NCBI RefSeq assembly: GCF_036250675.1
Contig: NZ_CP109592.1
Span: 5,766,001 to 5,830,000, forward strand
DNA length: 64,000 nucleotides
DNA from: Streptomyces sp. NBC_01689
GTDB taxonomy: Bacteria; Actinomycetota; Actinomycetes; Streptomycetales; Streptomycetaceae
Direction of reading: 5' to 3'
Part shown: positions 1 to 64,000 of the stretch, in pieces
How the letters are laid out: each line of letters begins with the position of its first letter
Position numbering within the stretch: position 1 is the first letter of the stretch
The notes under the pieces: model-generated
Database searches by the model: none
What the model saw: the letters and a program-made list of their open reading frames with translations, nothing else
Told to the model about the DNA's origin: nothing
Position numbers and translations under genes: made by a program

Positions 1-8
1 CGGGGTCG

Positions 9-503
9 TCAGCCCGCGGTCAGACGCCCCGGCTCGATGCCGGAGACGAGCGTCGTCAGCGCCGTGTCGATGTCCGGTCCGAGATACCAGTCCCCGGTGT
101 GATCGAGCGCGTACACCCGCCCCTCGCTGTCGATGGCGAGCAACGCCCGGGAGTCCGCCTCCTCACCCAGTGGACACACCTCCGCATCGAGCGCCCGCCC
201 GAGATCCCCGAGCGTGCGGGCCATGTGCAGCCCGTGCAGCGGATCGAGGTGCAGCGCGCTCGGCGCGAGCTGCCGTCCGGGCCCGGACGGCACGACCCGC
301 AGCCCGCCGAACTCCGCCCACGCCTCCACCGCGGCCGGGAACACGGCATGCCGGTGCCCGGCGGGCGACTCGTGCTCGCGCAGCGCGTCAGCCCAGTACT
401 CGGCCTGCTTTATGTCCCAGCGTCCGGGCTGCCACCCCGCGGAGCGGAGCGCGGCGTCCACGGGGACGGAGAAGCGTGTGGAGGTGGTGCGGTCGGCGTG
501 CAT
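9..503 (-). CDS. SUKH-3 domain immunity-like protein
   Basis: A soluble 164-aa protein with the SUKH-3 pattern: an N-terminal amphipathic helix region (LRSAGWQPGR), the core VEAWAEFGGLRV near the middle, and a C-terminal strand-rich part with YALDHTGDWYLG. SUKH proteins are mostly immunity factors against nuclease or deaminase toxins. The ATG at 503 is chosen over an upstream in-frame ATG because homology-like sequence starts after it. It lies 146 bp downstream of the deaminase gene on the same strand and probably shares its transcript, so it is a natural candidate for that enzyme's antidote. No signal peptide or membrane segment is seen. The family call is strong; the pairing is inference. 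Confidence 0.85.
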   Translation of the reverse strand: MHADRTTSTRFSVPVDAALRSAGWQPGRWDIKQAEYWADALREHESPAGHRHAVFPAAVEAWAEFGGLRVVPSGPGRQLAPSALHLDPLHGLHMARTLGDLGRALDAEVCPLGEEADSRALLAIDSEGRVYALDHTGDWYLGPDIDTALTTLVSGIEPGRLTAG

Positions 504-649
504 CTGCCCTTCGTTCGTCGAGCGACATGGGATCGGGGGACATCCGGGGGACAACGGGGGGACAACGGTCCGGCGGCGCGGTGAGGGGTGAGCGGCGGGG
601 AGGGAAAAGGGGGGCGCCGTCGTAGGTACGGGTGCGGAGGCCGCGCGGT

Positions 650-1156
650 TCAGGCGTCGGCGGACGCCGTGGGGTCGACGACGCGGACACCGAAGTGCTC
701 GCTGAGCGCCGTGCAGGCGCGGCAGGGCGCCGCGAAGCTCCCGTGCAGCGGGTCGCCGTCCTCACGGATGCGGCGCGCGGTGAGCTTGGCCTGCTTGAGG
801 GCCCGGCGCGCCTCACCGTTCGTCATCGGCTTGCGCGCGGCCCGCTTGCTGCGCGCCGCGTCGAGGCCGGTGATGTGCCGGGAGATCAGGATCGCCTCGG
901 CGCAGCGTCCGGTGAAGCGGTCGCGCTGCGCGCTGGTGAGGGTGTCGAGGAAGTCCTGGACCAAGGGGTGCAGGACGGGCGGCTGGTCGCCGCGGGCCGC
1001 GGTCCCCGTGAGGGTCGCGCCGCGTACGGAGAGGGCGGCGGCGACGGTCGGGAGTATGCCGTCCCGGCGGTGCAGGAGGGTGGGGGTGCGCGCCGCCTCG
1101 GAGCTGCTCCAGCCGAGGCGCGGGTCCCCGGACGTGCCTGTATGCGTCGCGTTCAT
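650..1156 (-). CDS. YwqJ-related putative deaminase
   Basis: A 168-aa protein with zinc-deaminase motifs: Cys85-Ala-Glu87 (the C-x-E catalytic motif) and Pro144-Cys145-Arg-Ala-Cys148 (PCxxC zinc ligands), separated by a basic helical region. This matches the YwqJ family, whose members are predicted toxin-type nucleic-acid or nucleotide deaminases. There is no signal peptide, no export domain and no long N-terminal toxin delivery region, so the protein appears to act inside the producer. The start is ATG 1156 behind a GGGAGGGAAG ribosome-binding site; GTG 1162 is an alternative. It is divergent from the nuclease-SUKH gene and upstream of the SUKH-3 gene. Substrate is unknown. Confidence 0.85.
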   Translation of the reverse strand: MNATHTGTSGDPRLGWSSSEAARTPTLLHRRDGILPTVAAALSVRGATLTGTAARGDQPPVLHPLVQDFLDTLTSAQRDRFTGRCAEAILISRHITGLDAARSKRAARKPMTNGEARRALKQAKLTARRIREDGDPLHGSFAAPCRACTALSEHFGVRVVDPTASADA

Positions 1157-1302
1157 GATCACTCTTCCCTCCCGTGCATCCCCCGATGCGGCTACAGACT
1201 GCCAAACGGCTCGGCCGGTGGGGAAGCTGGGGCGCGCGACACGCCCGGGCTTCGCCGCACCGTCACGGCGAGGTGACGGCAGGTCACGGAATCGGAGGCC
1301 CG

Positions 1303-1331
1303 GTGACCGGTGTCCGTCAACCGCATAGGCT
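1303..1331 (+). promoter_or_regulatory. Probable promoter of the nuclease/deaminase operon
   Basis: GTGACC (1303-1308) and TAGGCT (1326-1331) are separated by exactly 17 bp, which fits a vegetative (HrdB-type) Streptomyces promoter. It lies about 54 bp upstream of the ATG at 1385. Called by eye only. Confidence 0.5.
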
Positions 1332-1384
1332 GTCGACATCCGCGATCCACAGAGCTCTTGAGAACGCCGCAGGGGGCAACAGCG

Positions 1385-2380
1385 ATGACGACAGGTCGGC
1401 TCGGGCAGCAAGCCGCGCCGCCGAACGCGGCCTACGCCGGGCAGGTCGTGCACTTCCCGGATCCGGTCCGGGCCGCTCGCCACCCCAGGGGTGTACGGGT
1501 CGACGCGCACGGCTACCCCGACTTCTCGGCGTACGCGCGTGCCGCCGCGGAGATCGCCGAGCCCCCCGAGGGCTTCGGCGTCGACGAACTGCGCCTGACG
1601 GACTACGTGTCGGCGAACGCGGCGCTCGCCGCGACCGGCCACGAACTGTGGGACACGATCCCGCCGGTGGCCACCCCGCACGGCTGGACCTGGCACCACG
1701 TGGCCGGTACCCGGCGGCTGGAGCTGGTCCCCGTCGAGGTGAAGGCACTGCTGCGGCACCACGGTGGCATCGCGACCACGGCCGTCGACCACACCAAGCG
1801 CGGGACGCGGCCGTTGCAGGAGACCCGCCCCGCCCACTTCGGACTGCCCAAGTCCTCGGTCGCGGTGACGGAGCAGCAGGTGCTGGCGGTCGAGGAGGAT
1901 CTCGGGTACCGGCTGCCCGGTGCCTACCGGTCCTTCCTGAAGGCGGCGGGCGGCTGCGCGCCGGCCGGCGCGGTGCTCGACGCCGAACTCGGACTCCTGC
2001 TCGACCAGCCGTTCTTCACCGTGCGCGACGAGGCCGCGGTCAACGACCTCGTCTACATCAACAAGTGCCTGCGCGACCATCTGACCAAGGACTACCTGTG
2101 CATCGGTTTCGTGCAGGGCGGTCTCCTCGCCGTCAAGGTGAAGGGCGACGCGATCGGGTCGGTGTGGTTCTGCGCGTACGACGACGCCCGCGACCAGGAC
2201 GCGTGGCCGCCGGCCGAGCGCGTGCAGCGGCTGCTGCTGTCCTGCGGCGCCGACTTCGACCAGTTCCTGTCCCGGCTCGCGGGCAATCCGCCGGAGCTGG
2301 AGACGGTGGCGAACCTGATGGTGGACGGCGGCTTCGCGCACGCCGTCCCCGTCTCTTCCGTGTCTTCGGTGGGGGAGTGA
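1385..2380 (+). CDS. WHH-type HNH nuclease domain fused to SUKH (SMI1/KNR4) domain
   Basis: A 331-aa protein with two recognisable parts. Residues about 40-140 carry GYPDF, then GWTWHH (W103-H104-H105), ELVP (113-116) and RHHGG (124-128). That order is the signature of WHH-type HNH/endonuclease VII toxin domains, in which the His pair and a downstream His build the metal site. Residues about 160-320 carry the classic SMI1/KNR4 start (E-x8-LG-x-RLP-x2-Y-x2-FL-x3-GG). A toxin-like and an immunity-like domain are thus in one chain with no secretion signal. The ATG at 1385 follows an AGGGGG site. Only 7 bp separate it from the next gene, so the two are co-transcribed. The SUKH half is firm; the nuclease half is motif-based. 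Confidence 0.8.
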   Translation: MTTGRLGQQAAPPNAAYAGQVVHFPDPVRAARHPRGVRVDAHGYPDFSAYARAAAEIAEPPEGFGVDELRLTDYVSANAALAATGHELWDTIPPVATPHGWTWHHVAGTRRLELVPVEVKALLRHHGGIATTAVDHTKRGTRPLQETRPAHFGLPKSSVAVTEQQVLAVEEDLGYRLPGAYRSFLKAAGGCAPAGAVLDAELGLLLDQPFFTVRDEAAVNDLVYINKCLRDHLTKDYLCIGFVQGGLLAVKVKGDAIGSVWFCAYDDARDQDAWPPAERVQRLLLSCGADFDQFLSRLAGNPPELETVANLMVDGGFAHAVPVSSVSSVGE

Positions 2381-2387
2381 ACGTCCG

Positions 2388-5300
2388 ATGGTGACCTTCG
2401 CGCAGGCGCAGGAGCGCGCGGAAGAGTGGATCAACGGCGATGTGCCCGGGTACCAGCACCGCGAGGTGCGGGTCCGGGAGTTCGAACTCGGCTTCGTGGT
2501 CTGGGCGGAGGACCGGGCCGACGGTCCGCGCTCCGACGGCGGCGCGCAGCGGCTCGTCATCGCGCGGGACAGCGGCGAGGCGACGCTGTGGCCCGCGCTG
2601 CCCGTCGGTGAGGTGGTCCGCCGCTACGAGGAGGAGTACGGGGCGCCCGACCGGTCCCCGGAACCGCCGCCGGCGCCCCCGGCCCGGGTCGACCTCAACC
2701 AGACGTCGTTCCTGCTGAGTCCACCGGAGTGGCTACAGGAGGCCGCGGACAAGCTCGGCATCCCGGACCGGCGTCCGGGGGCCTCCGGGGGCTCGGGCAC
2801 CGACGGGGCGGGATCCCGCCCGGCCGCCGCCTCCGCCGCTGTTCCGGGACAGACGCAGGGGCAGGGGCAGGGGCAGGGGCAGGGGCACGGTCCGGCTTCC
2901 GCGGGCGGTGGCCCGGCGGCGGCCGCGCCCGCCGAACCCCAGGACGCGGTGCCGCACGCGGGGCCCTTCGGGGCCGGACCGCGTACCGCGCCCGGTCTTC
3001 CCGCCGCCGGAGCCTCCGGTGTCTCCGGCGGAGCCACGCCGTGGCCCGCCGCCGCGGCCGGTGACGAGCCGGACGCGGGTCCCCGGGACGGTGCGGCGGC
3101 GCCGGGGGTACCGGCGTCGGCGACCCCGTGGGCGGGGACGGACACCAACGCCGAAGCGGGCGAGGACCGTTCCGTACCGCTGCCCGCGACGGTGTTCGCA
3201 CCGCCGCTGACCGACGCCGACGACACGCCGGTGCCCGGGGCGATCGCGGACGCCAAGACGGCACTGATCTCCGGCGGCAGCCGGCTTCCGCCCACGGCGG
3301 TCACCCCCGCGCTCGACGACACCCCGCCGCCCCCGGCGTCCTACGGCTATCCGCAGGGTCCGCCGGTGCCCGGCACACCCCCTCCGGGTCCGCCGCCGGC
3401 CTACGGGTTCCCGCAGGGGCCCGCCGGTGCTCCCGGCACCCCGCCGCCCGGGCCGTCCGGCGCTGCGCAGGGCGCGCCCGCCGCGGGGGCGCCCGGGTAC
3501 GGCTACCCGCAGGCACCCGGCGACGCTCCGGACTCCCCGCAGCCGCACGCCGGTCCGGGCGCCCCGGTGGCGCCTCCCCGGCCGCTGCCCCCGCACGCCG
3601 GTGACATCGCCGACGCCGCGACCAGCAAGGCGCAGCCGCCGCGGGGCGCACGGAGCGGCGGCCCGAGCGCGCCGCCTCCGCCGGGTGCACCCGGCACGCC
3701 GGGCGCACGGCCGGGCAGCGCGCCCGCGCCGTCCGGGCCCGGTGCTCCGGGCACCCCGGCGGGCGGATACGTGCCCACGCAGCTCGTCTCCCAGCTGGGC
3801 CCGGGCGGTCCCGGCGTACCCGGAGCGCCCGCCGGTGGCCCCGGCGTGCAGCCGCCCGGCCCGCCCGGCACCCCTCCGCCCGCGGACGGTACGCCTCCCG
3901 GTGGCGTCCACCACGCCGCCACGATGCTGGCGGGCCCGCCCGCCGGTGCCCCCGGCGCGCCCCAGCCGCCCGGCAGCCCCGGTGCTCCCGCGGCGCCGGG
4001 GGCTCCCGGTGCTCCGGGCGCTCCGGGCGGTCAGCCCCCCGGCGTCCACCACGCCGCGACGATGCTGGCGGGCCCGCAGTCCGGTGGTCCCGGCGCACCG
4101 CCGGCCCCGCAGGCCCCCGGCGCGCCGCAGCCGCCCGGCAGCCCCGGTGCTCCCGCGGCGCCGGGGGCTCCCGGTGCTCCGGGCGCTCCGGGCGGTCAGC
4201 CCCCCGGCGTCCACCACGCCGCGACGATGCTGGCGGGCCCGCAGTCCGGTGGTCCCGGCGCACCGCCGGCCCCGCAGGCCCCCGGCGCGCCGCAGCCGAT
4301 GCCGGGCCAGCCGATGCCGGGCGGCCCGATGCCCCCCGGCCCGCCCCCGCAGGGTGTGCCGAGGGGAGGTCCGGTCCCCGGGCCGCCCACACCTCCCGGC
4401 CACTCGATGCCTCCGGGCCCTCCCACGCCCCCGGCGTACGGCTATCCGCCGACCGGTCAGCCGACCGTCGGTCCCGGGTACCAGGCCGTGCTGCGCTACC
4501 GCGCGCAGGACGGCTCGGAGCAGCAGTTGATCCGGCGTTCGGCACCGGGCACGCCCCATCCGGAGTGGCAGATGCTGCACGAGCTGCGGGCGATGAACGT
4601 GCCCCCGCAGCAAGTGCTGGAGCTGCACACCGAGTTGGAGTCCTGTGAGCTGCCGGGCGCCTACTGCGCACGGATGATCCGGGAGACCTGGCCGCAGGCA
4701 CGGATCACGAGCATCGCCCCGTACGGCACGGACCACGCGAGCCGTCAGCAAGGTATGCACGAACTGCTCGCGCACCAGGGCGAGTTGCACCAGGTGGCGG
4801 ACGGGCCCGCGCGTCTGGCCCCGGTGCGGGCGCCGATCCCGCCGGTGCAGCCCGCGCCGCCGGTGCCGCCGGAGGCGATCGGGCACGAGCTGGCGTCGGC
4901 GTTCGGACCGGGTGTGTTCCGGTTCGACCAGGTCGCCGTCTCCCGTCAGGGGGTGCCGGACATCGTGGCGCACACCCTGGTGGTGGCCGGACTCCCGGTC
5001 GACATGAACCCGTTCTTCTGGGCGCAGGCCCAGCCCGGCCGTCCGGTGCCGACGCTCGCCGAGCTGGCGCAGGAACGCGGGGTCCACCCGGCGCCGGACG
5101 CGGGCTCGTACCTGGTCATGGGCAGCGACTTCGGCAAGGCGATCTGCGTCCAGTACGGCACGGCGAACATCGTGGCCGTGCCCGTGGAGGCGGGGCCGGG
5201 CGGGGCCCCGGTGCCGCCCCAGTTCGTGAACACGGGCCTGCCCGAGTTCGTGCGCTGTCTGGCGCTCCTCGGCCGGATGTGGCGGCTGCGGTTCGGGCTC

Positions 5301-5432
5301 AACCAGGAGCAGGCGGGGCGCTGGACCGTCGACTTCCAGGCCCAGCTCGCCTCGCTCGACCCGGCGGCGCTCGGCTCGCCGGAGAGCTGGTGGTCGGTCC
5401 TGCTGGAGCAGATGTGGGACGGCCTGCTGTGA
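2388..5432 (+). CDS. Deaminase-SUKH-4 fusion with long Pro/Gly linker
   Basis: A 1014-aa multidomain protein. Residues 1-90 form a small domain resembling YrhB/Imm35-type immunity proteins (tentative). Residues about 95-700 are a low-complexity Pro/Gly/Ala linker containing three HHAATMLAGP motifs and a perfect duplication. Residues about 700-800 look like an XOO_2897-type nucleotide or nucleic-acid deaminase: HPEW near 724 supplies H-x-E, and SCELPGAYC near 751-759 supplies the two zinc cysteines. Residues about 830-1014 match SUKH-4. ATG 2388 is preceded by GGGGGAG, which overlaps the end of the upstream nuclease-SUKH gene. No signal peptide or transmembrane helix is seen. Function as a self-protected toxin, sensor or scaffold is inference. 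Confidence 0.8.
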   Translation: MVTFAQAQERAEEWINGDVPGYQHREVRVREFELGFVVWAEDRADGPRSDGGAQRLVIARDSGEATLWPALPVGEVVRRYEEEYGAPDRSPEPPPAPPARVDLNQTSFLLSPPEWLQEAADKLGIPDRRPGASGGSGTDGAGSRPAAASAAVPGQTQGQGQGQGQGHGPASAGGGPAAAAPAEPQDAVPHAGPFGAGPRTAPGLPAAGASGVSGGATPWPAAAAGDEPDAGPRDGAAAPGVPASATPWAGTDTNAEAGEDRSVPLPATVFAPPLTDADDTPVPGAIADAKTALISGGSRLPPTAVTPALDDTPPPPASYGYPQGPPVPGTPPPGPPPAYGFPQGPAGAPGTPPPGPSGAAQGAPAAGAPGYGYPQAPGDAPDSPQPHAGPGAPVAPPRPLPPHAGDIADAATSKAQPPRGARSGGPSAPPPPGAPGTPGARPGSAPAPSGPGAPGTPAGGYVPTQLVSQLGPGGPGVPGAPAGGPGVQPPGPPGTPPPADGTPPGGVHHAATMLAGPPAGAPGAPQPPGSPGAPAAPGAPGAPGAPGGQPPGVHHAATMLAGPQSGGPGAPPAPQAPGAPQPPGSPGAPAAPGAPGAPGAPGGQPPGVHHAATMLAGPQSGGPGAPPAPQAPGAPQPMPGQPMPGGPMPPGPPPQGVPRGGPVPGPPTPPGHSMPPGPPTPPAYGYPPTGQPTVGPGYQAVLRYRAQDGSEQQLIRRSAPGTPHPEWQMLHELRAMNVPPQQVLELHTELESCELPGAYCARMIRETWPQARITSIAPYGTDHASRQQGMHELLAHQGELHQVADGPARLAPVRAPIPPVQPAPPVPPEAIGHELASAFGPGVFRFDQVAVSRQGVPDIVAHTLVVAGLPVDMNPFFWAQAQPGRPVPTLAELAQERGVHPAPDAGSYLVMGSDFGKAICVQYGTANIVAVPVEAGPGGAPVPPQFVNTGLPEFVRCLALLGRMWRLRFGLNQEQAGRWTVDFQAQLASLDPAALGSPESWWSVLLEQMWDGLL
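3965..4294 (+). repeat. Perfect 165-bp in-frame tandem duplication
   Basis: Two adjacent copies, 3965-4129 and 4130-4294, appear identical base for base. Each encodes 55 residues, including one HHAATMLAGP motif. A third, diverged copy of the motif lies just upstream near 3908. The lack of any difference between copies points to recent duplication or ongoing gene conversion. Confidence 0.9.
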
Positions 5433-5473
5433 CCGCGCGCTGAGCGTCGCGGCCCCGCGCCGCACACCGCACA

Positions 5474-5516
5474 TGGGTTGAACCCGGTCCACATGACCGG
5501 GTTCAACCCATTTTTT
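5474..5516 (+). terminator. Rho-independent terminator
   Basis: A perfect 15-bp stem (TGGGTTGAACCCGGT with its complement at 5496-5510), a 7-nt loop and a T6 run. It ends the nuclease/deaminase operon and is an unusually AT-tailed, textbook terminator for this genome. Confidence 0.95.
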
Positions 5517-5644
5517 GCTTCCCTCGACCGGAACCGGCGGGCGGAGTGTCGCGTTATGAACACTTACGCCTTATCCATCAGGATATGCGCCACATGATGT
5601 CGACGAATCACGGCGCACGGCGCGCATCGGAGAGGGGTCCAGGG

Positions 5645-6532
5645 ATGAGCAGCGCATCGGTGTCGCCGCACGGCTTCCCGTCGGTACGGGGGCGCGGCTA
5701 CCGCCCCGAACAGGTCGACGCCTGCGCCGGAGCCCTCTCACGGGACCGCGACGCGGCCTGGGAGCGCGCCGCCCGGCTGACGGTCCTGGCCAAGGAGATG
5801 GACGCGGAGGCGCGGCGGCTGCGCGAGGCCGTGGCCCGCCTCGCCCCGCAGACCTACGACACGCTCGGCGAACGCGCCCGCCGGCTCTTCGAGCTCGGCG
5901 AGGAGGAGGCCGCGGCCGTGCGCGAGACCGCGCGCCGCGAGGCCGCGGATGCCGTCGACGAGGCCGAGGCGGCGGGGCGGCGGGTCCGCGAGACCGCCCG
6001 GGAGTACGCCGACGGGGTGCGCGCCGAGGCCGACGAGCACGCCCGGCGGCGACTGCTCGCCGCCCGCGCCGAGGCCGACGGCGCACGGATCGCCGCCCGC
6101 CGTGAGATCAAGGAGAACCGCACACGGGCGCTGGCCGCGCTGCGCGAGGTGCGCCGGCGCACGGAGGTGCTCCTCGCCGAACGCGAGAGGGAGCACGCCG
6201 GGCGCCGGGAGGAGGCCGAGCGCGTGGCCGCCGGGCGGGCGGAGGCGTTCGCGGCGCACCACGCGGAGCGGACGGCCCGCGCCGAGGCCGCGCTCGCCGA
6301 GGCCCGAAGCGCCCGTGCCCGGGCCGAGGAGGAGGCCCGGCTCGCACAGGAGGAGCCGGAGGCGAGGGCCGCCGAACTGCTCGCCGGGGCACGGGCGCGG
6401 GAGGAGCGGATCGTCCGGGAGACCGAGCGGGTGCTGCGCGAGCACGGCGAGCGGTGGGACGACGTGCGGGCCCACATGGACCACGTACGGTCCAGCCTCA
6501 TGACCCTGACGGGCCGCGCACCGGTGGAGTAG
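5645..6532 (+). CDS. Long coiled-coil (DivIVA/'cellulose-binding'-like) protein
   Basis: A 295-aa protein. A short head (FPSVRGRGYRPEQVDACAGALSRDRD) resembles the N-terminal lipid/partner-binding segment of DivIVA-like proteins. An almost uninterrupted Ala/Glu/Arg coiled coil follows from about residue 40 to the end. Streptomyces paralogues are often annotated 'cellulose-binding protein', although no carbohydrate-binding fold is visible. Such proteins organise polar growth or the cytoskeleton. The ATG at 5645 follows GAGAGGGG; ATGs upstream near 5597 lack a good site. Exact role unknown. Confidence 0.75.
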   Translation: MSSASVSPHGFPSVRGRGYRPEQVDACAGALSRDRDAAWERAARLTVLAKEMDAEARRLREAVARLAPQTYDTLGERARRLFELGEEEAAAVRETARREAADAVDEAEAAGRRVRETAREYADGVRAEADEHARRRLLAARAEADGARIAARREIKENRTRALAALREVRRRTEVLLAEREREHAGRREEAERVAAGRAEAFAAHHAERTARAEAALAEARSARARAEEEARLAQEEPEARAAELLAGARAREERIVRETERVLREHGERWDDVRAHMDHVRSSLMTLTGRAPVE

Positions 6533-6600
6533 CCGGCGCGCGGCCGGGGCGGCGGGAGGCGCACAGTGCGCGCCGGGACACGGAACGGCCGGAGGTGCCC

Positions 6601-8283
6601 TCAGCGCGCCCCGCGCGACCCCGTGCGCCCGGGGGAGCGCACCGCCCCCGCCAGGATCCAGCCCTCCACCGCCTCGTACTGCCTGCGCTGTTCCTCCGAC
6701 TTCCGGCGGCCGGAGACCACGGTTCCCAGCCAGCCGTACGCGAAGCCCAGGGGGATCGACACCAGCCCGGTCGTGGTGAACGGGAACCAGTTGAAGTCGG
6801 CCTCGGGGAACGCGGAGGTGGGCGAACCCGAGACCAGGTTGGTGCCGGTCATCAGGACCAGGACGGTCAGCGAGCCCCCGATGAGGGTGCACAGCAGGCC
6901 CGTACGGGTGTAGCGGCGCCAGAACAGCCCGTAGACCAGCGCGGGCGCCAGCGCGGAGGCGCCCAGGCAGAACGAGAGCGTGATCAGCGGCTGCAGGCTG
7001 CGGTGCTGGACGAGGGTGGCCAGCAGGATCGCCGGCGCGCCGACCGCGAGGGCCGACAGCCGGGCGAGCAGCATCTCGCGGCGGGGGGACAGTTCGTCGT
7101 CGCGCCTGCGTCCCCGGAAGAGCCGGGCGTGCGCGAACACGTCGTGCGCCAGGGAGTTGGCGCAGGCCAGGATCATCCCGGCGACGGAGGCGAGCACGGT
7201 CAGGAAGATGGCCGTGGTGACCGTGGTGAACAGGAGCGTCTCGGCGGTCGACACGTCCGGTCCGAACACGGCCCGCGAGCCCAGCAGATAGGCCGTGTTG
7301 CCCTGCGGGTCGGCGCGCGCGATCACCCCGCGTCCGATCAGCGCCGTGGCCCCGAAGCCGACGACCGTGATGACCAGGACGAAGAGGGCCACGCACGGCA
7401 CGGCCCAGGACAGCGAGCGGCGTACCTGGCGGGCGCTGCCCGCGGTGTACATGCGCATGGTGACGTGCGGGAGGCAGGCGCCGCCCAGGACCACCGTCAG
7501 CTCCGAAGTGATCATGTCCAGGCGGGGGCTGGGGCCGCCGGAGAACTGCAGACCGGAGTGGAGGAACGCGCTGCCGACCCCGCTGTGGTCGGCAGCCGCC
7601 CGGGAGAGCGCCCCCGGGTCCCAGTCGAAGCGGTTCAGGATGAGCAGGGCGATCACGGTGCCCGAGCCGAGCAGCATCACGATCTTCAGGATCTGGATGA
7701 GGGCGGTGCCCTTCATGCCCCCGATCGCCGCGTAGCCGATCATCAGCGTGCCGAGCCCGACGATGCAGCCGGTCTTCAGCGAATCGCCGGAGAACCCGAG
7801 GATGAACGCCAGCAGGTCGCCGGTGCCCGCCAGTTGGACCAGCATGAGGGGCAGCAGCGCGACGATGGTCGCGGCACACGCGGTGACCCGTACGGCACGG
7901 CCCGGCATCCGGCGCGCGAGTGCGTCGCCCATGGTGAACCGGCCCGCGTTCCGCAGCGGTTCGGCCAGCAGGAACATGAGCAGCATCAGGGAGAGCGCCG
8001 TGCTCAGCGCGAGCACGACCCCGTCGTAGCCGGTGAGCGCGATGACTCCGCCGGTGCCGAGCACGGTCGCCGCCGAGATGTAGTCCCCGGCGATCGCGAG
8101 GCCGTTGCGCATCGGTGAGAGCGACCCGTACCCCGTGTAGAACTCGTCGAGGTCGTCGCGGTCCGGCCCCGTCATCACGCACAGCAGCAGCGTGACCGTG
8201 GTGACCGCGGTGAACGCGACCAGCGACATGGCCTGCGCGGAACTGCTGAACCCGGTCCCGCCGGTCCCGGCCGCCCCGGTCAT
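6601..8283 (-). CDS. Sodium/solute symporter, ActP/acetate-permease-like
   Basis: A 560-aa integral membrane protein with about 13 hydrophobic segments and the solute:sodium symporter signature (YISAATVLGTGG, GCIVGLGTLMIGYAAIGGMKGT). Together with a DUF485 partner this is the usual ActP/MctC arrangement for uptake of acetate or other short monocarboxylates. Its ATG overlaps the stop of the DUF485 gene by 4 nt (ATGA), so translation is coupled. The C-terminal 50 residues are a charged cytoplasmic tail. Substrate is inferred from family only. Confidence 0.85.
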   Translation of the reverse strand: MTGAAGTGGTGFSSSAQAMSLVAFTAVTTVTLLLCVMTGPDRDDLDEFYTGYGSLSPMRNGLAIAGDYISAATVLGTGGVIALTGYDGVVLALSTALSLMLLMFLLAEPLRNAGRFTMGDALARRMPGRAVRVTACAATIVALLPLMLVQLAGTGDLLAFILGFSGDSLKTGCIVGLGTLMIGYAAIGGMKGTALIQILKIVMLLGSGTVIALLILNRFDWDPGALSRAAADHSGVGSAFLHSGLQFSGGPSPRLDMITSELTVVLGGACLPHVTMRMYTAGSARQVRRSLSWAVPCVALFVLVITVVGFGATALIGRGVIARADPQGNTAYLLGSRAVFGPDVSTAETLLFTTVTTAIFLTVLASVAGMILACANSLAHDVFAHARLFRGRRRDDELSPRREMLLARLSALAVGAPAILLATLVQHRSLQPLITLSFCLGASALAPALVYGLFWRRYTRTGLLCTLIGGSLTVLVLMTGTNLVSGSPTSAFPEADFNWFPFTTTGLVSIPLGFAYGWLGTVVSGRRKSEEQRRQYEAVEGWILAGAVRSPGRTGSRGAR

Positions 8284-8897
8284 CGGGCCGCCTCCCGGAT
8301 CGCGTCCAGCTCGCTCTGCCTGCGGATCCGGTCCGCGACCGGGTCGACGCCCCGGCGGGCCGTGTACTCGTACACCCCGATCGCCAGGCAGGTCACGGGC
8401 ACCTGCAGCAGCCCGAGGAGCAGTCCGGTCGGCAGGCCGCCGGAGACCGTGCTCGTCATCAGGCCCGGCGCGAACGCCGACAGGAGCAGGAAGAGGGTGA
8501 AGTACCCGAGCGCCGTGAGCGTCGCCACGCGCCGCTGACGGCGGTAGGCGCCGCGCAGCAGCCGGATGTCGCTGTGCTGCCCCAGTGCGTGGTGCCGCGG
8601 CCGCCGGGTGCGCGGTGGCTCCGGCGGCCGCGGCTGCCAGGGGTAGGTGGCGTACGCGGGGGAGTGCGGGGCGGGTCCGTCGCGGAACTCCGGATACGGG
8701 TCCGGGTGCGGGTGCGGACGGGGGTCCGGGGCGCGCTGGGGATACGACTCCGCATACGCGTCCGGATACGGGTCATGGAGCGGGGACGGGCGCGCGGCGG
8801 GCGGTGGGTTCCGGGGCGGGTACGGCGGCGGATACGGGGGCGGTCCGGGTGGTCGGTGCGGCGTCTGGTGCTCGGGGGACGAGAACGCGTCTGGCAT
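8280..8897 (-). CDS. DUF485 membrane protein with Pro/Tyr-rich N-terminus
   Basis: A 205-aa protein. Residues 1-100 are a disordered Pro/Tyr/His-rich stretch, and residues about 107-205 are the DUF485 domain: LLRGAYRRQRR, two membrane helices (ALGYFTLFLLLSAFAPGL and GLLLGLLQVPVTCLAIGVYEY) and a charged tail. DUF485 proteins accompany ActP-type symporters. The typical DUF485 protein is about 100-120 aa, so the long extension is unusual. The ATG at 8897 follows a clear GGAGAA. First gene of the two-gene operon. Confidence 0.8.
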   Translation of the reverse strand: MPDAFSSPEHQTPHRPPGPPPYPPPYPPRNPPPAARPSPLHDPYPDAYAESYPQRAPDPRPHPHPDPYPEFRDGPAPHSPAYATYPWQPRPPEPPRTRRPRHHALGQHSDIRLLRGAYRRQRRVATLTALGYFTLFLLLSAFAPGLMTSTVSGGLPTGLLLGLLQVPVTCLAIGVYEYTARRGVDPVADRIRRQSELDAIREAAR

Positions 8898-9220
8898 CCC
8901 GGTTCTCCTTGCGTGGCTCGGGTCCGGTGCGGACCGCAGGGAGCAGGGGGGTGAGCGAGGCACGCTACTCGCAAGTAGCCCTTGGTGGGCGGGTTTCGGC
9001 GAACTGATCGGTCGGTATGCGCTTACTTCGCTGACCTGGGGTGTTACCCGAGTGAACCTCTGTGACGGAAGTGTGAAGAGGTAGGTGTGTGGTGTCGGGG
9101 GTGGGGGGTGTTCGCAACCATGCGCCTCACCTCGCCGCGCCTTGCCGCACCTCGCCTGCCCCGCCGCCGGACGGACTCAGGTCCCGCCGGCACGCGTGCC
9201 CGGCGGCGCGGGCGACGCCC
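8898..9220. other. 323-bp intergenic region upstream of the symporter operon
   Basis: No convincing gene. It should hold the promoter of the DUF485/symporter operon and the 3' end of the MFS transcript. An imperfect palindrome GTTACCCGAGTGAAC lies near 9042-9056. Confidence 0.4.
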
Positions 9221-10732
9221 TCAGTCCGCGGGGTTGTCGAGGACCGGGAAGCGCTTCGGCGCCACGAACAGCAGCACCAGGAAGGCGAGCACGGCGGCGC
9301 ACGCGGCGCCGAGATACACGGCGTGGACCGCGTCGGCGACAGCGTGCCGCACCCGCTCGCCCGGCGCGCCCGAGTCCAGCGCCCGTGTCACCGCGTCCAG
9401 GTCCCCGGCCCCGCCGAGCCGCGCCGCCAGCACCCCGTTGGCGATGGCCCCGAACAGGGTCGCGCCGACGGTCTGGCCGGTCTGGCGGCAGAAGAGGACG
9501 GACGCGGTCGTGGTGCCGCGCTCCTCCCAGCCGACCGTCGCCTGGACACCGATGATCAGGGGGAGCTGGAAGAGGCCCAGGGCGCCGCCCAGCAGCAGCA
9601 TCAGCAGGGCCGGCTGCCAGGGCGAGCCCGGATAGGGGAGGAAGGGGAAGGCCAGCAGGATCAGGGCCGCGGCGCCGATGCCGGCCATCGCGGTGCGGCG
9701 GAAACCGATCCGCCGGTAGACGTGCTGGCTGAGCGCCGCGGAGACCGGCCAGCTCAGGGTCCACACGGACAGTACGAACCCGGCGGTGACCGGCGCCAGG
9801 CCCAGGACCGCCTGCGCGTACGTGGGCAGGAACACCGACGGGGCCACCATGAGCAGCCCCAGCGCGCCCAGCGCCAGGTTCACCGCGGCGATCGTGCGGC
9901 GCCGCCACACCCACCCGGGGATGATCGGCTCGGCCGCCCGGCGCTCGATCACCACGACGGCCCCGACCAGCGCGAGTCCGGCACCGAACAGGGCGAGCGA
10001 GGGGGCCGACAGCCAGTCCCAGGCCACCCCGCCCTGCACCAGCGCGGTCAGCAGGACGCCCCCGCAGGCGAAGACGGCGAGCGCGCCCGCCCAGTCGATC
10101 CGCCCCCGCCCGGCGGACTCCCGTACCGGCTCGTGCAGATGACGGACGATCAGCCACAGGGCGAGCGCGCCGATCGGCAGATTGATCAGGAAGATCCAGC
10201 GCCAGTCCGCGTACGCGGCGAGCACACCGCCGAGCGCCGGTCCGGCCACCGCCGAGGTCGCCCACACCGTGGACAGCCTGGCCTGGATCTTCGGGCGCTC
10301 CTTGAGCGGGTAGAGGTCGGCGGCGAGCGTCTGCACCGTGCCCTGCAGCGCACCGCCGCCCAGCCCCTGGACGACCCGGAAGACGATGAGCGCGGCCATG
10401 TTCCAGGCGGTGGCGCAGAGCAGGGAACCGAGGAGGAAGACGACGGCGCCCGTGATCAGCACCGGCTTGCGGCCGAAGGTGTCCGACAGTTTCCCGTACA
10501 CCGGCAGGGTGACCGTCACGGCGAGCAGATAGCCGGAGAACAGCCAGGAGAAGACCGAGAAACCGCCCAGGTCGCCGACGATCTGCGGCACGGCGGTCGA
10601 CACGACGGTGGAGTCCAGCGCGGCGAGCGCCATGGCGAGCATGAGCGCCGCGACGACCGCGCCCCTGCGGTCCGCGGGAGCCTGCGGACGCAGTGTCCCC
10701 GCGGTGCGTATCCCGGTGTCCCCCTGGTCCAC
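9221..10732 (-). CDS. MFS drug exporter, DHA2/EmrB-like
   Basis: A 503-aa transporter with multiple membrane segments. It shows the drug:H+ antiporter motifs: LDSTVVSTAVPQI in helix 1, GKLSDTFGRKP (motif A) between helices 2 and 3, and a WRWIFLINLPIG motif, placing it among multidrug or antibiotic exporters. The start is GTG 10732 behind AAGGGGAAGG; an upstream in-frame ATG lacks a good site. It is divergent from the MacB-like pair. Substrate unknown. Confidence 0.85.
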   Translation of the reverse strand: MDQGDTGIRTAGTLRPQAPADRRGAVVAALMLAMALAALDSTVVSTAVPQIVGDLGGFSVFSWLFSGYLLAVTVTLPVYGKLSDTFGRKPVLITGAVVFLLGSLLCATAWNMAALIVFRVVQGLGGGALQGTVQTLAADLYPLKERPKIQARLSTVWATSAVAGPALGGVLAAYADWRWIFLINLPIGALALWLIVRHLHEPVRESAGRGRIDWAGALAVFACGGVLLTALVQGGVAWDWLSAPSLALFGAGLALVGAVVVIERRAAEPIIPGWVWRRRTIAAVNLALGALGLLMVAPSVFLPTYAQAVLGLAPVTAGFVLSVWTLSWPVSAALSQHVYRRIGFRRTAMAGIGAAALILLAFPFLPYPGSPWQPALLMLLLGGALGLFQLPLIIGVQATVGWEERGTTTASVLFCRQTGQTVGATLFGAIANGVLAARLGGAGDLDAVTRALDSGAPGERVRHAVADAVHAVYLGAACAAVLAFLVLLFVAPKRFPVLDNPAD

Positions 10733-11196
10733 GGAATTCCTTCCCCTTGCATCCATCGCCTCGGGCCACCCTCTCACCCGACCCTGACGTCGTGGCAGGG
10801 CGGCAGCGGGCCACGGGCCCGCGGCCCCGCGGGTGGAGCCGACCCCGAGAACGACTCCACCGGAGGGTGGACAACCCCTAGGGGTACCTCCGTACCAGGG
10901 CTCGGGGAGGGTTCGTACCGCTGGAGGAGGAGACGGGGCGGTGCGCTTCCTTAACCTGGCTTTACGCCGCTGACGAGCGGCCGGGAGGCGGTCGGGACGT
11001 ACGGGGGTCGTACGGACCGCACTCCCGGGGGTGGGGTTTTCCCCAGCAGAAGACTGCGCTGGGCACCAGCGCGCCGCAGCACCCCCGGCCGCCAGACTTA
11101 CCGACGTAGCCACGAGCACCGCATCAGCTCGGGACAGCCCGCCACCGCATCCGCGGACCGACCGGCTCGTCCGCCGACCGACTTAGGAGACTTACC
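10733..11196. other. 464-bp divergent intergenic region
   Basis: Separates the MFS gene from the ABC ATPase gene and must contain both promoters. I see no gene, no obvious repeat and no unambiguous -35/-10 pair. Confidence 0.4.
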
Positions 11197-11985
11197 GTGA
11201 CATCGGCTGTGACCATTCCCAGGCACGGGGGCACTGGAGGGCGTACGGCCGTTGCCGCGCGAGCGCGGCAGGTCGTGAAGGCGTACGGGTCCGGAGAGAC
11301 CCGCGTCGTCGCCCTGGACCACATCGACGTGGACGTAGCGCGGGGGCAGTTCACCGCGATCATGGGCCCCTCCGGGTCCGGCAAGTCCACCCTGATGCAC
11401 TGCCTCGCCGGGCTCGACACCGTGACGAGCGGACAGATCCACCTCGACGAGACCGAGATCACCGGCCTCAAGGACAAGAAGCTCACGCAGCTGCGCCGCG
11501 ACCGGATCGGTTTCATCTTCCAGGCGTTCAACCTGCTGCCGACGCTGAACGCGCTGGAGAACATCACGCTCCCGATGGACATCGCCGGCCGCAAGCCGGA
11601 CAAGGCGTGGCTGAGCCAGGTCGTGGAGACCGTCGGGCTCGCCGACCGGCTCAAGCACCGGCCGACCCAGCTCTCCGGCGGCCAGCAGCAGCGCGTGGCG
11701 GTGGCCCGGGCGCTCGCCGCCCGGCCCGAGATCATCTTCGGCGACGAGCCGACCGGCAACCTCGACTCACGGGCCGGCGCCGAGGTCCTGGGCTTCCTGC
11801 GCCGCTCCGTGGACTCGCTCGGCCAGACCATCGTGATGGTCACCCACGACCCGGTGGCCGCCTCGTACGCGGACCGCGTCCTCTACCTCGCGGACGGCAG
11901 GATCGTCGACGAGATGCACCAGCCGACGGCCGACCAGGTCCTCGACCGCATGAAGGACTTCGACGCCCGGGGGCGTACGTCATGA
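11197..11985 (+). CDS. ABC transporter ATPase, MacB/LolD-like
   Basis: A 262-aa nucleotide-binding subunit with Walker A GPSGSGKST, signature LSGGQQQRVA, Walker B IIFGDEPTGNLDS and the H-loop histidine in VTHD. The family partners FtsX/MacB-type permeases that work as mechanotransducers for peptide, drug or lipoprotein traffic rather than classical importers. GTG 11197 follows AGGAGA. Its stop overlaps the permease ATG by 4 nt. The ATPase encoded at 45993-46763 is a close paralogue, sharing the same C-terminal FDAxGRTS. Confidence 0.9.
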   Translation: MTSAVTIPRHGGTGGRTAVAARARQVVKAYGSGETRVVALDHIDVDVARGQFTAIMGPSGSGKSTLMHCLAGLDTVTSGQIHLDETEITGLKDKKLTQLRRDRIGFIFQAFNLLPTLNALENITLPMDIAGRKPDKAWLSQVVETVGLADRLKHRPTQLSGGQQQRVAVARALAARPEIIFGDEPTGNLDSRAGAEVLGFLRRSVDSLGQTIVMVTHDPVAASYADRVLYLADGRIVDEMHQPTADQVLDRMKDFDARGRTS

Positions 11986-14564
11986 CCGTCCTGAAGACCT
12001 CGATGCGCAACTTCTTCGCGCACAAGGGGCGGATGGCGCTCTCCGCCGTCGCGGTCCTGCTGTCCGTCGCCTTCGTCTGCGGCACGCTGGTGTTCACCGA
12101 CACCATGAACACGACCTTCGACAAGCTGTTCGCCGCGACCTCCTCCGACGTGACGGTCTCGCCGAAGGCCGCCAAGTCCGACGGCACCCCCCAGAACGGC
12201 CGGCCGGAGTCGCTCCCCGCCTCCGCGCTGACCCGCACCGCGAAGGCCGACGGCGTCAAGTACGCCGAGGGCGCGGTCAGTTCCATGAACGTGACCGTCG
12301 TGAACAGCGCGAACAAGAACATGGGCTCCAGCACCGGCGCCCCGACCATCGCGGGCAACTGGACACGCAACGACCTGCGTTCGATGGAGATCACCACCGG
12401 TCACGCCCCGCGCGGGCCGACCGAGACCATGGTCGACGCCGACACCGCGGGGAAGCACCACCTCAAGCTCGGTGACGAACTGCGCACCATCGCCGTCACC
12501 GGGGACTTCAAGGCCCGGATCGTCGGCATCGCCACCTTCAAGGTGACCAACCCCGGTGCCGCCGTCGTCTATTTCGACACCGCCACCGCACAGCGCGAAC
12601 TGCTCGGCACCACCGGCCGGTTCACCCAGATCAACGTCTCGGCCGCGAGCGGCGTCACCGACGCGCAGCTCAAGCGGAACGTCACCGCCACGCTCGCCGC
12701 GGACACCACCGCCCGGACGCCGTACAAGGTGCAGACGCAGAAGGAGAACGCGGACGAGAACCGCTCCGGTGTCGGCTCCTTCATGAACGTCATCAAGTAC
12801 GCCATGCTCGGCTTCGCCGGCATCGCCTTCCTGGTCGGCATCTTCCTGATCATCAACACCTTCTCGATGCTGGTCGCCCAGCGCACCCGCGAGATCGGCC
12901 TGATGCGGGCCATCGGCTCCTCCCGCAAGCAGGTCAACCGGTCCGTGCTCATCGAGGCGACCCTGCTCGGGGTCTTCGGCTCGGTCCTCGGCGTCGGCGC
13001 CGGTGTCGGCCTCGCGGTCGGCCTGATGAAGCTCATGTCGGCGGCGGGCATGGACCTGTCCACCCGCGACCTGACCGTGAAGGCGACCACCCCGGTCATC
13101 GGACTCCTCCTCGGAGTCGTCGTCACCGTCCTCGCCGCCTATCTGCCCGCCCGCCGGGCGGGCAAGGTCTCCCCGATGGCCGCGCTGCGCGACGCCGGGA
13201 CCCCCGCCGACGGCCGGGCCGGTCTCGTCCGCGGCATCATCGGCCTGGTCCTCACCGGCGCCGGAGCCTTCGCGCTCTTCACGGCGGCCGGCGCGGACAA
13301 GGCGAGCGACGGTTCACTGGTCCTTGGCGCCGGTGTGGTCCTGACCCTGATCGGGTTCGTCATCATCGGCCCGCTGCTCGCCGGGGGTGTGGTCCGGGTC
13401 ATCAGCGCGGTGCTGCTGCGCTTCTTCGGCCCGGTCGGCCGGATGGCGGAGCGCAACGCCCTGCGCAACCCGCGCCGTACCGGTGCCACCGGCGCGGCCC
13501 TCATGATCGGCCTCGCGCTGGTCGCCTGCCTCTCCGTCGTCGGCTCCTCGATGGTCGCCTCCGCGACCGACGAACTCGACCGGACGGTCGGCACCGACTT
13601 CATCGTCCAGGGCAACCAGCGGATCGTCCCGCAGGCGGCGAAGGCCATCGAGTCCACGCCCGGTCTGACGCACGTCACCCACTACCGGGACATCGAGGCG
13701 AAGCTCGTCGCCCCGGACGGCTCCTCGGACAGCGACGGCGTCACCGCCGCCGACCCCACCTACGCGCAGGACCTGCACCGCAAGACGACGGCCGGTGACC
13801 TGACCGCCGCCTACGGCAAGGACTCCATGTCCGTCGGGTCCGACTTCGCCGCCAAGCACCATGTCGCGGTCGGGGACACCCTGACCGTCGCCTTCAAGGG
13901 CGGCAGCACGGCGAAGCTCAGGATCGCCGCGATCACCGACGACGACGTGGCCATCGACCAGGGCGCGCGCTACGTCAGCACCGAGACCATGCGCAAGTAC
14001 CTCCCGGCCGACCGGATCCCGCCGGACCAGATCATGTTCGCCACCGCCAAGGCCGGCCAGGAGAAGACCGCCTACGCCGCCCTCAAGAAGGCGCTGGCCG
14101 GCTACCCGCAGTACGAGGTCCGTGACCAGACCGACTACAAGCAGGAACTGAAGGACCAGATCGGCCAACTCCTGAACATGGTCTACGGCCTGCTCGCCCT
14201 CGCGATCGTGGTGGCGGTCCTCGGGGTGGTCAACACGCTGGCCCTGTCGGTGGTGGAGCGGACGCGCGAGATCGGCCTGATGCGGGCCATCGGTCTCTCC
14301 CGTCGCCAGCTGCGCCGCATGATCCGGCTGGAGTCGGTCGTCATCGCGCTCTTCGGAGCCCTGCTCGGCCTCGGACTGGGCATGGCCTGGGGCGCCACCG
14401 CCCAGAAGCTGCTGGCCCTGGAGGGGCTGAAGGTCCTGGAGATCCCCTGGGGCACCATCGGCGCGGTCTTCGTCGGCTCGGCGTTCGTGGGCCTGTTCGC
14501 CGCCCTGATCCCGGCGTTCCGGGCGGGCCGGATGAACGTGCTGAACGCGATCGCGAGCGACTGA
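11982..14564 (+). CDS. ABC transporter permease, duplicated FtsX/MacB type
   Basis: An 860-aa protein. It has an N-terminal anchor helix (LSAVAVLLSVAFVCGTLVF), a large extracytoplasmic domain, three helices with the FtsX motif (VAQRTREIGLMRAIGSSRKQV near residue 300), then a second anchor, second extracytoplasmic domain and second FtsX unit (VVERTREIGLMRAIGLSRRQL near 765). Both halves are intact. It starts at ATG 11982 inside the ATPase stop, so the two are translationally coupled. The cargo cannot be told from sequence. Confidence 0.9.
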   Translation: MTVLKTSMRNFFAHKGRMALSAVAVLLSVAFVCGTLVFTDTMNTTFDKLFAATSSDVTVSPKAAKSDGTPQNGRPESLPASALTRTAKADGVKYAEGAVSSMNVTVVNSANKNMGSSTGAPTIAGNWTRNDLRSMEITTGHAPRGPTETMVDADTAGKHHLKLGDELRTIAVTGDFKARIVGIATFKVTNPGAAVVYFDTATAQRELLGTTGRFTQINVSAASGVTDAQLKRNVTATLAADTTARTPYKVQTQKENADENRSGVGSFMNVIKYAMLGFAGIAFLVGIFLIINTFSMLVAQRTREIGLMRAIGSSRKQVNRSVLIEATLLGVFGSVLGVGAGVGLAVGLMKLMSAAGMDLSTRDLTVKATTPVIGLLLGVVVTVLAAYLPARRAGKVSPMAALRDAGTPADGRAGLVRGIIGLVLTGAGAFALFTAAGADKASDGSLVLGAGVVLTLIGFVIIGPLLAGGVVRVISAVLLRFFGPVGRMAERNALRNPRRTGATGAALMIGLALVACLSVVGSSMVASATDELDRTVGTDFIVQGNQRIVPQAAKAIESTPGLTHVTHYRDIEAKLVAPDGSSDSDGVTAADPTYAQDLHRKTTAGDLTAAYGKDSMSVGSDFAAKHHVAVGDTLTVAFKGGSTAKLRIAAITDDDVAIDQGARYVSTETMRKYLPADRIPPDQIMFATAKAGQEKTAYAALKKALAGYPQYEVRDQTDYKQELKDQIGQLLNMVYGLLALAIVVAVLGVVNTLALSVVERTREIGLMRAIGLSRRQLRRMIRLESVVIALFGALLGLGLGMAWGATAQKLLALEGLKVLEIPWGTIGAVFVGSAFVGLFAALIPAFRAGRMNVLNAIASD

Positions 14565-14908
14565 CGAAGGTCCGGCGATCGTCCGGCGATCTCCGGACGA
14601 GCGCCTGCCGACCATCCGTTGACCGAAAGTGATCGGAAGTGGCGGAAGGTGACCGGAGGTGGCCGGGGTGACTCGGAGGCCGCCGGACCGCGAGGCCGCC
14701 GCGTACGGGGGTCGCGGGGGAACGGGCCCGGCCGGAGAGGTGAACACCTCTCCGGCCGGGCCCGTCGTGGTGCCGGGGACGGCGGCGCGGGCCGGGCGTT
14801 GTCCACAGGCCCGGCGGGAGGGGGCGCGCCGTCGTAGGCTGGAGATCCCCGGCCCGTGGCGACGTGTCGGGCCCTTCGCGTTGCCCACTCTCCGGATGGA
14901 AGCCCTTC
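14565..14908. other. 344-bp region between ABC permease and mfd
   Basis: Contains the long inverted repeat listed separately and a TAGGCT hexamer (14835-14840) about 70 bp before mfd that may be a -10 box, though no good -35 is seen at the right distance. No gene is supported. Confidence 0.4.
14722..14765 (+). terminator. Long perfect inverted repeat, probable terminator
   Basis: A 21-bp perfect stem (14722-14742 and 14745-14765) with only AA between the arms. There is no T tail, as is common for Streptomyces terminators. It follows the ABC permease gene. Confidence 0.8.
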
Positions 14909-17900
14909 ATGAGCCTGCACGGTCTGCTCGACGCCGTCGTCAAGGACGCCGCTCTCGCGGAAGCGGTGAAGGCCGCGACCGGCGAGATCCGGATGCACGT
15001 CGACCTGGTGGGACCGCCCGCCGCCCGCCCCTTCGCGGTGGCCGCGCTCGCCCGCGAGACCGGCCGGACCGTACTGGCGGTCACGGCCACGGGACGCGAG
15101 GCCGAGGACCTTGCCGCCGCGCTCAGATCGCTCCTGCCCCCCGACTCGGTCGCGGACTACCCCTCCTGGGAGACCCTCCCCCACGAGCGCCTCTCCCCCC
15201 GCTCCGACACAGTCGGCCGCCGCCTCGCCGTCCTGCGGCGCCTCGCCCACCCGCGCCCCGACGACCCCGAGACCGGCCCGGTCTCCGTCGTCGTCGCCCC
15301 CGTCCGCTCCGTGCTCCAGCCACAGGTCAAGGGCCTCGGAGACCTGGAACCGGTCGCGCTGCGCACCGGCCAGAGCGCCGACCTCGGCGCCGTCGTCGAA
15401 GCGCTCGCCGCAGCCGCCTACTCCCGGGTCGAACTGGTCGAGAAGCGTGGCGAGTTCGCGGTCCGCGGCGGCATCCTCGACGTCTTCCCGCCCACCGAGG
15501 AGCACCCGCTCCGGGTGGAGTTCTGGGGCGACGACGTCGAGGAGATCCGCTACTTCAAGGTCGCCGACCAGCGCTCCCTGGAGGTCGCCGACCACGGACT
15601 GTGGGCGCCCCCCTGCCGTGAACTGCTGCTCACCGACGACGTACGGCAGCGGGCCGCCCGGCTCGCCGAGGACCACCCCGAACTGGGCGAACTGCTCGGC
15701 AAGATCGCCGAGGGCATCGCCGTCGAGGGCATGGAGTCGCTGGCCCCGGTCCTGGTCGACGACATGGAGCTGCTGCTCGACGTGCTGCCCGAGGGCTCCA
15801 TGGCCGTGGTGTGCGACCCGGAGCGGGTACGGACCCGGGCCGCGGACCTGGTGGCGACCTCGCAGGAGTTCCTCCAGGCGTCCTGGGCCGCGACCGCGGG
15901 CGGCGGCGAGGCCCCCATCGACGTGGACGCGGCCTCCCTGTGGTCCATCGCGGACGTCCGTGACCGGGCCCGTGAGCTGGACATGATGTGGTGGTCGGTG
16001 TCACCGTTCGCGGCCGACGAGTCGTTCACCGAGAGCTCCGGCACAGCGGGCGACGCCGACACCCTCAAGCTCGGCATGCACGCCCCCGAGACCTACCGCG
16101 GCGACACCGCCCGCGCCCTCGCCGACACCAAGGGCTGGCTCGCCGAGGGCTGGCGCACGGTGTACGTCACCGAGGCGCACGGCCCCGCCGCCCGGACCGT
16201 CGAGGTGCTCGGCGGTGAGGGCATCGCGGCCCGTCTGGAGACCGACCTGGCGGACATCGGCCCGTCCGTCGTGCACGTCTCCTGCGGCTCGATCGACTAC
16301 GGCTTCGTGGACCCGGCGCTCAAGCTCGCCGTCCTCACCGAGACCGACCTCTCCGGCCAGAAGGCGGCCGGCAAGGACGGCGCGCGCATGCCCGCCCGCC
16401 GCCGCAAGACCATCGACCCGCTCACCCTCGAAGCCGGCGACTACATCGTGCACGAGCAGCACGGCGTCGGCCGCTACATCGAGATGGTCCAGCGGACCGT
16501 GCAGGGCGCGACCCGCGAGTACCTGGTCGTCGAGTACGCCCCGGCCAAGCGCGGCCAGCCCGGCGACCGCCTCTACATCCCGACCGACCAGCTGGAACAG
16601 ATCACCAAGTACGTCGGGGGCGAGGCACCGACCCTGCACCGCCTCGGCGGCGCCGACTGGACGAAGACCAAGGCCCGCGCGAAGAAGGCGGTCAAGGAGA
16701 TCGCCGCGGACCTGATCAAGCTGTACAGCGCGCGCATGGCGGCCCCCGGGCACGCTTTCGGCTCCGACACGCCCTGGCAGCGCGAGCTGGAGGACGCCTT
16801 CCCGTACGCGGAGACCCCCGACCAGCTCACGACCATCGCCGAGGTCAAGGAGGACATGGAGAAGACGGTCCCGATGGACCGCCTGGTCTGCGGCGACGTG
16901 GGGTACGGCAAGACGGAGATCGCCGTCCGCGCGGCCTTCAAGGCGGTGCAGGACGGCAAGCAGGTCGCCGTGCTCGTCCCGACGACGCTCCTCGTGCAGC
17001 AGCACTTCGGCACCTTCAGCGAGCGCTACTCGCAGTTCCCGGTGAACGTCCGGGCGCTGTCGCGCTTCCAGACGGACACGGAGGCCAAGGCGGTCCTGGA
17101 GGGGCTGCGCGAGGGCTCGGTGGACGTCGTCATCGGCACCCACCGCCTGTTCTCCTCGGAGACGAAGTTCAAGGACCTGGGCCTGGTCATCGTCGACGAG
17201 GAACAGCGGTTCGGCGTCGAGCACAAGGAGCAGCTGAAGAAGCTGCGCGCCAACGTCGACGTCCTGACGATGTCGGCGACCCCGATCCCGCGCACCCTGG
17301 AGATGGCGGTCACGGGCATCCGCGAGATGTCCACGATCACCACCCCGCCGGAGGAACGGCACCCGGTGCTGACCTTCGTCGGCCCCTACGAGGAGAAGCA
17401 GATCGGCGCCGCGATCCGGCGCGAACTGCTGCGCGAGGGCCAGGTCTTCTACATCCACAACCGCGTCGAGTCCATCGACCGCGCGGCCGCCCGGCTGCGG
17501 GAGATCGTGCCCGAGGCGCGCATCGCGACGGCCCACGGCCAGATGTCGGAACAGGCCCTGGAGCAGGTCGTCGTCGACTTCTGGGAGAAGAGGTTCGACG
17601 TGCTCGTCTCGACGACGATCGTCGAGTCCGGCATCGACATCTCCAACGCCAACACGCTGATCGTGGAGCGCGGCGACAACTTCGGCCTCTCGCAGCTGCA
17701 CCAGCTGCGCGGCCGGGTCGGGCGAGGCCGGGAGCGCGGCTACGCGTACTTCCTCTACCCGCCGGAGAAGCCCCTCACGGAGACGGCGCACGAGCGGCTC
17801 GCGACCATCGCCCAGCACACCGAGATGGGCGCGGGCATGTACGTCGCGATGAAGGACCTGGAGATCCGCGGCGCCGGAAACCTGCTCGGCGGCGAGCAGT

Positions 17901-18463
17901 CCGGCCACATCGCCGGCGTCGGCTTCGATCTGTACGTCCGCATGGTCGGTGAGGCGGTCGCCGACTACCGGGCCTCGCTGGAGGGCGGTGTGGAGGAGGA
18001 GCCGCCGCTGGAGGTCAAGATCGAACTGCCGGTCGACGCCCACGTCCCGCACGACTACGCGCCGGGCGAGCGGCTGCGGCTGCAGGCCTACCGCGCGATC
18101 GCCTCCGCCAACACGGAGGAGGACGTGAAGTCCGTGCGGGAGGAACTCGTCGACCGCTACGGCAAGTTGCCCGAGCCGGTGGAGAACCTGCTGCTGGTCG
18201 CCGGACTGCGGATGCTCGCGCGGGCGTGCGGGGTCGGCGAGGTCGTGCTCCAGGGCACCAACATCCGCTTCGCGCCGGCGGAGCTGCGGGAGTCGCAGGA
18301 GCTGCGCCTGCAGCGGCTGTACCCCGGCACGGTCATCAAGCCGGCCGCCCACCAGCTCCTGGTCCCCCGCCCGAAGACCGCGAAGGTGGGCGGGAAGCCG
18401 CTGGTCGGGCGGGAGTTGCTGGGGTGGACCGGGGAGTTCCTGGCGACGGTGCTCGGGTCGTAG
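14909..18463 (+). CDS. mfd: Transcription-repair coupling factor
   Basis: An 1184-aa protein, full length for Mfd. It removes RNA polymerase stalled at DNA lesions and recruits UvrA. Visible in order: the UvrB-like N-terminal module (YPSWETLPHERLSP), the RNA-polymerase-interacting domain (DYIVHEQHGVGRY near 510), Walker A GDVGYGKTE near 660, the DEEQ box (VDEEQRFGV near 763), the helicase motifs SATPIPRTL and QLRGRVGRGRERGYAY, and the C-terminal UvrA-binding regulatory domain. ATG 14909 lacks a strong Shine-Dalgarno site, but the protein aligns from there. It stands alone between other transcripts. Confidence 0.97.
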   Translation: MSLHGLLDAVVKDAALAEAVKAATGEIRMHVDLVGPPAARPFAVAALARETGRTVLAVTATGREAEDLAAALRSLLPPDSVADYPSWETLPHERLSPRSDTVGRRLAVLRRLAHPRPDDPETGPVSVVVAPVRSVLQPQVKGLGDLEPVALRTGQSADLGAVVEALAAAAYSRVELVEKRGEFAVRGGILDVFPPTEEHPLRVEFWGDDVEEIRYFKVADQRSLEVADHGLWAPPCRELLLTDDVRQRAARLAEDHPELGELLGKIAEGIAVEGMESLAPVLVDDMELLLDVLPEGSMAVVCDPERVRTRAADLVATSQEFLQASWAATAGGGEAPIDVDAASLWSIADVRDRARELDMMWWSVSPFAADESFTESSGTAGDADTLKLGMHAPETYRGDTARALADTKGWLAEGWRTVYVTEAHGPAARTVEVLGGEGIAARLETDLADIGPSVVHVSCGSIDYGFVDPALKLAVLTETDLSGQKAAGKDGARMPARRRKTIDPLTLEAGDYIVHEQHGVGRYIEMVQRTVQGATREYLVVEYAPAKRGQPGDRLYIPTDQLEQITKYVGGEAPTLHRLGGADWTKTKARAKKAVKEIAADLIKLYSARMAAPGHAFGSDTPWQRELEDAFPYAETPDQLTTIAEVKEDMEKTVPMDRLVCGDVGYGKTEIAVRAAFKAVQDGKQVAVLVPTTLLVQQHFGTFSERYSQFPVNVRALSRFQTDTEAKAVLEGLREGSVDVVIGTHRLFSSETKFKDLGLVIVDEEQRFGVEHKEQLKKLRANVDVLTMSATPIPRTLEMAVTGIREMSTITTPPEERHPVLTFVGPYEEKQIGAAIRRELLREGQVFYIHNRVESIDRAAARLREIVPEARIATAHGQMSEQALEQVVVDFWEKRFDVLVSTTIVESGIDISNANTLIVERGDNFGLSQLHQLRGRVGRGRERGYAYFLYPPEKPLTETAHERLATIAQHTEMGAGMYVAMKDLEIRGAGNLLGGEQSGHIAGVGFDLYVRMVGEAVADYRASLEGGVEEEPPLEVKIELPVDAHVPHDYAPGERLRLQAYRAIASANTEEDVKSVREELVDRYGKLPEPVENLLLVAGLRMLARACGVGEVVLQGTNIRFAPAELRESQELRLQRLYPGTVIKPAAHQLLVPRPKTAKVGGKPLVGRELLGWTGEFLATVLGS

Positions 18464-18643
18464 CGGCGGATCCGGCGCCCCGGGGGAGGCGGTGGCGGCG
18501 GTGCCTCGCCGCCCGGGTGGTGGCGGCGGGGTCTGGCCGCCTGGCCGGTGGCGGGGCGGGTCGCGCAGGTGGTCCGGGGCACGCCGGTGGCGTGTGCGGG
18601 CGCGCGGGTGTCGCGGGCCGCGTCGCCGGTGCCCCGGCCCGGG

Positions 18644-19219
18644 TCACGCGGGCGGTGGCGCGAACAGCATTCCGGTCAGGGTGCGGAAGGTCTCCTCGGG
18701 GTCCTGGCCGTCGAGCGGACCGTCCAGGTTGTGGCTGAGGAGCAGGGTCGCGAAGCCGTGGGCCAGGGACCAGGCGGCGACTCCGGCGAGACCGGGGTCG
18801 GCGTCCGGACCCGGGCGCCGGGCGGCGACGGCGCGGCGCAGGCTGTCGGCCGTCAGGGCCCTGGCGGTGGTGAGCTCCACGTCGTCCGCCCGCAGGAGCT
18901 CCGGGGCGAACATCACCTGGAAGTGCGCCGGGTGCTCGCGCGCGAACCGCACGTAGCGGACACCCGCCTCCCGCAGGTCCGCGGCCTCGGTGAGCGAGGC
19001 GGCCAGCAGTCCGTGCCCCTCGGCCGCGATCGCCGTGAGCAGGCCCGTGCGGTCCTTGAAGTGGTGGGCCGGTGCCGCGTGCGAGACACCCGCCCTGCGG
19101 GCCAGGTCACGCAGGCTGAGCGCGGACGGACCCGCCGTCGCGATGACGTCCAGGGCGGCGCTCAGGATGGCGCGCCGCAGGTCGCCGTGGTGGTACGGGC
19201 GGGGGGTCGTGGTCTCCAT
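18644..19219 (-). CDS. TetR-family regulator
   Basis: A 191-aa repressor-type protein. The TetR N-terminal helix-turn-helix is clear (ILSAALDVIATAGPSALSLRDLARRAGVSHAAPAHHFKDRTGLL, residues about 17-62, recognition helix near AGVSHAAPAHHF). The C-terminal ligand domain resembles the WHG type. It is divergent from the SCO6745-like gene across 123 bp containing a perfect 10-bp inverted repeat, so it probably controls both. Ligand unknown. Confidence 0.9.
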   Translation of the reverse strand: METTTPRPYHHGDLRRAILSAALDVIATAGPSALSLRDLARRAGVSHAAPAHHFKDRTGLLTAIAAEGHGLLAASLTEAADLREAGVRYVRFAREHPAHFQVMFAPELLRADDVELTTARALTADSLRRAVAARRPGPDADPGLAGVAAWSLAHGFATLLLSHNLDGPLDGQDPEETFRTLTGMLFAPPPA

Positions 19220-19245
19220 GGTCGTCAGCGTACGCCGTATCTAGG

Positions 19246-19284
19246 CATTGACAAGTTCGGTCGGGCGAGGCAATCTTGTCAATG
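19246..19284. promoter_or_regulatory. Probable TetR operator
   Basis: CATTGACAAG (19246-19255) and CTTGTCAATG (19275-19284) form a perfect 10-bp inverted repeat with a 19-bp gap. TTGACA lies in the left arm and, read on the other strand, in the right arm, so binding would cover -35 elements in either direction. A further GTCAAGTTGTC lies just to the right. Confidence 0.65.
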
Positions 19285-19342
19285 TCAAGTTGTCGGGCGG
19301 GGGTCGGCCGGGTGCCGACTGGGCATGGACGGGGGCGGTGTC

Positions 19343-20284
19343 ATGACGTGGAGCGGCGAGGGAGCCGGTGGCGGGGCGGAGAAGGCCGCGGCCGGGCGGG
19401 AAGCGGTCCGGGGCGGTGACGAGGCCGATCCCGCCGAGGTGCGCCGGCTGTGGCATCTGCTGGAGCCCCTGCACGCGGTGCTCTACTACGCGCCGCAGGT
19501 CTTCGAAGAGGCGGCCGCGCTCGGTTACGGGACGGACGAGCGCTGGCCGTCGTACTTCCCGTTCCGTGCCGCGCCCCTGGGAGCGGCCGGTGGTGAGCGG
19601 GTGGCCTCCGCCTTCTACAGCTTCAGTCCGCGCATGGTCGCCGCGCACATCGACCGCGCCTGGACCGTGGCGGATCCGGTGGACGTGCTGAGAGCGAGGG
19701 AGCGGGGCATGGACCGTGCGTACCGCGCGATATTCGGCGACCGGGTCACGAGCCCCGAACTCGTCGAGTCCGCCGCCCTGTTGCGTCGCGTCGCCGAAGC
19801 CGCGAACACGGCGGGCCGTCCCCTGGCCGCCGCGAACGCGGAGCTGCCCTGGCCCGAGGCGCCGCACCTCCAGCTGTGGCACGCGGCGACGATCGTGCGC
19901 GAGCACCGCGGTGACGGGCACCTCGCGGCGCTGCTGGTCGCCGGGCTCGACCCCGTCGAGGCCCTGGTCTCGTTCGCGGCGGTCGGTGCGGCCTCCGTGG
20001 AGCGCTTCGGCAGCCGTGGCTGGAGCGCCGAGGAGTGGCGCGCGGCAAGCGAACGGCTGTCCGTGCGCGGCCTGCTGACGGAGTCGGGAACGGTCACGCC
20101 CGCCGGACGCGGACTCCGCGCCGAGGTCGAGCGGCGCACGGACGAACTCGCCGCCGCCCCTTGGGGGATCCTCGCCGCGGCCGACCGTGCCCGTCTCGTC
20201 GAACTGCTCGGAGAGTTCTGGGTCGCGGTGCTGGGCTCGGGCCTGCTGCCCGCGGAGTCGACCCTCGGTATCGGCCGGGTGTGA
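19343..20284 (+). CDS. SCO6745-family protein
   Basis: A 313-aa soluble protein. It matches the SCO6745 family, which is common in actinomycetes and of unknown function: LWHLLEPLHAVLYYAPQVFEEAAALGY, YFPFRAAPLG, FSPRMVAAHIDRAW, and a winged-helix-like C-terminus (WRAASERLSVRGLLTESGTVTPAGRGLRAEVERRTD). ATG 19343 has a GGGGGCGG site; ATG 19325 is also possible. Likely regulated by the divergent TetR protein. Confidence 0.75.
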   Translation: MTWSGEGAGGGAEKAAAGREAVRGGDEADPAEVRRLWHLLEPLHAVLYYAPQVFEEAAALGYGTDERWPSYFPFRAAPLGAAGGERVASAFYSFSPRMVAAHIDRAWTVADPVDVLRARERGMDRAYRAIFGDRVTSPELVESAALLRRVAEAANTAGRPLAAANAELPWPEAPHLQLWHAATIVREHRGDGHLAALLVAGLDPVEALVSFAAVGAASVERFGSRGWSAEEWRAASERLSVRGLLTESGTVTPAGRGLRAEVERRTDELAAAPWGILAAADRARLVELLGEFWVAVLGSGLLPAESTLGIGRV

Positions 20285-20435
20285 CGCGCACGGGCGTCGC
20301 GCGCGGGAGAAGGGACGGCCGGCGCGGCAGGTCCCGGCGCGGGACGGGGCGCGGTGGCGGCGCGGTTGCGTGGGGCGGGCGAGCCGTGCTGCTCGGTGGT
20401 GCGAGCCGTGCGGGCTTGGCGGCCGTGTCACAGGG

Positions 20436-20473
20436 GAAGCCGTCCGCGGGAGTGGTGCTTCACGGACGGCTTC
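20436..20473. terminator. Hairpin between convergent genes
   Basis: An 11-bp perfect stem (GAAGCCGTCCG and its complement at 20463-20473) with a 16-nt loop, placed between the 3' ends of the SCO6745-like gene and the Rv0909-type gene. It can serve both directions. Confidence 0.7.
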
Positions 20474-20586
20474 GGTGTCTCGGTTGCTCGATGTCGGGAC
20501 GTGGGCAGCGTTCCGCGGCGCGGAGCGGTCCGGCCGACCGGGTCCGCGCGGCCGGGGGCGGGGCCCGTGGGACGGCGCCCGAGGGG

Positions 20587-20784
20587 CTACCGCTGGTCCG
20601 GTCGGTCGGGACGTTCGGGTCGGTCACCGCCCAGGCCCGTCGCGCCCTCGATCCGCTGCTGGGCGTCGTCGGCCTGACCGGTGTACTTGTCGCCCGTCCT
20701 CTTGTTGACGTCCCGTTCGGCGTTGTCGGACATGCCCTTGCCCTTGGACCTCGCATGGTCCTTGAACCTGTCGAAGATGCCCAT
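20587..20784 (-). CDS. Rv0909-type antitoxin (MT0933_antitox family), orphan
   Basis: A 65-aa hydrophilic protein (MGIFDRFKDHARSKGKGMSD, then NKRTGDKYTGQ). It fits the MT0933/Rv0909 family, described as antitoxins in mycobacterial toxin-antitoxin pairs, and superficially resembles CsbD stress proteins. A textbook GGAAGGAG precedes ATG 20784. No toxin gene is adjacent: the neighbours are a SCO6745-like gene and a nuclease lipoprotein. A general stress role in Streptomyces is therefore as likely as TA function. Confidence 0.75.
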   Translation of the reverse strand: MGIFDRFKDHARSKGKGMSDNAERDVNKRTGDKYTGQADDAQQRIEGATGLGGDRPERPDRPDQR

Positions 20785-20946
20785 GCGGAACTCCTTCCGG
20801 AGGTGCGTCACCACCGACGATACGCCCGGCGTGCGCCAGTTGCCCGTTGAGTACTGGTATGGCCCCGGCATACCGGCGGCTACGGTGGGCACCTGGGGAG
20901 ATACGCCCGTACAGGGCGGACCCGGGGAGGCAAGGGGAGGGGCGTC

Positions 20947-21675
20947 GTGGTGCGTCGGAGGGGTGGGGCGGCCGTGGCCGCGCTGATGGTGTTCGCCGTC
21001 GGTGCCGGAGTCAGCGGCTGCAAGGAGGACATGGGCGGGGCGGCGGGGCCGACGGGTTCCGGGGCCGGCGGCGGTGCCGCGCTCAGCGCGGTGGACTCGC
21101 TGACCGTCAAGGGGCGTGCGCCCAAGACGGGGTACAGCAGGGAGAGGTTCGGCACGGCCTGGGCCGACACCGACTCGAACAAGTGCGACACCCGCGACGA
21201 CATCCTCAAACGGGACCTCAAGGACGTGAAGTACACCGGCGGCAGCTGCCGCGTGGCGTCCGGCACGCTCGACCCCGACCCGTACTCCGGCAAGCACGTG
21301 ACGTACAAGCGGGGCCGCAGTCTGGTGGACATCGACCACCTCGTCGCGCTGTCGGACGCCTGGCAGAAGGGCGCCAAGTACTGGGACGGCAGCAAGCGGA
21401 TAGCCCTGGCCAACGATCCGCTCAACCTGCTGTCCGTCGACGCGAGCACCAACCGCAGCAAGGGTGACGGTGACACCGCGACCTGGCTCCCGCCCGACAA
21501 GACGTACCGCTGCACGTACGTGGCGGCGCAGGTGGCCGTGAAGAAGAAGTACGGGCTGTGGGTGACCGGTGCGGAGAAGGCCGCGATGAAGAAGGTGCTC
21601 TCCGGCTGCCCCGGCCAGAAGCTCCCCGAGGGCGGCAATCCGACCCAGGCGCCGAAGCGGTTCCACGCGAACTGA
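20947..21675 (+). CDS. Secreted HNH nuclease-like lipoprotein (DUF1524/GmrSD C-terminal type)
   Basis: A 242-aa lipoprotein. The N-terminus RRRGGAAVAALMVFAVGAGVSGC carries a signal peptide and lipobox ending at Cys25. The mature part carries the extracellular HNH pattern of DUF1524/GmrSD C-terminal domains: DIDHLVALSDAWQKGA and NDPLNLLSVDASTNRSKGD (metal-binding D-H, then N and N-R-S-K-G-D). Such proteins probably degrade external DNA or RNA. The start is GTG 20947 behind AGGGGAGG. An alternative is a secreted toxin without visible immunity partner. Confidence 0.85.
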   Translation: MVRRRGGAAVAALMVFAVGAGVSGCKEDMGGAAGPTGSGAGGGAALSAVDSLTVKGRAPKTGYSRERFGTAWADTDSNKCDTRDDILKRDLKDVKYTGGSCRVASGTLDPDPYSGKHVTYKRGRSLVDIDHLVALSDAWQKGAKYWDGSKRIALANDPLNLLSVDASTNRSKGDGDTATWLPPDKTYRCTYVAAQVAVKKKYGLWVTGAEKAAMKKVLSGCPGQKLPEGGNPTQAPKRFHAN

Positions 21676-21774
21676 CCCGGACCCGGCGGACCCGGCCGAC
21701 GCGCGTCCGGCGCGGGCGCCCCGGACCCGGCGGACTCCGCCTCGGCGCGCATTCGTTCCGTCCGAGGGCGACGA

Positions 21775-21811
21775 AAGGCGGCCGTCGCCCGTTCGGTTCG
21801 ACGGCCGCCTT
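21775..21811. terminator. Hairpin between convergent genes
   Basis: A 13-bp perfect stem (AAGGCGGCCGTCG / CGACGGCCGCCTT) with an 11-nt loop, between the nuclease lipoprotein gene and the PH-like gene. Confidence 0.8.
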
Positions 21812-21843
21812 CGCGGGAATTCCCGCGGACGGGGATCCGGAGT

Positions 21844-22287
21844 TCAGCGCGTGACCGGGAGATGCGAGACGAACTGGCGGCCGTCCGCGCGGTGCTGGGC
21901 GGGGAAGGTCAGTTTGAGGCCCTGTATCTGTTCCACGACGGACAGTTGGGTTATCAGGGTGAGGCCGAAGAGGCCCTTCTTCGTCGCGCCGACGGAGACA
22001 TAGGGGCGAGGCAGGTTCATCACGAGTTTTCCGGGCTTTCCGCCGTTGTTCCCGTCGAAGAACAGCAGGCGCTGGTCGGTCAGGGCGATGTACAGCGGAC
22101 GCGGTCTGACCGTGGCCGTCACCGTTCCGGCCGTGAGGACGCCGACCACCGCCGCGGTGAGCACCTGCCGGCGGACGGACACCGTGCCGACCGCCGCCAG
22201 CGTGGCGAGTTCGATCCGTTCCCCCTGGAGCAGCAAGGGTCCCGTGGCCTCCAGCAGTTGACGTCGGCGGCGCGAGTTGAGGGACAC
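21844..22287 (-). CDS. Hypothetical protein, PH-domain-like with one membrane segment
   Basis: A 147-aa protein. Residues about 36-58 are hydrophobic (VLTAAVVGVLTAGTVTATV). The following LYIALTDQRLLFFDGNNGG resembles the central strands of bacterial PH/YokE-like domains. GTG 22287 follows AAGGAG at good spacing. Convergent with the nuclease lipoprotein gene. No function is assigned. Confidence 0.6.
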   Translation of the reverse strand: MSLNSRRRRQLLEATGPLLLQGERIELATLAAVGTVSVRRQVLTAAVVGVLTAGTVTATVRPRPLYIALTDQRLLFFDGNNGGKPGKLVMNLPRPYVSVGATKKGLFGLTLITQLSVVEQIQGLKLTFPAQHRADGRQFVSHLPVTR

Positions 22288-22632
22288 GGGGACTCCTTGG
22301 TATTCAGAAAGAAAGGCAGAGGGAAAAGCCGCGCAAAGAGAGCGCAATGGCGGAGCAAAAGAACCCACGGCGATGCCGACGGGCGGGTGAGCGAGTGCGT
22401 GGGGGCGCGCTGTCGAACGGGGATGCGTGCGAGCGCGGCACGGCAGATTTGCCAGGCGGAGTATATAGCCGCCGGGGAATGGGCGCAGCCCTCGGACACC
22501 GCGGACACGGGTGGGACGAGGGAAGTCGCGCCCCACGAACCCTTGCCCGCCGAAGTCCCTTACGCGCCGCGGAATTACCGCATCGGGTATCCACTTGCCC
22601 GGTTGTCACAGACCTCGCTTAAGATCCGCGCC
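22288..22632. other. 345-bp divergent intergenic region
   Basis: Upstream of both the PH-like gene and the M16-associated gene. It has moderately lower GC with AAAGAAAGGC-type tracts near 22307-22330. No gene is supported. Confidence 0.35.
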
Positions 22633-22703
22633 ATGTCACCCCAAGCACCGCCCCTCTCACCCCCGATTTCGAGCTCTCCTCGGCCTTTCCCGAGGCCGGC
22701 TGG

Positions 22704-23585
22704 TTGCGGCAGGCCGTCGCCGCGGGGGACTGGGCCGGGATCAGGCAGTACGCGGACGGGCTCCCGCAGGGCGTCGACAGGTCCTTCCTCGTCGGCGTGA
22801 TCGCCGACATCCCCGGGGTGGAACACCCGCTGCGCGAGATGGTCGCCGCGGCCCCCCATGACGTACTGGCCCTGACACTGCTCGGGACGCGGGAAGTGAA
22901 GCTGGGCTGGGAGATCCGCAGCAGCGCGCGCGCCAAGGACGTCAGCCGGGAGCAGTTCGCGGGACTGCACGCGCATCTGCGGCAGGCGGAGCAGCTGCTC
23001 ATCCGGGCCACCGCCCTGGACCCGGCGTACGACGCGGCCTGGGCCTCGCGTCTGACCACCGCCATGGGGCTGCAGCTCGGGCAGAACGAGGCACGGCGCC
23101 GCTACGACCGGCTGGCCGCCCACCATCCGCACCACTACACCGGACAGGCGCGGCTGCTCCAGCAGTTGTGCCCCAAGTGGAGCGGCAGCTGGGAGGCGGC
23201 GCACGGCTTCGCCCGTGAGTGCCTGCTGAGCGCGCCGGGAGGGTCGCTCAGCGGCGGTCTGGTGGCGGAGGCGCATGTGGAGCACTGGCTCGACCGTCCC
23301 GCCGGGCAGGAGCGGACCGCGTACCTGCGCCAGTCCCATGTCCATTCCGAACTCGTCGAGGCCGCCGAACGGTCCGTGCTGCACCCGCACTACCGGCCGG
23401 CGTACGGCTGGGTCATGGTGCAGGGCAACTTCGCGGCGCTCTTCTCGCTGATCGGGGACACCGCCCGCGCCGCCACGCACTTCCGCGCGCTCGGCAACCT
23501 CGCCTCCGAGTACCCCTGGACCTATCTCGGGAAGCCCGCGGAGGCCTACGTCAGACACCGCTCCGCCGCGTTCGGGAGAGGCTGA
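22704..23585 (+). CDS. Hypothetical protein upstream of M16-like peptidase; 5' end uncertain
   Basis: A 293-aa protein from TTG 22704 (GAGG 8 nt upstream). It has alpha-helical repeats suggestive of a TPR-like fold (LRQAEQLLIRATALDPAYDAAWASRL; ARAATHFRALGNLASEYPW). The same frame stays open upstream to 22623 and encodes plausible sequence (DFELSSAFPEAGW) but has no start codon. An ATG at 22633 lies one frame off and would join this frame if the C5 run at 22660-22664 had one more C, giving about 25 extra residues. So either TTG is the start or a 1-bp indel broke the N-terminus. Only 4 bp separate it from the peptidase gene. Confidence 0.7.
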   Translation: MRQAVAAGDWAGIRQYADGLPQGVDRSFLVGVIADIPGVEHPLREMVAAAPHDVLALTLLGTREVKLGWEIRSSARAKDVSREQFAGLHAHLRQAEQLLIRATALDPAYDAAWASRLTTAMGLQLGQNEARRRYDRLAAHHPHHYTGQARLLQQLCPKWSGSWEAAHGFARECLLSAPGGSLSGGLVAEAHVEHWLDRPAGQERTAYLRQSHVHSELVEAAERSVLHPHYRPAYGWVMVQGNFAALFSLIGDTARAATHFRALGNLASEYPWTYLGKPAEAYVRHRSAAFGRG

Positions 23586-23589
23586 GCCG

Positions 23590-25290
23590 ATGAGCCAGGC
23601 CCTGCACCACACCGAGGTCGACGGCATACCGACCCTCTTCGCGTACGCCACCGGGCCGATGCGCGCCGGACTGGTCTTCCGCGTCGGAGTCGCCGACGAG
23701 ACCCTCGCCCGGTCCGGCATCACCCACCTCGTCGAGCATCTGGCCCTGCACCGCCAGGGACTCGCCGACCACCACTTCAACGGCGCGACCAAGGGCGCGT
23801 TCACCCACTTCCACGCGGAGGGCGCGGAGCACGAGATCGTCGCCTACCTGGAGGGCGTGTGCGCCTCCCTGACCGACCTGCCCATGGAGCGGCTGGAGAC
23901 CGAGAAGGAGATCCTGCGCACCGAGGAGGCGCGCCGGGAACCCGGCCAACTGCCGCTGTGGCGCTACGGGGCGCAGGGGTACGGGCTGGTCAGCTACCCG
24001 GAATGGGGCGTGCGGGATCTGCGCCCGGACGACTTGCGGCACTGGGCGGGGACCTGGTTCACCCGGGACAACGCCGTGCTGTGGATCGCGGGCGAACGCC
24101 TGCCGGCCGGGCTCTCGCTCAAGCTGCCCGCCGGCCGGCGCCACGCGATGCCCGCCGTCACCTCGGCCCTGCCCACCACCCCCGCCTATTTCTCGGACGG
24201 CAAGGGCGGTGTCCTGCTGGACAGCGTGGTGGCCGATTCCACCGCGGCCCGGCTGTACGCGGGCGTGCTGGAGCGGGAGTTGTCCCGGGCGCTGCGGCAG
24301 GAGGGCGGCTACTCGTACACGGCCGCCACCGACTACACGTCACGACGGGACGGCTTCGCGGTCGTCACCGCCTTCGCGGACGCGCTGCCCGCGAAACAGG
24401 ACGCGGTGCTGGGCGGTTTCGTGGACGTCCTCGCGGCGCTGCGGGCCGGCCGGATCGCGCAGGGCGACCTGGACGCCGTACGGGCCCGCGCCGACGCCTC
24501 GCTGACCGCGCACGACGCGGCGGTCCGGCGGCTGCCCGGCGCCGCGGAGGACCTTCTCGCGCACCGTCCGCCGCGCGGGTTCGACGAGCTGCGGTCCGAA
24601 CTGTGGGCCGTCACCCCGGGGCATCTGTACGGGGTGGCGCTGGAGGCCGCCGGGACCGCCCTGTTGCAGGCGCCCGCGGGTCATGACGCCGACTGGGCCG
24701 GGTACACGGCGGCGCCGACGGGCTCGTCGTACGCGGCCACGGGGACCACGTTCGCCTCTCGGCACAAGGGCGGTCCGTCGCTGATCGTGGGGAGCGAGGG
24801 CGTCAGCGTGACGACGGGCGACCGGACGGCCACCGTGCTCCACCGCGCGTGCGCCGCCGTGCTCAACTGGCCCGACGGCGGACGCCGGTTCATCGGTCTC
24901 GACGGGCTGTCCGTGGAGGTGGAGCCGGGGCTGTACGGCGTCGACGCGCACACGATGGCGACCGTCGACGCCGCGGTGCACCCGAGCGCGGTGGTCCGGC
25001 TGCCGCCCCGGCAGCCGCGACCGGGGACGGACGGGGGCGAAGGGACCGGTGCGCAGGCGCGCGGCAAGGCACCGGTCCGGCGCACCGGCGGGCAGACCGC
25101 GCTGCTGGTCGTCTTCGGTCTCCTCGCGGGGCTGTGGTCCCTGCCGGCCCTCGCGTACACCGTTTTCGGCTTCTCCGACCCGGAGACCTCCCTCGGCGAA
25201 TGGGCGGCGGTCACCGTCTTCCTCTGGGGGATCGGCGCGCTGCTGGCCTGGCCCGCCGTACGGGTCCTGCGGAACACCCGGCGCGGCTGA
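23590..25290 (+). CDS. M16-like zinc peptidase with C-terminal membrane helices
   Basis: A 566-aa protein. The inverted zinc motif HxxEH is present at 46-50 (HLVEH), and a downstream ETEKEILRTEE (103-113) supplies the expected third ligand glutamate. The middle (GGYSYTAATDY, near 240) resembles the second, inactive M16 domain. The last 75 residues contain two membrane helices (LLVVFGLLAGLWSLPALAYTVF, AVTVFLWGIGALLAWPAV), so the enzyme is tethered to the membrane with the catalytic part probably cytoplasmic because no signal peptide is seen. Membrane-tethered M16 peptidases are uncommon. ATG 23590 follows GAGAGG. Confidence 0.8.
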   Translation: MSQALHHTEVDGIPTLFAYATGPMRAGLVFRVGVADETLARSGITHLVEHLALHRQGLADHHFNGATKGAFTHFHAEGAEHEIVAYLEGVCASLTDLPMERLETEKEILRTEEARREPGQLPLWRYGAQGYGLVSYPEWGVRDLRPDDLRHWAGTWFTRDNAVLWIAGERLPAGLSLKLPAGRRHAMPAVTSALPTTPAYFSDGKGGVLLDSVVADSTAARLYAGVLERELSRALRQEGGYSYTAATDYTSRRDGFAVVTAFADALPAKQDAVLGGFVDVLAALRAGRIAQGDLDAVRARADASLTAHDAAVRRLPGAAEDLLAHRPPRGFDELRSELWAVTPGHLYGVALEAAGTALLQAPAGHDADWAGYTAAPTGSSYAATGTTFASRHKGGPSLIVGSEGVSVTTGDRTATVLHRACAAVLNWPDGGRRFIGLDGLSVEVEPGLYGVDAHTMATVDAAVHPSAVVRLPPRQPRPGTDGGEGTGAQARGKAPVRRTGGQTALLVVFGLLAGLWSLPALAYTVFGFSDPETSLGEWAAVTVFLWGIGALLAWPAVRVLRNTRRG

Positions 25291-25292
25291 GG

Positions 25293-25350
25293 GGCACCGG
25301 GCGGGGCCGGAACCGCCCGGCCGGGCGGTCCGTGGAGCCCCGCCGGTGCC
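25293..25350. terminator. Complex hairpin between convergent genes
   Basis: Outer arms GGCACCGGGCGGGGC and GCCCCGCCGGTGCC (one bulge) enclose an inner 18-nt perfect palindrome ACCGCCCGGCCGGGCGGT. Confidence 0.75.
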
Positions 25351-25365
25351 GGCCGCGCGCATCCG

Positions 25366-25776
25366 CTAGCGCAGGTACGGGTTGCCCTGCACCGGGCCGG
25401 CCTGCCCGTGCGCGGGGCCCTGCACGGGCCCCCGCAGCTGACCGGGCACCGGACCCTGGCCGGCCGCCGCGTACCTGGGCTGCCGTCTGTCGAACACCGC
25501 GAACAGCAGCATGCCCACGGCCATGCCGATGCAGACCAGCGCGACCAGTCCGAGGATGGGGTCACCCGTGTCGCTCTGGTCGGTGGTCGCCCACGGCAGC
25601 GTCACCACCTCGTACAGCAGGAACGCGGCGAAGGCACCCCAGTCCGAGCGCCGCCGGCGGCGGATCGCCACGTACAGGAACGGCACCCAGACCAGCAGAC
25701 CCAGCGACCCCACGGCGAGAACCGACCAGGCGATCCGCTGGGCCCAGCCGGCCTCCAGGCGTTTGTCCATGCTCAC
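25366..25776 (-). CDS. Small membrane protein with Gln/Pro/Gly tail
   Basis: A protein of about 136 aa. It has three hydrophobic segments (IAWSVLAVGSLGLLVWVPFLYVA; FAAFLLYEVVTLPW; ILGLVALVCIGMAVGMLLFAVF) with RRRRR after the first, and a C-terminal QGPVPGQ-type repeat. GTG 25776 sits 8 nt after a GGGGG tract; ATG 25770 is the alternative. Unknown function. Confidence 0.7.
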   Translation of the reverse strand: MSMDKRLEAGWAQRIAWSVLAVGSLGLLVWVPFLYVAIRRRRRSDWGAFAAFLLYEVVTLPWATTDQSDTGDPILGLVALVCIGMAVGMLLFAVFDRRQPRYAAAGQGPVPGQLRGPVQGPAHGQAGPVQGNPYLR

Positions 25777-25859
25777 TGTCAAGACCCCCGAGAATCCCCG
25801 GAGCCGCCCCAAGACACTCCGGGGACACCCTCCGAGCCGTCATGTTCCCACTAGGGAGG

Positions 25860-26600
25860 TCATGCGCGCTGGTGTTCGGCCCGCAGGGACGTGACGATCC
25901 TCGCGGCGAGCTTCCCGGCCGTGGCCGCTCCGTTGTCGTGCCCGTCGGTGGAGAGGACGCTGACGACGTCGGTGCCGGAGCGTACGGCGATCAGGGTCGT
26001 GCCGTTCTGCCAGGCGCTGTCGGTCAGGGTGAGGGTGTACGCCGCGTCGCCCAGGCCGGGGGCGGCGGAGCCGGTGACCTTCACCCGGCTGTGGGTCTGC
26101 GCGTCGGTGAAGGTCGTGCAGGCGGCGGCGGTCTTCTCCAGGTCCTTCAGCACCTTGGCCGAGGTCGTGCCGCGGAAGGTGTCGATCTCCTGGGCGATGT
26201 CCTCCGACGTGGTCCTGCTGACGTAGTCGTTCTGCGCGAAGGACACCCCGGAGACGCCGGTGACGGATATCCAGCTGGTGCCGCCGAGCAGGGAGCAGTC
26301 GGGCTTCGGCACCGCGGACGCGGAGGGCGCGGTGTACGTCGCCCCGGAGTCACGGACACCGTCGGGGTCGACCGAGAAGCCCGCGGCGAAGAAGGACGCG
26401 GGCGCCAGTGCCTTCTTCAGCCGGGCGCCCGTCAGCAGACCGGCGTCGGGGTCCTCGGCCGCCTTCGTCGGGGCGGCGGAAGGACGGCCCGAGGTGCCGG
26501 AGGTGCCGGAGGTGCCGGAGGAACAGGCCGCCAGGGCCAGCGGGAGCACCGCGGCGGCGAACAGGGTGCCGGCGGCGCGGTACGGAGACGGGTGGCGCAT
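25860..26600 (-). CDS. Lipoprotein, PknH-extracellular-domain-like
   Basis: A 246-aa protein with a signal peptide and lipobox LALAAC (Cys26), a GTSGTSGTSG linker and a mature domain with paired cysteines (DCSLLGG and AACTTF). The size and pattern resemble actinobacterial sensor-type lipoproteins related to the extracellular domain of PknH. Stand-alone minus-strand gene, 83 bp upstream of the small membrane gene. Similarity is by pattern only. Confidence 0.65.
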   Translation of the reverse strand: MRHPSPYRAAGTLFAAAVLPLALAACSSGTSGTSGTSGRPSAAPTKAAEDPDAGLLTGARLKKALAPASFFAAGFSVDPDGVRDSGATYTAPSASAVPKPDCSLLGGTSWISVTGVSGVSFAQNDYVSRTTSEDIAQEIDTFRGTTSAKVLKDLEKTAAACTTFTDAQTHSRVKVTGSAAPGLGDAAYTLTLTDSAWQNGTTLIAVRSGTDVVSVLSTDGHDNGAATAGKLAARIVTSLRAEHQRA

Positions 26601-27013
26601 GTGGATCTTCGAGTCCTCTGTGAGACGGGTGGCGGCTGTGGAGCCGAGCGGACTCTAGGGGAGCGCACACCACGCACAGGTCATGCATAGGTCATGTACA
26701 GGCCATGCATGGGTCTGGGGGTGCCAAAGATCCGCCGCAGGGCCCGGGGGGACAGGTCGGCACCGTCTCTGATCTGGCGTTCTTTGCGGTGACTTGAGGG
26801 AATCTTGTGGCGATCGAGACTTGGGTTTTCCCGGTGGTGGGGGAGGCGTCGGTTAGGGTGCGATCCGCCCCCGGCGCCGGGGGCCCGACACCGCTCGCCG
26901 GTGTGCCGGGGACGGGCGCCGCCTCAGGGGCTTCCTTCGCAGTTCTCAACTGTTCGCGGGCCGCGCGCGTTCACGCGTGGCGCCGTCCGCGTTCGTCATG
27001 GATCGGGGTGGGG
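26601..27013. other. 413-bp divergent intergenic region
   Basis: Lies between the lipoprotein gene and the DUF1906 gene. Near 26681-26715 are four short GGTCATGCAT/GGCCATGCAT-like elements that could bind a regulator. No gene seen. Confidence 0.35.
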
Positions 27014-27841
27014 ATGTCCAGTCATCGGATGTCCAAGAAGGGCCGTCACATCGCCTGGGCGACGGCGGGCGCCGCCGTGGTCGCGGGCGCCGGGATCGCG
27101 GCGCAGACGTCGATGGCCGCGACCACCTGGCCCGCCCAGCGCACCTACACGGGCCGCGCGTTCGACACCTGCGCCGCGCCCTCGCTGAACGCGATGAAGG
27201 CCTGGCACACCGGCTTCTACGGGGCGGCCGCCGTGTACATCGGCGGCAAGAACCGCGGCTGCGCCCAGCCCAACCTCACCGCGTCCTGGGTGAAGTCGGT
27301 GAGCGCGCTGGGCTGGAAGCTCATCCCGCTGTACGTCGGCGCCCAGCCCTCCTGCCAGACGGGCTCCAGCCCGGAGAAGCTCACCACGTCCGACGCCGCC
27401 TCGCTCGGCGCCACCGACGCCGCCGACGCGGTGGCCAAGGCGTCCGCGCTGGGGATGAAGGCGGGCAGCCCGATCTACCTGGACATGGAGTCGTACGACA
27501 TCACGAACACGTCGTGCAACACCGCGACGCTGACCTACGTCCGGGCCTTCGACAAGACGCTCAACGCCAAGACGTACCGCGCCGGCTTCTACGGCTTCCG
27601 CAGCTCCAGCGCGAAGGCGATCGCCGACGCCACCGACCGCACGAACCTGCCGGGCAACCTCTGGTACGCGCTGTGGGACAAGCAGAACACCACGACCGCG
27701 GACTGGCCGTTCGGCGCCGACCGGTGGACCAACCACAGCCGCGCCCACCAGTACATGGTCAACAGCAAGGAGACGTACGGCGGTTACACCATCACGGTGG
27801 ACCGGGACGCCTGGGACGCGCCGGTCGCCATCACCGGCTGA
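27014..27841 (+). CDS. Secreted DUF1906 glycoside-hydrolase-like protein
   Basis: A 275-aa protein. The N-terminal KKGRHIAWATAGAAVVAGAGIAAQTSMAA is a signal peptide cut near residue 36. The mature domain matches DUF1906 (Rv2525c-like TIM barrel): GRAFDTCAAPSLNAMKAW, AAVYIGGKNRGC, and PIYLDMESYDI with the acidic pair expected at a glycosidase active site. These proteins are exported and thought to act on cell-wall glycans. ATG 27014 follows GGGGTGGGG; ATG 27029 is possible. Confidence 0.85.
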   Translation: MSSHRMSKKGRHIAWATAGAAVVAGAGIAAQTSMAATTWPAQRTYTGRAFDTCAAPSLNAMKAWHTGFYGAAAVYIGGKNRGCAQPNLTASWVKSVSALGWKLIPLYVGAQPSCQTGSSPEKLTTSDAASLGATDAADAVAKASALGMKAGSPIYLDMESYDITNTSCNTATLTYVRAFDKTLNAKTYRAGFYGFRSSSAKAIADATDRTNLPGNLWYALWDKQNTTTADWPFGADRWTNHSRAHQYMVNSKETYGGYTITVDRDAWDAPVAITG

Positions 27842-27980
27842 GCCCGACGACGCGGACGGCGGGGCGGGTGCCGTCCCGGCGCGCGCCCGGAAGGTCCGGC
27901 CCCGCCGGCCGGTCCGTCCGGGGACACGCCACGCCGGGCGGCGACGGGCGGCGGGGACGACAGGGAGCACGGGGCAGCCA

Positions 27981-28640
27981 GTGGTCAAGCGGGTCGGGCA
28001 GGTACCGCCGGCGCGGCGCGCGGAGACGACGCGCGGGGCGTCGCCGCGGCCACGGTTCACCACCGCCCTCCGGTCCGCGCGGCTGTGGCTCCAGGAGCTG
28101 GGCGGGTACACGATCGCCCTGCTGACGGTCGCGGTGGCCGTGGTGGCGGCCGTCGCCGTCACCGGGTACCTCCTCTCCCGAGCGGAGACCGGGCGGCGGC
28201 CGCCCGACACCGGGGCCCGGTCCTCCAAGGACGTCGACGCCTGTCTGCTCACCGGCGAGGACGGGATCACGGCCGGGACCACGGCGGCCCAGGTCTGGCA
28301 GGGCATGCGGGACGCGTCCCTGAGGACCCGCGTGCGCGTGAGCCACGTACCGGTGACCGGGGAACAGTCCGCGGCCGGCGCGCGGCGCTCCCTCGACGGC
28401 CTGCTCCGGCGCTCCTGCGACGTGGTGCTCGCGGCCGGGACCCCCGAGGTCCAGGCCGCCGAGCGGGCCGCACCGCTGCACCGGACGGTGGCCTTCGTCC
28501 TCGTCGGCGACGGCGGGAACGGTTCGCGGGCCACCGGGAGCGGCGGGAACTCCGGCAACATCACCTTCGCGCGCCCCGGCGACGGGCTGCGGGCCGAGAT
28601 CGCGGGCGCGGTCGAGCGACAGGCCGGCGCGCGCGGCTGA
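27981..28640 (+). CDS. Membrane-anchored protein with partial BMP-type binding-protein fold
   Basis: A 219-aa protein. It has a basic N-terminus, one membrane helix (TIALLTVAVAVVAAVAVTGYLL, residues about 43-65), then an extracytoplasmic part resembling the first lobe of BMP/periplasmic sugar-binding proteins (DACLLTGEDGITAGTTAAQVWQGM; CDVVLAAGTPEVQAAERAA). It ends where a second lobe would normally begin, so it looks like a half-domain derivative. GTG 27981. Function unknown. Confidence 0.6.
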   Translation: MVKRVGQVPPARRAETTRGASPRPRFTTALRSARLWLQELGGYTIALLTVAVAVVAAVAVTGYLLSRAETGRRPPDTGARSSKDVDACLLTGEDGITAGTTAAQVWQGMRDASLRTRVRVSHVPVTGEQSAAGARRSLDGLLRRSCDVVLAAGTPEVQAAERAAPLHRTVAFVLVGDGGNGSRATGSGGNSGNITFARPGDGLRAEIAGAVERQAGARG

Positions 28641-28809
28641 CGGAGCGGCGGGGCCCGGGAACGAGGGGCACGTACCGCACGGGTGCGCGGTGGTACCCGA
28701 ACTCTCCGCGAATCGTTGGTCGAATGGCTGGCCGAGAGCCGGGCCACTGCCTACCATCGATCACCGCAAGACTTTGTGCACCGCCGCACAATCTCCTCGG
28801 GAGGTTTCC

Positions 28810-29469
28810 TTGCACCGCCGCCGTCGCACCGCGTTCGTCCTCACCGCAGCGATCGTCGCCGCGGCCCCCCTCCTCACCGGGTGCGGCGGCGAGGCGCATC
28901 CAGGCGCCGCGGCCGTCGTCGGGGGCCAGCGGATCACCGTCGCCCAGCTGGAGGGCCGGGTGAACGAGGTGCGGTCGGCCCAGCGGGCCGCCACCAAGGA
29001 CGAGACCCAGTACGAGCAGGCCATCGCCAAGAGCGGCAGCCTCACCCGCGACACCCTGCACGGCATGGTCCTCGACCACGTCCTCGACCGGGCGGCGAAG
29101 GACGCGGGCGTCAGCGTCACCCGCAAGGACGTCCAGCAGCTGCGGGCCTCCCTGGAACAGCAGGCGGGCGGCGCGCGCGGACTGGAGAACGTCTGGCTGC
29201 AGCAGTACGGCGTGGCACCGTCCCGTCTCGACGAGAACCTCCGCACCGAGATCGAGGCCCAGAAGGTCGCCGCCTCGCTCGGCGCCGACATGAACACCGC
29301 CGCCGGCAAGGCCACGTTCTGGAAGGCCATGTCCGAGGCCTCCAAGGAACTGCGCATCGACCTGAACCCGCGCTACGGCGCCTGGGACGTGCAGAAGAGC
29401 GGCCGGGTCGACGCGAAGACACCGTGGCTGCGGGAGGTCACACCGGCGGAAACCCCGCAGTCGGCGTGA
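28810..29469 (+). CDS. SurA-N-like lipoprotein chaperone
   Basis: A 219-aa protein. TTG 28810, 5 nt after a strong GGGAGG, starts HRRRRTAFVLTAAIVAAAPLLTGCGG, a signal peptide with lipobox ending at Cys22. The mature part (AAVVGGQRITVAQLEGRVNEVR and a long helical segment) matches the SurA N-terminal chaperone domain of PpiC-type foldases. No PpiC catalytic domain follows, so it is a chaperone-only form. It immediately precedes mazG. Confidence 0.85.
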   Translation: MHRRRRTAFVLTAAIVAAAPLLTGCGGEAHPGAAAVVGGQRITVAQLEGRVNEVRSAQRAATKDETQYEQAIAKSGSLTRDTLHGMVLDHVLDRAAKDAGVSVTRKDVQQLRASLEQQAGGARGLENVWLQQYGVAPSRLDENLRTEIEAQKVAASLGADMNTAAGKATFWKAMSEASKELRIDLNPRYGAWDVQKSGRVDAKTPWLREVTPAETPQSA

Positions 29470-29545
29470 GGACGCGGGTCCGGCGCCGGGACGGGGGCCT
29501 GTGGACAACTCCGGAGGCGTCGGCGGCGTGGGTTACGTTCGAGGG

Positions 29546-30565
29546 GTGAACGCAACCAGCCCCGACGCGACCGACCCGGCCGGCCCCGCCGCCCCCGGCC
29601 GTATCGTCCTGCTCACCACCAGCCACCGCGTCGCGCCCGGACTGCTGTCCTGGCCGGCCTGGCAGGCGCTGCGCGCAGCCGACCAGGTGCTGTGCGCGGA
29701 CGGCGCGCATCCGCAGCTGCCCTACCTGCGGGAGGCCGGCGTCACCGTCGCCGAGCACTCCCCCGGCGCACAGGAGCTCGTCGACGCCTGTAGCGGCGGG
29801 CGCACGGTGGTGGTCGTGGCCACCGGCGAGGGCGAGCCCCGCCTCACCGACGGCCTCGCCCGGCTCGCCGGCTCCGGCCGGGTCCACATGCCGGAACTGG
29901 AGCTGCTGCCCGCCTCGTACGACCTGCCCGGCGCGCGTCTCCTCGACCTCGTCCAGGTCATGGACCGCATCCGCGTCGAATGCCCCTGGTCGTGCCGGCA
30001 GACCCACGAGGGCCTCGCGAAGTACGGGATCGAGGAGGCCTACGAGCTGGTCGAGGCGATCGAGGAGGGGGACCGGGACGAGCTGAGGGAAGAGCTCGGC
30101 GACGTCCTGCTCCAGGTGGTCTTCCACTCCCGGATCGCGGAGGAGGGCCGTCCCGAGGACGGCAGCGAGCCCTTCTCGATCGACGACGTGGCGGGCGGCA
30201 TCGTCGCCAAGCTGATCCACCGCCACCCGCACGTGTTCGGCGACGAGACGGCCACCACCCCCGAAGAGGTCAAGGAACACTGGCTGCGCACGAAGGCCGA
30301 GGAGAAGCGCCGGACCTCCGTGACGGAGGGCATACCGCTGGGCCAGCCGGGCCTGGCGCTCGCGGCCAAGCTCGCCTCGCGGGCGCGCACGGCGGGACTC
30401 GACGTCGAGCTGCCCCGCGGTGAGGGCGTCGGGTACGAACTGCTGGCCGTGGCCGCGCGGGCCGAGGCCGAGGGCGTGGACCCGGAGGCGGCACTGCGGG
30501 CGGCGGCGCGGGCCTACCGGGACGCGATCCGCGCACGGGAGGGCTCCCCGGCGCTCGACGGCTGA
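29546..30565 (+). CDS. mazG: Nucleoside triphosphate pyrophosphohydrolase MazG
   Basis: A protein of about 339 aa. The C-terminal part carries the MazG motif: CPWSCRQTHEGLAKYGIEEAYELVEAI, then EELGDVLLQVVFHSRIAEE (E-E-x2-E and D metal ligands), and HPHVFGD. It hydrolyses (d)NTPs to monophosphates and pyrophosphate, clearing damaged nucleotides and affecting ppGpp levels. The N-terminal 140 residues resemble a reduced tetrapyrrole-methylase-like domain (IVLLTTSHRVAPGLLSWPAW), as in YabN-type fusions. GTG 29546 has no separated ribosome site, and TACGTT just upstream may be a -10 box of a leaderless mRNA. Confidence 0.9.
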   Translation: MNATSPDATDPAGPAAPGRIVLLTTSHRVAPGLLSWPAWQALRAADQVLCADGAHPQLPYLREAGVTVAEHSPGAQELVDACSGGRTVVVVATGEGEPRLTDGLARLAGSGRVHMPELELLPASYDLPGARLLDLVQVMDRIRVECPWSCRQTHEGLAKYGIEEAYELVEAIEEGDRDELREELGDVLLQVVFHSRIAEEGRPEDGSEPFSIDDVAGGIVAKLIHRHPHVFGDETATTPEEVKEHWLRTKAEEKRRTSVTEGIPLGQPGLALAAKLASRARTAGLDVELPRGEGVGYELLAVAARAEAEGVDPEAALRAAARAYRDAIRAREGSPALDG

Positions 30566-30647
30566 CACCGGACGCGACAGCCTCCGGACCCACGCGCCGC
30601 GCGGCCCCGCCCGCTCCGGGTTCACGCCGGGCGGGCCCGCTCCGGGA

Positions 30648-31859
30648 TCACGCGTCCGGTGCGCGACCCGCCGGGTTGTGCCAGTTCGGCCGGGGCCGTT
30701 CGAGCAGCCACTCCGCAGCCCCCAGCGGGCGGCCGCGTCCCTCCGCGGCGGGCGGCAGCAGGTCGCGGAAGAGCCGGTCGGACGGGGTGCCCAGGCCGGG
30801 AAGAGCCGCACCGACCTCCTCGACGAACTGGGGCGGACCGGTCAGATAGACGTCGTGCCGGGCCCAGCCCGCCCGGTTGCCCAGCGCGGTCAGCAGCCGC
30901 TCGGTCGCCTGAGTCCTCGGGCGGCCGGGCGCCGGGGTGATGAAGGTGACGGCCAGCCGGGGCAGCCTCGCCTGCAGACGCTCCACGGCCGACCGGTCGT
31001 ACAGGTACGAGGTGTCACGGGCGACGAGGAAGAGACGTGCCTCGCGCGCGGCGTCGAGCCGCTGCAGCAGCGCCTTGACCGGGGCCCACCCGGTGCCGGC
31101 CGCGATGAAGGTCAGCGGCCGTTCCACCGGTGTCCGCAGGGTCAGCCCGCCGCCCGCCGCGCCGAGCCGCAGGACGTCGCCCTCCCGGGTCTGCCGCACG
31201 AGAGCGGTGGAGAGCACCCCGTCCTCCACCCGGCTGACGTGCAGGTCGAGGCTGAGGTCGGCGCGCGGCGCGTTGCCGACGGAGTACGGCCGCCAGATGC
31301 CCGGCAGACCGGGGACGTTGACGCTGACGTACTGGCCCGGGAGGTAGCGCAGCCGCTCGTGCGGTCGCAGGGTCAGGACGACGAGGTCCTCGCCGTGCCG
31401 CGTCCGGGACACGACCTCGGCGTCCCACCAGGGCGGTTCACCCGCGTGCTGCGCCTCCCACGCGCCCTGCAGCATGACGTTCGCGATCGCCCCGTAGGCC
31501 TCGCCCCAGGCCTTCTCCGCCTCCGCGTTCCACGCCGACCCCGCGACGACGGCGAACGCCGCGACGAGACTCGCCCCCACGGCCGCGTAGTGCTCCGGCT
31601 CGACCAGGTACTTCCGGTGGTCGCGCCCCAGGTCCCTCAGATACCCGGGCAGCGCCGGGTCCTCCAGCCGTTCCAGTACGTACGTCAGCGCCGCGAACAA
31701 CCGGTCCCGCTGCCGCTCCATGTCCCCCGGGTGGTCCAGCGGGAAGAGCCCGCGCACCTGCGGGCTGCACCGGAAGAGATGCGAGTAGAAGTACTTGACC
31801 GCGAACTCGGCCCGTCTCTCGACGACCGCGAAGCTGGATCTGAGTATCTCGGGGTCCAC
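30648..31859 (-). CDS. Flavohemoglobin-like globin/FAD-NAD(P)H oxidoreductase
   Basis: A 403-aa protein. The N-terminal globin domain (residues 1-140) carries the proximal histidine in LGRDHRKYLVEPEHY. A ferredoxin-reductase-like module follows, with the FAD motif RPYSVGNA, the NAD(P) motif GTGWAPVKALLQRL and the C-terminal YLTGPPQFVEEV. The family oxidises nitric oxide to nitrate or reduces haem iron. It is divergent from the P450 gene with 156 bp between starts. Ligands differ somewhat from Hmp, so NO dioxygenase activity is likely but not assured. Confidence 0.85.
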   Translation of the reverse strand: MDPEILRSSFAVVERRAEFAVKYFYSHLFRCSPQVRGLFPLDHPGDMERQRDRLFAALTYVLERLEDPALPGYLRDLGRDHRKYLVEPEHYAAVGASLVAAFAVVAGSAWNAEAEKAWGEAYGAIANVMLQGAWEAQHAGEPPWWDAEVVSRTRHGEDLVVLTLRPHERLRYLPGQYVSVNVPGLPGIWRPYSVGNAPRADLSLDLHVSRVEDGVLSTALVRQTREGDVLRLGAAGGGLTLRTPVERPLTFIAAGTGWAPVKALLQRLDAAREARLFLVARDTSYLYDRSAVERLQARLPRLAVTFITPAPGRPRTQATERLLTALGNRAGWARHDVYLTGPPQFVEEVGAALPGLGTPSDRLFRDLLPPAAEGRGRPLGAAEWLLERPRPNWHNPAGRAPDA

Positions 31860-32015
31860 GGCGCGAATGTAGAGAGTCGTCGAGCCGCGGAGTCAAACGG
31901 CAGGTGATTTACGGACAGTCCGGGGTGAAGCCCGCACGCAGGCCGCGCCGGGGCGCCGTCCGGGCCCGTACGCCCTGCGGGCGCGGGGCGTACGGCCGCC
32001 GGATAACGTCGGGGA

Positions 32016-33287
32016 GTGACCGACCAGCCCCCGCCGCTCAGCCCCGCCCCCGAACTCTTCACCTGGGAGTTCGCCACCGACCCCTACCCGGCGTACGCCT
32101 GGCTGCGGGAGCACGCCCCCGTGCACCGGACGCGACTGCCCAGCGGGGTGGAGGCCTGGCTGGTCACCCGGTACGCGGACGCGAAGCAGGCGCTCGCGGA
32201 CGGACGGCTCAGCAAGAACCCGGCCCACCACGACGAGCCCGCCCACGCGAAGGGCAGGACGGGCATCCCGGGCGAGCGCAAGGCCGAGCTGATGACCCAT
32301 CTGCTCAACATCGACCCGCCGGACCACACCCGGCTGCGACGGCTCGTCAGCAAGGCGTTCACCCCGCGGCGGGTCGCCGAGTTCGCGCCGCGTGTGCAGG
32401 AGCTCACCGACCAGCTCATCGACCGGTTCCAGGAGCGGGGATCGGCCGACCTGATCCACGAGTTCGCGTTCCCGCTCCCCATCTACGCCATCTGCGAGCT
32501 GCTCGGCGTACCCCGCGAGGACCAGGACGACTTCCGGGACTGGGCGGGGATGATGATCCGGCACGGCGGCGGGCCGCGGGGCGGGGTCGGGCGGTCCGTC
32601 AAGAAGATGCGCGGGTATCTGGGCGAGCTCATCCACAAGAAGCGTGCCGCCCTGCCCGAGGTGCCCGCGCCCGGCGAGGACCTCATCTCCGGCCTCATCC
32701 GCGCCTCCGACCACGGCGAGCACCTCACCGAGAACGAGGCCGCCGCCATGGCCTTCATCCTGCTCTTCGCCGGGTTCGAGACCACGGTGAACCTGATCGG
32801 CAACGGCACCTACGCACTGCTCACCCACCCCGGTCAGCGGGAGCGGCTGCAGGCCTCCCTCGCCGCCGGGGAGAGGTCTCTGCTGGAGACGGGCGTCGAA
32901 GAACTCCTGCGCTACGACGGCCCGGTGGAGCTGGCCACGTGGCGGTTCGCGACCGAGGCGGTCCGTGTCGGCGGACAGGACATCGCGCCCGGCGACCCCG
33001 TGCTCGTCGTCCTCGCGGCTGCGGACCGTGACCCCGCCCGGTTCGCCGAGCCCGACACGCTCGACCTCTCGCGCCGTGACAACCAACACCTCGGCTACGG
33101 CCACGGCATCCACTACTGCCTCGGCGCGCCGCTCGCCCGGCTGGAGGGGCAGACCGCGCTGGCCACGCTCCTCACCCGGCTGCCGGATCTCCGACTCGCA
33201 GGCGATTCGGCTGATTTGCGATGGCGCGGCGGACTCATTATGCGTGGATTGCGGACACTACCGGTGGAGTTCACACCTGGTCGGTAG
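32016..33287 (+). CDS. Cytochrome P450, CYP107-like
   Basis: A 423-aa soluble P450. The I-helix AGFETT, the E-x2-R pair in VEELLRYDGP, the meander and the haem-binding GYGHGIHYCLG with Cys at codon 33118-33120 are all present. The usual Phe seven residues before the Cys is Tyr (codon 33097-33099). The position beside the Rpf pair matches, from memory, a P450 required for normal sporulation in S. coelicolor (CYP107U type); this is inference. GTG 32016 has TAACGT 7 bp upstream, so the mRNA may be leaderless. Electron donors are not encoded next to it, except possibly the divergent FAD-globin. Confidence 0.92.
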   Translation: MTDQPPPLSPAPELFTWEFATDPYPAYAWLREHAPVHRTRLPSGVEAWLVTRYADAKQALADGRLSKNPAHHDEPAHAKGRTGIPGERKAELMTHLLNIDPPDHTRLRRLVSKAFTPRRVAEFAPRVQELTDQLIDRFQERGSADLIHEFAFPLPIYAICELLGVPREDQDDFRDWAGMMIRHGGGPRGGVGRSVKKMRGYLGELIHKKRAALPEVPAPGEDLISGLIRASDHGEHLTENEAAAMAFILLFAGFETTVNLIGNGTYALLTHPGQRERLQASLAAGERSLLETGVEELLRYDGPVELATWRFATEAVRVGGQDIAPGDPVLVVLAAADRDPARFAEPDTLDLSRRDNQHLGYGHGIHYCLGAPLARLEGQTALATLLTRLPDLRLAGDSADLRWRGGLIMRGLRTLPVEFTPGR

Positions 33288-33526
33288 TCATGCGGCACTC
33301 GTACGGTGTCCAGGGGCCGGCCGGGGGGCGGGGCTCGGGTGGGCCGCAGCGGTGGTGGCGGATTATGAGGGTCCGGCCACGAAAAGGTGACGCGCCCTCA
33401 ACTCTGTGATCTTCACGTGATCTGCGCTGCATCTGCTTGTGACAAGTGATCGAGTGCGACTACGTTCACCCCTCAACGAGGCTCACCAGCCGCGTAGTCA
33501 CCCGCTGTCACGTGAAAGGCTCTCGC

Positions 33527-34546
33527 ATGCTCTCCGGGAACGGCCGCCATCGTCGCCCCCGTCAGGCTCCGGCCCTCATCGTCGCCGCAGGGGTGACCGG
33601 ATCTGCCATCGCCATCCCGCTGCTCGGCGCCGCCAGTGCGAACGCGGCCGACGGCACGACGTGGGACCGGGTCGCCGAGTGCGAGAGCGGCGGCCAGTGG
33701 AGCGCCGACAGCGACAACGGGTACTACGGCGGGCTGCAGTTGAGCCAGGAGAACTGGCAGCGGTACGGCGGGAGCAGGTACGCGCCGACCGCCGACGAGG
33801 CCAGCCGCTCACAGCAGATAGCCGTCGCCGAGAAGGTCCTGGCCGACCAGGGTCTCGCCGCCTGGCCGACCTGCGGCCCGCTCTCCGGGCTCAGCAAGGG
33901 CTCGGGAGAGGTCGCGGTCGACACGGGAGTGGCCGGAGACTCGTCGAGTTCCTCCGATTCCTCCGATTCCTCCGAATCATCCAGTTCCTCCGACGGGTCC
34001 GGCTCGCCGGCGGACTCGCTGGGAATCGGTGTCACCCCGTCCGGTTCGCCCCGTTCCGACTCGTCCTCATCCGATTCATCCGGCAAGACCGGGAACAGAA
34101 CGGAATCGGACACGTCCTCGACCGAAGAGCCCGGCAGCGGGCACGAGACGGACGGCGTGGGCACGGAGCCGACGAAGCAAGGCGAATCGGGCAACTCGGG
34201 CCGCGACGGCGACGCTTCGGCGGCGACCGAGGGGGCCACCGCCGGTGCCGGGCGCCACCGCGGCGGCAGTGCCGCCGAGGACTCCGGCGACGACGCGGCC
34301 GACACCCGCGGCGACGACTTTGCCGCCCGGCACGCCTCGCGCGACTCCGGCGCCTCCCGCGCCGTCGTCGACGGCTCGTACGTCGTCCGCGACGGAGACA
34401 GCCTCTCGGCCATCGCCGACACCCTTGGCCTCGACGGCGGATGGGCCGGCCTCTATGCCGGGAACAAGGAGACGGTCGGCGCCGACCCGGACCTCATCCT
34501 CCCCGGTCAGAGCCTTGCAGTTGATGCTGAATCGGGCGAAAAGTAG
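33527..34546 (+). CDS. rpfC: Resuscitation-promoting factor with LysM, RpfC-like
   Basis: A 339-aa exported cell-wall lytic protein. It has a signal peptide ending in ASANA, then the Rpf lysozyme-like domain (TTWDRVAECESGGQW, catalytic Glu in [20 protein letters not shown]). A 160-residue Ser/Asp/Gly-rich linker follows, and a C-terminal LysM peptidoglycan-binding domain (GSYVVRDGDSLSAIADTLGLDGGW). ATG 33527 follows AAGG; an upstream GTG at 33512 is less likely. It is adjacent to rpfA, as in S. coelicolor, where several Rpfs aid spore germination. The long linker distinguishes it from RpfA. Confidence 0.9.
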   Translation: MLSGNGRHRRPRQAPALIVAAGVTGSAIAIPLLGAASANAADGTTWDRVAECESGGQWSADSDNGYYGGLQLSQENWQRYGGSRYAPTADEASRSQQIAVAEKVLADQGLAAWPTCGPLSGLSKGSGEVAVDTGVAGDSSSSSDSSDSSESSSSSDGSGSPADSLGIGVTPSGSPRSDSSSSDSSGKTGNRTESDTSSTEEPGSGHETDGVGTEPTKQGESGNSGRDGDASAATEGATAGAGRHRGGSAAEDSGDDAADTRGDDFAARHASRDSGASRAVVDGSYVVRDGDSLSAIADTLGLDGGWAGLYAGNKETVGADPDLILPGQSLAVDAESGEK

Positions 34547-34689
34547 CGGGAGTTCACGTCACGGTTCGCCGGTTAATGTCCGGTTTGGCGCAAGTGAGAG
34601 ATGGATCTCAAAGGCCCTGATCGTCTTTGAAATTCCGCCGATCGACTGCTTACGGTCATCACCGCTCGCCACAGCGGGCCCCGACGGTC

Positions 34690-34893
34690 GCAACGCCGAA
34701 TCCTGCCAGCGGCCGTACGGGAACAGTCGACGCGTCAAGCGCCGTAGGCAGGAGCGGGGGACCCAAGGTAAGCGCCGCACCCGGTAGTTGACCGGGAGCG
34801 GCTTGGGGTGAAGACGTGCGCCGAGAGCGCGCGGCCGGGCACTCACCCGCCCGAACCCGACAGCTCACCTCGCAGGCGTCGGTGAGGGGATCA
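34690..34893 (+). promoter_or_regulatory. c-di-AMP (ydaO-type) riboswitch upstream of rpfA
   Basis: The leader has conserved ydaO/yuaA elements in the right order: ACGCCGAATC (34693 on), a 7-bp stem TCCTGCC/GGCAGGA (34701-34707, 34747-34753), GCGGGGGACCC, CTTGGGGTGAAGAC, CGAACCCGACAGC and ACCTCGCAGGCGTC. The closing stem pairs ACGCC (34693-34697) with GGCGT (34875-34879). A hairpin CTCACC/GGTGAG (34864-34869, 34881-34886) reaches into the ribosome site GAGGGGA (34884-34890), which could be the switching element. In S. coelicolor rpfA is known to be controlled by such a riboswitch; c-di-AMP lowers expression. Confidence 0.9.
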
Positions 34894-34897
34894 CTCG

Positions 34898-35584
34898 ATG
34901 CTGTTTTCCAGCAAGGGCAAGCACCGCCGTCCGTCCAAGGCCACCCGTGTCGCCACGCTCGCCGGTGTCACCGGCGTGGCCATCGCCGCTCCGCTGATGG
35001 CGGCCGGCAACGCCTCCGCCGCCACCGCGTCCGAGTGGGACGCCGTCGCCCAGTGCGAGTCCGGCGGCAACTGGTCGATCAACACCGGCAACGGCTACTA
35101 CGGCGGTCTGCAGTTCTCCGCCTCCACCTGGGCCGCGTACGGCGGCACCGCCTACGCCTCGACCGCCGACAAGGCCTCGAAGTCCCAGCAGATCACCATC
35201 GGCGAGAAGGTCCTCGCCGCGCAGGGCAAGGGTGCCTGGCCGACCTGTGGCACGGGCCTGTCCGGCGCCGCGTACACCGGTGGCGCGGCCGCCCCGGCCA
35301 AGCCCGCCGCCCCGGCCGAGCCGTCCGCCTCCACCCACTCGTCGGACACCGCCGCCTCCCGCTCGTCCGAGCGTCCGGCGGCCAAGAAGACCGTCACCAC
35401 CCCGACCGGCAAGAAGGTCAAGAAGGGCGACGGCGAGTACAAGGTCGTCAAGGGCGACACCCTCAGCTCGATCGCCGAGAAGAAGAAGGTCAAGGGCGGC
35501 TGGCAGCACCTGTTCAAGCTGAACAAGGACATCATCGACGACGCGGACTTCATCTACCCGGGTCAGCAGCTCCACCTCGGCTGA
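34898..35584 (+). CDS. rpfA: Resuscitation-promoting factor RpfA (Rpf + LysM)
   Basis: A 228-aa secreted protein. It has a signal peptide ([25 protein letters not shown]), a Rpf muralytic domain ([15 protein letters not shown] with catalytic Glu; [14 protein letters not shown]), a short Ala/Pro/Ser linker and a C-terminal LysM ([20 protein letters not shown]). It cleaves peptidoglycan during germination and growth. ATG 34898 follows GAGGGGA within the riboswitch. It ends just before a strong terminator that isolates it from eno. Confidence 0.95.
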
Positions 35585-37153
<1,569 letters not shown>

Positions 37154-37185
37154 CCCCGGCAGGGTTAAGGCTTAGCCAGTCGCAC

Positions 37186-37228
37186 GTACGTCCCCGTACC
37201 CGGTCCCGTACCGTGTGCGGGGACGTAC
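37186..37228 (+). terminator. Inverted repeat after eno
   Basis: An 11-bp perfect stem (GTACGTCCCCG / CGGGGACGTAC at 37218-37228) with a 21-nt loop between eno and divIC. It has no T tail and could be a terminator or leader structure for divIC. Confidence 0.55.
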
Positions 37229-37252
37229 GCACGTGTGAAGGGGAGGCGGGAC

Positions 37253-37729
37253 ATGGCCGTGAAGGACCGGGACCGGTTCTCCACCGCGACCCGGCTGCGG
37301 CTGCTCGGCGAGCAGACGGCGGCCCGGGTCTACCGCTCCCAGACCAGGCGTCAGGCCCGGCGCTCGCGGCTGACCGGCCGGGCCGCGCTGCTGGCGCTCG
37401 TGGTCTGCTCCCTGATCGTGGCCCTCGCGTACCCGATAAGGCAGTACGTGTCCCAGCGCGCCGAGATCGCCGAGCTGCAGCGGCAGCAGGAACAGGCCCG
37501 CGCCCGTGTGGAACAGCTGCGTGACCTGAAGGCGCGCTGGCAGGACGACGCGTACGCCGAGCAGCGGATCCGGGAACGGCTGCACTACGTGATGCCGGGC
37601 GAGACCGGGTACGTCGTGATCGACCCGGACGCGGTGAAACAGTCGCGGACGGACCGGGGGACGGCCGCCCGCCCCTGGTACGCCAATGTCTGGGACGGCG
37701 TCGACAAGTCCGACCGCTCCGACCGGTGA
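37253..37729 (+). CDS. divIC: Septum formation initiator DivIC/FtsB
   Basis: A 158-aa single-pass membrane protein. It has a basic cytoplasmic N-terminus, one helix (ALLALVVCSLIVALAYPI, residues about 44-61), an extracytoplasmic coiled coil (RAEIAELQRQQEQARARVEQLRDL) and the conserved DDAYAEQRIRERLHYVMPGETGYVVI. It acts with FtsL and FtsQ in the divisome. The ATG at 37253 follows AAGGGGAGG; GTG 37235 is rejected because it lies upstream of that site. Position after eno is the usual actinobacterial one. Confidence 0.95.
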   Translation: MAVKDRDRFSTATRLRLLGEQTAARVYRSQTRRQARRSRLTGRAALLALVVCSLIVALAYPIRQYVSQRAEIAELQRQQEQARARVEQLRDLKARWQDDAYAEQRIRERLHYVMPGETGYVVIDPDAVKQSRTDRGTAARPWYANVWDGVDKSDRSDR

Positions 37730-37860
37730 GCGGGCGCGGACCGGTGAGCCGGAACGGCCGGTGACCCGCCCCGGGCCGCCGCTGAGCCGGCCCGGACCGG
37801 TGACACGACACGGACCGGTGAACGACAGAGAACGACAGAGAAAGTGACTTGAGCACAGGC

Positions 37861-38418
37861 ATGGAAACGCCCCCGCCGCCCACCCCGCGGACCGAGCCGA
37901 CCGACGCGGACGTCGAGGCCTTCAAGCAGCAGCTCGGCCGCCCGCCGCGCGGCCTGCGCGCCATCGCGCACCGCTGCCCCTGCGGCGAGCCGGACGTGGT
38001 GGAGACGGCGCCCCGGCTTCCCGACGGGACCCCGTTCCCGACGACGTACTACCTGACGTGCCCGCGCGCGGCCTCCGCGATCGGCACGCTGGAGGCCAAC
38101 GGCGTCATGAAGGAGATGACGGAGCGTCTCGCCACCGACCCCGAACTGGCCGCCGCGTACCGGGCCGCGCACGAGGACTACATCGCGCGCCGCGACGCCA
38201 TCGAGGTGCTCGCCGGGTTCCCGAGCGCGGGAGGCATGCCCGATCGGGTGAAGTGCCTGCACGTCCTGGTGGCGCACTCCCTGGCCGCGGGCCCCGGTGT
38301 GAACCCGCTGGGGGACGAGGCGCTCGCGATGCTGCCGGAGTGGTGGCGCAAGGGTGCGTGTGTCGTTCCCTCGCGGGCCGCGTCCGGCGGTCCCGGGGAG
38401 TCCCCGGCCGGCGAGTGA
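37861..38418 (+). CDS. DUF501 protein
   Basis: A 185-aa soluble protein with the DUF501 pattern: DADVEAFKQQLGRPPRG, AHRCPCGEPDVVETAPRL, TTYYLTCPRA and DRVKCLHVLVAHSLAAGPGVNPLGDEAL, with three conserved Cys and a His that could bind metal. It is consistently found between divIC and ppx in actinobacteria; function unknown. ATG 37861 is used; TTG 37849 is also plausible because the ribosome site is weak for either. Confidence 0.85.
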   Translation: METPPPPTPRTEPTDADVEAFKQQLGRPPRGLRAIAHRCPCGEPDVVETAPRLPDGTPFPTTYYLTCPRAASAIGTLEANGVMKEMTERLATDPELAAAYRAAHEDYIARRDAIEVLAGFPSAGGMPDRVKCLHVLVAHSLAAGPGVNPLGDEALAMLPEWWRKGACVVPSRAASGGPGESPAGE

Positions 38419-38559
38419 CCTTCCCGTCCCCGGGGGCGCAGCCCCTCGGCCGGGTCCGGGGCTCCGCCCCGGGGACGGGACGGCCGAGGGCGGCGGGGGC
38501 GAAATAGGCTGGGACGGCTGCACGCCGGAACCCGGAACCACCACAGGAGACCACAGCTC

Positions 38560-39501
38560 ATGACCAGGGTCGCCGCCATCGACTGCGGTACGAACTCCAT
38601 CCGACTCCTCGTCGCCGACGCGAACCCGGCGACGGGCGAACTCGTCGATCTGGACCGCCGCATGACGATCGTCCGCCTCGGCCAGGGTGTGGACCGCACC
38701 GGCCGCCTCGCCCCCGAGGCCCTGGAGCGCACCTTCGCGGCCTGCCGCGACTACGCCGCGATCATCAAGGAGCACGGCGCGGAGCGGCTCCGCTTCGTCG
38801 CGACCTCCGCCTCCCGCGACGCCGAGAACAGGGACGAGTTCGTCCGGGGTGTCCTCGACATCCTGGGCGTCGAGCCCGAGGTGATCACCGGCGACCAGGA
38901 GGCCGAGTTCTCCTTCACGGGAGCGACGAAGGAACTCACCGGGCGGGACGATCTCGCCAAGCCGTACCTGGTGGTGGACATCGGCGGCGGCTCCACCGAG
39001 TTCGTCGTCGGCGACGACCACGTACGGGCCGCCCGCTCCGTGGACATCGGCTGCGTGCGATTGACCGAGCGCCATCTGGTGCACGCCGGTGTGGTGAGCG
39101 ACCCCCCGGCACCCGCGGAGGCCGACGCGATCCGCGCCGACATCGACGCCGCGCTGGACCTCGCGGCGCGAACGGTCCCGCTGGAGGAGGCCCGCACCCT
39201 GGTCGGGCTCGCCGGTTCGGTCACCACGGTCGCCTCCATCGCACTGGACCTGGCCGCGTACGACTCCGAGGCCATCCACCACTCCCGCATCCCGCGGGAG
39301 AAGGTCCGTGAGATCACCGAGCGGCTCCTGCGCTCGACCCACGCCGAACGGGCCGCGATCCCCTCGATGCACCCCGGACGGGTCGACGTCATCGCCGCCG
39401 GTGCCCTCGTCCTGCTCGCGATCATGGACCGGACCGGCGCGGCGGAGGTCGTCGTCAGCGAGCACGACATCCTCGACGGGATCGCCTGGTCCATCGCCTG
39501 A
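38560..39501 (+). CDS. Ppx/GppA exopolyphosphatase
   Basis: A 313-aa actin-like-ATPase-fold enzyme: AAIDCGTNSIRLLVAD (phosphate 1), GDQEAEFSFTGA, VVDIGGGSTEFVVG (phosphate 2) and GLAGSVTTVASIAL. The family hydrolyses polyphosphate or the 5' phosphate of pppGpp. It is the short actinobacterial form without the C-terminal HD domain, similar to Ppx1 in mycobacteria. It follows the DUF501 gene with 141 bp between and may share its transcript. Confidence 0.92.
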   Translation: MTRVAAIDCGTNSIRLLVADANPATGELVDLDRRMTIVRLGQGVDRTGRLAPEALERTFAACRDYAAIIKEHGAERLRFVATSASRDAENRDEFVRGVLDILGVEPEVITGDQEAEFSFTGATKELTGRDDLAKPYLVVDIGGGSTEFVVGDDHVRAARSVDIGCVRLTERHLVHAGVVSDPPAPAEADAIRADIDAALDLAARTVPLEEARTLVGLAGSVTTVASIALDLAAYDSEAIHHSRIPREKVREITERLLRSTHAERAAIPSMHPGRVDVIAAGALVLLAIMDRTGAAEVVVSEHDILDGIAWSIA

Positions 39502-39952
39502 ACCCCGGGCGGGGGCCCCGAACCCGTTCGCTACCCACTGGTAGCCTCTCCTGAGCAGGTCGGAAGGCGTATGAGCGGGCGCAAGGGGCCATTCGGGCCC
39601 TCTCTGCGACACGCCGTCGGAAAACTTCGTGAAGTTCTTCACAAGGAATTCGGCCCTGATGGGCGACGACTGGGCCACTCGGGTGCCGCGGGGGTGCTCG
39701 CCGGTCTCGGGGCGATGCTCAACGGAGCGTTCCGGGAGTGTTTCCGGCAGGTGAAGTCGGGCAGTGGTTCGGTGCACCCGAACGCTCGGAGTGGCAGCTC
39801 ACGGGCTCTTGACAACGCTCAGCACCGAACGCCGGTTCCCTCGCGGCGACATGACATGGGTCACGTGAGCCGCGCAGTGTAGCAGAGGGCCCACCCAAGC
39901 TTGTGAAGGGGCGCACGAGCGACCCCCGGGGGGCGGGTGGATACTCGATGGC
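39502..39952. other. 451-bp ndh upstream region
   Basis: Holds a Rex-like operator at 39627-39644 and a second weak Rex half-site TTGTGAA at 39901-39907. A 103-codon reading frame (39571-39882) runs through it behind GGAAGG but has no recognisable protein features, so I do not call it. The region is the likely ndh promoter and leader. Confidence 0.5.
39627..39644. promoter_or_regulatory. Rex operator (redox control of ndh)
   Basis: TCGTGAAGTTCTTCACAA matches the Rex consensus TTGTGAA-N4-TTCACAA at all but one defined position. Rex is the NADH/NAD+ sensing repressor of respiratory genes in Streptomyces, and ndh is a known type of target. It lies about 310 bp before the ndh start, implying a long leader or an upstream promoter. 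Confidence 0.8.
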
Positions 39953-41356
39953 ATGAGCACCACGGAGCGTCCCAGGATCCTCGTAGTAGGCGGTGGGTAC
40001 GTAGGCCTGTACGCAGCTCGGCGCATTCTCAAGAAGATGCGCTACGGAGAGGCGACCGTCACGGTCGTCGACCCCCGGTCGTACATGACCTACCAGCCCT
40101 TCCTCCCCGAAGCCGCCGCCGGCAGCATCTCCCCGCGGCATGTCGTCGTCCCACTGCGACGCGTGCTGCCCAAGGCGGAGGTTCTGACCGGTCGGGTCAC
40201 CACCATCGACCAGGACCGCAAGGTCGCCACGATCGCCCCCCTCGTGGGTGAGGCGTACGAGCTGCCTTTCGACTACCTCGTCATCGCGATGGGCGCGGTC
40301 TCCCGCACCTTCCCGATCCCCGGCCTCGCCGAACAGGGCATCGGCATGAAGGGCATCGAGGAGGCCATCGGCCTGCGCAACCACGTTCTCGAGCAGCTGG
40401 ACAAGGCCGACTCGACCACCGACGAGGAGGTCCGCCGCAAGGCGCTGACCTTCGTCTTCGTCGGCGGTGGCTTCGCCGGTGCGGAGACCATCGGCGAGGT
40501 CGAGGACATGGCCCGCGACGCGTCGAAGTACTACGGCAACGTGTCCCGTGAGGACATGCGCTTCATCCTCGTCGACGCGGCGGACAAGATCCTTCCCGAG
40601 GTCGGCCCCAAGCTCGGCCAGTACGGCAAGGAGCACCTGGAGTCGCGCGGGGTCGAGATCTACCTCTCCACCTCCATGGACTCCTGCGTCGACGGTCACG
40701 TCGTGCTGAAGAACGGCCTCGAGGTCGACTCCGACACGATCGTGTGGACGGCGGGCGTCAAGCCCAACCCGGTCCTCTCCCGCTTCGGTCTGCCGCTCGG
40801 CCCGCGCGGCCACGTGGACACCCAGACCACGCTGCAGGTGCAGGGCACGGACTACATCTGGGCCGCGGGCGACAACGCCCAGGTTCCGGACCTCGCCGCC
40901 CGCAAGGCCGGTGTGGAGAATGCGTGGTGCCCGCCGAACGCGCAGCACGCGCTGCGGCAGGCCAAGATGCTCGGCGACAACGTGATCTCCGGTATGCGGG
41001 GCTTCCCGCAGAAGGACTACAGCCACTCCAACAAGGGTGCTGTCGCGGGCCTCGGCCTCCACAAGGGCGTCGCGATGATCGTCATGGGCAAGATGAAGAT
41101 CAAGCTCAAGGGTCGTCTGGCGTGGTACATGCACCGTGGCTACCACGGTCTCGCCATGCCGACGTGGAACCGGAAGATCCGGGTCTTCGCCGACTGGACG
41201 CTCGCGATGTTCCTGAAGCGTGAGGTCGTCTCGCTCGGGGCCATGGAGACGCCGCGCGAGGAGTTCTACGAGGCCGCGAAGCCGGCACCGGCCGCCGCCG
41301 CGGCGGCTCCCGCGGGTGCGGGCGCCAAGACCGACGAGCGGGCCAAGGCCTCCTGA
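39953..41356 (+). CDS. ndh: Type II NADH dehydrogenase
   Basis: A 467-aa flavoprotein that oxidises NADH and reduces quinone at the membrane without pumping protons. It has two Rossmann motifs (ILVVGGGYVGLYAARRI near 9; FVFVGGGFAGAETIGEVEDM near 167), the FAD-binding WAAGDNAQVP and a C-terminal amphipathic membrane-binding region (WYMHRGYHGLAMPTWNRKIRVFADWTLAMFL). It ends in an Ala/Pro tail. ATG 39953 lacks a strong Shine-Dalgarno. Rex-like sites upstream suggest redox control. Confidence 0.95.
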   Translation: MSTTERPRILVVGGGYVGLYAARRILKKMRYGEATVTVVDPRSYMTYQPFLPEAAAGSISPRHVVVPLRRVLPKAEVLTGRVTTIDQDRKVATIAPLVGEAYELPFDYLVIAMGAVSRTFPIPGLAEQGIGMKGIEEAIGLRNHVLEQLDKADSTTDEEVRRKALTFVFVGGGFAGAETIGEVEDMARDASKYYGNVSREDMRFILVDAADKILPEVGPKLGQYGKEHLESRGVEIYLSTSMDSCVDGHVVLKNGLEVDSDTIVWTAGVKPNPVLSRFGLPLGPRGHVDTQTTLQVQGTDYIWAAGDNAQVPDLAARKAGVENAWCPPNAQHALRQAKMLGDNVISGMRGFPQKDYSHSNKGAVAGLGLHKGVAMIVMGKMKIKLKGRLAWYMHRGYHGLAMPTWNRKIRVFADWTLAMFLKREVVSLGAMETPREEFYEAAKPAPAAAAAAPAGAGAKTDERAKAS

Positions 41357-41388
41357 CCCTTCGCCGGTCACCGTCCAGCCTGCTCAGC

Positions 41389-41432
41389 CCGAAGGGGCCT
41401 TCCGCCATCCGTGGTGCGGGGGGCCCCTTCGG
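41389..41432 (+). terminator. ndh terminator
   Basis: An 11-bp perfect stem CCGAAGGGGCC / GGCCCCTTCGG, 33 bp after the ndh stop. Confidence 0.8.
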
Positions 41433-41475
41433 CGTGCGCCGTAGGGGCCAGGGGGCAGGTGTCGGCCTGGACGGC

Positions 41476-41502
41476 CTCGTCCTCAGGCGCCGGACGGGCT
41501 GG
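41476..41502 (+). repeat. Dispersed intergenic repeat, copy A
   Basis: CTCGTCCTC-x-GGCGCCGGACGGGCTGG form. It shares its core with copies at 41589, 41720 (inverted) and 53185. Confidence 0.8.
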
Positions 41503-41588
41503 GTGGTGGGCGTGTGCTTGCAGGGTGGGCATTGGTCTGCGCGCTGCCTGGGGGCTCCGCCCCCAGACCCCCGTTCGGCCTGGACGGC

Positions 41589-41615
41589 CTCGTCCTCAAG
41601 CGCCGGACGGGCTGG
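41589..41615 (+). repeat. Dispersed intergenic repeat, copy B
   Basis: Same element as at 41476 with AAGCGCC in the centre. It faces copy C about 105 bp away, so the two can pair into a long hairpin. Confidence 0.8.
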
Positions 41616-41719
41616 AGATGCGGGCCGGTGCCGGATGGGTCCGGGCCGGCCATCGACCGTGTCGTCCGCCGTCGGCCCTCTCGCACGGCCGTCAGCCTTT
41701 CGGCGCCGGCCCGCACCCT

Positions 41720-41745
41720 CAGCCCGTCCGGCGTTTGAGGACGAG
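41720..41745 (-). repeat. Dispersed intergenic repeat, copy C (inverted)
   Basis: CAGCCCGTCCGGCGTTTGAG followed by GACGAG is the reverse complement form of copies A, B and D. Confidence 0.8.
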
Positions 41746-41956
41746 CCCTTCGGGCGACGGCGGGGGTCCAGGGGGCGCAGCGCCCCCTGGCGGGGGTCCG
41801 GGGCGGAGCCCCTGGGGACGGCCGGGCGGGGAGGAAAAGGGTGGCGGCTACAGCTATTTTGCTCAGCCGTAACGCGGAAGGGGGACTGCGCACAAGGCCG
41901 GCAGGTGTTTACGTGGTGTTGGAGCGTTCGGGAGTGTTGTCTCGGAGGTGTACGCC

Positions 41957-43258
41957 ATGCAGGACGCCGCGCCGCGGCTGAAGAGCCTTGTCGAGCAGTT
42001 GCTGGGTGCCCCGTTGCCGGTGCGCATTCGCGCCTGGGACGGTTCGGAGGCCGGGCCGCCCGGAGCCCCCGCCCTCGTGGTGCGCAACCGCCGCGCCCTG
42101 CGCCGGCTGCTGTGGAAACCGGGCGAGGTGGGGCTCGCCCGCGCCTGGGTCTCCGGCGACCTCGGTGTGGAGGGCGACCTCTACACCGCCCTGGACCTGG
42201 TGTCGGGGCTCATCTGGGACCGGGGCGAGGACGCCCGGGGCCTCGCGGAGTCCCTGCGCGACCCCGAGGTCCGCGCCGCCGTCCGCGGACTGGTGCGGAT
42301 GGCCGGGACCCCGCTGCCGCCCGCCCCGCCCCGCGAGGAGGTGCGCAGACGCCGGCACCTGCACACCCGGCGCAGCGACAAGCGCGCGATCAGCCACCAC
42401 TACGACGTCGGCAACGACTTCTACGAGATCGTCCTTGGTCCCTCGATGGTCTACTCGTGCGCGTACTGGGAGGACGGCGGGACCCTGGAGGGCGCGCAGC
42501 GCGACAAGCTCGAACTCATCTCCGCCAAGCTCGCCCTGAGGCCGGGTCAGCGGCTCCTCGACGTCGGTTGCGGCTGGGGCTCGATGGCCATTCACGCCGC
42601 CCGTGAGCACGGTGTGAGCGTGGTCGGGGTGACGCTCTCGCAGGAGCAGGCCGCGTACGCCCGCAAGCGGGTGGCGGACGAGGGGCTGACCGACCGGGTG
42701 GAGATCCGGGTGCAGGACTACCGGGACGTCAGCGACGGACCGTACGACGCGATCTCCTCCATCGGCATGGCCGAGCACGTGGGTGCCGAGCGCTACCTGG
42801 AGTACGCGGAGGTGCTGTACCGGCTGCTCGCGCCGGGCGGGCGGCTGCTCAACCACCAGATCGGGCGGCGGCCGCAGCGCGACGAATCGGCCTATTCGGT
42901 CGACGAGTTCATCGACGCGTACGTGTTCCCGGACGGCGAGCTCGCCCCGGTGGGCACGACCGTGACGCAGCTGGAGCGGGCCGGTTTCGAGGTCCGTGAC
43001 GTCGAGTCGATCCGTGAGCACTACGCCCTCACGCTGCGCCGCTGGGTCGCCAACCTGGAGGCGCAGTGGCCCCGGGCGGTCCAGCTCACCAGCCCCGGCC
43101 GGGCCCGTGTCTGGCGGCTCTACATGGCCGCCTCCGCGCTCGCCTTCGAGCGCAACCGCATCGGTGTCAACCAGGTGCTGGCGGTCAGGACACCGGGGCC
43201 CTCCGGCGCCTCCGGGATGCCGCTGCGGGCGAGAACCTGGAACCCGGTCACCCCGTAG
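41957..43258 (+). CDS. Cyclopropane-fatty-acyl-phospholipid synthase-like methyltransferase
   Basis: A 433-aa SAM-dependent enzyme expected to modify double bonds of membrane lipid acyl chains. Visible: the CFA N-terminal region, ISHHYDVGNDFYEIVLGPSMVYSCAYW (residues about 144-171), the SAM motif LLDVGCGWGSMAIHAA, GVTLSQEQAAYA and SSIGMAEHVG with the conserved E-H. ATG 41957 has GGAGG nine bases upstream; GTG 41948 would overlap that site. Its stop lies inside an 8-bp tandem repeat. A mycolic-acid-cyclopropane-synthase-like activity cannot be excluded. Confidence 0.9.
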   Translation: MQDAAPRLKSLVEQLLGAPLPVRIRAWDGSEAGPPGAPALVVRNRRALRRLLWKPGEVGLARAWVSGDLGVEGDLYTALDLVSGLIWDRGEDARGLAESLRDPEVRAAVRGLVRMAGTPLPPAPPREEVRRRRHLHTRRSDKRAISHHYDVGNDFYEIVLGPSMVYSCAYWEDGGTLEGAQRDKLELISAKLALRPGQRLLDVGCGWGSMAIHAAREHGVSVVGVTLSQEQAAYARKRVADEGLTDRVEIRVQDYRDVSDGPYDAISSIGMAEHVGAERYLEYAEVLYRLLAPGGRLLNHQIGRRPQRDESAYSVDEFIDAYVFPDGELAPVGTTVTQLERAGFEVRDVESIREHYALTLRRWVANLEAQWPRAVQLTSPGRARVWRLYMAASALAFERNRIGVNQVLAVRTPGPSGASGMPLRARTWNPVTP

Positions 43259-43306
43259 GCCCGTAGGCCCGTAGGCCCGTAGGCCCGTAGGCCCGTAGGC
43301 CTGTAG
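43252..43306 (+). repeat. 8-bp tandem repeat across a stop codon
   Basis: Six perfect CCCGTAGG units (43252-43299) and a seventh imperfect CCTGTAG. The TAG stop of the methyltransferase is in the first unit, so gain or loss of units would not change the protein but would change the 3' UTR. Confidence 0.95.
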
Positions 43307-43340
43307 ATCCGCAGGCCGGTTCCGCCGTGCCGACCTGGGA

Positions 43341-43373
43341 AAGGGCCCCGTTCCGTGGTGGATCGGGGCCCTT
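43341..43373. terminator. Hairpin between convergent genes
   Basis: A 10-bp perfect stem AAGGGCCCCG / CGGGGCCCTT with a 13-nt loop between the methyltransferase and ABC permease 3' ends. Confidence 0.8.
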
Positions 43374-43394
43374 CCGGTGCGCGGGGGCCGGGGG

Positions 43395-45923
43395 CTACTC
43401 GGACTTGATCGCCGTCAGCATGTTCAGGCGGGCCGCCCGCCGGGCCGGCCACAGCGCCGCCAGGACGCCGACCGTGCCCGCGAGCAGCAGGAAGACCGCC
43501 ATCCTGGCCCAGGGCAGGACCAGTTCGTACGTCGCCATCCTGCTGCCGAGGAGCTCGCCGGCCGCCCAGCCGAAGAACACCCCGAGTCCGATGCCGAGCA
43601 CCCCGCCGAAGAGCGAGATGACCAGGGACTCCAGACGGACCATCCGCTTGATGCCCTTGCGGTCGAGGCCGATCGCGCGGAGCATCCCGATCTCCTGGGA
43701 GCGCTCGAAGACCGACATGGCGAGGGTGTTGACGACTCCGAGGACGGCGACGATCACCGCCATCGCGAGCAGGCCGTAGAGCATGTTCAGGATCAGGGTG
43801 AACATCTGCGCGATGCCGTTCGAGATGTCCTTCTTGTCCTGGACCTGGATGGCCGGGTTGTCGCCGAGGGCCTTCTCCAGCCTGTTCTTGGTGGCCTCGG
43901 ACGTGCCGCTCGACGTCTTCAGCATGACCTGCATGTCCAGGGCGTCGGTCTGGTGGGGCGCGAGGGCGGCCTTGTCGAGGATGATGCCGTGGATCATCAC
44001 GTTGCCCTCGTACACGCCGGCGACCGTGAGCCGCTGCTTCTTGCCGTCCTCGTAGGAGACCGTGAAGCCGGAACCGGCCTTCCAGTGGTGGGAGTCGGCG
44101 GTGTCCTTGTCGACGACGACCCGGGTGCCGCCGACCTCGAAGGCGCCCTCGTCGACCTCGAGGTCGGTGAGCCGGGCGATGGACGCGCCGTCGACGCCGG
44201 TCAGGTACTCGGTCTCGCCGTCGATCCGCGAGGGCGCGTTGCGCAGCGGGCTGGTGGCGGTGACGCCGTCGAGCCCGGACAGCGTCTTCGCGACGTCGGG
44301 GGAGAGCGAGTTGCCGTTCGCCATCGAGACGACGTAGTCCGCCCGGATCGCGGAGCCGGCCATCTTGTCGATCGACTTCTGCAGGCTGCCCGCCATCACC
44401 GTCATCCCGGTGATCAGCGTCAGGCCGATCATCAGGGCGGAGGCGGTCGCGGCGGTCCGGCGCGGGTTGCGGACCGAGTTCTGCCGGGCCAGCTTGCCGG
44501 ACACCCCGAAGATCCGCAGCACCGGCGCGGCCGCCGCGATCAGCGGGCGGGACAGCAGGGGGGTGAGGACGAAGACGCCGAGGATGAGCAGGACCGCGCC
44601 CAGGCCCATGGGGGCCTGCCCGTCCGAGCCGCTCAGGGTCGTCGCGTACAGGACCACCGCGACGCCCGCGGCGGCGAACAGGGCGCCGAGCGTGTTCCGT
44701 ACGACGAGGGACCGGGTGGTCGCCTGGGCGTGCACGCTGCTCATCGCGGCGACCGGCGGGATCTTCGCCGCGCGGCGGCCGGGCAGCCAGGCGGCGAGCA
44801 TCGTGATGAGGACGCCGACCAGCAGGGCCGTGGCGACGGTGCCGGGCGAGATCACCAGCGGGCCGTCCGGGACGGTGGCGCCGAGGGTGCCCATGAGCGA
44901 GCGCATCGCCGCGCCGATGCCGATGCCCGCGACCAGACCGGCCACCGCCGCGACCGCGCCGACGAAGAACGCCTCGGCGAGGACGGACCGGGTGACCTGG
45001 CGGCGGGAGGCGCCGACGGCGCGCAGCAGGGCGAGTTCCTTGGTGCGCTGGGCGACCAGCATGGTGAAGGTGTTGGCGATGATGAACGTGCCGACGAAGA
45101 GCGCGATGCCGGCGAAGACCAGCAGGCCCGACTTCATGCCGCTCATCGCCGAGGCGATCTGGGTGGCCTGGTCGTCGGCGAGCTGCCGGCCCGTGGTGGT
45201 GGAGGCGACGTCCTTCGGGACGACCCGGTCGAGGGCGCCGCGCAGGGCCGTCTGACTGGTGCCGGGCGCCGCCTTCACGTCGATCTCGTCGAACGCGCCG
45301 ACCCGGTGGAAGAGCCGCTGGGCGGTCGCGGTGTCGAAGAGGGCGAGGCTGCCGCCGGCCGCGACATTGCCGTCGTCGGTGGTGAAGACACCGGAGACGG
45401 TGGGGGTGAGGACCGGGCCGTCGACCGAGAGTCGGACGGTGTCGCCGACCTTGTAGCCGGTGCGCTCGGCGGTCCGGGAGTCGAGGGCGACCTCGTTCCC
45501 GCCGCGGGGCGCGTGACCGCTGGTCAGCGGGTAGCGGGGGTCCTCGGCGCCCCAGTAGTTGCCGCCCTGCGACTGGAAGCCGTTGCCGACGAGTTTGCCG
45601 TCCTTGCCGGCGACGGCGGCGAAGCCGTTCACGACGCCGATGGCGGAACCGGCGCCGGGGACCTTCGCCGCCTTGTCCAGCAGGGCCTGGGTGAGCTTCG
45701 GGTCCTTGCCGATCGTGTCGCCGGTGTCCTTGCGGCCCTCCGGCCGGACGGCGACGTCGACCTGGCCGAAGCCCTTGGCGGAGCTCTTCTGGTAGGCGTC
45801 CGAGATGGTGTTGGTGAAGACGAGGGTCCCGGACACGAACGCCACGCCGAGCATCACGGCGAGCACGGTCATCAGGAGCCTGGCCTTGTGCGCGAGCACA
45901 TTGCGCAGGGCGGTACGGAACAT
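43395..45923 (-). CDS. ABC transporter permease, duplicated FtsX/MacB type
   Basis: An 842-aa protein with the same layout as the permease at 11982-14564. It has an N-terminal anchor (LLMTVLAVMLGVAFVSGTLVF), an extracytoplasmic domain, an FtsX unit (LVAQRTKELALLRAVGASRRQV near 277), and a second anchor/domain/FtsX set ending with VFERSQEIGMLRAIGLDRKGI near 745. It is the second gene after its ATPase, with a 69-bp gap instead of overlap. The two ABC sets are paralogous but differ in the extracytoplasmic domains, so they probably handle different cargo. Confidence 0.9.
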   Translation of the reverse strand: MFRTALRNVLAHKARLLMTVLAVMLGVAFVSGTLVFTNTISDAYQKSSAKGFGQVDVAVRPEGRKDTGDTIGKDPKLTQALLDKAAKVPGAGSAIGVVNGFAAVAGKDGKLVGNGFQSQGGNYWGAEDPRYPLTSGHAPRGGNEVALDSRTAERTGYKVGDTVRLSVDGPVLTPTVSGVFTTDDGNVAAGGSLALFDTATAQRLFHRVGAFDEIDVKAAPGTSQTALRGALDRVVPKDVASTTTGRQLADDQATQIASAMSGMKSGLLVFAGIALFVGTFIIANTFTMLVAQRTKELALLRAVGASRRQVTRSVLAEAFFVGAVAAVAGLVAGIGIGAAMRSLMGTLGATVPDGPLVISPGTVATALLVGVLITMLAAWLPGRRAAKIPPVAAMSSVHAQATTRSLVVRNTLGALFAAAGVAVVLYATTLSGSDGQAPMGLGAVLLILGVFVLTPLLSRPLIAAAAPVLRIFGVSGKLARQNSVRNPRRTAATASALMIGLTLITGMTVMAGSLQKSIDKMAGSAIRADYVVSMANGNSLSPDVAKTLSGLDGVTATSPLRNAPSRIDGETEYLTGVDGASIARLTDLEVDEGAFEVGGTRVVVDKDTADSHHWKAGSGFTVSYEDGKKQRLTVAGVYEGNVMIHGIILDKAALAPHQTDALDMQVMLKTSSGTSEATKNRLEKALGDNPAIQVQDKKDISNGIAQMFTLILNMLYGLLAMAVIVAVLGVVNTLAMSVFERSQEIGMLRAIGLDRKGIKRMVRLESLVISLFGGVLGIGLGVFFGWAAGELLGSRMATYELVLPWARMAVFLLLAGTVGVLAALWPARRAARLNMLTAIKSE

Positions 45924-45992
45924 GGGTTTCTCAGTCCAGGAGGGTGAGGCTGTTCGGGACGGTGCGGGGTCCGGGGCGCGAGCCGGCCGGAG

Positions 45993-46763
45993 TCAGCTGG
46001 TGCGGCCCTTTGCGTCGAACTGCTTCATGCGGTCGAGGACGGAGTCCGCGGTGGGTCCGTGCACCTCGTCGACGATGCGGCCGTCGGCGAGGAACACCAC
46101 GCGGTCGGCGTAGGCGGCGGCGACCGGGTCGTGGGTGACCATGACGACGGTCTGCCCCAGCTCCCGCACCGAGTTGCGCAGGAAGCCCAGCACCTCCGCG
46201 CCGGAACGCGAGTCCAGGTTCCCGGTCGGCTCGTCACCGAAGATGATGTCGGGCCGGGAGGCCAGGGCCCGGGCGACGGCTACGCGCTGCTGCTGACCGC
46301 CGGAGAGCTGGGAGGGGCGGTGGCCGAGGCGGTCGGCGAGGCCGATCATCGCGATGACCTGGTCCAGCCACTCCCGGTCCGGCTTGCGGCCGGCGATGTC
46401 CATCGGGAGGGTGATGTTCTCCAGGGCCGTCAGCGTGGGCAGCAGGTTGAACGCCTGGAAGATGAAGCCGATCTTGTCCCGGCGCAACTTCGTGAGCTGC
46501 TTGTCCTTGAGGGAGCCCAGTTCGGTCTCTCCGATGCGCACGGAGCCGGAGGAGAAGGAGTCGAGGCCCGCCACGCAGTGCATCAGCGTGGACTTGCCCG
46601 AGCCCGAGGGGCCCATGATCGCGGTGAACTCGGCCTGGCGGAAGTCGACGGAGACCCGGTCGAGGGCGACCACCTGGGTCTCGCCCTGTCCGTAGACCTT
46701 CGACAGTTCCGTGGCGCGGGCGGCCACCGTGGTGGTCCGGTCGGCGAGGGGCGTGGTGGTCAC
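45993..46763 (-). CDS. ABC transporter ATPase, MacB/LolD-like
   Basis: A 256-aa ATPase with Walker A GPSGSGKST, signature LSGGQQQRVA, Walker B IIFGDEPTGNLDS and VTHDPVAA. It is a close paralogue of the ATPase at 11197-11985 and ends in the same KGRTS-like tail. GTG 46763 has AGGAG about 9 nt upstream. First gene of its operon. Confidence 0.9.
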   Translation of the reverse strand: MTTTPLADRTTTVAARATELSKVYGQGETQVVALDRVSVDFRQAEFTAIMGPSGSGKSTLMHCVAGLDSFSSGSVRIGETELGSLKDKQLTKLRRDKIGFIFQAFNLLPTLTALENITLPMDIAGRKPDREWLDQVIAMIGLADRLGHRPSQLSGGQQQRVAVARALASRPDIIFGDEPTGNLDSRSGAEVLGFLRNSVRELGQTVVMVTHDPVAAAYADRVVFLADGRIVDEVHGPTADSVLDRMKQFDAKGRTS

Positions 46764-47153
46764 GGGAGGGTGCTCCTGTCGGGAGGACGGCGTTTCTGGG
46801 GACGCGTCCCATCCTCCTGGCCGTTCCGTGCCGTGGAGTCAGCCGCTGTTCCGGTTCCCGGGGCAGCCTCCGGTCGGACCGCGAGCCGCGGAGTCATACC
46901 TGGGGATGACGGCGTTCCCTGAGCTCCGTCCGGGTGCGGTCGCGCGGGTGCGTCCGTTCGGACGGTGAAATTCCGTCATTCCGCATACGCGTCCCCGTGC
47001 CGCCCGAAAGGCTATTGGCAAGTGCGGATGGCCCGTACCGGTGGCTGATGCACCCTCAGACGTCAATAAAATAAGACAACATCGGTTCGCCCGACCGCTG
47101 TTCGAGGAGCGGGCCCCGATAGGCTCGGAATCTCGACGCGGAGCCCATGGCCT
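46764..47153. other. 390-bp region upstream of bldA
   Basis: Holds the ABC operon promoter (left) and the bldA promoter (right). An AT-rich patch (GTCAATAAAATAAGACAAC, 47062-47080) stands out against the very high GC background. No protein gene. Confidence 0.45.
47098..47125 (+). promoter_or_regulatory. Candidate bldA promoter
   Basis: TAGGCT (47120-47125) is a good -10, 29 bp before the tRNA 5' end; CTGTTC (47098-47103) with a 16-bp spacer is a possible weak -35. Confidence 0.5.
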
Positions 47154-47236
47154 GCCCGGATGGTGGAATGCAGACACGGCGAGCTTAAACCTCGCTGCCC
47201 CTCGCGGGCGTACCGGTTCAAGTCCGGTTCCGGGCA
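47154..47236 (+). tRNA. bldA: tRNA-Leu (UAA), bldA
   Basis: A class II tRNA. The acceptor arm GCCCGGA (47154-47160) pairs with TCCGGGC (47229-47235), with discriminator A at 47236. The anticodon stem GCGAG/CTCGC encloses the loop CTTAAAC, giving anticodon TAA (47186-47188). A long variable arm and T-loop GGTTCAAGTCC follow. CCA is not encoded. This tRNA reads the rare UUA codon; in Streptomyces it is bldA, a developmental switch for aerial growth and antibiotic production because TTA codons are confined to regulatory and secondary-metabolism genes. Confidence 0.97.
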
Positions 47237-47444
47237 CCTCCGACCTCTCCCGATCCCTTCCGACCCGCCCTCCCCGGGCGTGCCCCGCCGGGGGAGTCCG
47301 CCGCGATCCGTTGACAGCCCGCGCGTCCTTCCGGAGACTCGCGTCCGGGGTCGGTGGAGCAAGGTTCACCAGGCGAACGGGTGGCGTCGGGTGCACGGAC
47401 GCCACCGGACCAGCGGGCGCGGGGAGCGCGAAGGGGCGTGCCGG

Positions 47445-48620
47445 ATGCGGACCACCGTCGGGATCATCGGAGCCGGGCCGGCCGGACTGCTGCTGGCACG
47501 GCTGCTGCACAACGCGGGGATCGACTCCGTGGTGCTGGAGAGCCGCGACCGGGCGTACGTGGAGCGCCGGCAGCGCGCCGGAATCCTGGAACAGGGGACC
47601 GTCGACGCCCTGCGCACCGCCGGGGCCGGCGAGCGGATGGACCGCGAGGGGCTCCGGCACGACGGGATCGAACTGCGCTTCGAACGGGAACGGCACCGGA
47701 TCGACTTCCCGGCCCTCACCGGCGGCAGCTCCGTGCTGGTGTACGCGCAGACGGAGGTCTGCAAGGACCTGATCGCGCTCCAGCTGGAGGAGGGCGGTCC
47801 GCTGCTCTTCGAGGCCGAGGCGCTCGCGGTCGAGGACGCGTGGAGCGACCGGCCGCGGGTCCGCTTCCGCCACGAGGGGCGCGAGGACGCGCTCGACTGC
47901 GACTACGTCGTCGGCTGCGACGGGTTCCGGGGCGTGGCCCGTACGGCGGTGCCCGCCGCGCTCTCCCGCGTGTACGAGCGGACGTACCCCTTCGGCTGGC
48001 TCGGGATACTCGCCGACGTGGCGCCCTCCCACGACGAACTGGTCTACGCCCGCCACCACCGCGGCTTCGCCCTGCTCAGCATGCGCTCACCGGCCGTCTC
48101 CCGGCTCTACCTCCAGGTGCCCGCGGGCACGGAGGCCGGGGACTGGGCCGACGAGGAGATCTGGGACGAGCTGGAGCGGCGCCTGGAGACCGGTGACGGC
48201 TGGCGGCTGGAGCGCGGGCCGGTCACCTCCAAGTCCGTCACCCCCATGCGCAGCTACGTCCACGAGCCCATGCGGTACGGACGGCTCTTCCTCGCCGGCG
48301 ACGCCGCCCACATCGTCCCGCCCACCGGGGCCAAGGGGCTCAACCTCGCCGTCGGCGACGTCGTGACGTTCGCCCGCGCCCTGACAGACCTCGGCGCCAC
48401 CGGTTCGGCCGAGCGCCTGGACGCCTATTCCGAGACCTGTCTGCGCCGCGTCTGGCAGGCCGAGCGGTTCTCGTACGACATGACGACGCTGCTGCACCGC
48501 GCTCCCGGTGCGTCCCCCTTCGAGGACCGCGTCCAGCTCGCCCGGCTGCGCCGGGTGGCCGGTTCGCGGGCGGCGAGGACGGACCTGGCGGAGGCGTACA
48601 CGGGCTTCCCGCTGGAGTGA
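47445..48620 (+). CDS. pobA: 4-Hydroxybenzoate 3-monooxygenase
   Basis: A 391-aa flavoprotein hydroxylase that converts 4-hydroxybenzoate to protocatechuate with NAD(P)H and O2. Motifs: FAD Rossmann GIIGAGPAGLLLARLL, RRQRAGILEQGTVDAL, the DG motif VVGCDGFRG, and GRLFLAGDAAHIVPPTGAKGLNLAVGDV. Length matches PobA exactly. ATG 47445 follows AAGGGG. It stands alone; no pca genes or PobR regulator are adjacent. About 200 bp separate it from bldA. Confidence 0.93.
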   Translation: MRTTVGIIGAGPAGLLLARLLHNAGIDSVVLESRDRAYVERRQRAGILEQGTVDALRTAGAGERMDREGLRHDGIELRFERERHRIDFPALTGGSSVLVYAQTEVCKDLIALQLEEGGPLLFEAEALAVEDAWSDRPRVRFRHEGREDALDCDYVVGCDGFRGVARTAVPAALSRVYERTYPFGWLGILADVAPSHDELVYARHHRGFALLSMRSPAVSRLYLQVPAGTEAGDWADEEIWDELERRLETGDGWRLERGPVTSKSVTPMRSYVHEPMRYGRLFLAGDAAHIVPPTGAKGLNLAVGDVVTFARALTDLGATGSAERLDAYSETCLRRVWQAERFSYDMTTLLHRAPGASPFEDRVQLARLRRVAGSRAARTDLAEAYTGFPLE

Positions 48621-48818
48621 GGCGGCCGCGGACCGAGGGGCGGGCGGACGGCTCCGGCCGGGGCCTGTCACGGCTTGGTACCAGTGCTCGCAGGCCAGAG
48701 CACACACGCGTACCTTGGCAGGACGAGGGAAAGATCCTCCCCAAGCACTAGGGTCAATCCTTTGCCTACCTATTACCCTTGAGGCCAAGGCCGCGCAGGG
48801 TGGCCATGGAGGAGTGAA

Positions 48819-49700
48819 ATGAGGAGCAGCAACCCGGTCTTCTCGCGACGGGGGTTCAGCCGCGACAACGGCTACGCGGGATTCAACGCGGCGCCGCAGG
48901 CCGGGGGACCCGCTGTCGGCACGCAGGCGGGCCCGTACGCCCCGCAGGGCGGCAACCCCTACGCGCAGAACCCCTACGCCCAGCAGGGCCAGCAGTACGG
49001 CGCCCCGCCGCAGGCCCCGGTCACCACCGGCCGGATGACGATGGACGACGTCGTCATGCGCTCCGCCATGACGCTCGGCACCGTCGCCGTCGGCGCCGTC
49101 CTGGCGTGGGCGCTGCTTCCCGTGTCGTCCACCAGCTACGGCCTCGCCATCGGCTCCGCCCTCGTGGCGTTCGTCCTGGCGATGGTGCAGTCCTTCAAGC
49201 GCACGGCCTCGCCCGCGCTGATCCTCGGTTACGCCGCTTTCGAGGGCGTCTTCCTCGGGGTCATCAGCGAGATGTACAACTCGCAGTGGAGCGGCGCCCC
49301 CTTCCAGGCGGTCCTGGGCACCATGGCGGTGGCCGGCGCGACCCTGCTCGTCTACAAGGCGGGCTGGATCCGCGTGACCGCGCGGTACGCGCGCATCGGC
49401 ATGGCCATCGCCATCGCCTTCGTGGTCGTCATGGCGGTCAACCTGCTGCTCGTCGCCTTCGGTGTGGCCGGGGACGGCGGACTGCGCAGCATGGGCCCGC
49501 TCGGCGCGATCGTCGGCATCCTGGCGATCCTGATCGGCGCGTTCTTCCTGACCCTCGACTTCAAGCAGATCGAGGACGGCATCGCGTACGGCGCGCCGCG
49601 TGAGGAAGCCTGGCTGGCCGCGTTCGGCCTGACCATGACCCTCGTGTGGATCTACGTCGAGATGCTGCGGCTGGTCGCCATCTTCAGCAGCAACGACTAG
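48819..49700 (+). CDS. Bax inhibitor-1/YccA family membrane protein
   Basis: A 293-aa protein. It has a disordered Gly/Pro/Gln/Tyr-rich N-terminus (residues 1-70), then seven membrane segments with the BI-1 pattern (ALILGYAAFEGVFLGVISEMYN; FFLTLDFKQIEDGIAYGAPREEAW carrying the conserved acidic pair). The family forms Ca2+-leak or regulatory membrane proteins. ATG 48819 follows GGAGGAG. A strong terminator follows. Confidence 0.9.
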   Translation: MRSSNPVFSRRGFSRDNGYAGFNAAPQAGGPAVGTQAGPYAPQGGNPYAQNPYAQQGQQYGAPPQAPVTTGRMTMDDVVMRSAMTLGTVAVGAVLAWALLPVSSTSYGLAIGSALVAFVLAMVQSFKRTASPALILGYAAFEGVFLGVISEMYNSQWSGAPFQAVLGTMAVAGATLLVYKAGWIRVTARYARIGMAIAIAFVVVMAVNLLLVAFGVAGDGGLRSMGPLGAIVGILAILIGAFFLTLDFKQIEDGIAYGAPREEAWLAAFGLTMTLVWIYVEMLRLVAIFSSND

Positions 49701-49741
49701 CGACCCGGACGGCGCCGCCGGTGAGACCGGCGGCGGAGGTC

Positions 49742-49778
49742 CGAAGGGCCCGCGAACCATCGGTTCGCGGGCCCTTCG
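49742..49778 (+). terminator. Strong hairpin terminator
   Basis: A 17-bp perfect stem (49742-49758, 49762-49778) with a 3-nt loop, 42 bp after the BI-1 gene. It may also stop the convergent DUF4287 gene. Confidence 0.85.
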
Positions 49779-49837
49779 CCGTTCGCGGATGCCTGTCGGG
49801 ATGTCGGTGGGACCCTGCTCGTGCCGGTGGTGCGCGC

Positions 49838-50068
49838 TCAGAGCAGTTTGCGCGCGGCCCTCCTCAGGTCGTACTCGTGGATGATCGCCTTGGCGTGGCC
49901 GTACGCGAGGTCGTGCTCGGCGCGGAGCCAGCTGACCTTCTCCTCGAAGCGGAAGAGGGCGGGGCCTTCGTCGACGGTGCGCAGCCAGTCGGAGATCTCA
50001 CGACCGGTGCAGTGGGGGATGCGGGCGAGCAGGTTGCGGTGGGTCTCCTGAGAGAACACTTGGGACAT
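49838..50068 (-). CDS. Small DUF4287-like protein
   Basis: A 76-aa soluble protein (NLLARIPHCTGREISDWLRTVDEGP; LRAEHDLAYGHAKAIIHEYDLRRAARKL). It matches DUF4287, a small helical domain that binds nothing known. GGAGG is well placed before ATG 50068. Divergent from the 103-aa gene. Confidence 0.8.
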   Translation of the reverse strand: MSQVFSQETHRNLLARIPHCTGREISDWLRTVDEGPALFRFEEKVSWLRAEHDLAYGHAKAIIHEYDLRRAARKLL

Positions 50069-50172
50069 CGGCGCCTCCGGACGCAAAGGGGATGTAAGCC
50101 GGTCCTTCACGCCACGGTGCCTGAGGGTTGGGTTGTTGGCAACAGTCCCGTCGCGGCGCGTAGTCTCGCGGC

Positions 50173-50484
50173 GTGCTTGATACGACGTCGCTGACCCGAG
50201 CCGTGGACCACTTCGCCGACCGGTTGCGGGCCGCCCCGCAGAGCCGGCTGCAGCGGGGGGCGGCTGCCGAGGCACTGGGTCTGGCCAGGGAGTTGGCACT
50301 GCGTGCCCAGCGTGTGGAGGACCCGTCCGGAGACCCCAGGGAGATGCCCGAGGCGGGGATGTTCGCCGTCGCCGACCAGATCACGGTCGCGGCGCACGAT
50401 CTGGGTCTCGTCCTGACGAGCGAGGCGGAACTCGCGGAGGCGGTGGCGCTGGTGGAGGAGGCACAGAAGCGGGCCGGGGTCTGA
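50173..50484 (+). CDS. Small helical hypothetical protein
   Basis: A 103-aa Ala/Glu/Leu-rich, fully helical protein (LTRAVDHFADRLRAAPQSRLQRGAAAEAL). There is no Shine-Dalgarno before GTG 50173. TAGTCT (50160-50165) lies 7 bp upstream with TTGGCA as a possible -35, so translation may be leaderless. Conserved-looking but unknown. Confidence 0.6.
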   Translation: MLDTTSLTRAVDHFADRLRAAPQSRLQRGAAAEALGLARELALRAQRVEDPSGDPREMPEAGMFAVADQITVAAHDLGLVLTSEAELAEAVALVEEAQKRAGV

Positions 50485-50609
50485 CCTGACGTGACCTTCA
50501 GCGACCCGGACCCGGACGTGTACCCGGACCCGGGTCTCGGCCCCGGTCTCGGTGGGGCCGGCGCCCGGGTGCGCCCCCTTTTCCCGGGGCGCACGCGGGA
50601 AAGCGGCGG

Positions 50610-51431
50610 TTACAGCGACGCTATGACGCGGTCCGCCAGGATGTAGACGTTCTCCTCGCCGCACGCGAACGTCAGGGCGTACGCGCCGGAGACGCCCGAG
50701 CCGCCCAGCAGGACCGGGGTCTCGCCCGCGCGCAGGGCCGTGGCCAGCCGTTCCGCGGTCTCGCGGTGACCCGGCGTCATGCAGAGTGTCGTCCCGTCCG
50801 TGAAGACGTAGACGTCGAGGGTGCCGAGCGGGCCGGGGCGGACGTCCGCCAGCTCGGTACGCGACTCGGCGAGCTCCTCCAGGCAGGCCACCGTGCGTTC
50901 GTGGTCGTTCGCGACGGGCGACTGGACCGGTACGAAGTCCGGGTGCGAGGGGTGACGGCGGCGGGCGGCGGCCAGCTCGGGGGAGTCCCCGGCGCTTCCG
51001 CCCTGGGTGAAGTCCTTGGGCGAGAACTCCTCGGCGTCCAGATCGGGCTCGGTGACCGTCTCCAGGAACTCCAGACCCGCGAAGTCCGAGGGGCGCGCCG
51101 TGAACAGTTCGCTGTCGGTCAGGCCGAGCAGCGAGGGCGCGTCCGAGGCGTCACGTGCCTCCTGGGCGGCCCAGAAGGCGCGGGCCTCGGCGAGCTCCCG
51201 CTCCCGCTCCTCGGCGAGCGCCTCGGTCACCGCGGCGCGTATCTCGTCGGTGTCCGCGGCCGAGCGGGCGGCGGGCACGAGACCGCGCGCGGCTGAGGCG
51301 CGGTGCTCGGCGAGTTCGCTGCGCAGCTCCACGACCTGCCCGCGCAGACCCAGCAGGGTGCGCAGCACGGCGACGCCCACGGCCGCGGTCGCGGCCGTGG
51401 TGAGCAGCAAAGCAATCGGCATGGCGCTCAC
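50610..51431 (-). CDS. Membrane-anchored coiled-coil hypothetical protein
   Basis: A 273-aa protein. It has an N-terminal helix (MPIALLLTTAATAAVGVAVLRTLLGL), a coiled coil (residues about 27-95), an acidic linker, and a C-terminal alpha/beta domain ending ALTFACGEENVYILADRVIASL. The GTG at 51431 follows GGGAGT. Unknown function; probably a peripheral inner-membrane protein. Confidence 0.7.
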   Translation of the reverse strand: MSAMPIALLLTTAATAAVGVAVLRTLLGLRGQVVELRSELAEHRASAARGLVPAARSAADTDEIRAAVTEALAEERERELAEARAFWAAQEARDASDAPSLLGLTDSELFTARPSDFAGLEFLETVTEPDLDAEEFSPKDFTQGGSAGDSPELAAARRRHPSHPDFVPVQSPVANDHERTVACLEELAESRTELADVRPGPLGTLDVYVFTDGTTLCMTPGHRETAERLATALRAGETPVLLGGSGVSGAYALTFACGEENVYILADRVIASL

Positions 51432-51736
51432 TGACGTACTCCCGGTTCAAAGTCGACCCCCGACTTCCTACATCAGCTTGAAGGGCGGACTACCGAGCTG
51501 TCAGTGCGTAACGTCACGAATAGGACAGGGCTTTGGGCCCCGGGTTTGCCCGCGCAGCCACTCTGACCTGCGAAAATCGCTCTCCAGGGGGAGATAGGTC
51601 ACATCTTGGGGGGGATTGGATCACAAATCGGCCCGGATTCCCGGTGGCGGCCGGGATCCGGGCCGGTCCGGTCACGCCGGGTGCTGCGGCGGTCACCCGT
51701 GCGGGCGGCGCGCGGCCCCGTCGTGGATCGGCCGGG
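51432..51736. other. 305-bp intergenic region
   Basis: Lies upstream of the coiled-coil gene and downstream of thiolase, both on the minus strand. It should contain the coiled-coil gene's promoter. I see no gene and no clear repeat. Confidence 0.35.
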
Positions 51737-52957
51737 TCAGCTGAGACGCTCGATGACCATCGCCATGCCCTGGCCGCCGCCGACGCACATCGTCTCCAGG
51801 CCGAACTGCTTGTCGTGGAACTGGAGGGAGTTGATGAGCGTGCCGGTGATGCGGGCGCCGGTCATGCCGAAGGGGTGGCCGACGGCGATGGCGCCGCCGT
51901 TCACGTTCAGCTTGTCCAGCGGGATGTCCAGGTCGCGGTAGGAGGGGATCACCTGGGCGGCGAAGGCCTCGTTGATCTCGAACAGGTCGATGTCGTCGAC
52001 GGTGAGGCCGGCGCGTCGGAGCGCCTGGCGGCTCGCCTCGACCGGGCCGAGGCCCATGATCTCGGGGGAGAGGCCGGTGACGCCGGTGGACACGATCCGG
52101 GCGAGCGGGGTGAGGCCGAGCTCGCGCGCCTTCGTGTCGGACATGATCACGAGGGCGGCGGCGCCGTCGTTGAGGGGGCAGCAGTTTCCCGCGGTGACGA
52201 GTCCGTCCGGGCGGAAGACGGGCTTGAGGCCCTGCACGCCCTCCAGGGTCACGCCGGCGCGCGGGCCGTCGTCCTTGGCGACGACCGTGCCGTCGGGGGT
52301 CGTGACGGGGGTGATCTCGCGCTCCCAGAAGCCGTTCTTGATGGCTTCCTCGGCGAGGTTCTGGGAGCGGACGCCGAACTCGTCCATGTCCTGGCGGGTG
52401 ACGCCCTTGATCCGGGCCAGGTTCTCGGCGGTCTGGCCCATCGCGATGTACGGGTCGGGGACCAGGCCGTCCTCGCGCGGGTCGTGCCAGGTGGAGCCGG
52501 TGGACCCGGCGGTGGCGGCGGTACGGGCCTGGGCCTCCGCGAAGACCGGGTTGGTCGTGTCCGGAAGGCCGTCCGAGCTGCCCTTGGCGAACCGGGAGAC
52601 CGTCTCGACACCGGCCGAGATGAACACGTCGCCCTCGCCGGCCTTGATGGCGTGCAGCGCCATGCGGCTGGTCTGGAGGGATGAGGAGCAGTAACGGGTG
52701 ACCGTGGTGCCGGGCAGATAGTCCATGCCCATCTGCACGGCGACGATCCGGCCGAGGTTGTAGCCCTGCTCGCCGCCGGGGAGGCCGCAGCCGAGCATCA
52801 GGTCGTCGATGTCCCGGGGGTCCAGCTCGGGGACCTTGGCCAGGGCGGCCTGGATGATCGTCGCGGTGAGGTCGTCGGGGCGCAGGTCCTTCAGGGAGCC
52901 CTTGACGGCGCGGCCGATCGGGGAGCGGGCGGCTGAGACGATCACGGCTTCGGGCAT
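51737..52957 (-). CDS. Acetyl-CoA C-acetyltransferase (thiolase)
   Basis: A 406-aa thiolase of fatty-acid degradation or acetoacetyl-CoA metabolism. All catalytic elements are present: the nucleophilic Cys in TVTRYCSSSLQ, the His in VNGGAIAVGHPFGMTGAR, the second Cys in ETMCVGGGQGMAMV, plus NEAFAAQ. ATG 52957 follows GGAG. Monocistronic, with no hydratase or dehydrogenase gene beside it. Confidence 0.95.
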   Translation of the reverse strand: MPEAVIVSAARSPIGRAVKGSLKDLRPDDLTATIIQAALAKVPELDPRDIDDLMLGCGLPGGEQGYNLGRIVAVQMGMDYLPGTTVTRYCSSSLQTSRMALHAIKAGEGDVFISAGVETVSRFAKGSSDGLPDTTNPVFAEAQARTAATAGSTGSTWHDPREDGLVPDPYIAMGQTAENLARIKGVTRQDMDEFGVRSQNLAEEAIKNGFWEREITPVTTPDGTVVAKDDGPRAGVTLEGVQGLKPVFRPDGLVTAGNCCPLNDGAAALVIMSDTKARELGLTPLARIVSTGVTGLSPEIMGLGPVEASRQALRRAGLTVDDIDLFEINEAFAAQVIPSYRDLDIPLDKLNVNGGAIAVGHPFGMTGARITGTLINSLQFHDKQFGLETMCVGGGQGMAMVIERLS

Positions 52958-53363
52958 GACGGCTCCATGGGCACTCGGGGTGGACTGGCGGGGCTGCTTG
53001 GGAAGTTACCCGTCCGTACCGGTCAGGTCACCGGCCGGGAGGTGTGACTCCGGCCGCACTTTTCTAAGCGCTTGCTTTTTCGGTTGACCCGGGTGACGCC
53101 CCCGGACCTGTCCCATCCTCCGCCTGGAGCGCCACCCCCCCGGCCAAGGGGCTGCGCCCCCTGGACCCCCCATCGCCCGAAGGGCTCGTCCTCGAACGCC
53201 GGACGGGCTGGAGACGCGGGCCGTCTATGGAAGCGACGGGTGCGGGGCACGCCCTCAAGGGGCGCGGGGAACTGCGCGACCAGCCCCCGCCGACCCGCAC
53301 CCGAGAAATCCACCGGGGCCGACGCACCCGAGGAACCCGCCGGGGCCGGGGCGGAGCCCCGGT
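52958..53363. other. 406-bp repeat-containing intergenic region
   Basis: Holds the thiolase promoter near 53000-53090 (an AT-richer TTTTCTAAGCGCTTGCTTTTTCGG stretch) and dispersed-repeat material from about 53130 to 53215. No gene is supported. Confidence 0.45.
53185..53211 (+). repeat. Dispersed intergenic repeat, copy D
   Basis: Same CTCGTCCTC...CGCCGGACGGGCTGG element as the three copies near 41.5 kb, flanked by the same GGGCTGCGCCCCCTGGACCCCC module. Confidence 0.8.
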
Positions 53364-54389
53364 TCAGGGGGACGCTGTCGGCGTGGGTGCCGGGTCCGTC
53401 GCGGGGACACGCCGTCGCCGACGGCGTTTGAGGAGGGCCCAGGGCCCCCGCGGCCCCGTCGGCATCGCCGCCGTGACCTCCGTACCGGCCTCGGACGCCG
53501 CCTCCGCGGCCGCCCGCGCCACCGGCAGGAACCCCTCGCGGCGCGAGACGTCCGGCCGCTCCTCGTCGGCCGGCCACAGGCCGAGCGCCGCGCACACCGT
53601 GGGCAGCACCGCCATCGCCGCCGTCGCGTACCCCTCCGCGGAGGGGTGGTAGTTGTCCGGGCCGAACAGCTCGCGCGGGTTCGCCTCGAACTCGGGGCCC
53701 AGCAGATCCCCCAGGGACACCGTCCGCCCGCCCTGTTCGACCGTCCCGATGGTCTGCGCGGCGGCGAGCTGCCGGGAGGCGCGCCGGGCCAGCCACCGCA
53801 GCGGCTGCTGGACCTGCTCGACCGTGCCCAGGTCGGGACAGGTGCCGACCACCACCTCGGCACCGGCGGTGCGCAGCCGGCGCACCGCCGCGGACAGGTG
53901 CCGGACCGACCGTGTCGGCGGCATCCGGTGGGTGACGTCGTTCGCGCCGATCATGATCACGCAGATGTCCGGCACCCGCGAGGTGTCCGCGAGAGCCAGC
54001 GCCACCTGCCGGTCGAGGTCGTCGGACTGGGCACCCGGTAGCGCGACGTTGACGAGTTCGACCGGGCGTTCGGCGACCGCCGCGAGCCCGGAGGCCAGCA
54101 GCGCGCCGGGTGTCTGGCGGGGCCGGTGCACCCCCTGCCCCGCCGCGGTGGAGTCACCGAGCATCGCGAGCCTCAGTGGCGGCCCGTCCTGCGCCGCGTA
54201 CGCGTACCCGTACAGACCGTTCGCGCGGGGTGCCTGCCCGTGCCCGTTGCCCACGTGGCGCTTCGCCAGCTGCACCTCGGCCAGTACGACGCCGATCGCC
54301 GCGGCGCCCACCAGACCGATGCCACCGCCGCCGTACGCCGCGCCGGCCGCGATCCGCCGCGCCACCCTCGCCCTCGACAAGCTCGTCAT
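53364..54389 (-). CDS. Membrane-anchored SGNH/GDSL hydrolase
   Basis: A 341-aa protein. An uncleaved signal anchor (AAYGGGGIGLVGAAAIGVVLAEVQLA) is followed by an SGNH hydrolase fold: block I LAMLGDSTAAGQG (catalytic Ser), block II/III IMIGANDVTH (Gly/Asn) and block V DNYHPSAEGY (Asp, His). It likely de-acylates or de-esterifies lipids or cell-wall material outside the membrane. The C-terminus is basic (LLKRRRRRRVP). ATG 54389 follows GGAGGTGG. Divergent from the cystathionine beta-synthase gene. Confidence 0.88.
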   Translation of the reverse strand: MTSLSRARVARRIAAGAAYGGGGIGLVGAAAIGVVLAEVQLAKRHVGNGHGQAPRANGLYGYAYAAQDGPPLRLAMLGDSTAAGQGVHRPRQTPGALLASGLAAVAERPVELVNVALPGAQSDDLDRQVALALADTSRVPDICVIMIGANDVTHRMPPTRSVRHLSAAVRRLRTAGAEVVVGTCPDLGTVEQVQQPLRWLARRASRQLAAAQTIGTVEQGGRTVSLGDLLGPEFEANPRELFGPDNYHPSAEGYATAAMAVLPTVCAALGLWPADEERPDVSRREGFLPVARAAAEAASEAGTEVTAAMPTGPRGPWALLKRRRRRRVPATDPAPTPTASP

Positions 54390-54530
54390 GCGTCGCCGCC
54401 ACCTCCTCGTAGCCGTACAACCACTGCTTGCCCCGCGGAACGGGTCGGCCAATCTCAACGACACGTGAACGCCCACGTGGGGCCTTAGGCTGACGGGACC
54501 ATCCCTTAGAACGCAGCTCCGGAGACAACG

Positions 54531-55925
54531 GTGCAATTCCACGACTCGATGATCAGTCTCGTCGGCAACACCCCGCTGGTGAGGCTCAACAACGTGACCG
54601 CGGGTATCCAGGCGACCGTCCTGGCGAAGGTTGAGTACTTCAACCCGGGCGGGTCCGTGAAGGACCGCATCGCCCTGCGCATGATCGAGGCCGCGGAGGA
54701 GAGCGGCGCCCTCAAGCCCGGCGGCACGATCGTGGAGCCGACCAGCGGAAACACCGGGGTCGGACTGGCGATCGTGGCCCAGCAGAAGGGCTACAAGTGC
54801 ATTTTCGTCTGCCCGGACAAGGTCTCCACCGACAAGATCAACGTGCTGCGGGCGTACGGCGCCGAGGTCGTCGTCTGCCCGACCGCCGTCGACCCGGAGC
54901 ACCCGGACTCGTACTACAACGTGTCCGACCGGCTCGTCCGTGAGACGCCCGGCGCGTGGAAGCCGGACCAGTACTCCAACCCGCACAACCCGCTCTCGCA
55001 CTATCACTCCACCGGCCCCGAGCTGTGGGAGCAGACGGACGGGCGGATCACCCATTTCGTCACCGGCGTCGGGACCGGCGGCACGATCTCCGGCACCGGG
55101 CGGTACCTGAAGGACGCGAGCGACGGCCGGGTGCAGGTCGTGGGCGCCGACCCCGAGGGGTCCGTGTACTCCGGCGGGTCCGGACGGCCGTACCTCGTCG
55201 AGGGCGTCGGTGAGGACTTCTGGCCCACGGCGTACGACCGGACGGTCGCGGACGAGATCGTCGCCGTGTCCGACAAGGACTCCTTCCAGATGACGCGGCG
55301 GCTCGCGAAGGAGGAGGGACTGCTCGTGGGCGGGTCCTGCGGCATGGCCGTGGTGGCCGCGCTGCGGGTGGCCGAGCGGCTCGGCCCCGACGACGTCGTG
55401 GTCGTCCTGCTGCCCGACAGCGGGCGCGGCTACCTCAGCAAGATCTTCAACGACGAGTGGATGGCGGACTACGGGTTCCTGGAGGACACGGGCCCGAGCG
55501 CGCGGGTCTGCGACGTCCTGAGCGACAAGGCCGGCGGCTCCATCCCCTCACTCGTGCACATGCACCCGGACGAGACGGTCGGCGAGGCCATCGAGGTGCT
55601 GCGCGAGTACGGCGTCTCCCAGATGCCCATCGTCAAGCCCGGCGCCGGTCACCCGGACGTGATGGCCGCCGAGGTCGTCGGGTCCGTGGTCGAACGCGAG
55701 CTGCTCGACGCCCTGTTCACCCAGCGGGCCTCGCTCCAGGACCCGCTGGAGAAGCACATGTCGGCGCCGCTGCCGCAGGTCGGCTCCGGTGAGCCGGTCG
55801 GCGACCTGATGTCCGTGCTCGGCACCGCCGACGCGGCCATCGTGCTGGTCGAGGGCAAGCCCACCGGCGTGGTCAGCCGCCAGGACCTGCTGTCCTTCCT
55901 CGCCAAGGGCGGCGCCCGGCAGTAG
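54531..55925 (+). CDS. Cystathionine beta-synthase
   Basis: A 464-aa PLP enzyme that condenses serine and homocysteine in reverse transsulfuration. The PLP lysine is in NPGGSVKDRIA, the Asn/Ser substrate loop in EPTSGNTGVGLA, and the phosphate-binding loop in GVGTGGTISGTGRY. A C-terminal pair of CBS domains (about 335-460) may sense SAM or nucleotides; no haem-binding N-terminus is present. GTG 54531 follows GGAGA. Cysteine formed here could feed the nearby cysteine dioxygenase. Confidence 0.95.
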   Translation: MQFHDSMISLVGNTPLVRLNNVTAGIQATVLAKVEYFNPGGSVKDRIALRMIEAAEESGALKPGGTIVEPTSGNTGVGLAIVAQQKGYKCIFVCPDKVSTDKINVLRAYGAEVVVCPTAVDPEHPDSYYNVSDRLVRETPGAWKPDQYSNPHNPLSHYHSTGPELWEQTDGRITHFVTGVGTGGTISGTGRYLKDASDGRVQVVGADPEGSVYSGGSGRPYLVEGVGEDFWPTAYDRTVADEIVAVSDKDSFQMTRRLAKEEGLLVGGSCGMAVVAALRVAERLGPDDVVVVLLPDSGRGYLSKIFNDEWMADYGFLEDTGPSARVCDVLSDKAGGSIPSLVHMHPDETVGEAIEVLREYGVSQMPIVKPGAGHPDVMAAEVVGSVVERELLDALFTQRASLQDPLEKHMSAPLPQVGSGEPVGDLMSVLGTADAAIVLVEGKPTGVVSRQDLLSFLAKGGARQ

Positions 55926-56533
55926 GGCCGCGGGAGGCGCGGCGCGGCCGCAGGCCGCCGGCGGGAGCGGCCGGCGGGAGCCTCCGCGGGCAGCCGTCGG
56001 CCGGAGCGGCCGGGGAAGCGTGCGGCCGGTGCCGGGAAGGGTGCCGGTCGGAGCGCTTTCCGCAGGTGGCCGGGTGGTAAGCGCCGGTAGCTCCGCTCCT
56101 GGGGTGGAACTTCCGGTCTGTCGGTGAGGAACTTCGCGGAAGTGGTACGAGCGTGTCACGTCCGCGCAGCACCCGCTTAACACGCGTCCGGCACATTGGT
56201 GGGTGTCGGCAGGGCGGGAGCGGCTCCCCGCCCCGGCCGGCACCGAAACGGCGCCAAGGACTACCGGAGCGGCTCCCGGACCTCCATGGACGCCAAGGAC
56301 GCGTAGGCCTGGCCTGACCCGGCCCGCGTCCCTCGCGGGGACCGCCGTCGTCCCGCCCCCCGGCAACGGGGGTGCGGCGGTCCCCGCGCAACACGTGGGA
56401 AGGGCCCGGCACCCCAGGGTGCCGGGCCCTTCCGTGCTGTTCGCGGCCCTGCTCTGCGCGCCGTGCCGTTTCCGTGCCTCTCCGTCCCGTCCCCCGCCGG
56501 CCGTGTCCCCCGTCCGGGCGGTCCGGCGCCCGG
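55926..56533. other. 608-bp convergent intergenic region
   Basis: Lies between convergent genes. It has a bidirectional terminator (56398-56433) and two GGAACTT elements (near 56106 and 56128). No protein gene is supported; frames crossing it are GC artefacts. Confidence 0.45.
56398..56433. terminator. Bidirectional hairpin terminator
   Basis: A 17-bp perfect stem (56398-56414, 56417-56433) with a 2-nt loop. Confidence 0.85.
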
Positions 56534-56965
56534 TCAGTCCTCCCAGTCCGACTTCTCCCGGTGGCGGCGCCCGAAGAGGCCCGGGGACACCCGCGCGGCC
56601 TGCACCGCGTTCACACCCACGATGCCGACCCAGGCGACGAGCAGTCCGGGCAGGTGCGCGACCCCGCCGCCGATGGCGGACAGCGGGACCGCCAGGACCA
56701 GCGAGACGATGCCGAAGCCGAAGCGTTCGCCCCACGAATCGGTCCCCTGCGGCGAGCGCGCGCCACGCGCCACCACCATCTGCTGCTCGGCGAGCTGGCG
56801 CCGCACCCTGCGGTCGACCGCCCCGTCGAGTCGCTGCTCGACCTTCTCCAGGAAGGAGTCGACGAGCGCGGATTCGTACTCGTCGCCCAGCTCCCTGCGC
56901 GCGTGCAGAGTGGCGTCGAGTTCCTTCTTGAGTTCGGCGTCGCCGCCCGCTTCCCTACCGGTCAT
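56534..56965 (-). CDS. Small membrane protein, hypothetical
   Basis: A 143-aa protein. The charged N-terminal half (residues 1-70, LEKVEQRLDGAVDRRVRRQLAEQQM) is coiled-coil-like. Two membrane helices follow (FGFGIVSLVLAVPLSAIGGGVA and LPGLLVAWVGIVGVNAVQAA). ATG 56965 has no good ribosome site; TACCGT lies 7 bp upstream, so it may be leaderless. Unknown function. Confidence 0.75.
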   Translation of the reverse strand: MTGREAGGDAELKKELDATLHARRELGDEYESALVDSFLEKVEQRLDGAVDRRVRRQLAEQQMVVARGARSPQGTDSWGERFGFGIVSLVLAVPLSAIGGGVAHLPGLLVAWVGIVGVNAVQAARVSPGLFGRRHREKSDWED

Positions 56966-57076
56966 GGTGTCCACGGTAGGGAGCGGGAACCGCCGTGGCA
57001 CTGGGGTTAGCCCCCCTCTTGGGGCGGGGCCGCACCCCCGTAATACCGGCGCCGGGCGGTTCGGGCGGTACGGCGC

Positions 57077-57577
57077 TCACGCGGCGGGAAGGTCCAGCGG
57101 CCGCAGTTCGTCCGCGTACGAGACGGAGATCCGGCGCATCAGGCCGTCCTCGGTGATGTCGTACTGGCCCAGCCGCCACAGCGGCGGCGAGTAGGCGTGC
57201 AGCGAGACCGCGTCGTCGGTGGCGCCGGTGAGGCGGTGGATGTGCTCGGGGCCGAAGCAGAAGGACTCGCCGGCGCCGACGGTGACCGACAGATGGCTGC
57301 CGCCTATCCGCGGGTTGGTCTCGTTCAGCGCGCCCTGGACGACGGCGACGGCGCCGGAGGAGATGTCGTGGTCGTGCCAGCCCGTGTCGTTCTGCCGGGT
57401 CCAGCACAGCAGCCAGACGTCCACGTACTCGTCGCGGTACAGCGAGGCGTAGTGCCGCTCGTCGTCGGAGAACGCGACCTGTTCGCGCCAGCGGTCGGGG
57501 CGGGCGGCGAGGTCGTCGACGAGGGCCTGGAGTTCGCGCTTGTCGAGCGTGCGGTCCGGCAGGGCCTGGTACGTCAT
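57077..57577 (-). CDS. Cysteine dioxygenase-like cupin
   Basis: A 166-aa iron dioxygenase of the cysteine dioxygenase family. It has cupin motif 1 TGWHDHDISSGAVAVVQG (two His ligands) and motif 2 FGPEHIHRL (third His). It converts cysteine to cysteine sulfinate, the first step to taurine or sulfite. Its ATG overlaps the amidohydrolase stop by 4 nt, so it is translated with that gene and presumably under LacI control. The substrate could be another thiol such as 3-mercaptopropionate. Confidence 0.88.
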   Translation of the reverse strand: MTYQALPDRTLDKRELQALVDDLAARPDRWREQVAFSDDERHYASLYRDEYVDVWLLCWTRQNDTGWHDHDISSGAVAVVQGALNETNPRIGGSHLSVTVGAGESFCFGPEHIHRLTGATDDAVSLHAYSPPLWRLGQYDITEDGLMRRISVSYADELRPLDLPAA

Positions 57578-58467
57578 CGGGTGGCTCCCTTCAGCATGCG
57601 GTCGGGGTTGGCGGTGCGCAGGGCGTGGACGGCGGCGTCCGCGCCGAGGTCGGGGACGACGGGGGTCGCGTAGGGGCGGTCGCTGCCGCTGACGACCACG
57701 TCGACGCCCACGGCGCGGACGAGCGCGTCCACGGCGCGGGTTCCGTAGGAGGAGGTCTCGTAGAACACGTCGAAGTCGATCTCGCCCCGCCCGCCGCCGC
57801 GGGCCGCGAGCCGCTCGCCGTGCAGCGGGGCCAGTCCGGCGAGGGCCGCGAAGCAGACGCGCAGCCGGGGGTGGCGGGCGCGGCCGGAGGCGCGGAAGGC
57901 GAACCAGGACGCGTGCAGCTGGTGGAGGTAGGGCACCAGCGCCGGCCACCAGGGCGGGGCGTGCGGGGTCGGTGGCGCGGCGCCCGGATGTACGAACAGG
58001 GGTCTGTCCGCGCGGGTGAGGACGTCGAGGAGCGGCGCGTTGCGCTCCCAGCCGGCCGCGTCGAGCAGGGCGGTGGCGGGGAGCTGGAGGCCCACGCAGC
58101 CGCGGCGCAGCTCCCGTTCGACCGCCTCTGGGTCCGGTGCGGACAGACAGGGGGAGGCCCAGACGCGGAAGGGCGCGGGGAGTGCGAGCGCGCCGTCGTG
58201 GAAGGCGGCGAGCAGGGGCGTGGCCTCGGCCGGCGGCAGGAACTCGATGCCGAGGGGGCTGGACAGCGAGACCAGGGCCAGGTCGAGGCCGTCGGCGCGG
58301 GCGAGCGCGGCCCGGGCGGCGGGGTCGTGGTCGGCGGGGTCGACCTCGTACGGCGGCTCGCCCGTCAGATGCAGGGTCCAGCCGTCGAGGCGCGGGGGCG
58401 CGGTGCGGGCGCGCAGCAGCTCGATGAACGCGGGTGGCCAGAGGTGCTGGTGGACGTCGGTGGGCAC
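57574..58467 (-). CDS. Amidohydrolase 2 family protein
   Basis: A 297-aa TIM-barrel metal hydrolase or decarboxylase. The HxH metal motif is present as DVHQHLWP at the N-terminus, PLFVHPG supplies a further His, and VVVSGSDRPYATPV supplies the late Asp. This fits the ACMSD/amidohydrolase_2 family. GTG 58467 follows AAGGA. It is the first gene of the operon with cysteine dioxygenase and divergent from the LacI regulator. Substrate unknown. Confidence 0.8.
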   Translation of the reverse strand: MPTDVHQHLWPPAFIELLRARTAPPRLDGWTLHLTGEPPYEVDPADHDPAARAALARADGLDLALVSLSSPLGIEFLPPAEATPLLAAFHDGALALPAPFRVWASPCLSAPDPEAVERELRRGCVGLQLPATALLDAAGWERNAPLLDVLTRADRPLFVHPGAAPPTPHAPPWWPALVPYLHQLHASWFAFRASGRARHPRLRVCFAALAGLAPLHGERLAARGGGRGEIDFDVFYETSSYGTRAVDALVRAVGVDVVVSGSDRPYATPVVPDLGADAAVHALRTANPDRMLKGATR

Positions 58468-58534
58468 GCGGCGGTCCTTGGAGGAGTCCTCCGGAAGGGA
58501 GGGGAGAAGGGGTGGACGGGGCGGGTTCTCGTCA

Positions 58535-58575
58535 GGTTAACCGCTTCACTTATGCGTTTAACTTAAACGGTTAAC
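58535..58575. promoter_or_regulatory. Cluster of LacI-family operator sites
   Basis: Three AT-rich palindromic sites: GGTTAACC (58535-58542), the perfect CGTTTAACTTAAACG (58555-58569) and CGGTTAAC (58568-58575). They lie between the divergent amidohydrolase and LacI genes and stand out sharply from the GC background. Probably bound by the adjacent regulator to control both directions. Confidence 0.75.
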
Positions 58576-58633
58576 AAGGTGTCGTGTCAAGCATGCGCCC
58601 CTCCCGTGGACGCCTCCCGGTAGGCTGCCGGGC

Positions 58634-59638
58634 ATGGCCAGGCCCAATAAGCGCACCACCCTCCGGGAGGTGGCCGAGGCCACGGGCCTCTCCACCGCCG
58701 CCGTCTCGTACGCCCTGCGCGGCAAGCACGTCTCGAAGGAGACCGAGGAGCGGGTGCGCAAGGCCGCGGCCGAACTCGGTTACGAGGCGGATCCCATCGC
58801 CCGCGCGCTGGCCAGCGGCCGCACCAGCATGGTCGGCGTCCTCGCGGGGGACCTCCAGGACCTGTGGCAGCAGCAGTTGATGGCGGCGATCGGCCGGGAA
58901 CTGCTGGCCGGCGACCGGTACGCGCTGATCCTGGACGCGGGCGGCGATCCCGCGCGGGAGCTGGTCCTCGCCAAGCAGTTGCGCGACCAGCGGGTGGACG
59001 CGCTGCTGGTGTCGCCGGTGGATCCCTCGGCGGAGGGGTGGGCGGCGATCGCCGACGCCCTGCCGGTGGTGGCCGTCGGGGACTCGCTCAGCGCGGCCCG
59101 TACGGCGGGGCAGGTCATCTTCGACAACCGGGCCGGCATCGACGCGGTGCTCGAGTATCTGCACGGCCTCGGGCACCGCCGGGTGACGGTGCTGACCCCG
59201 ACCCGGCCGAGCACGCCGGACCGGCCCGCCGACGTGTATGTGGGCGAGGCCGCCGAGCGGCTCGGACTGCGAACCGAACTGGTGCCGTGTCCGCAGGAGT
59301 TGGGGGAGGCGACGGTGGTGGCGCGGCGGCTGCTGGACGGGCCCCGGCCCGCGACCGCGGTGTTCTGCTTCTCGGACTCGCTGGCCTACGGGGTGTACGC
59401 GGCGGCGGCGGAGGCGTCGCTCGTGGTCGGGCGCGACGTGTCCGTCGTCGGGTTCGACGACCATCCCGTCTCGCGGGTGCTGGCTCCGCCGCTGACCACG
59501 GTGGACTGGGGGCTGCCGGAGATCGCCGCGGAGGCCGCGCGGTTGACGGTCGCGGCGATCGAGGGGAAGCGGGTGCGGAGGAAGAGGATTCTGTGTGCGC
59601 CTCGGATGAGTGAACGGGGGTCGGCGGTACGGGTGTAG
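58634..59638 (+). CDS. LacI-family transcriptional regulator
   Basis: A 334-aa repressor. The N-terminal helix-turn-helix (TTLREVAEATGLSTAAVSYALRGKHVSKETEERVRKAA, residues 8-45) and hinge are followed by a periplasmic-binding-protein-like sensor domain (MVGVLAGDLQDLWQQQLMAAIGREL; VSVVGFDDHPVSRVLAPPLTTV). No Shine-Dalgarno; TAGGCT (58621-58626) lies 7 bp upstream, consistent with a leaderless transcript. Controls the divergent amidohydrolase/cysteine dioxygenase operon by position. Confidence 0.92.
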   Translation: MARPNKRTTLREVAEATGLSTAAVSYALRGKHVSKETEERVRKAAAELGYEADPIARALASGRTSMVGVLAGDLQDLWQQQLMAAIGRELLAGDRYALILDAGGDPARELVLAKQLRDQRVDALLVSPVDPSAEGWAAIADALPVVAVGDSLSAARTAGQVIFDNRAGIDAVLEYLHGLGHRRVTVLTPTRPSTPDRPADVYVGEAAERLGLRTELVPCPQELGEATVVARRLLDGPRPATAVFCFSDSLAYGVYAAAAEASLVVGRDVSVVGFDDHPVSRVLAPPLTTVDWGLPEIAAEAARLTVAAIEGKRVRRKRILCAPRMSERGSAVRV

Positions 59639-59683
59639 TCCCCCGGGGTGTTCGCGCCCCCGCCGCCCTTACCCGTCCCATCC

Positions 59684-59757
59684 CCGGGGGCTCCGCCCCC
59701 GGACCCCCCCGCCAGGGGCGCTGCGCCCCCTGGACCCCCGCCCGAGCCCTTCGGGCG
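59684..59757. terminator. Three consecutive hairpins between convergent genes
   Basis: CCGGGGGCTCCGCCCCCGG, CCAGGGGCG...CGCCCCCTGG and CGCCCGAGCCCTTCGGGCG follow one another. The same modules appear in the repeat regions at 41.5 and 53.1 kb. Confidence 0.7.
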
Positions 59758-59770
59758 AGGGCAAGGCCGG

Positions 59771-60703
59771 TCACGTCAGGTTCTTGGATTTCAGCCACGC
59801 GTCCGCGACCTCGTCCGGGTCCTTCCTCTCCTTGTCCACCAGGCGGTTGAGCCCGGTCAGCTCCTCGGCGGTGAGCACGTTGCCGAGGGAGGCCAGTGCC
59901 TTGCGCACCTTCGCGTCGGCCTTGCGGGAGGCGATGAGCGGGACGATGTGCTGGGAGGGGATGAGGTTCAGCGGGTCGGTGAGGACGACCCAGCCGTTCT
60001 CGATGACGTCCACGTCCGTGGTGAAGACGTTGGCGACGTCGATGTCCCCCTTCTTCAGGGCGCCCTTGACCAACGGCCCCGAGGAGTCGAGGGACTTGAA
60101 CTCCTTGAACTCCACGCCGTACCGGTCCTTGAGGCCCACCGCGCCGACGACCCGCTTCTTCATCTCGGCCGCGGCGCCCAGGACCAGCTTCCCGTTGGCC
60201 CTGCGCAGGTCGGCGAGGCTCTTCAGACCGTACTTGTCGGCCGTCTCCCGGGTGACGGCGAAGCTGTCGCGGTCCTCGGCCGCCGCGTACGGCAGGACTT
60301 CCAGACCGGCGGGCAGCACGGTCGTCAGGGTGTTCTGCATGGCGCCGGCCTCGGTGTCCGTGGCCTTCTGGTCCAGGTAGAGGAGCAGGCTGCCCTGGTA
60401 CTCGGGGAGCAGGTCGATGTCGCCGCCCTCCAGCGCGGGCACGACGATCTCGCGCGAGCCGAGGTTGGGGCGGACCTTCGTCCTGATGCCCCCGGCCGAC
60501 AGCACGCCCGCGTACAGGTAGCCGAGGATCTGGTTCTCGGTGAAGTTGGCGGTGCCGATGGTCAGGCCGCCGGCGCTGGATCCGGAGCCGCCGCCGCTGC
60601 CGCCGCCCGAGTCGTCGAGGGAGGTGATGCCGCCGCCGCAGGCGGCCAGGGCGGGGACGGAGGCCGCGGCGAAGAGGCCTCCGAGCAGAGTCCTACGGTT
60701 CAT
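59771..60703 (-). CDS. Quaternary-amine ABC transporter binding lipoprotein (OpuAC/ProX-like)
   Basis: A 310-aa lipoprotein. The signal peptide MNRRTLLGGLFAAASVPALAAC ends at lipobox Cys22, a GSGGGSGSS linker follows, then an OpuAC-type domain (GTANFTENQILGYLYAGVL; LLPEYQGSLLLYL; DRYGVEFKEFKSLDSSGPL). The family binds glycine betaine, choline, carnitine or similar trimethylammonium compounds through aromatic residues. It is the last gene of a four-gene operon. The exact ligand cannot be read from sequence. Confidence 0.9.
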   Translation of the reverse strand: MNRRTLLGGLFAAASVPALAACGGGITSLDDSGGGSGGGSGSSAGGLTIGTANFTENQILGYLYAGVLSAGGIRTKVRPNLGSREIVVPALEGGDIDLLPEYQGSLLLYLDQKATDTEAGAMQNTLTTVLPAGLEVLPYAAAEDRDSFAVTRETADKYGLKSLADLRRANGKLVLGAAAEMKKRVVGAVGLKDRYGVEFKEFKSLDSSGPLVKGALKKGDIDVANVFTTDVDVIENGWVVLTDPLNLIPSQHIVPLIASRKADAKVRKALASLGNVLTAEELTGLNRLVDKERKDPDEVADAWLKSKNLT

Positions 60704-60717
60704 GGTTCTTCGGCTCC

Positions 60718-61392
60718 TCAGTGGGCGGCGGCGGTACGGAGATGACGGAAGAGGTAGCGCTGGAGTCCGGCCAGCGCGAGATCGAGGACGACCGCGACGA
60801 CCGCCACCAGGACGGCGCCGCCGAGGACCTGGACGAGGTCGCGCTGCGCCAGGCCGTCGAAGACGTACCGGCCCAGGCCGCCGAAGCTGACGTACGCGGC
60901 GATGGTGGCGGTGGACACCACCTGGATGAGGGAGAGGCGCAGGCCCGTCATGATCAGGGGGAGGGCGAGCGGGATCTCCACCTGGAAGAGGACCTGGTGG
61001 CCGCGCATGCCCTGGCCGCGGGCCGCGTCCTTGACCTCCGGGTCGACGGCGGTCATGCCCGCGTAGGTGTTGGTGACGATGGCCGGGACCGCGAGGACGA
61101 CCAGGGCGACGTACACCGACCACAGCGACAGGCCGCTGATCAGGAAGACCAGGACGACCAGGCCCACGGTGGGCAGCGCGCGGCCGAAGGAGGACAGGTT
61201 GATGGCGAGGAACGCGCCCCGGCCGGTGTGACCGATCAGCAGGCCGACCGGCAGTGCGATCGCGGCCGCGATGAGCGTCGCGAACAGCGAGTACTCCAGG
61301 TGTTCGGCGATCCGGTGCGCGATGCCGTCGGAGCCGGCCCACTGGTCGCCGCTGACCAGCCACTTGGCGAGGTTCTCGAAGAGTTCGTACAT
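60718..61392 (-). CDS. Quaternary-amine ABC permease
   Basis: A 224-aa permease of the ProW/OpuCB-D type with about five helices and the EAA-like loop AARGQGMRGHQVLFQVEIPLALPLIMTGLRL that contacts the ATPase. One base separates its start from the upstream permease stop. It pairs with the permease at 61394-62035. Confidence 0.9.
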   Translation of the reverse strand: MYELFENLAKWLVSGDQWAGSDGIAHRIAEHLEYSLFATLIAAAIALPVGLLIGHTGRGAFLAINLSSFGRALPTVGLVVLVFLISGLSLWSVYVALVVLAVPAIVTNTYAGMTAVDPEVKDAARGQGMRGHQVLFQVEIPLALPLIMTGLRLSLIQVVSTATIAAYVSFGGLGRYVFDGLAQRDLVQVLGGAVLVAVVAVVLDLALAGLQRYLFRHLRTAAAH

Positions 61393-61393
61393 G

Positions 61394-62035
61394 TCAGGCT
61401 CGCCGCCTCGTCCAGGGGGTGAGTACGTACTGGACCGCGACCAGCAGCGCGTCCGCGACCAGGGCCAGCAGCAGGGTCAGTACGACGCCGACGATCACCG
61501 GCGTCGGGAAGTTGCGCTGGAATCCGTCGGTGAAGAGCTGGCCGAGTCCGCCGTCGCCGATGTACGTGGCGACGGAGACGAGGGAGATCGACATCACCGT
61601 CGCGATGCGGACCCCCGCCATGATCACCGGCAGGGCGAGCGGGAGCTCGACGGTGAGGAGGGTGCGCAGCGGGCGGGTGCCCATGGCCTTCGCGGCCTCC
61701 TTCGTCTTCACGGGGACCGAGTCGAGACCCTCGACGGTGTTCCGCAGCAGGACGACGAGGGAGTAGATCGTCAGGCCGATCACCGTGGTGGTGCGGGTCA
61801 GACCGCTCACCGGGAGGAGGAGGACGAAGATCGCGATCGAGGGGATCGTGAAGAGGACGTTCGAGAGGCCGAGGAGCGCCCCGCGGAGGGCGCGCACCCG
61901 GTGGGCCAGGACCGCCAGCGGGAGGGAGATCACCAGGCCGAGGAGGACCGCGGAGAGCGCGGCCTGCAGATGGGAGAGGGTGAGGGAGGTCAGGTCGTCG
62001 GTGTGGTCGCCCAGCCAGGACCAGTCGATGGTCAT
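61394..62035 (-). CDS. Quaternary-amine ABC permease
   Basis: A 213-aa permease. The EAA-like loop is EAAKAMGTRPLRTLLTVELPLALPVIMAGVRI. ATG 62035 overlaps the stop of the ATPase gene by 4 nt. Two different permeases form the heterodimeric channel typical of OpuC. Confidence 0.9.
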   Translation of the reverse strand: MTIDWSWLGDHTDDLTSLTLSHLQAALSAVLLGLVISLPLAVLAHRVRALRGALLGLSNVLFTIPSIAIFVLLLPVSGLTRTTTVIGLTIYSLVVLLRNTVEGLDSVPVKTKEAAKAMGTRPLRTLLTVELPLALPVIMAGVRIATVMSISLVSVATYIGDGGLGQLFTDGFQRNFPTPVIVGVVLTLLLALVADALLVAVQYVLTPWTRRRA

Positions 62036-63072
62036 ATGGCGACGCCCGCGGTGCCGTGGGCCCTGGCGGCGTGCTCGTGGATGTCGTCCCGGGAGGTGAC
62101 GCCGGTCAGCGCGCCCTGCGCGTCGACACGTGCCACCAGGCCGGCCGGCGAGGCGATCGACTCGTTCAGGGCGGCGAGCAGGGAGTCGCCGTCGCGCAGC
62201 GGCCGTACGGGGAAGGTGGTGTCGCCGGAGGCGGAGCGCCAGCTCAGCGGGTGGCGGTCCGCGTCGAGGGCGAGGGTCCAGGCGCCGCCCTCGGGGGCCG
62301 GGCCCTGTGGCACGTCGGCGAGGTTCGCCAGCGAGAGGAGCTTCAGACCGCGCTCGGCGCCCAGGAAGTCGGCGACGAAGTCGTCCGCCGGGCGGGCGAG
62401 CAGTTCGGCGGGGCTCGCGCACTGCACCAGATGTCCGCCGGTCCGGAAGATCGCGATCTGGTCGCCGAGCCGGACGGCCTCGTCGACGTCGTGCGTGACG
62501 AAGACGATGGTCTTGTTCAACTCCTTCTGCAGCCGCAGCAGTTCGTCCTGTAGCTGGGTGCGCACCACCGGGTCGACCGCGCCGAAGGGTTCGTCCATGA
62601 GCAGGACGGGCGGGTCGGCGGCGAGTGCGCGGGCCACGCCGACGCGCTGCTGCTGGCCGCCGGAGAGCTGGTGCGGGTAGCGCTTGCCGGCGTCGGCGGC
62701 CAGACCGACCGTCTCCAGGAGCTCGGCCGCCCGGGCGCGGGCCTTCCGGCGGCCCCAGCCCAGCAGCAGCGGCACGGTCGCGATGTTGTCGAGCACCGTG
62801 CGGTGCGGGAAGAGGCCGGACTGCTGGATGACGTAGCCGATGGAGCGGCGCAGTTCGGCGGCGTCCCGTTCCAGGACGTCCTTGCCCCCGACGCGGATGG
62901 TGCCGGAGGTGGGATCGACCATCCGGTTGATCATCCTCAGGGTGGTGGTCTTACCGCAACCGGAGGATCCGACGAGGACGGTCACGCCGCCTTCCGGCAT
63001 TTCCAGAGAGAGGTCGTGGACTGCGGTGGTGCCGTTGGGGAAGCGCTTGTGGACCGTGTCGAACTGGATCAT
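62032..63072 (-). CDS. Quaternary-amine ABC ATPase with CBS-type tail
   Basis: A 346-aa ATPase with Walker A GSSGCGKTT, signature LSGGQQQRVG and Walker B LLMDEPFGAVDP. The C-terminal 90 residues include a CBS-like half (LRDGDSLLAALNESIASPAGLVARVDAQGALTGVTSRDDI). In OpuA/OpuC such domains sense ionic strength or nucleotides. ATG 63072 follows AAGGGA; an upstream ATG at 63105 is less well placed. First gene of the operon. Confidence 0.92.
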   Translation of the reverse strand: MIQFDTVHKRFPNGTTAVHDLSLEMPEGGVTVLVGSSGCGKTTTLRMINRMVDPTSGTIRVGGKDVLERDAAELRRSIGYVIQQSGLFPHRTVLDNIATVPLLLGWGRRKARARAAELLETVGLAADAGKRYPHQLSGGQQQRVGVARALAADPPVLLMDEPFGAVDPVVRTQLQDELLRLQKELNKTIVFVTHDVDEAVRLGDQIAIFRTGGHLVQCASPAELLARPADDFVADFLGAERGLKLLSLANLADVPQGPAPEGGAWTLALDADRHPLSWRSASGDTTFPVRPLRDGDSLLAALNESIASPAGLVARVDAQGALTGVTSRDDIHEHAARAHGTAGVAI

Positions 63073-63090
63073 GAGGTGTCCCTTGCCCGG

Positions 63091-63110
63091 TCTGCATATC
63101 GTCATGCAGA
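63091..63110. promoter_or_regulatory. Inverted repeat upstream of the ABC operon
   Basis: TCTGCAT-ATCGTC-ATGCAGA is a perfect 7-bp inverted repeat 19 bp before the ATPase start. On the minus strand a TTGACA -35 (63132-63137) lies upstream of it, so a bound protein would block the operon. Confidence 0.55.
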
Positions 63111-63214
63111 GTTCTCTGTATCTGAATAGGTTGTCAACGGTCCGGCGTTAATCGCTGGTTACTTGTGGCCGCCAGGCAAGATTCAATGTCGGGATTGAGG
63201 GGAGTTCGGGCTCT

Positions 63215-64000
63215 ATGTCGTCTCGGAATGTGGACACGTTCGGCGTCGTGGACGCACCGGTCACGGCCGGGCTCGTGGTCCTGGACGGGTGCGGCACCGG
63301 CGTCGCGGACATCGTCCGGCTCGCCGACGGCACCGCCCGCCCGGTCCCCGGCACCGAGGCGATGAAGCGCGTCGAAGCGTCCTGGGACGCCGCCCGGCAG
63401 ATCGCGGCGACCGGCAGGGTCTACGGCCGCTCCACCGGCGTCGGCGCCAACCGGAACGAGGACGTGCCGACCGAGGCCGCCGCCGAGCACGGCCTGCGGC
63501 TGCTGCGCAGCCACGCCGGGGCGATCGGCGAGGAGCTCCCCGCCCGGCAGGTACGGGCCATGCTCGCCGTCCGCGCCAACCAGTTGCTGGCGGGCGGGGC
63601 GGGGCTGCGGCCCACCGTCGTCACCGCGCTGTGCGAGGCGCTGGAGACCGGGGCGTACCCCGTCGTGAACGAGTTCGGATCGGTCGGCACCGGAGACATC
63701 GCGGCGCTGGCCCAGCTCGGACTGGCCCTCGTGGGCGAGCACCGGTGGAGGGGAACCGACGCCCCGAAGCCGCAGCCCCTCGACAACAACGACGCCCTCG
63801 CGCTGATCAGCAGCAACGCGCTCACCCTCGGCCAGTCCGCCCTCGCCCTGCACGAGCTGCGCGGACTGATCGCGGCCACCCAGGTCGTCGCAGCGCTGTC
63901 ACTGGTGGCCGTGGACGGTTCGTACGAGGCGTACGCCGCCCCCGTGCACGCCGCGCGACCGCACCGGGGCTCCGGCGAGGTCGCCCGGCGGATGCGGGAA
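63215..64000 (+). CDS. Histidine/phenylalanine ammonia-lyase-like protein without MIO triad (partial, right edge)
   Basis: The first 262 residues; the gene runs off the window. The fold matches aromatic amino acid lyases: VYGRSTGVGANRNE (Tyr70 equals the catalytic Tyr of histidine ammonia-lyase), LLRSHAGAIGEELP and RANQLLAGGAGLRP. Where the family has GSVGASGDLAPL this protein reads GSVGTGDIAALA (157-164), so Ala-Ser-Gly, which cyclises to the MIO electrophile, is missing. The NGT that follows in true enzymes is SSN (199-201). ATG 63215 follows AGGGGAG. It is divergent from a quaternary-amine importer, which suggests elimination from a trimethylammonium substrate; that is inference. Confidence 0.8.
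   Translation, partial: MSSRNVDTFGVVDAPVTAGLVVLDGCGTGVADIVRLADGTARPVPGTEAMKRVEASWDAARQIAATGRVYGRSTGVGANRNEDVPTEAAAEHGLRLLRSHAGAIGEELPARQVRAMLAVRANQLLAGGAGLRPTVVTALCEALETGAYPVVNEFGSVGTGDIAALAQLGLALVGEHRWRGTDAPKPQPLDNNDALALISSNALTLGQSALALHELRGLIAATQVVAALSLVAVDGSYEAYAAPVHAARPHRGSGEVARRMRE

Follow-up and report, generated by a model that had tools for sequence, protein, structure and literature searches.

A gene for a MIO-less protein of the histidine/phenylalanine ammonia-lyase (HAL/PAL) fold was found next to an OpuC-type ABC transporter operon in Streptomyces sp. NBC_01689, at the end of the 64,000-nucleotide stretch that was analyzed (the window; bases 5766001-5830000 of the larger contig, in a genome of 9.96 Mb). 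Comparisons across genomes showed that such lyases form a conserved, importer-linked family of Actinomycetota that lies outside the ergothionase clade. The MIO group turns a primary amine into a leaving group, and elimination of primary amines is not expected in its absence, whereas a trimethylammonium group can leave unaided. We give an even chance to the reading that the lyase splits trimethylamine off N-trimethylated histidine without a cofactor, hercynine (histidine betaine) being the most likely substrate. The fuller proposal, that a hercynine trimethylamine-lyase with a dedicated importer would be a new activity and a second, cofactor-less entry to the hut pathway in Actinomycetota, one that evolved alongside HutH and differs from ergothionase, is offered with slightly less confidence.

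The lyase reading frame begins with an ATG at 63215 and is open up to position 64000, which is only the edge of the window. In the genome sequence beyond, the gene runs on to a stop at the window equivalent of 64735, giving a product of 506 amino acids, and its stop codon overlaps by four bases the start of the next gene, which encodes an RpiR-type regulator. The Pfam Lyase_aromatic model matched the protein at 383 bits. The score against the NCBIfam hutH model was 290.5 bits, below the cut-off of 539.15, and together with the loop motif this ruled out a HutH equivalog; a true HutH, with CSG and NGT intact, is encoded elsewhere in the same genome. A second MIO-less lyase, 55% identical to that of the window, is found at 8.37 Mb (L005:9783-18001). 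Its own binding-protein gene adjoins it, while the permeases and ATPase stand about 5 kb off, beyond a four-gene block that we take to be conservon-like. Table 1 lists the features of the window and of related loci.

Table 1. Location of the features in the window and, where a locus number is given, in stretches from other replicons.
Feature	Position	Strand	Basis
MIO-less lyase (506 aa, of which residues 1-262 in window)	63215..64000	+	ORF list, Pfam, alignment
Inverted repeat CTGCAT-N6-ATGCAG, operator-like	63092..63109	.	divergent promoter region
ABC transporter ATPase, OpuC-type operon	62032..63072	-	PF00005, 129.9 bits
ABC transporter permease 1 (presumed)	61394..62035	-	ORF list
ABC transporter permease 2 (presumed)	60718..61392	-	ORF list
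Lipoprotein substrate-binding protein, OpuAC domain	59771..60703	-	PF04069, 168.8 bits
LacI-type regulator (presumed)	58634..59638	+	ORF list
Amidohydrolase-like protein (presumed), DVHQHLW motif	57574..58467	-	ORF list
Cysteine-dioxygenase-like cupin (CDO_I)	57077..57577	-	family match
Ergothionase-type lyase, S. meliloti 1021 pSymA	L144:7977-9575		alignment
SVGYLS-type HAL relatives, ORF starts	L054:11155, L056:2566, L057:12529, L064:11220, L065:11200	+	alignment, tree
AAGE-type HAL relative	L087:11882-13354, L125:13491-14927	-	alignment

When aligned with the HutH of the same genome, the loop that would form MIO reads EFGSV-G-TGD-IAAL in the lyase and GSL-G-CSGD-LAPL in HutH. The lyase loop is one residue short: the G-(A/C)SG-D of HAL has become G-TG-D, the Ala/Cys-Ser-Gly triad is absent, and the NGT of HAL corresponds to SSN. 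Tyr70, the equivalent of HAL Tyr53, is retained. The initial annotation had described a protein of the HAL/PAL fold in which Ala-Ser-Gly is replaced by Gly-Thr-Gly with one residue deleted, NGT is lost and the catalytic Tyr is kept; the alignment with HutH, HALs and ergothionases, the Pfam match and the structural model described below agree with all of these points, and the comparison with ergothionase and HALs that it had proposed as a check uncovered no intact MIO triad in the lyase. A sequencing artefact was ruled out as the source of the deletion: a whole-protein similarity search gave 4801 homologues, and all 120 of those listed have GTGD and SSNA.

The alignment had 94 rows (43 of the lyase class, 25 MIO-bearing, 20 ergothionase-type, five of a GYL kind and three unassigned), a tally that counts two plasmid rows, and three proteobacterial rows were kept apart. 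Because rows were classed according to the loop motif, the loop count holds by construction; independently of the motif, the whole-protein similarity search yielded one row of this class from each of the 43 loci, and a sample of them forms one clade. The equivalents of Tyr53, His83, Gln277, Arg283 and Glu414 (HAL numbering) are kept in 43/43 actinobacterial lyases and in 20/20 ergothionase-type rows, and that of Phe329 in 41 of the 43 lyases. Asn195, retained in all 25 MIO-bearing rows, is replaced by Ser in 43/43 actinobacterial lyases and 19/20 ergothionase-type rows, and the three proteobacterial rows combine the one-residue deletion with Ser at 195. The position of Tyr280 differs between the groups: 38 of the 43 actinobacterial lyases have Tyr or Phe there (Tyr281 in the 506-residue lyase), and all 23 ergothionase-type and proteobacterial rows have Leu. 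The conservation of the catalytic set in all 43 rows, together with the linked importer, argues against an inactive relative of HutH that serves in regulation, and against a lyase for some other kind of substrate that does without MIO. Such a protein would fit the absence of MIO and the RpiR-type regulator gene whose start overlaps the lyase stop, but we regard it as very improbable.

Other unusual HAL relatives were observed. A second MIO-less kind, with the loop SVGYLS and SGTTS around the NGT place, forms its own clade, and in 5 of 21 loci its gene is separated by a few kb from that of an ergothionase. In another, found near a MIO-less lyase, AAGE replaces the MIO loop and Arg occupies the His83 position.

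Ergothionase lacks MIO, as stated in PMC13405746. The enzyme from Treponema denticola (PDB 6s7j) has the HAL fold with the same one-residue MIO deletion, the loss of NGT and a GVGxN loop, and the lyase is built likewise; the catalytic Tyr/His/Arg/Glu set is kept in ergothionase relatives as well as in the actinobacterial lyases. Nonetheless, the two groups share only about 25% identity, form separate clades and differ in the residue at HAL 280. With HutH the lyase has in common the fold, most active-site residues and hut neighbors, at about 29% identity, whereas the Ala/Cys-Ser-Gly and NGT of HutH are both missing from it. The lyase clade received support values of 100/99 and 100/100, and stood beside the ergothionase clade (100/100) and not inside it. 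The first tree used 71 of the 94 rows and the second 52; near copies were removed by eye, and the second tree also excluded two odd rows. After removal of the motif columns, the support for a joint lyase and ergothionase side was just 74/92, and many rows have an odd letter make-up; a single shared MIO loss for the two groups was thus not established. The AlphaFold2 model of the lyase (pLDDT 92.5) had ergothionase 6s7j as its best Foldseek match (TM 0.88), and VIA-align placed 6s7j level with tyrosine aminomutase and one HAL. An ergothionase-type MIO-less lyase was also found on pSymA, the symbiosis megaplasmid of Sinorhizobium meliloti 1021; some strains have it annotated as hutH.

The operon divergent from the lyase encodes an ABC ATPase and a lipoprotein with an OpuAC binding domain, and two open reading frames, which we take to be the permeases from their place, sit where those of an OpuC-type system would be expected. 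The start of the ATPase at 63072, which has an AAGGGA-like ribosome site upstream, was preferred over that at 63105; the latter is disfavored because the stretch 63072-63105 is one base shorter in seven of eight aligned relatives and hence is not read in frame. The 142-base spacer between the ATPase and lyase genes contains an inverted repeat that, in the form CTGYAT-N6-ATGCAG, was present in nine of nine aligned rows (the window and eight relatives). It is probably an operator of the RpiR-type or the LacI-type regulator. The exact site occurs once in the genome, and a regulon was rejected, as this one and three two-mismatch sites compare with three sites for the reversed control. Beyond the operon lie a gene for what is presumably a LacI-type regulator, a relative of which recurs beside the lyase in other genera, and overlapping genes (by 4 bases) for the CDO-like cupin and a protein that we take to be amidohydrolase-like, which matched neither Pfam at 1e-3 nor NCBIfam at 0.01.

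The lipoprotein matched ProX and EgtUC structures with E values of 1e-22 to 1e-20. In AfProX numbering, Tyr63, Glu145 and Arg149 are retained, while Lys13 is Ala, Tyr190 is Phe and Tyr214 is Gln; the 107-111 region of this alignment is uncertain. EgtUC, according to PMC9732360, uses Lys242, Gly244, Phe293 and a Tyr cage. The first three positions are occupied by Ala, Phe and Tyr in the lipoprotein, and the cage is changed. The EgtU binding domain is of the same superfamily and its Glu375 and Arg379 have kept equivalents in the lipoprotein, whereas the binding protein of the window is a separate lipoprotein. The adjacent divergent operon (59771-63072) had been annotated initially as an importer of the OpuC/EgtU type. 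The first half of that name is upheld by the PF04069 and PF00005 matches; the second was rejected on the altered equivalents of Lys242, Gly244, Phe293, Tyr419 and Tyr443. Among 32 binding proteins from lyase stretches, 25 have this same changed site and that of L086 alone is classical; the remaining six could not be compared, their two halves being in swapped order. We infer from these residues that the changed site may correspond to one distinct ligand class and not to ergothioneine held in the EgtU fashion. The six swapped proteins (L046, L047, L113, L114, L115 and L116) are all encoded by circularly permuted open reading frames, the front of which matches residues 171-309 of the window protein and the back residues 34-168; in one branch of the system the OpuAC domain is thus naturally permuted.

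The linkage was assessed in 43 lyase loci, which are not independent (two from the genome of the window, 20, four and 15 from searches of the order, phylum and class, and two from a plasmid collection), in stretches of 7.7 to 20 kb. The controls were 17 HutH stretches from 17 genomes, four of which also have the lyase elsewhere; one control stretch is 11 kb. A matching ATPase and permease were found in 32/43 lyase stretches versus 0/17 controls, which sustains the initially noted tie between the lyase and a quaternary-amine-type importer; outside Streptomyces the numbers were 18/26 versus 0/17 (P 3e-6, with rows that are not independent). No permease or binding protein was detected by tblastn with the window proteins in 21 ergothionase stretches, only two weak ATPases, in contrast to the OpuC-type importer near the actinobacterial lyases. 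At the strict cut-off (E <= 1e-105, which misses weaker or split matches) 10 of the 296 genomes from the phylum and 29 of the 394 from the class had the lyase family; with query P0001 at E <= 1e-60, so did 22 of the 60 from the order.

HutU was present in 18/43 lyase stretches (9/26 outside Streptomyces) and in 6/17 HutH controls; the linkage is thus no stronger than that to HutH, 25/43 stretches were without HutU, and part of it may be inherited position. In the Streptomyces genome hutU, an allantoate amidohydrolase (AAH) family gene and hutF, all above their NCBIfam cut-offs, lie about 5.8 kb past the lyase, outside the window, with a hutI-like gene, named by eye, nearby. The gene order varies between loci. 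In L043 the lyase, the transporter and HutU-AAH-HutF-HutI are contiguous, and L086 has the row HutH, transporter, lyase, AAH, HutU, HutF, HutI. On an Arthrobacter plasmid, ATPase-permease-permease-binding protein-HutU-lyase are on a single strand and look like one operon. By sequence matching, the importer link recurs across genera, and a predicted urocanate hydratase is beside or near the lyase in a large minority of loci. It is improbable, in our judgment, that the substrate is another quaternary betaine, such as an aromatic betaine, and that the hut genes are close by chance or inherited position: the stretches without HutU and the second MIO-less lyase of the genome, next to a binding protein of its own, would suit this idea, but HutU is adjacent in several families and shares one apparent operon with the lyase.

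The type of hydratase bears on the choice between trimethylated histidines. The thiourocanate hydratase route (NCBIfam NF058530; ErtE, NF058540) likewise combines a hydratase of the HutU superfamily with a MIO-less lyase, but the hydratases of the actinobacterial loci score as urocanate hydratase proper. Eight of the 18 hydratases from lyase loci were scored, that downstream of the window lyase and seven from other loci; all passed the urocanate hydratase cut-off of 375 (875-933 bits) and failed the thiourocanate hydratase cut-off of 930 (626-681 bits). The hydratase linked to the window lyase scored 900.2 and 647.6 bits, respectively. A Burkholderia arboris hydratase encoded one gene from an ergothionase-type lyase passed both, with 1050 bits for thiourocanate and 706 for urocanate hydratase. 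Because the linked hydratases score as urocanate hydratase, hercynine is favored over ergothioneine: urocanate arising from a trimethylammonium precursor points to hercynine. The OpuC-type transporter would bring in the betaine, Tyr70 would act as the base that removes the beta proton, and trimethylamine would depart without MIO, as the quaternary nitrogen needs no activation. Arg284 may hold the carboxylate, and His100 and Glu415 the imidazole, roles that we assume from those of their positional equivalents in HAL. The product urocanate would be converted to glutamate via HutU, HutI, HutF and the amidohydrolase, so that hercynine splitting would be a second entry to the hut pathway, parallel to HutH. 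It weighs against this reading that an EgtD-family methyltransferase gene is present in the genome; an intracellular hercynine lyase would therefore need to be prevented from draining the cell's own ergothioneine synthesis.

Counting against hercynine, none of the transporter, HutU and CDO were present in 4/43 stretches, one of which has a binding protein, and the predicted binding-protein cage is unlike those of known betaine binders. Also against it, a close CDO-like gene in 12/43 lyase stretches (11/26 outside Streptomyces; 1/17 controls) points to a sulfur-containing substrate. The count would be 13 with the CDO gene of the window, 5.6 kb away, which falls outside the scanned stretch (L004) that starts at window position 58000. 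Since a dioxygenase hints at sulfur, ergothioneine is the main rival: the lyase would release trimethylamine and thiourocanate, the CDO-like cupin, with a rhodanese in some genomes, would oxidize the sulfur off to give urocanate and sulfite, and urocanate would enter the hut pathway. The best Foldseek match, an ergothionase, is consistent with it. Among 394 class genomes the CDO-like gene (E <= 1e-30) was found in 25, the lyase in 29 and both in 12, versus 1.8 expected (P 6e-9, a statistic that ignores kinship); the two genes are within 10 kb in nine of the 12 and on different contigs in three. Rhodanese and CDO_I genes adjoin the lyase in L087 (10132-11147), and in L045 (6473-7434) they stand upstream of the ATPase gene of the transporter, with CDO proteins 34-36% identical to that of the window. 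However, the CDO-like gene also occurs in 13 genomes whose detected lyases all bear MIO. The CDO/amidohydrolase-like pair has an existence apart from the lyase, as it is together in 15/15 stretches away from it (L170-L184), 12 of which are from such genomes (12 of the 13 were sampled). In family f86 the LacI-like, amidohydrolase-like and CDO genes are also grouped without the lyase, so the linkage there may be inherited position. Nor does ergothioneine agree with the 19 kb Arthrobacter stretch, in which no CDO match was found, the mostly missing EgtUC determinants, a Tyr280 position unlike that of ergothionases, or the nearby hydratases. A TudS-like desulfidase was considered and ruled out, there being no PF04463 match in the genome. 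Ergothioneine thus appears somewhat unlikely. Of the uptake and breakdown of ergothioneine or hercynine suggested initially, the MIO-less, importer-linked lyase stands and the hydratases favor hercynine; the EgtU-like importer does not stand, and the CDO-like gene keeps ergothioneine in consideration.

No Streptomyces lyase of the MIO-less kind and no hercynine lyase were found among the matches listed from the open-access literature, a weak absence. If the hercynine reading is correct, the family of MIO-less trimethylamine lyases would extend beyond the few ergothionases in the literature, and the system would provide a breakdown route for hercynine and a source of trimethylamine in soil. It would also set right the automatic annotation of Streptomyces relatives, among the matches listed, as 'histidine ammonia-lyase' or 'aromatic amino acid ammonia-lyase'. 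The lyase and importer near histidine-breakdown genes suggest a so far unrecognized feeding on trimethylated histidine by a soil bacterium.
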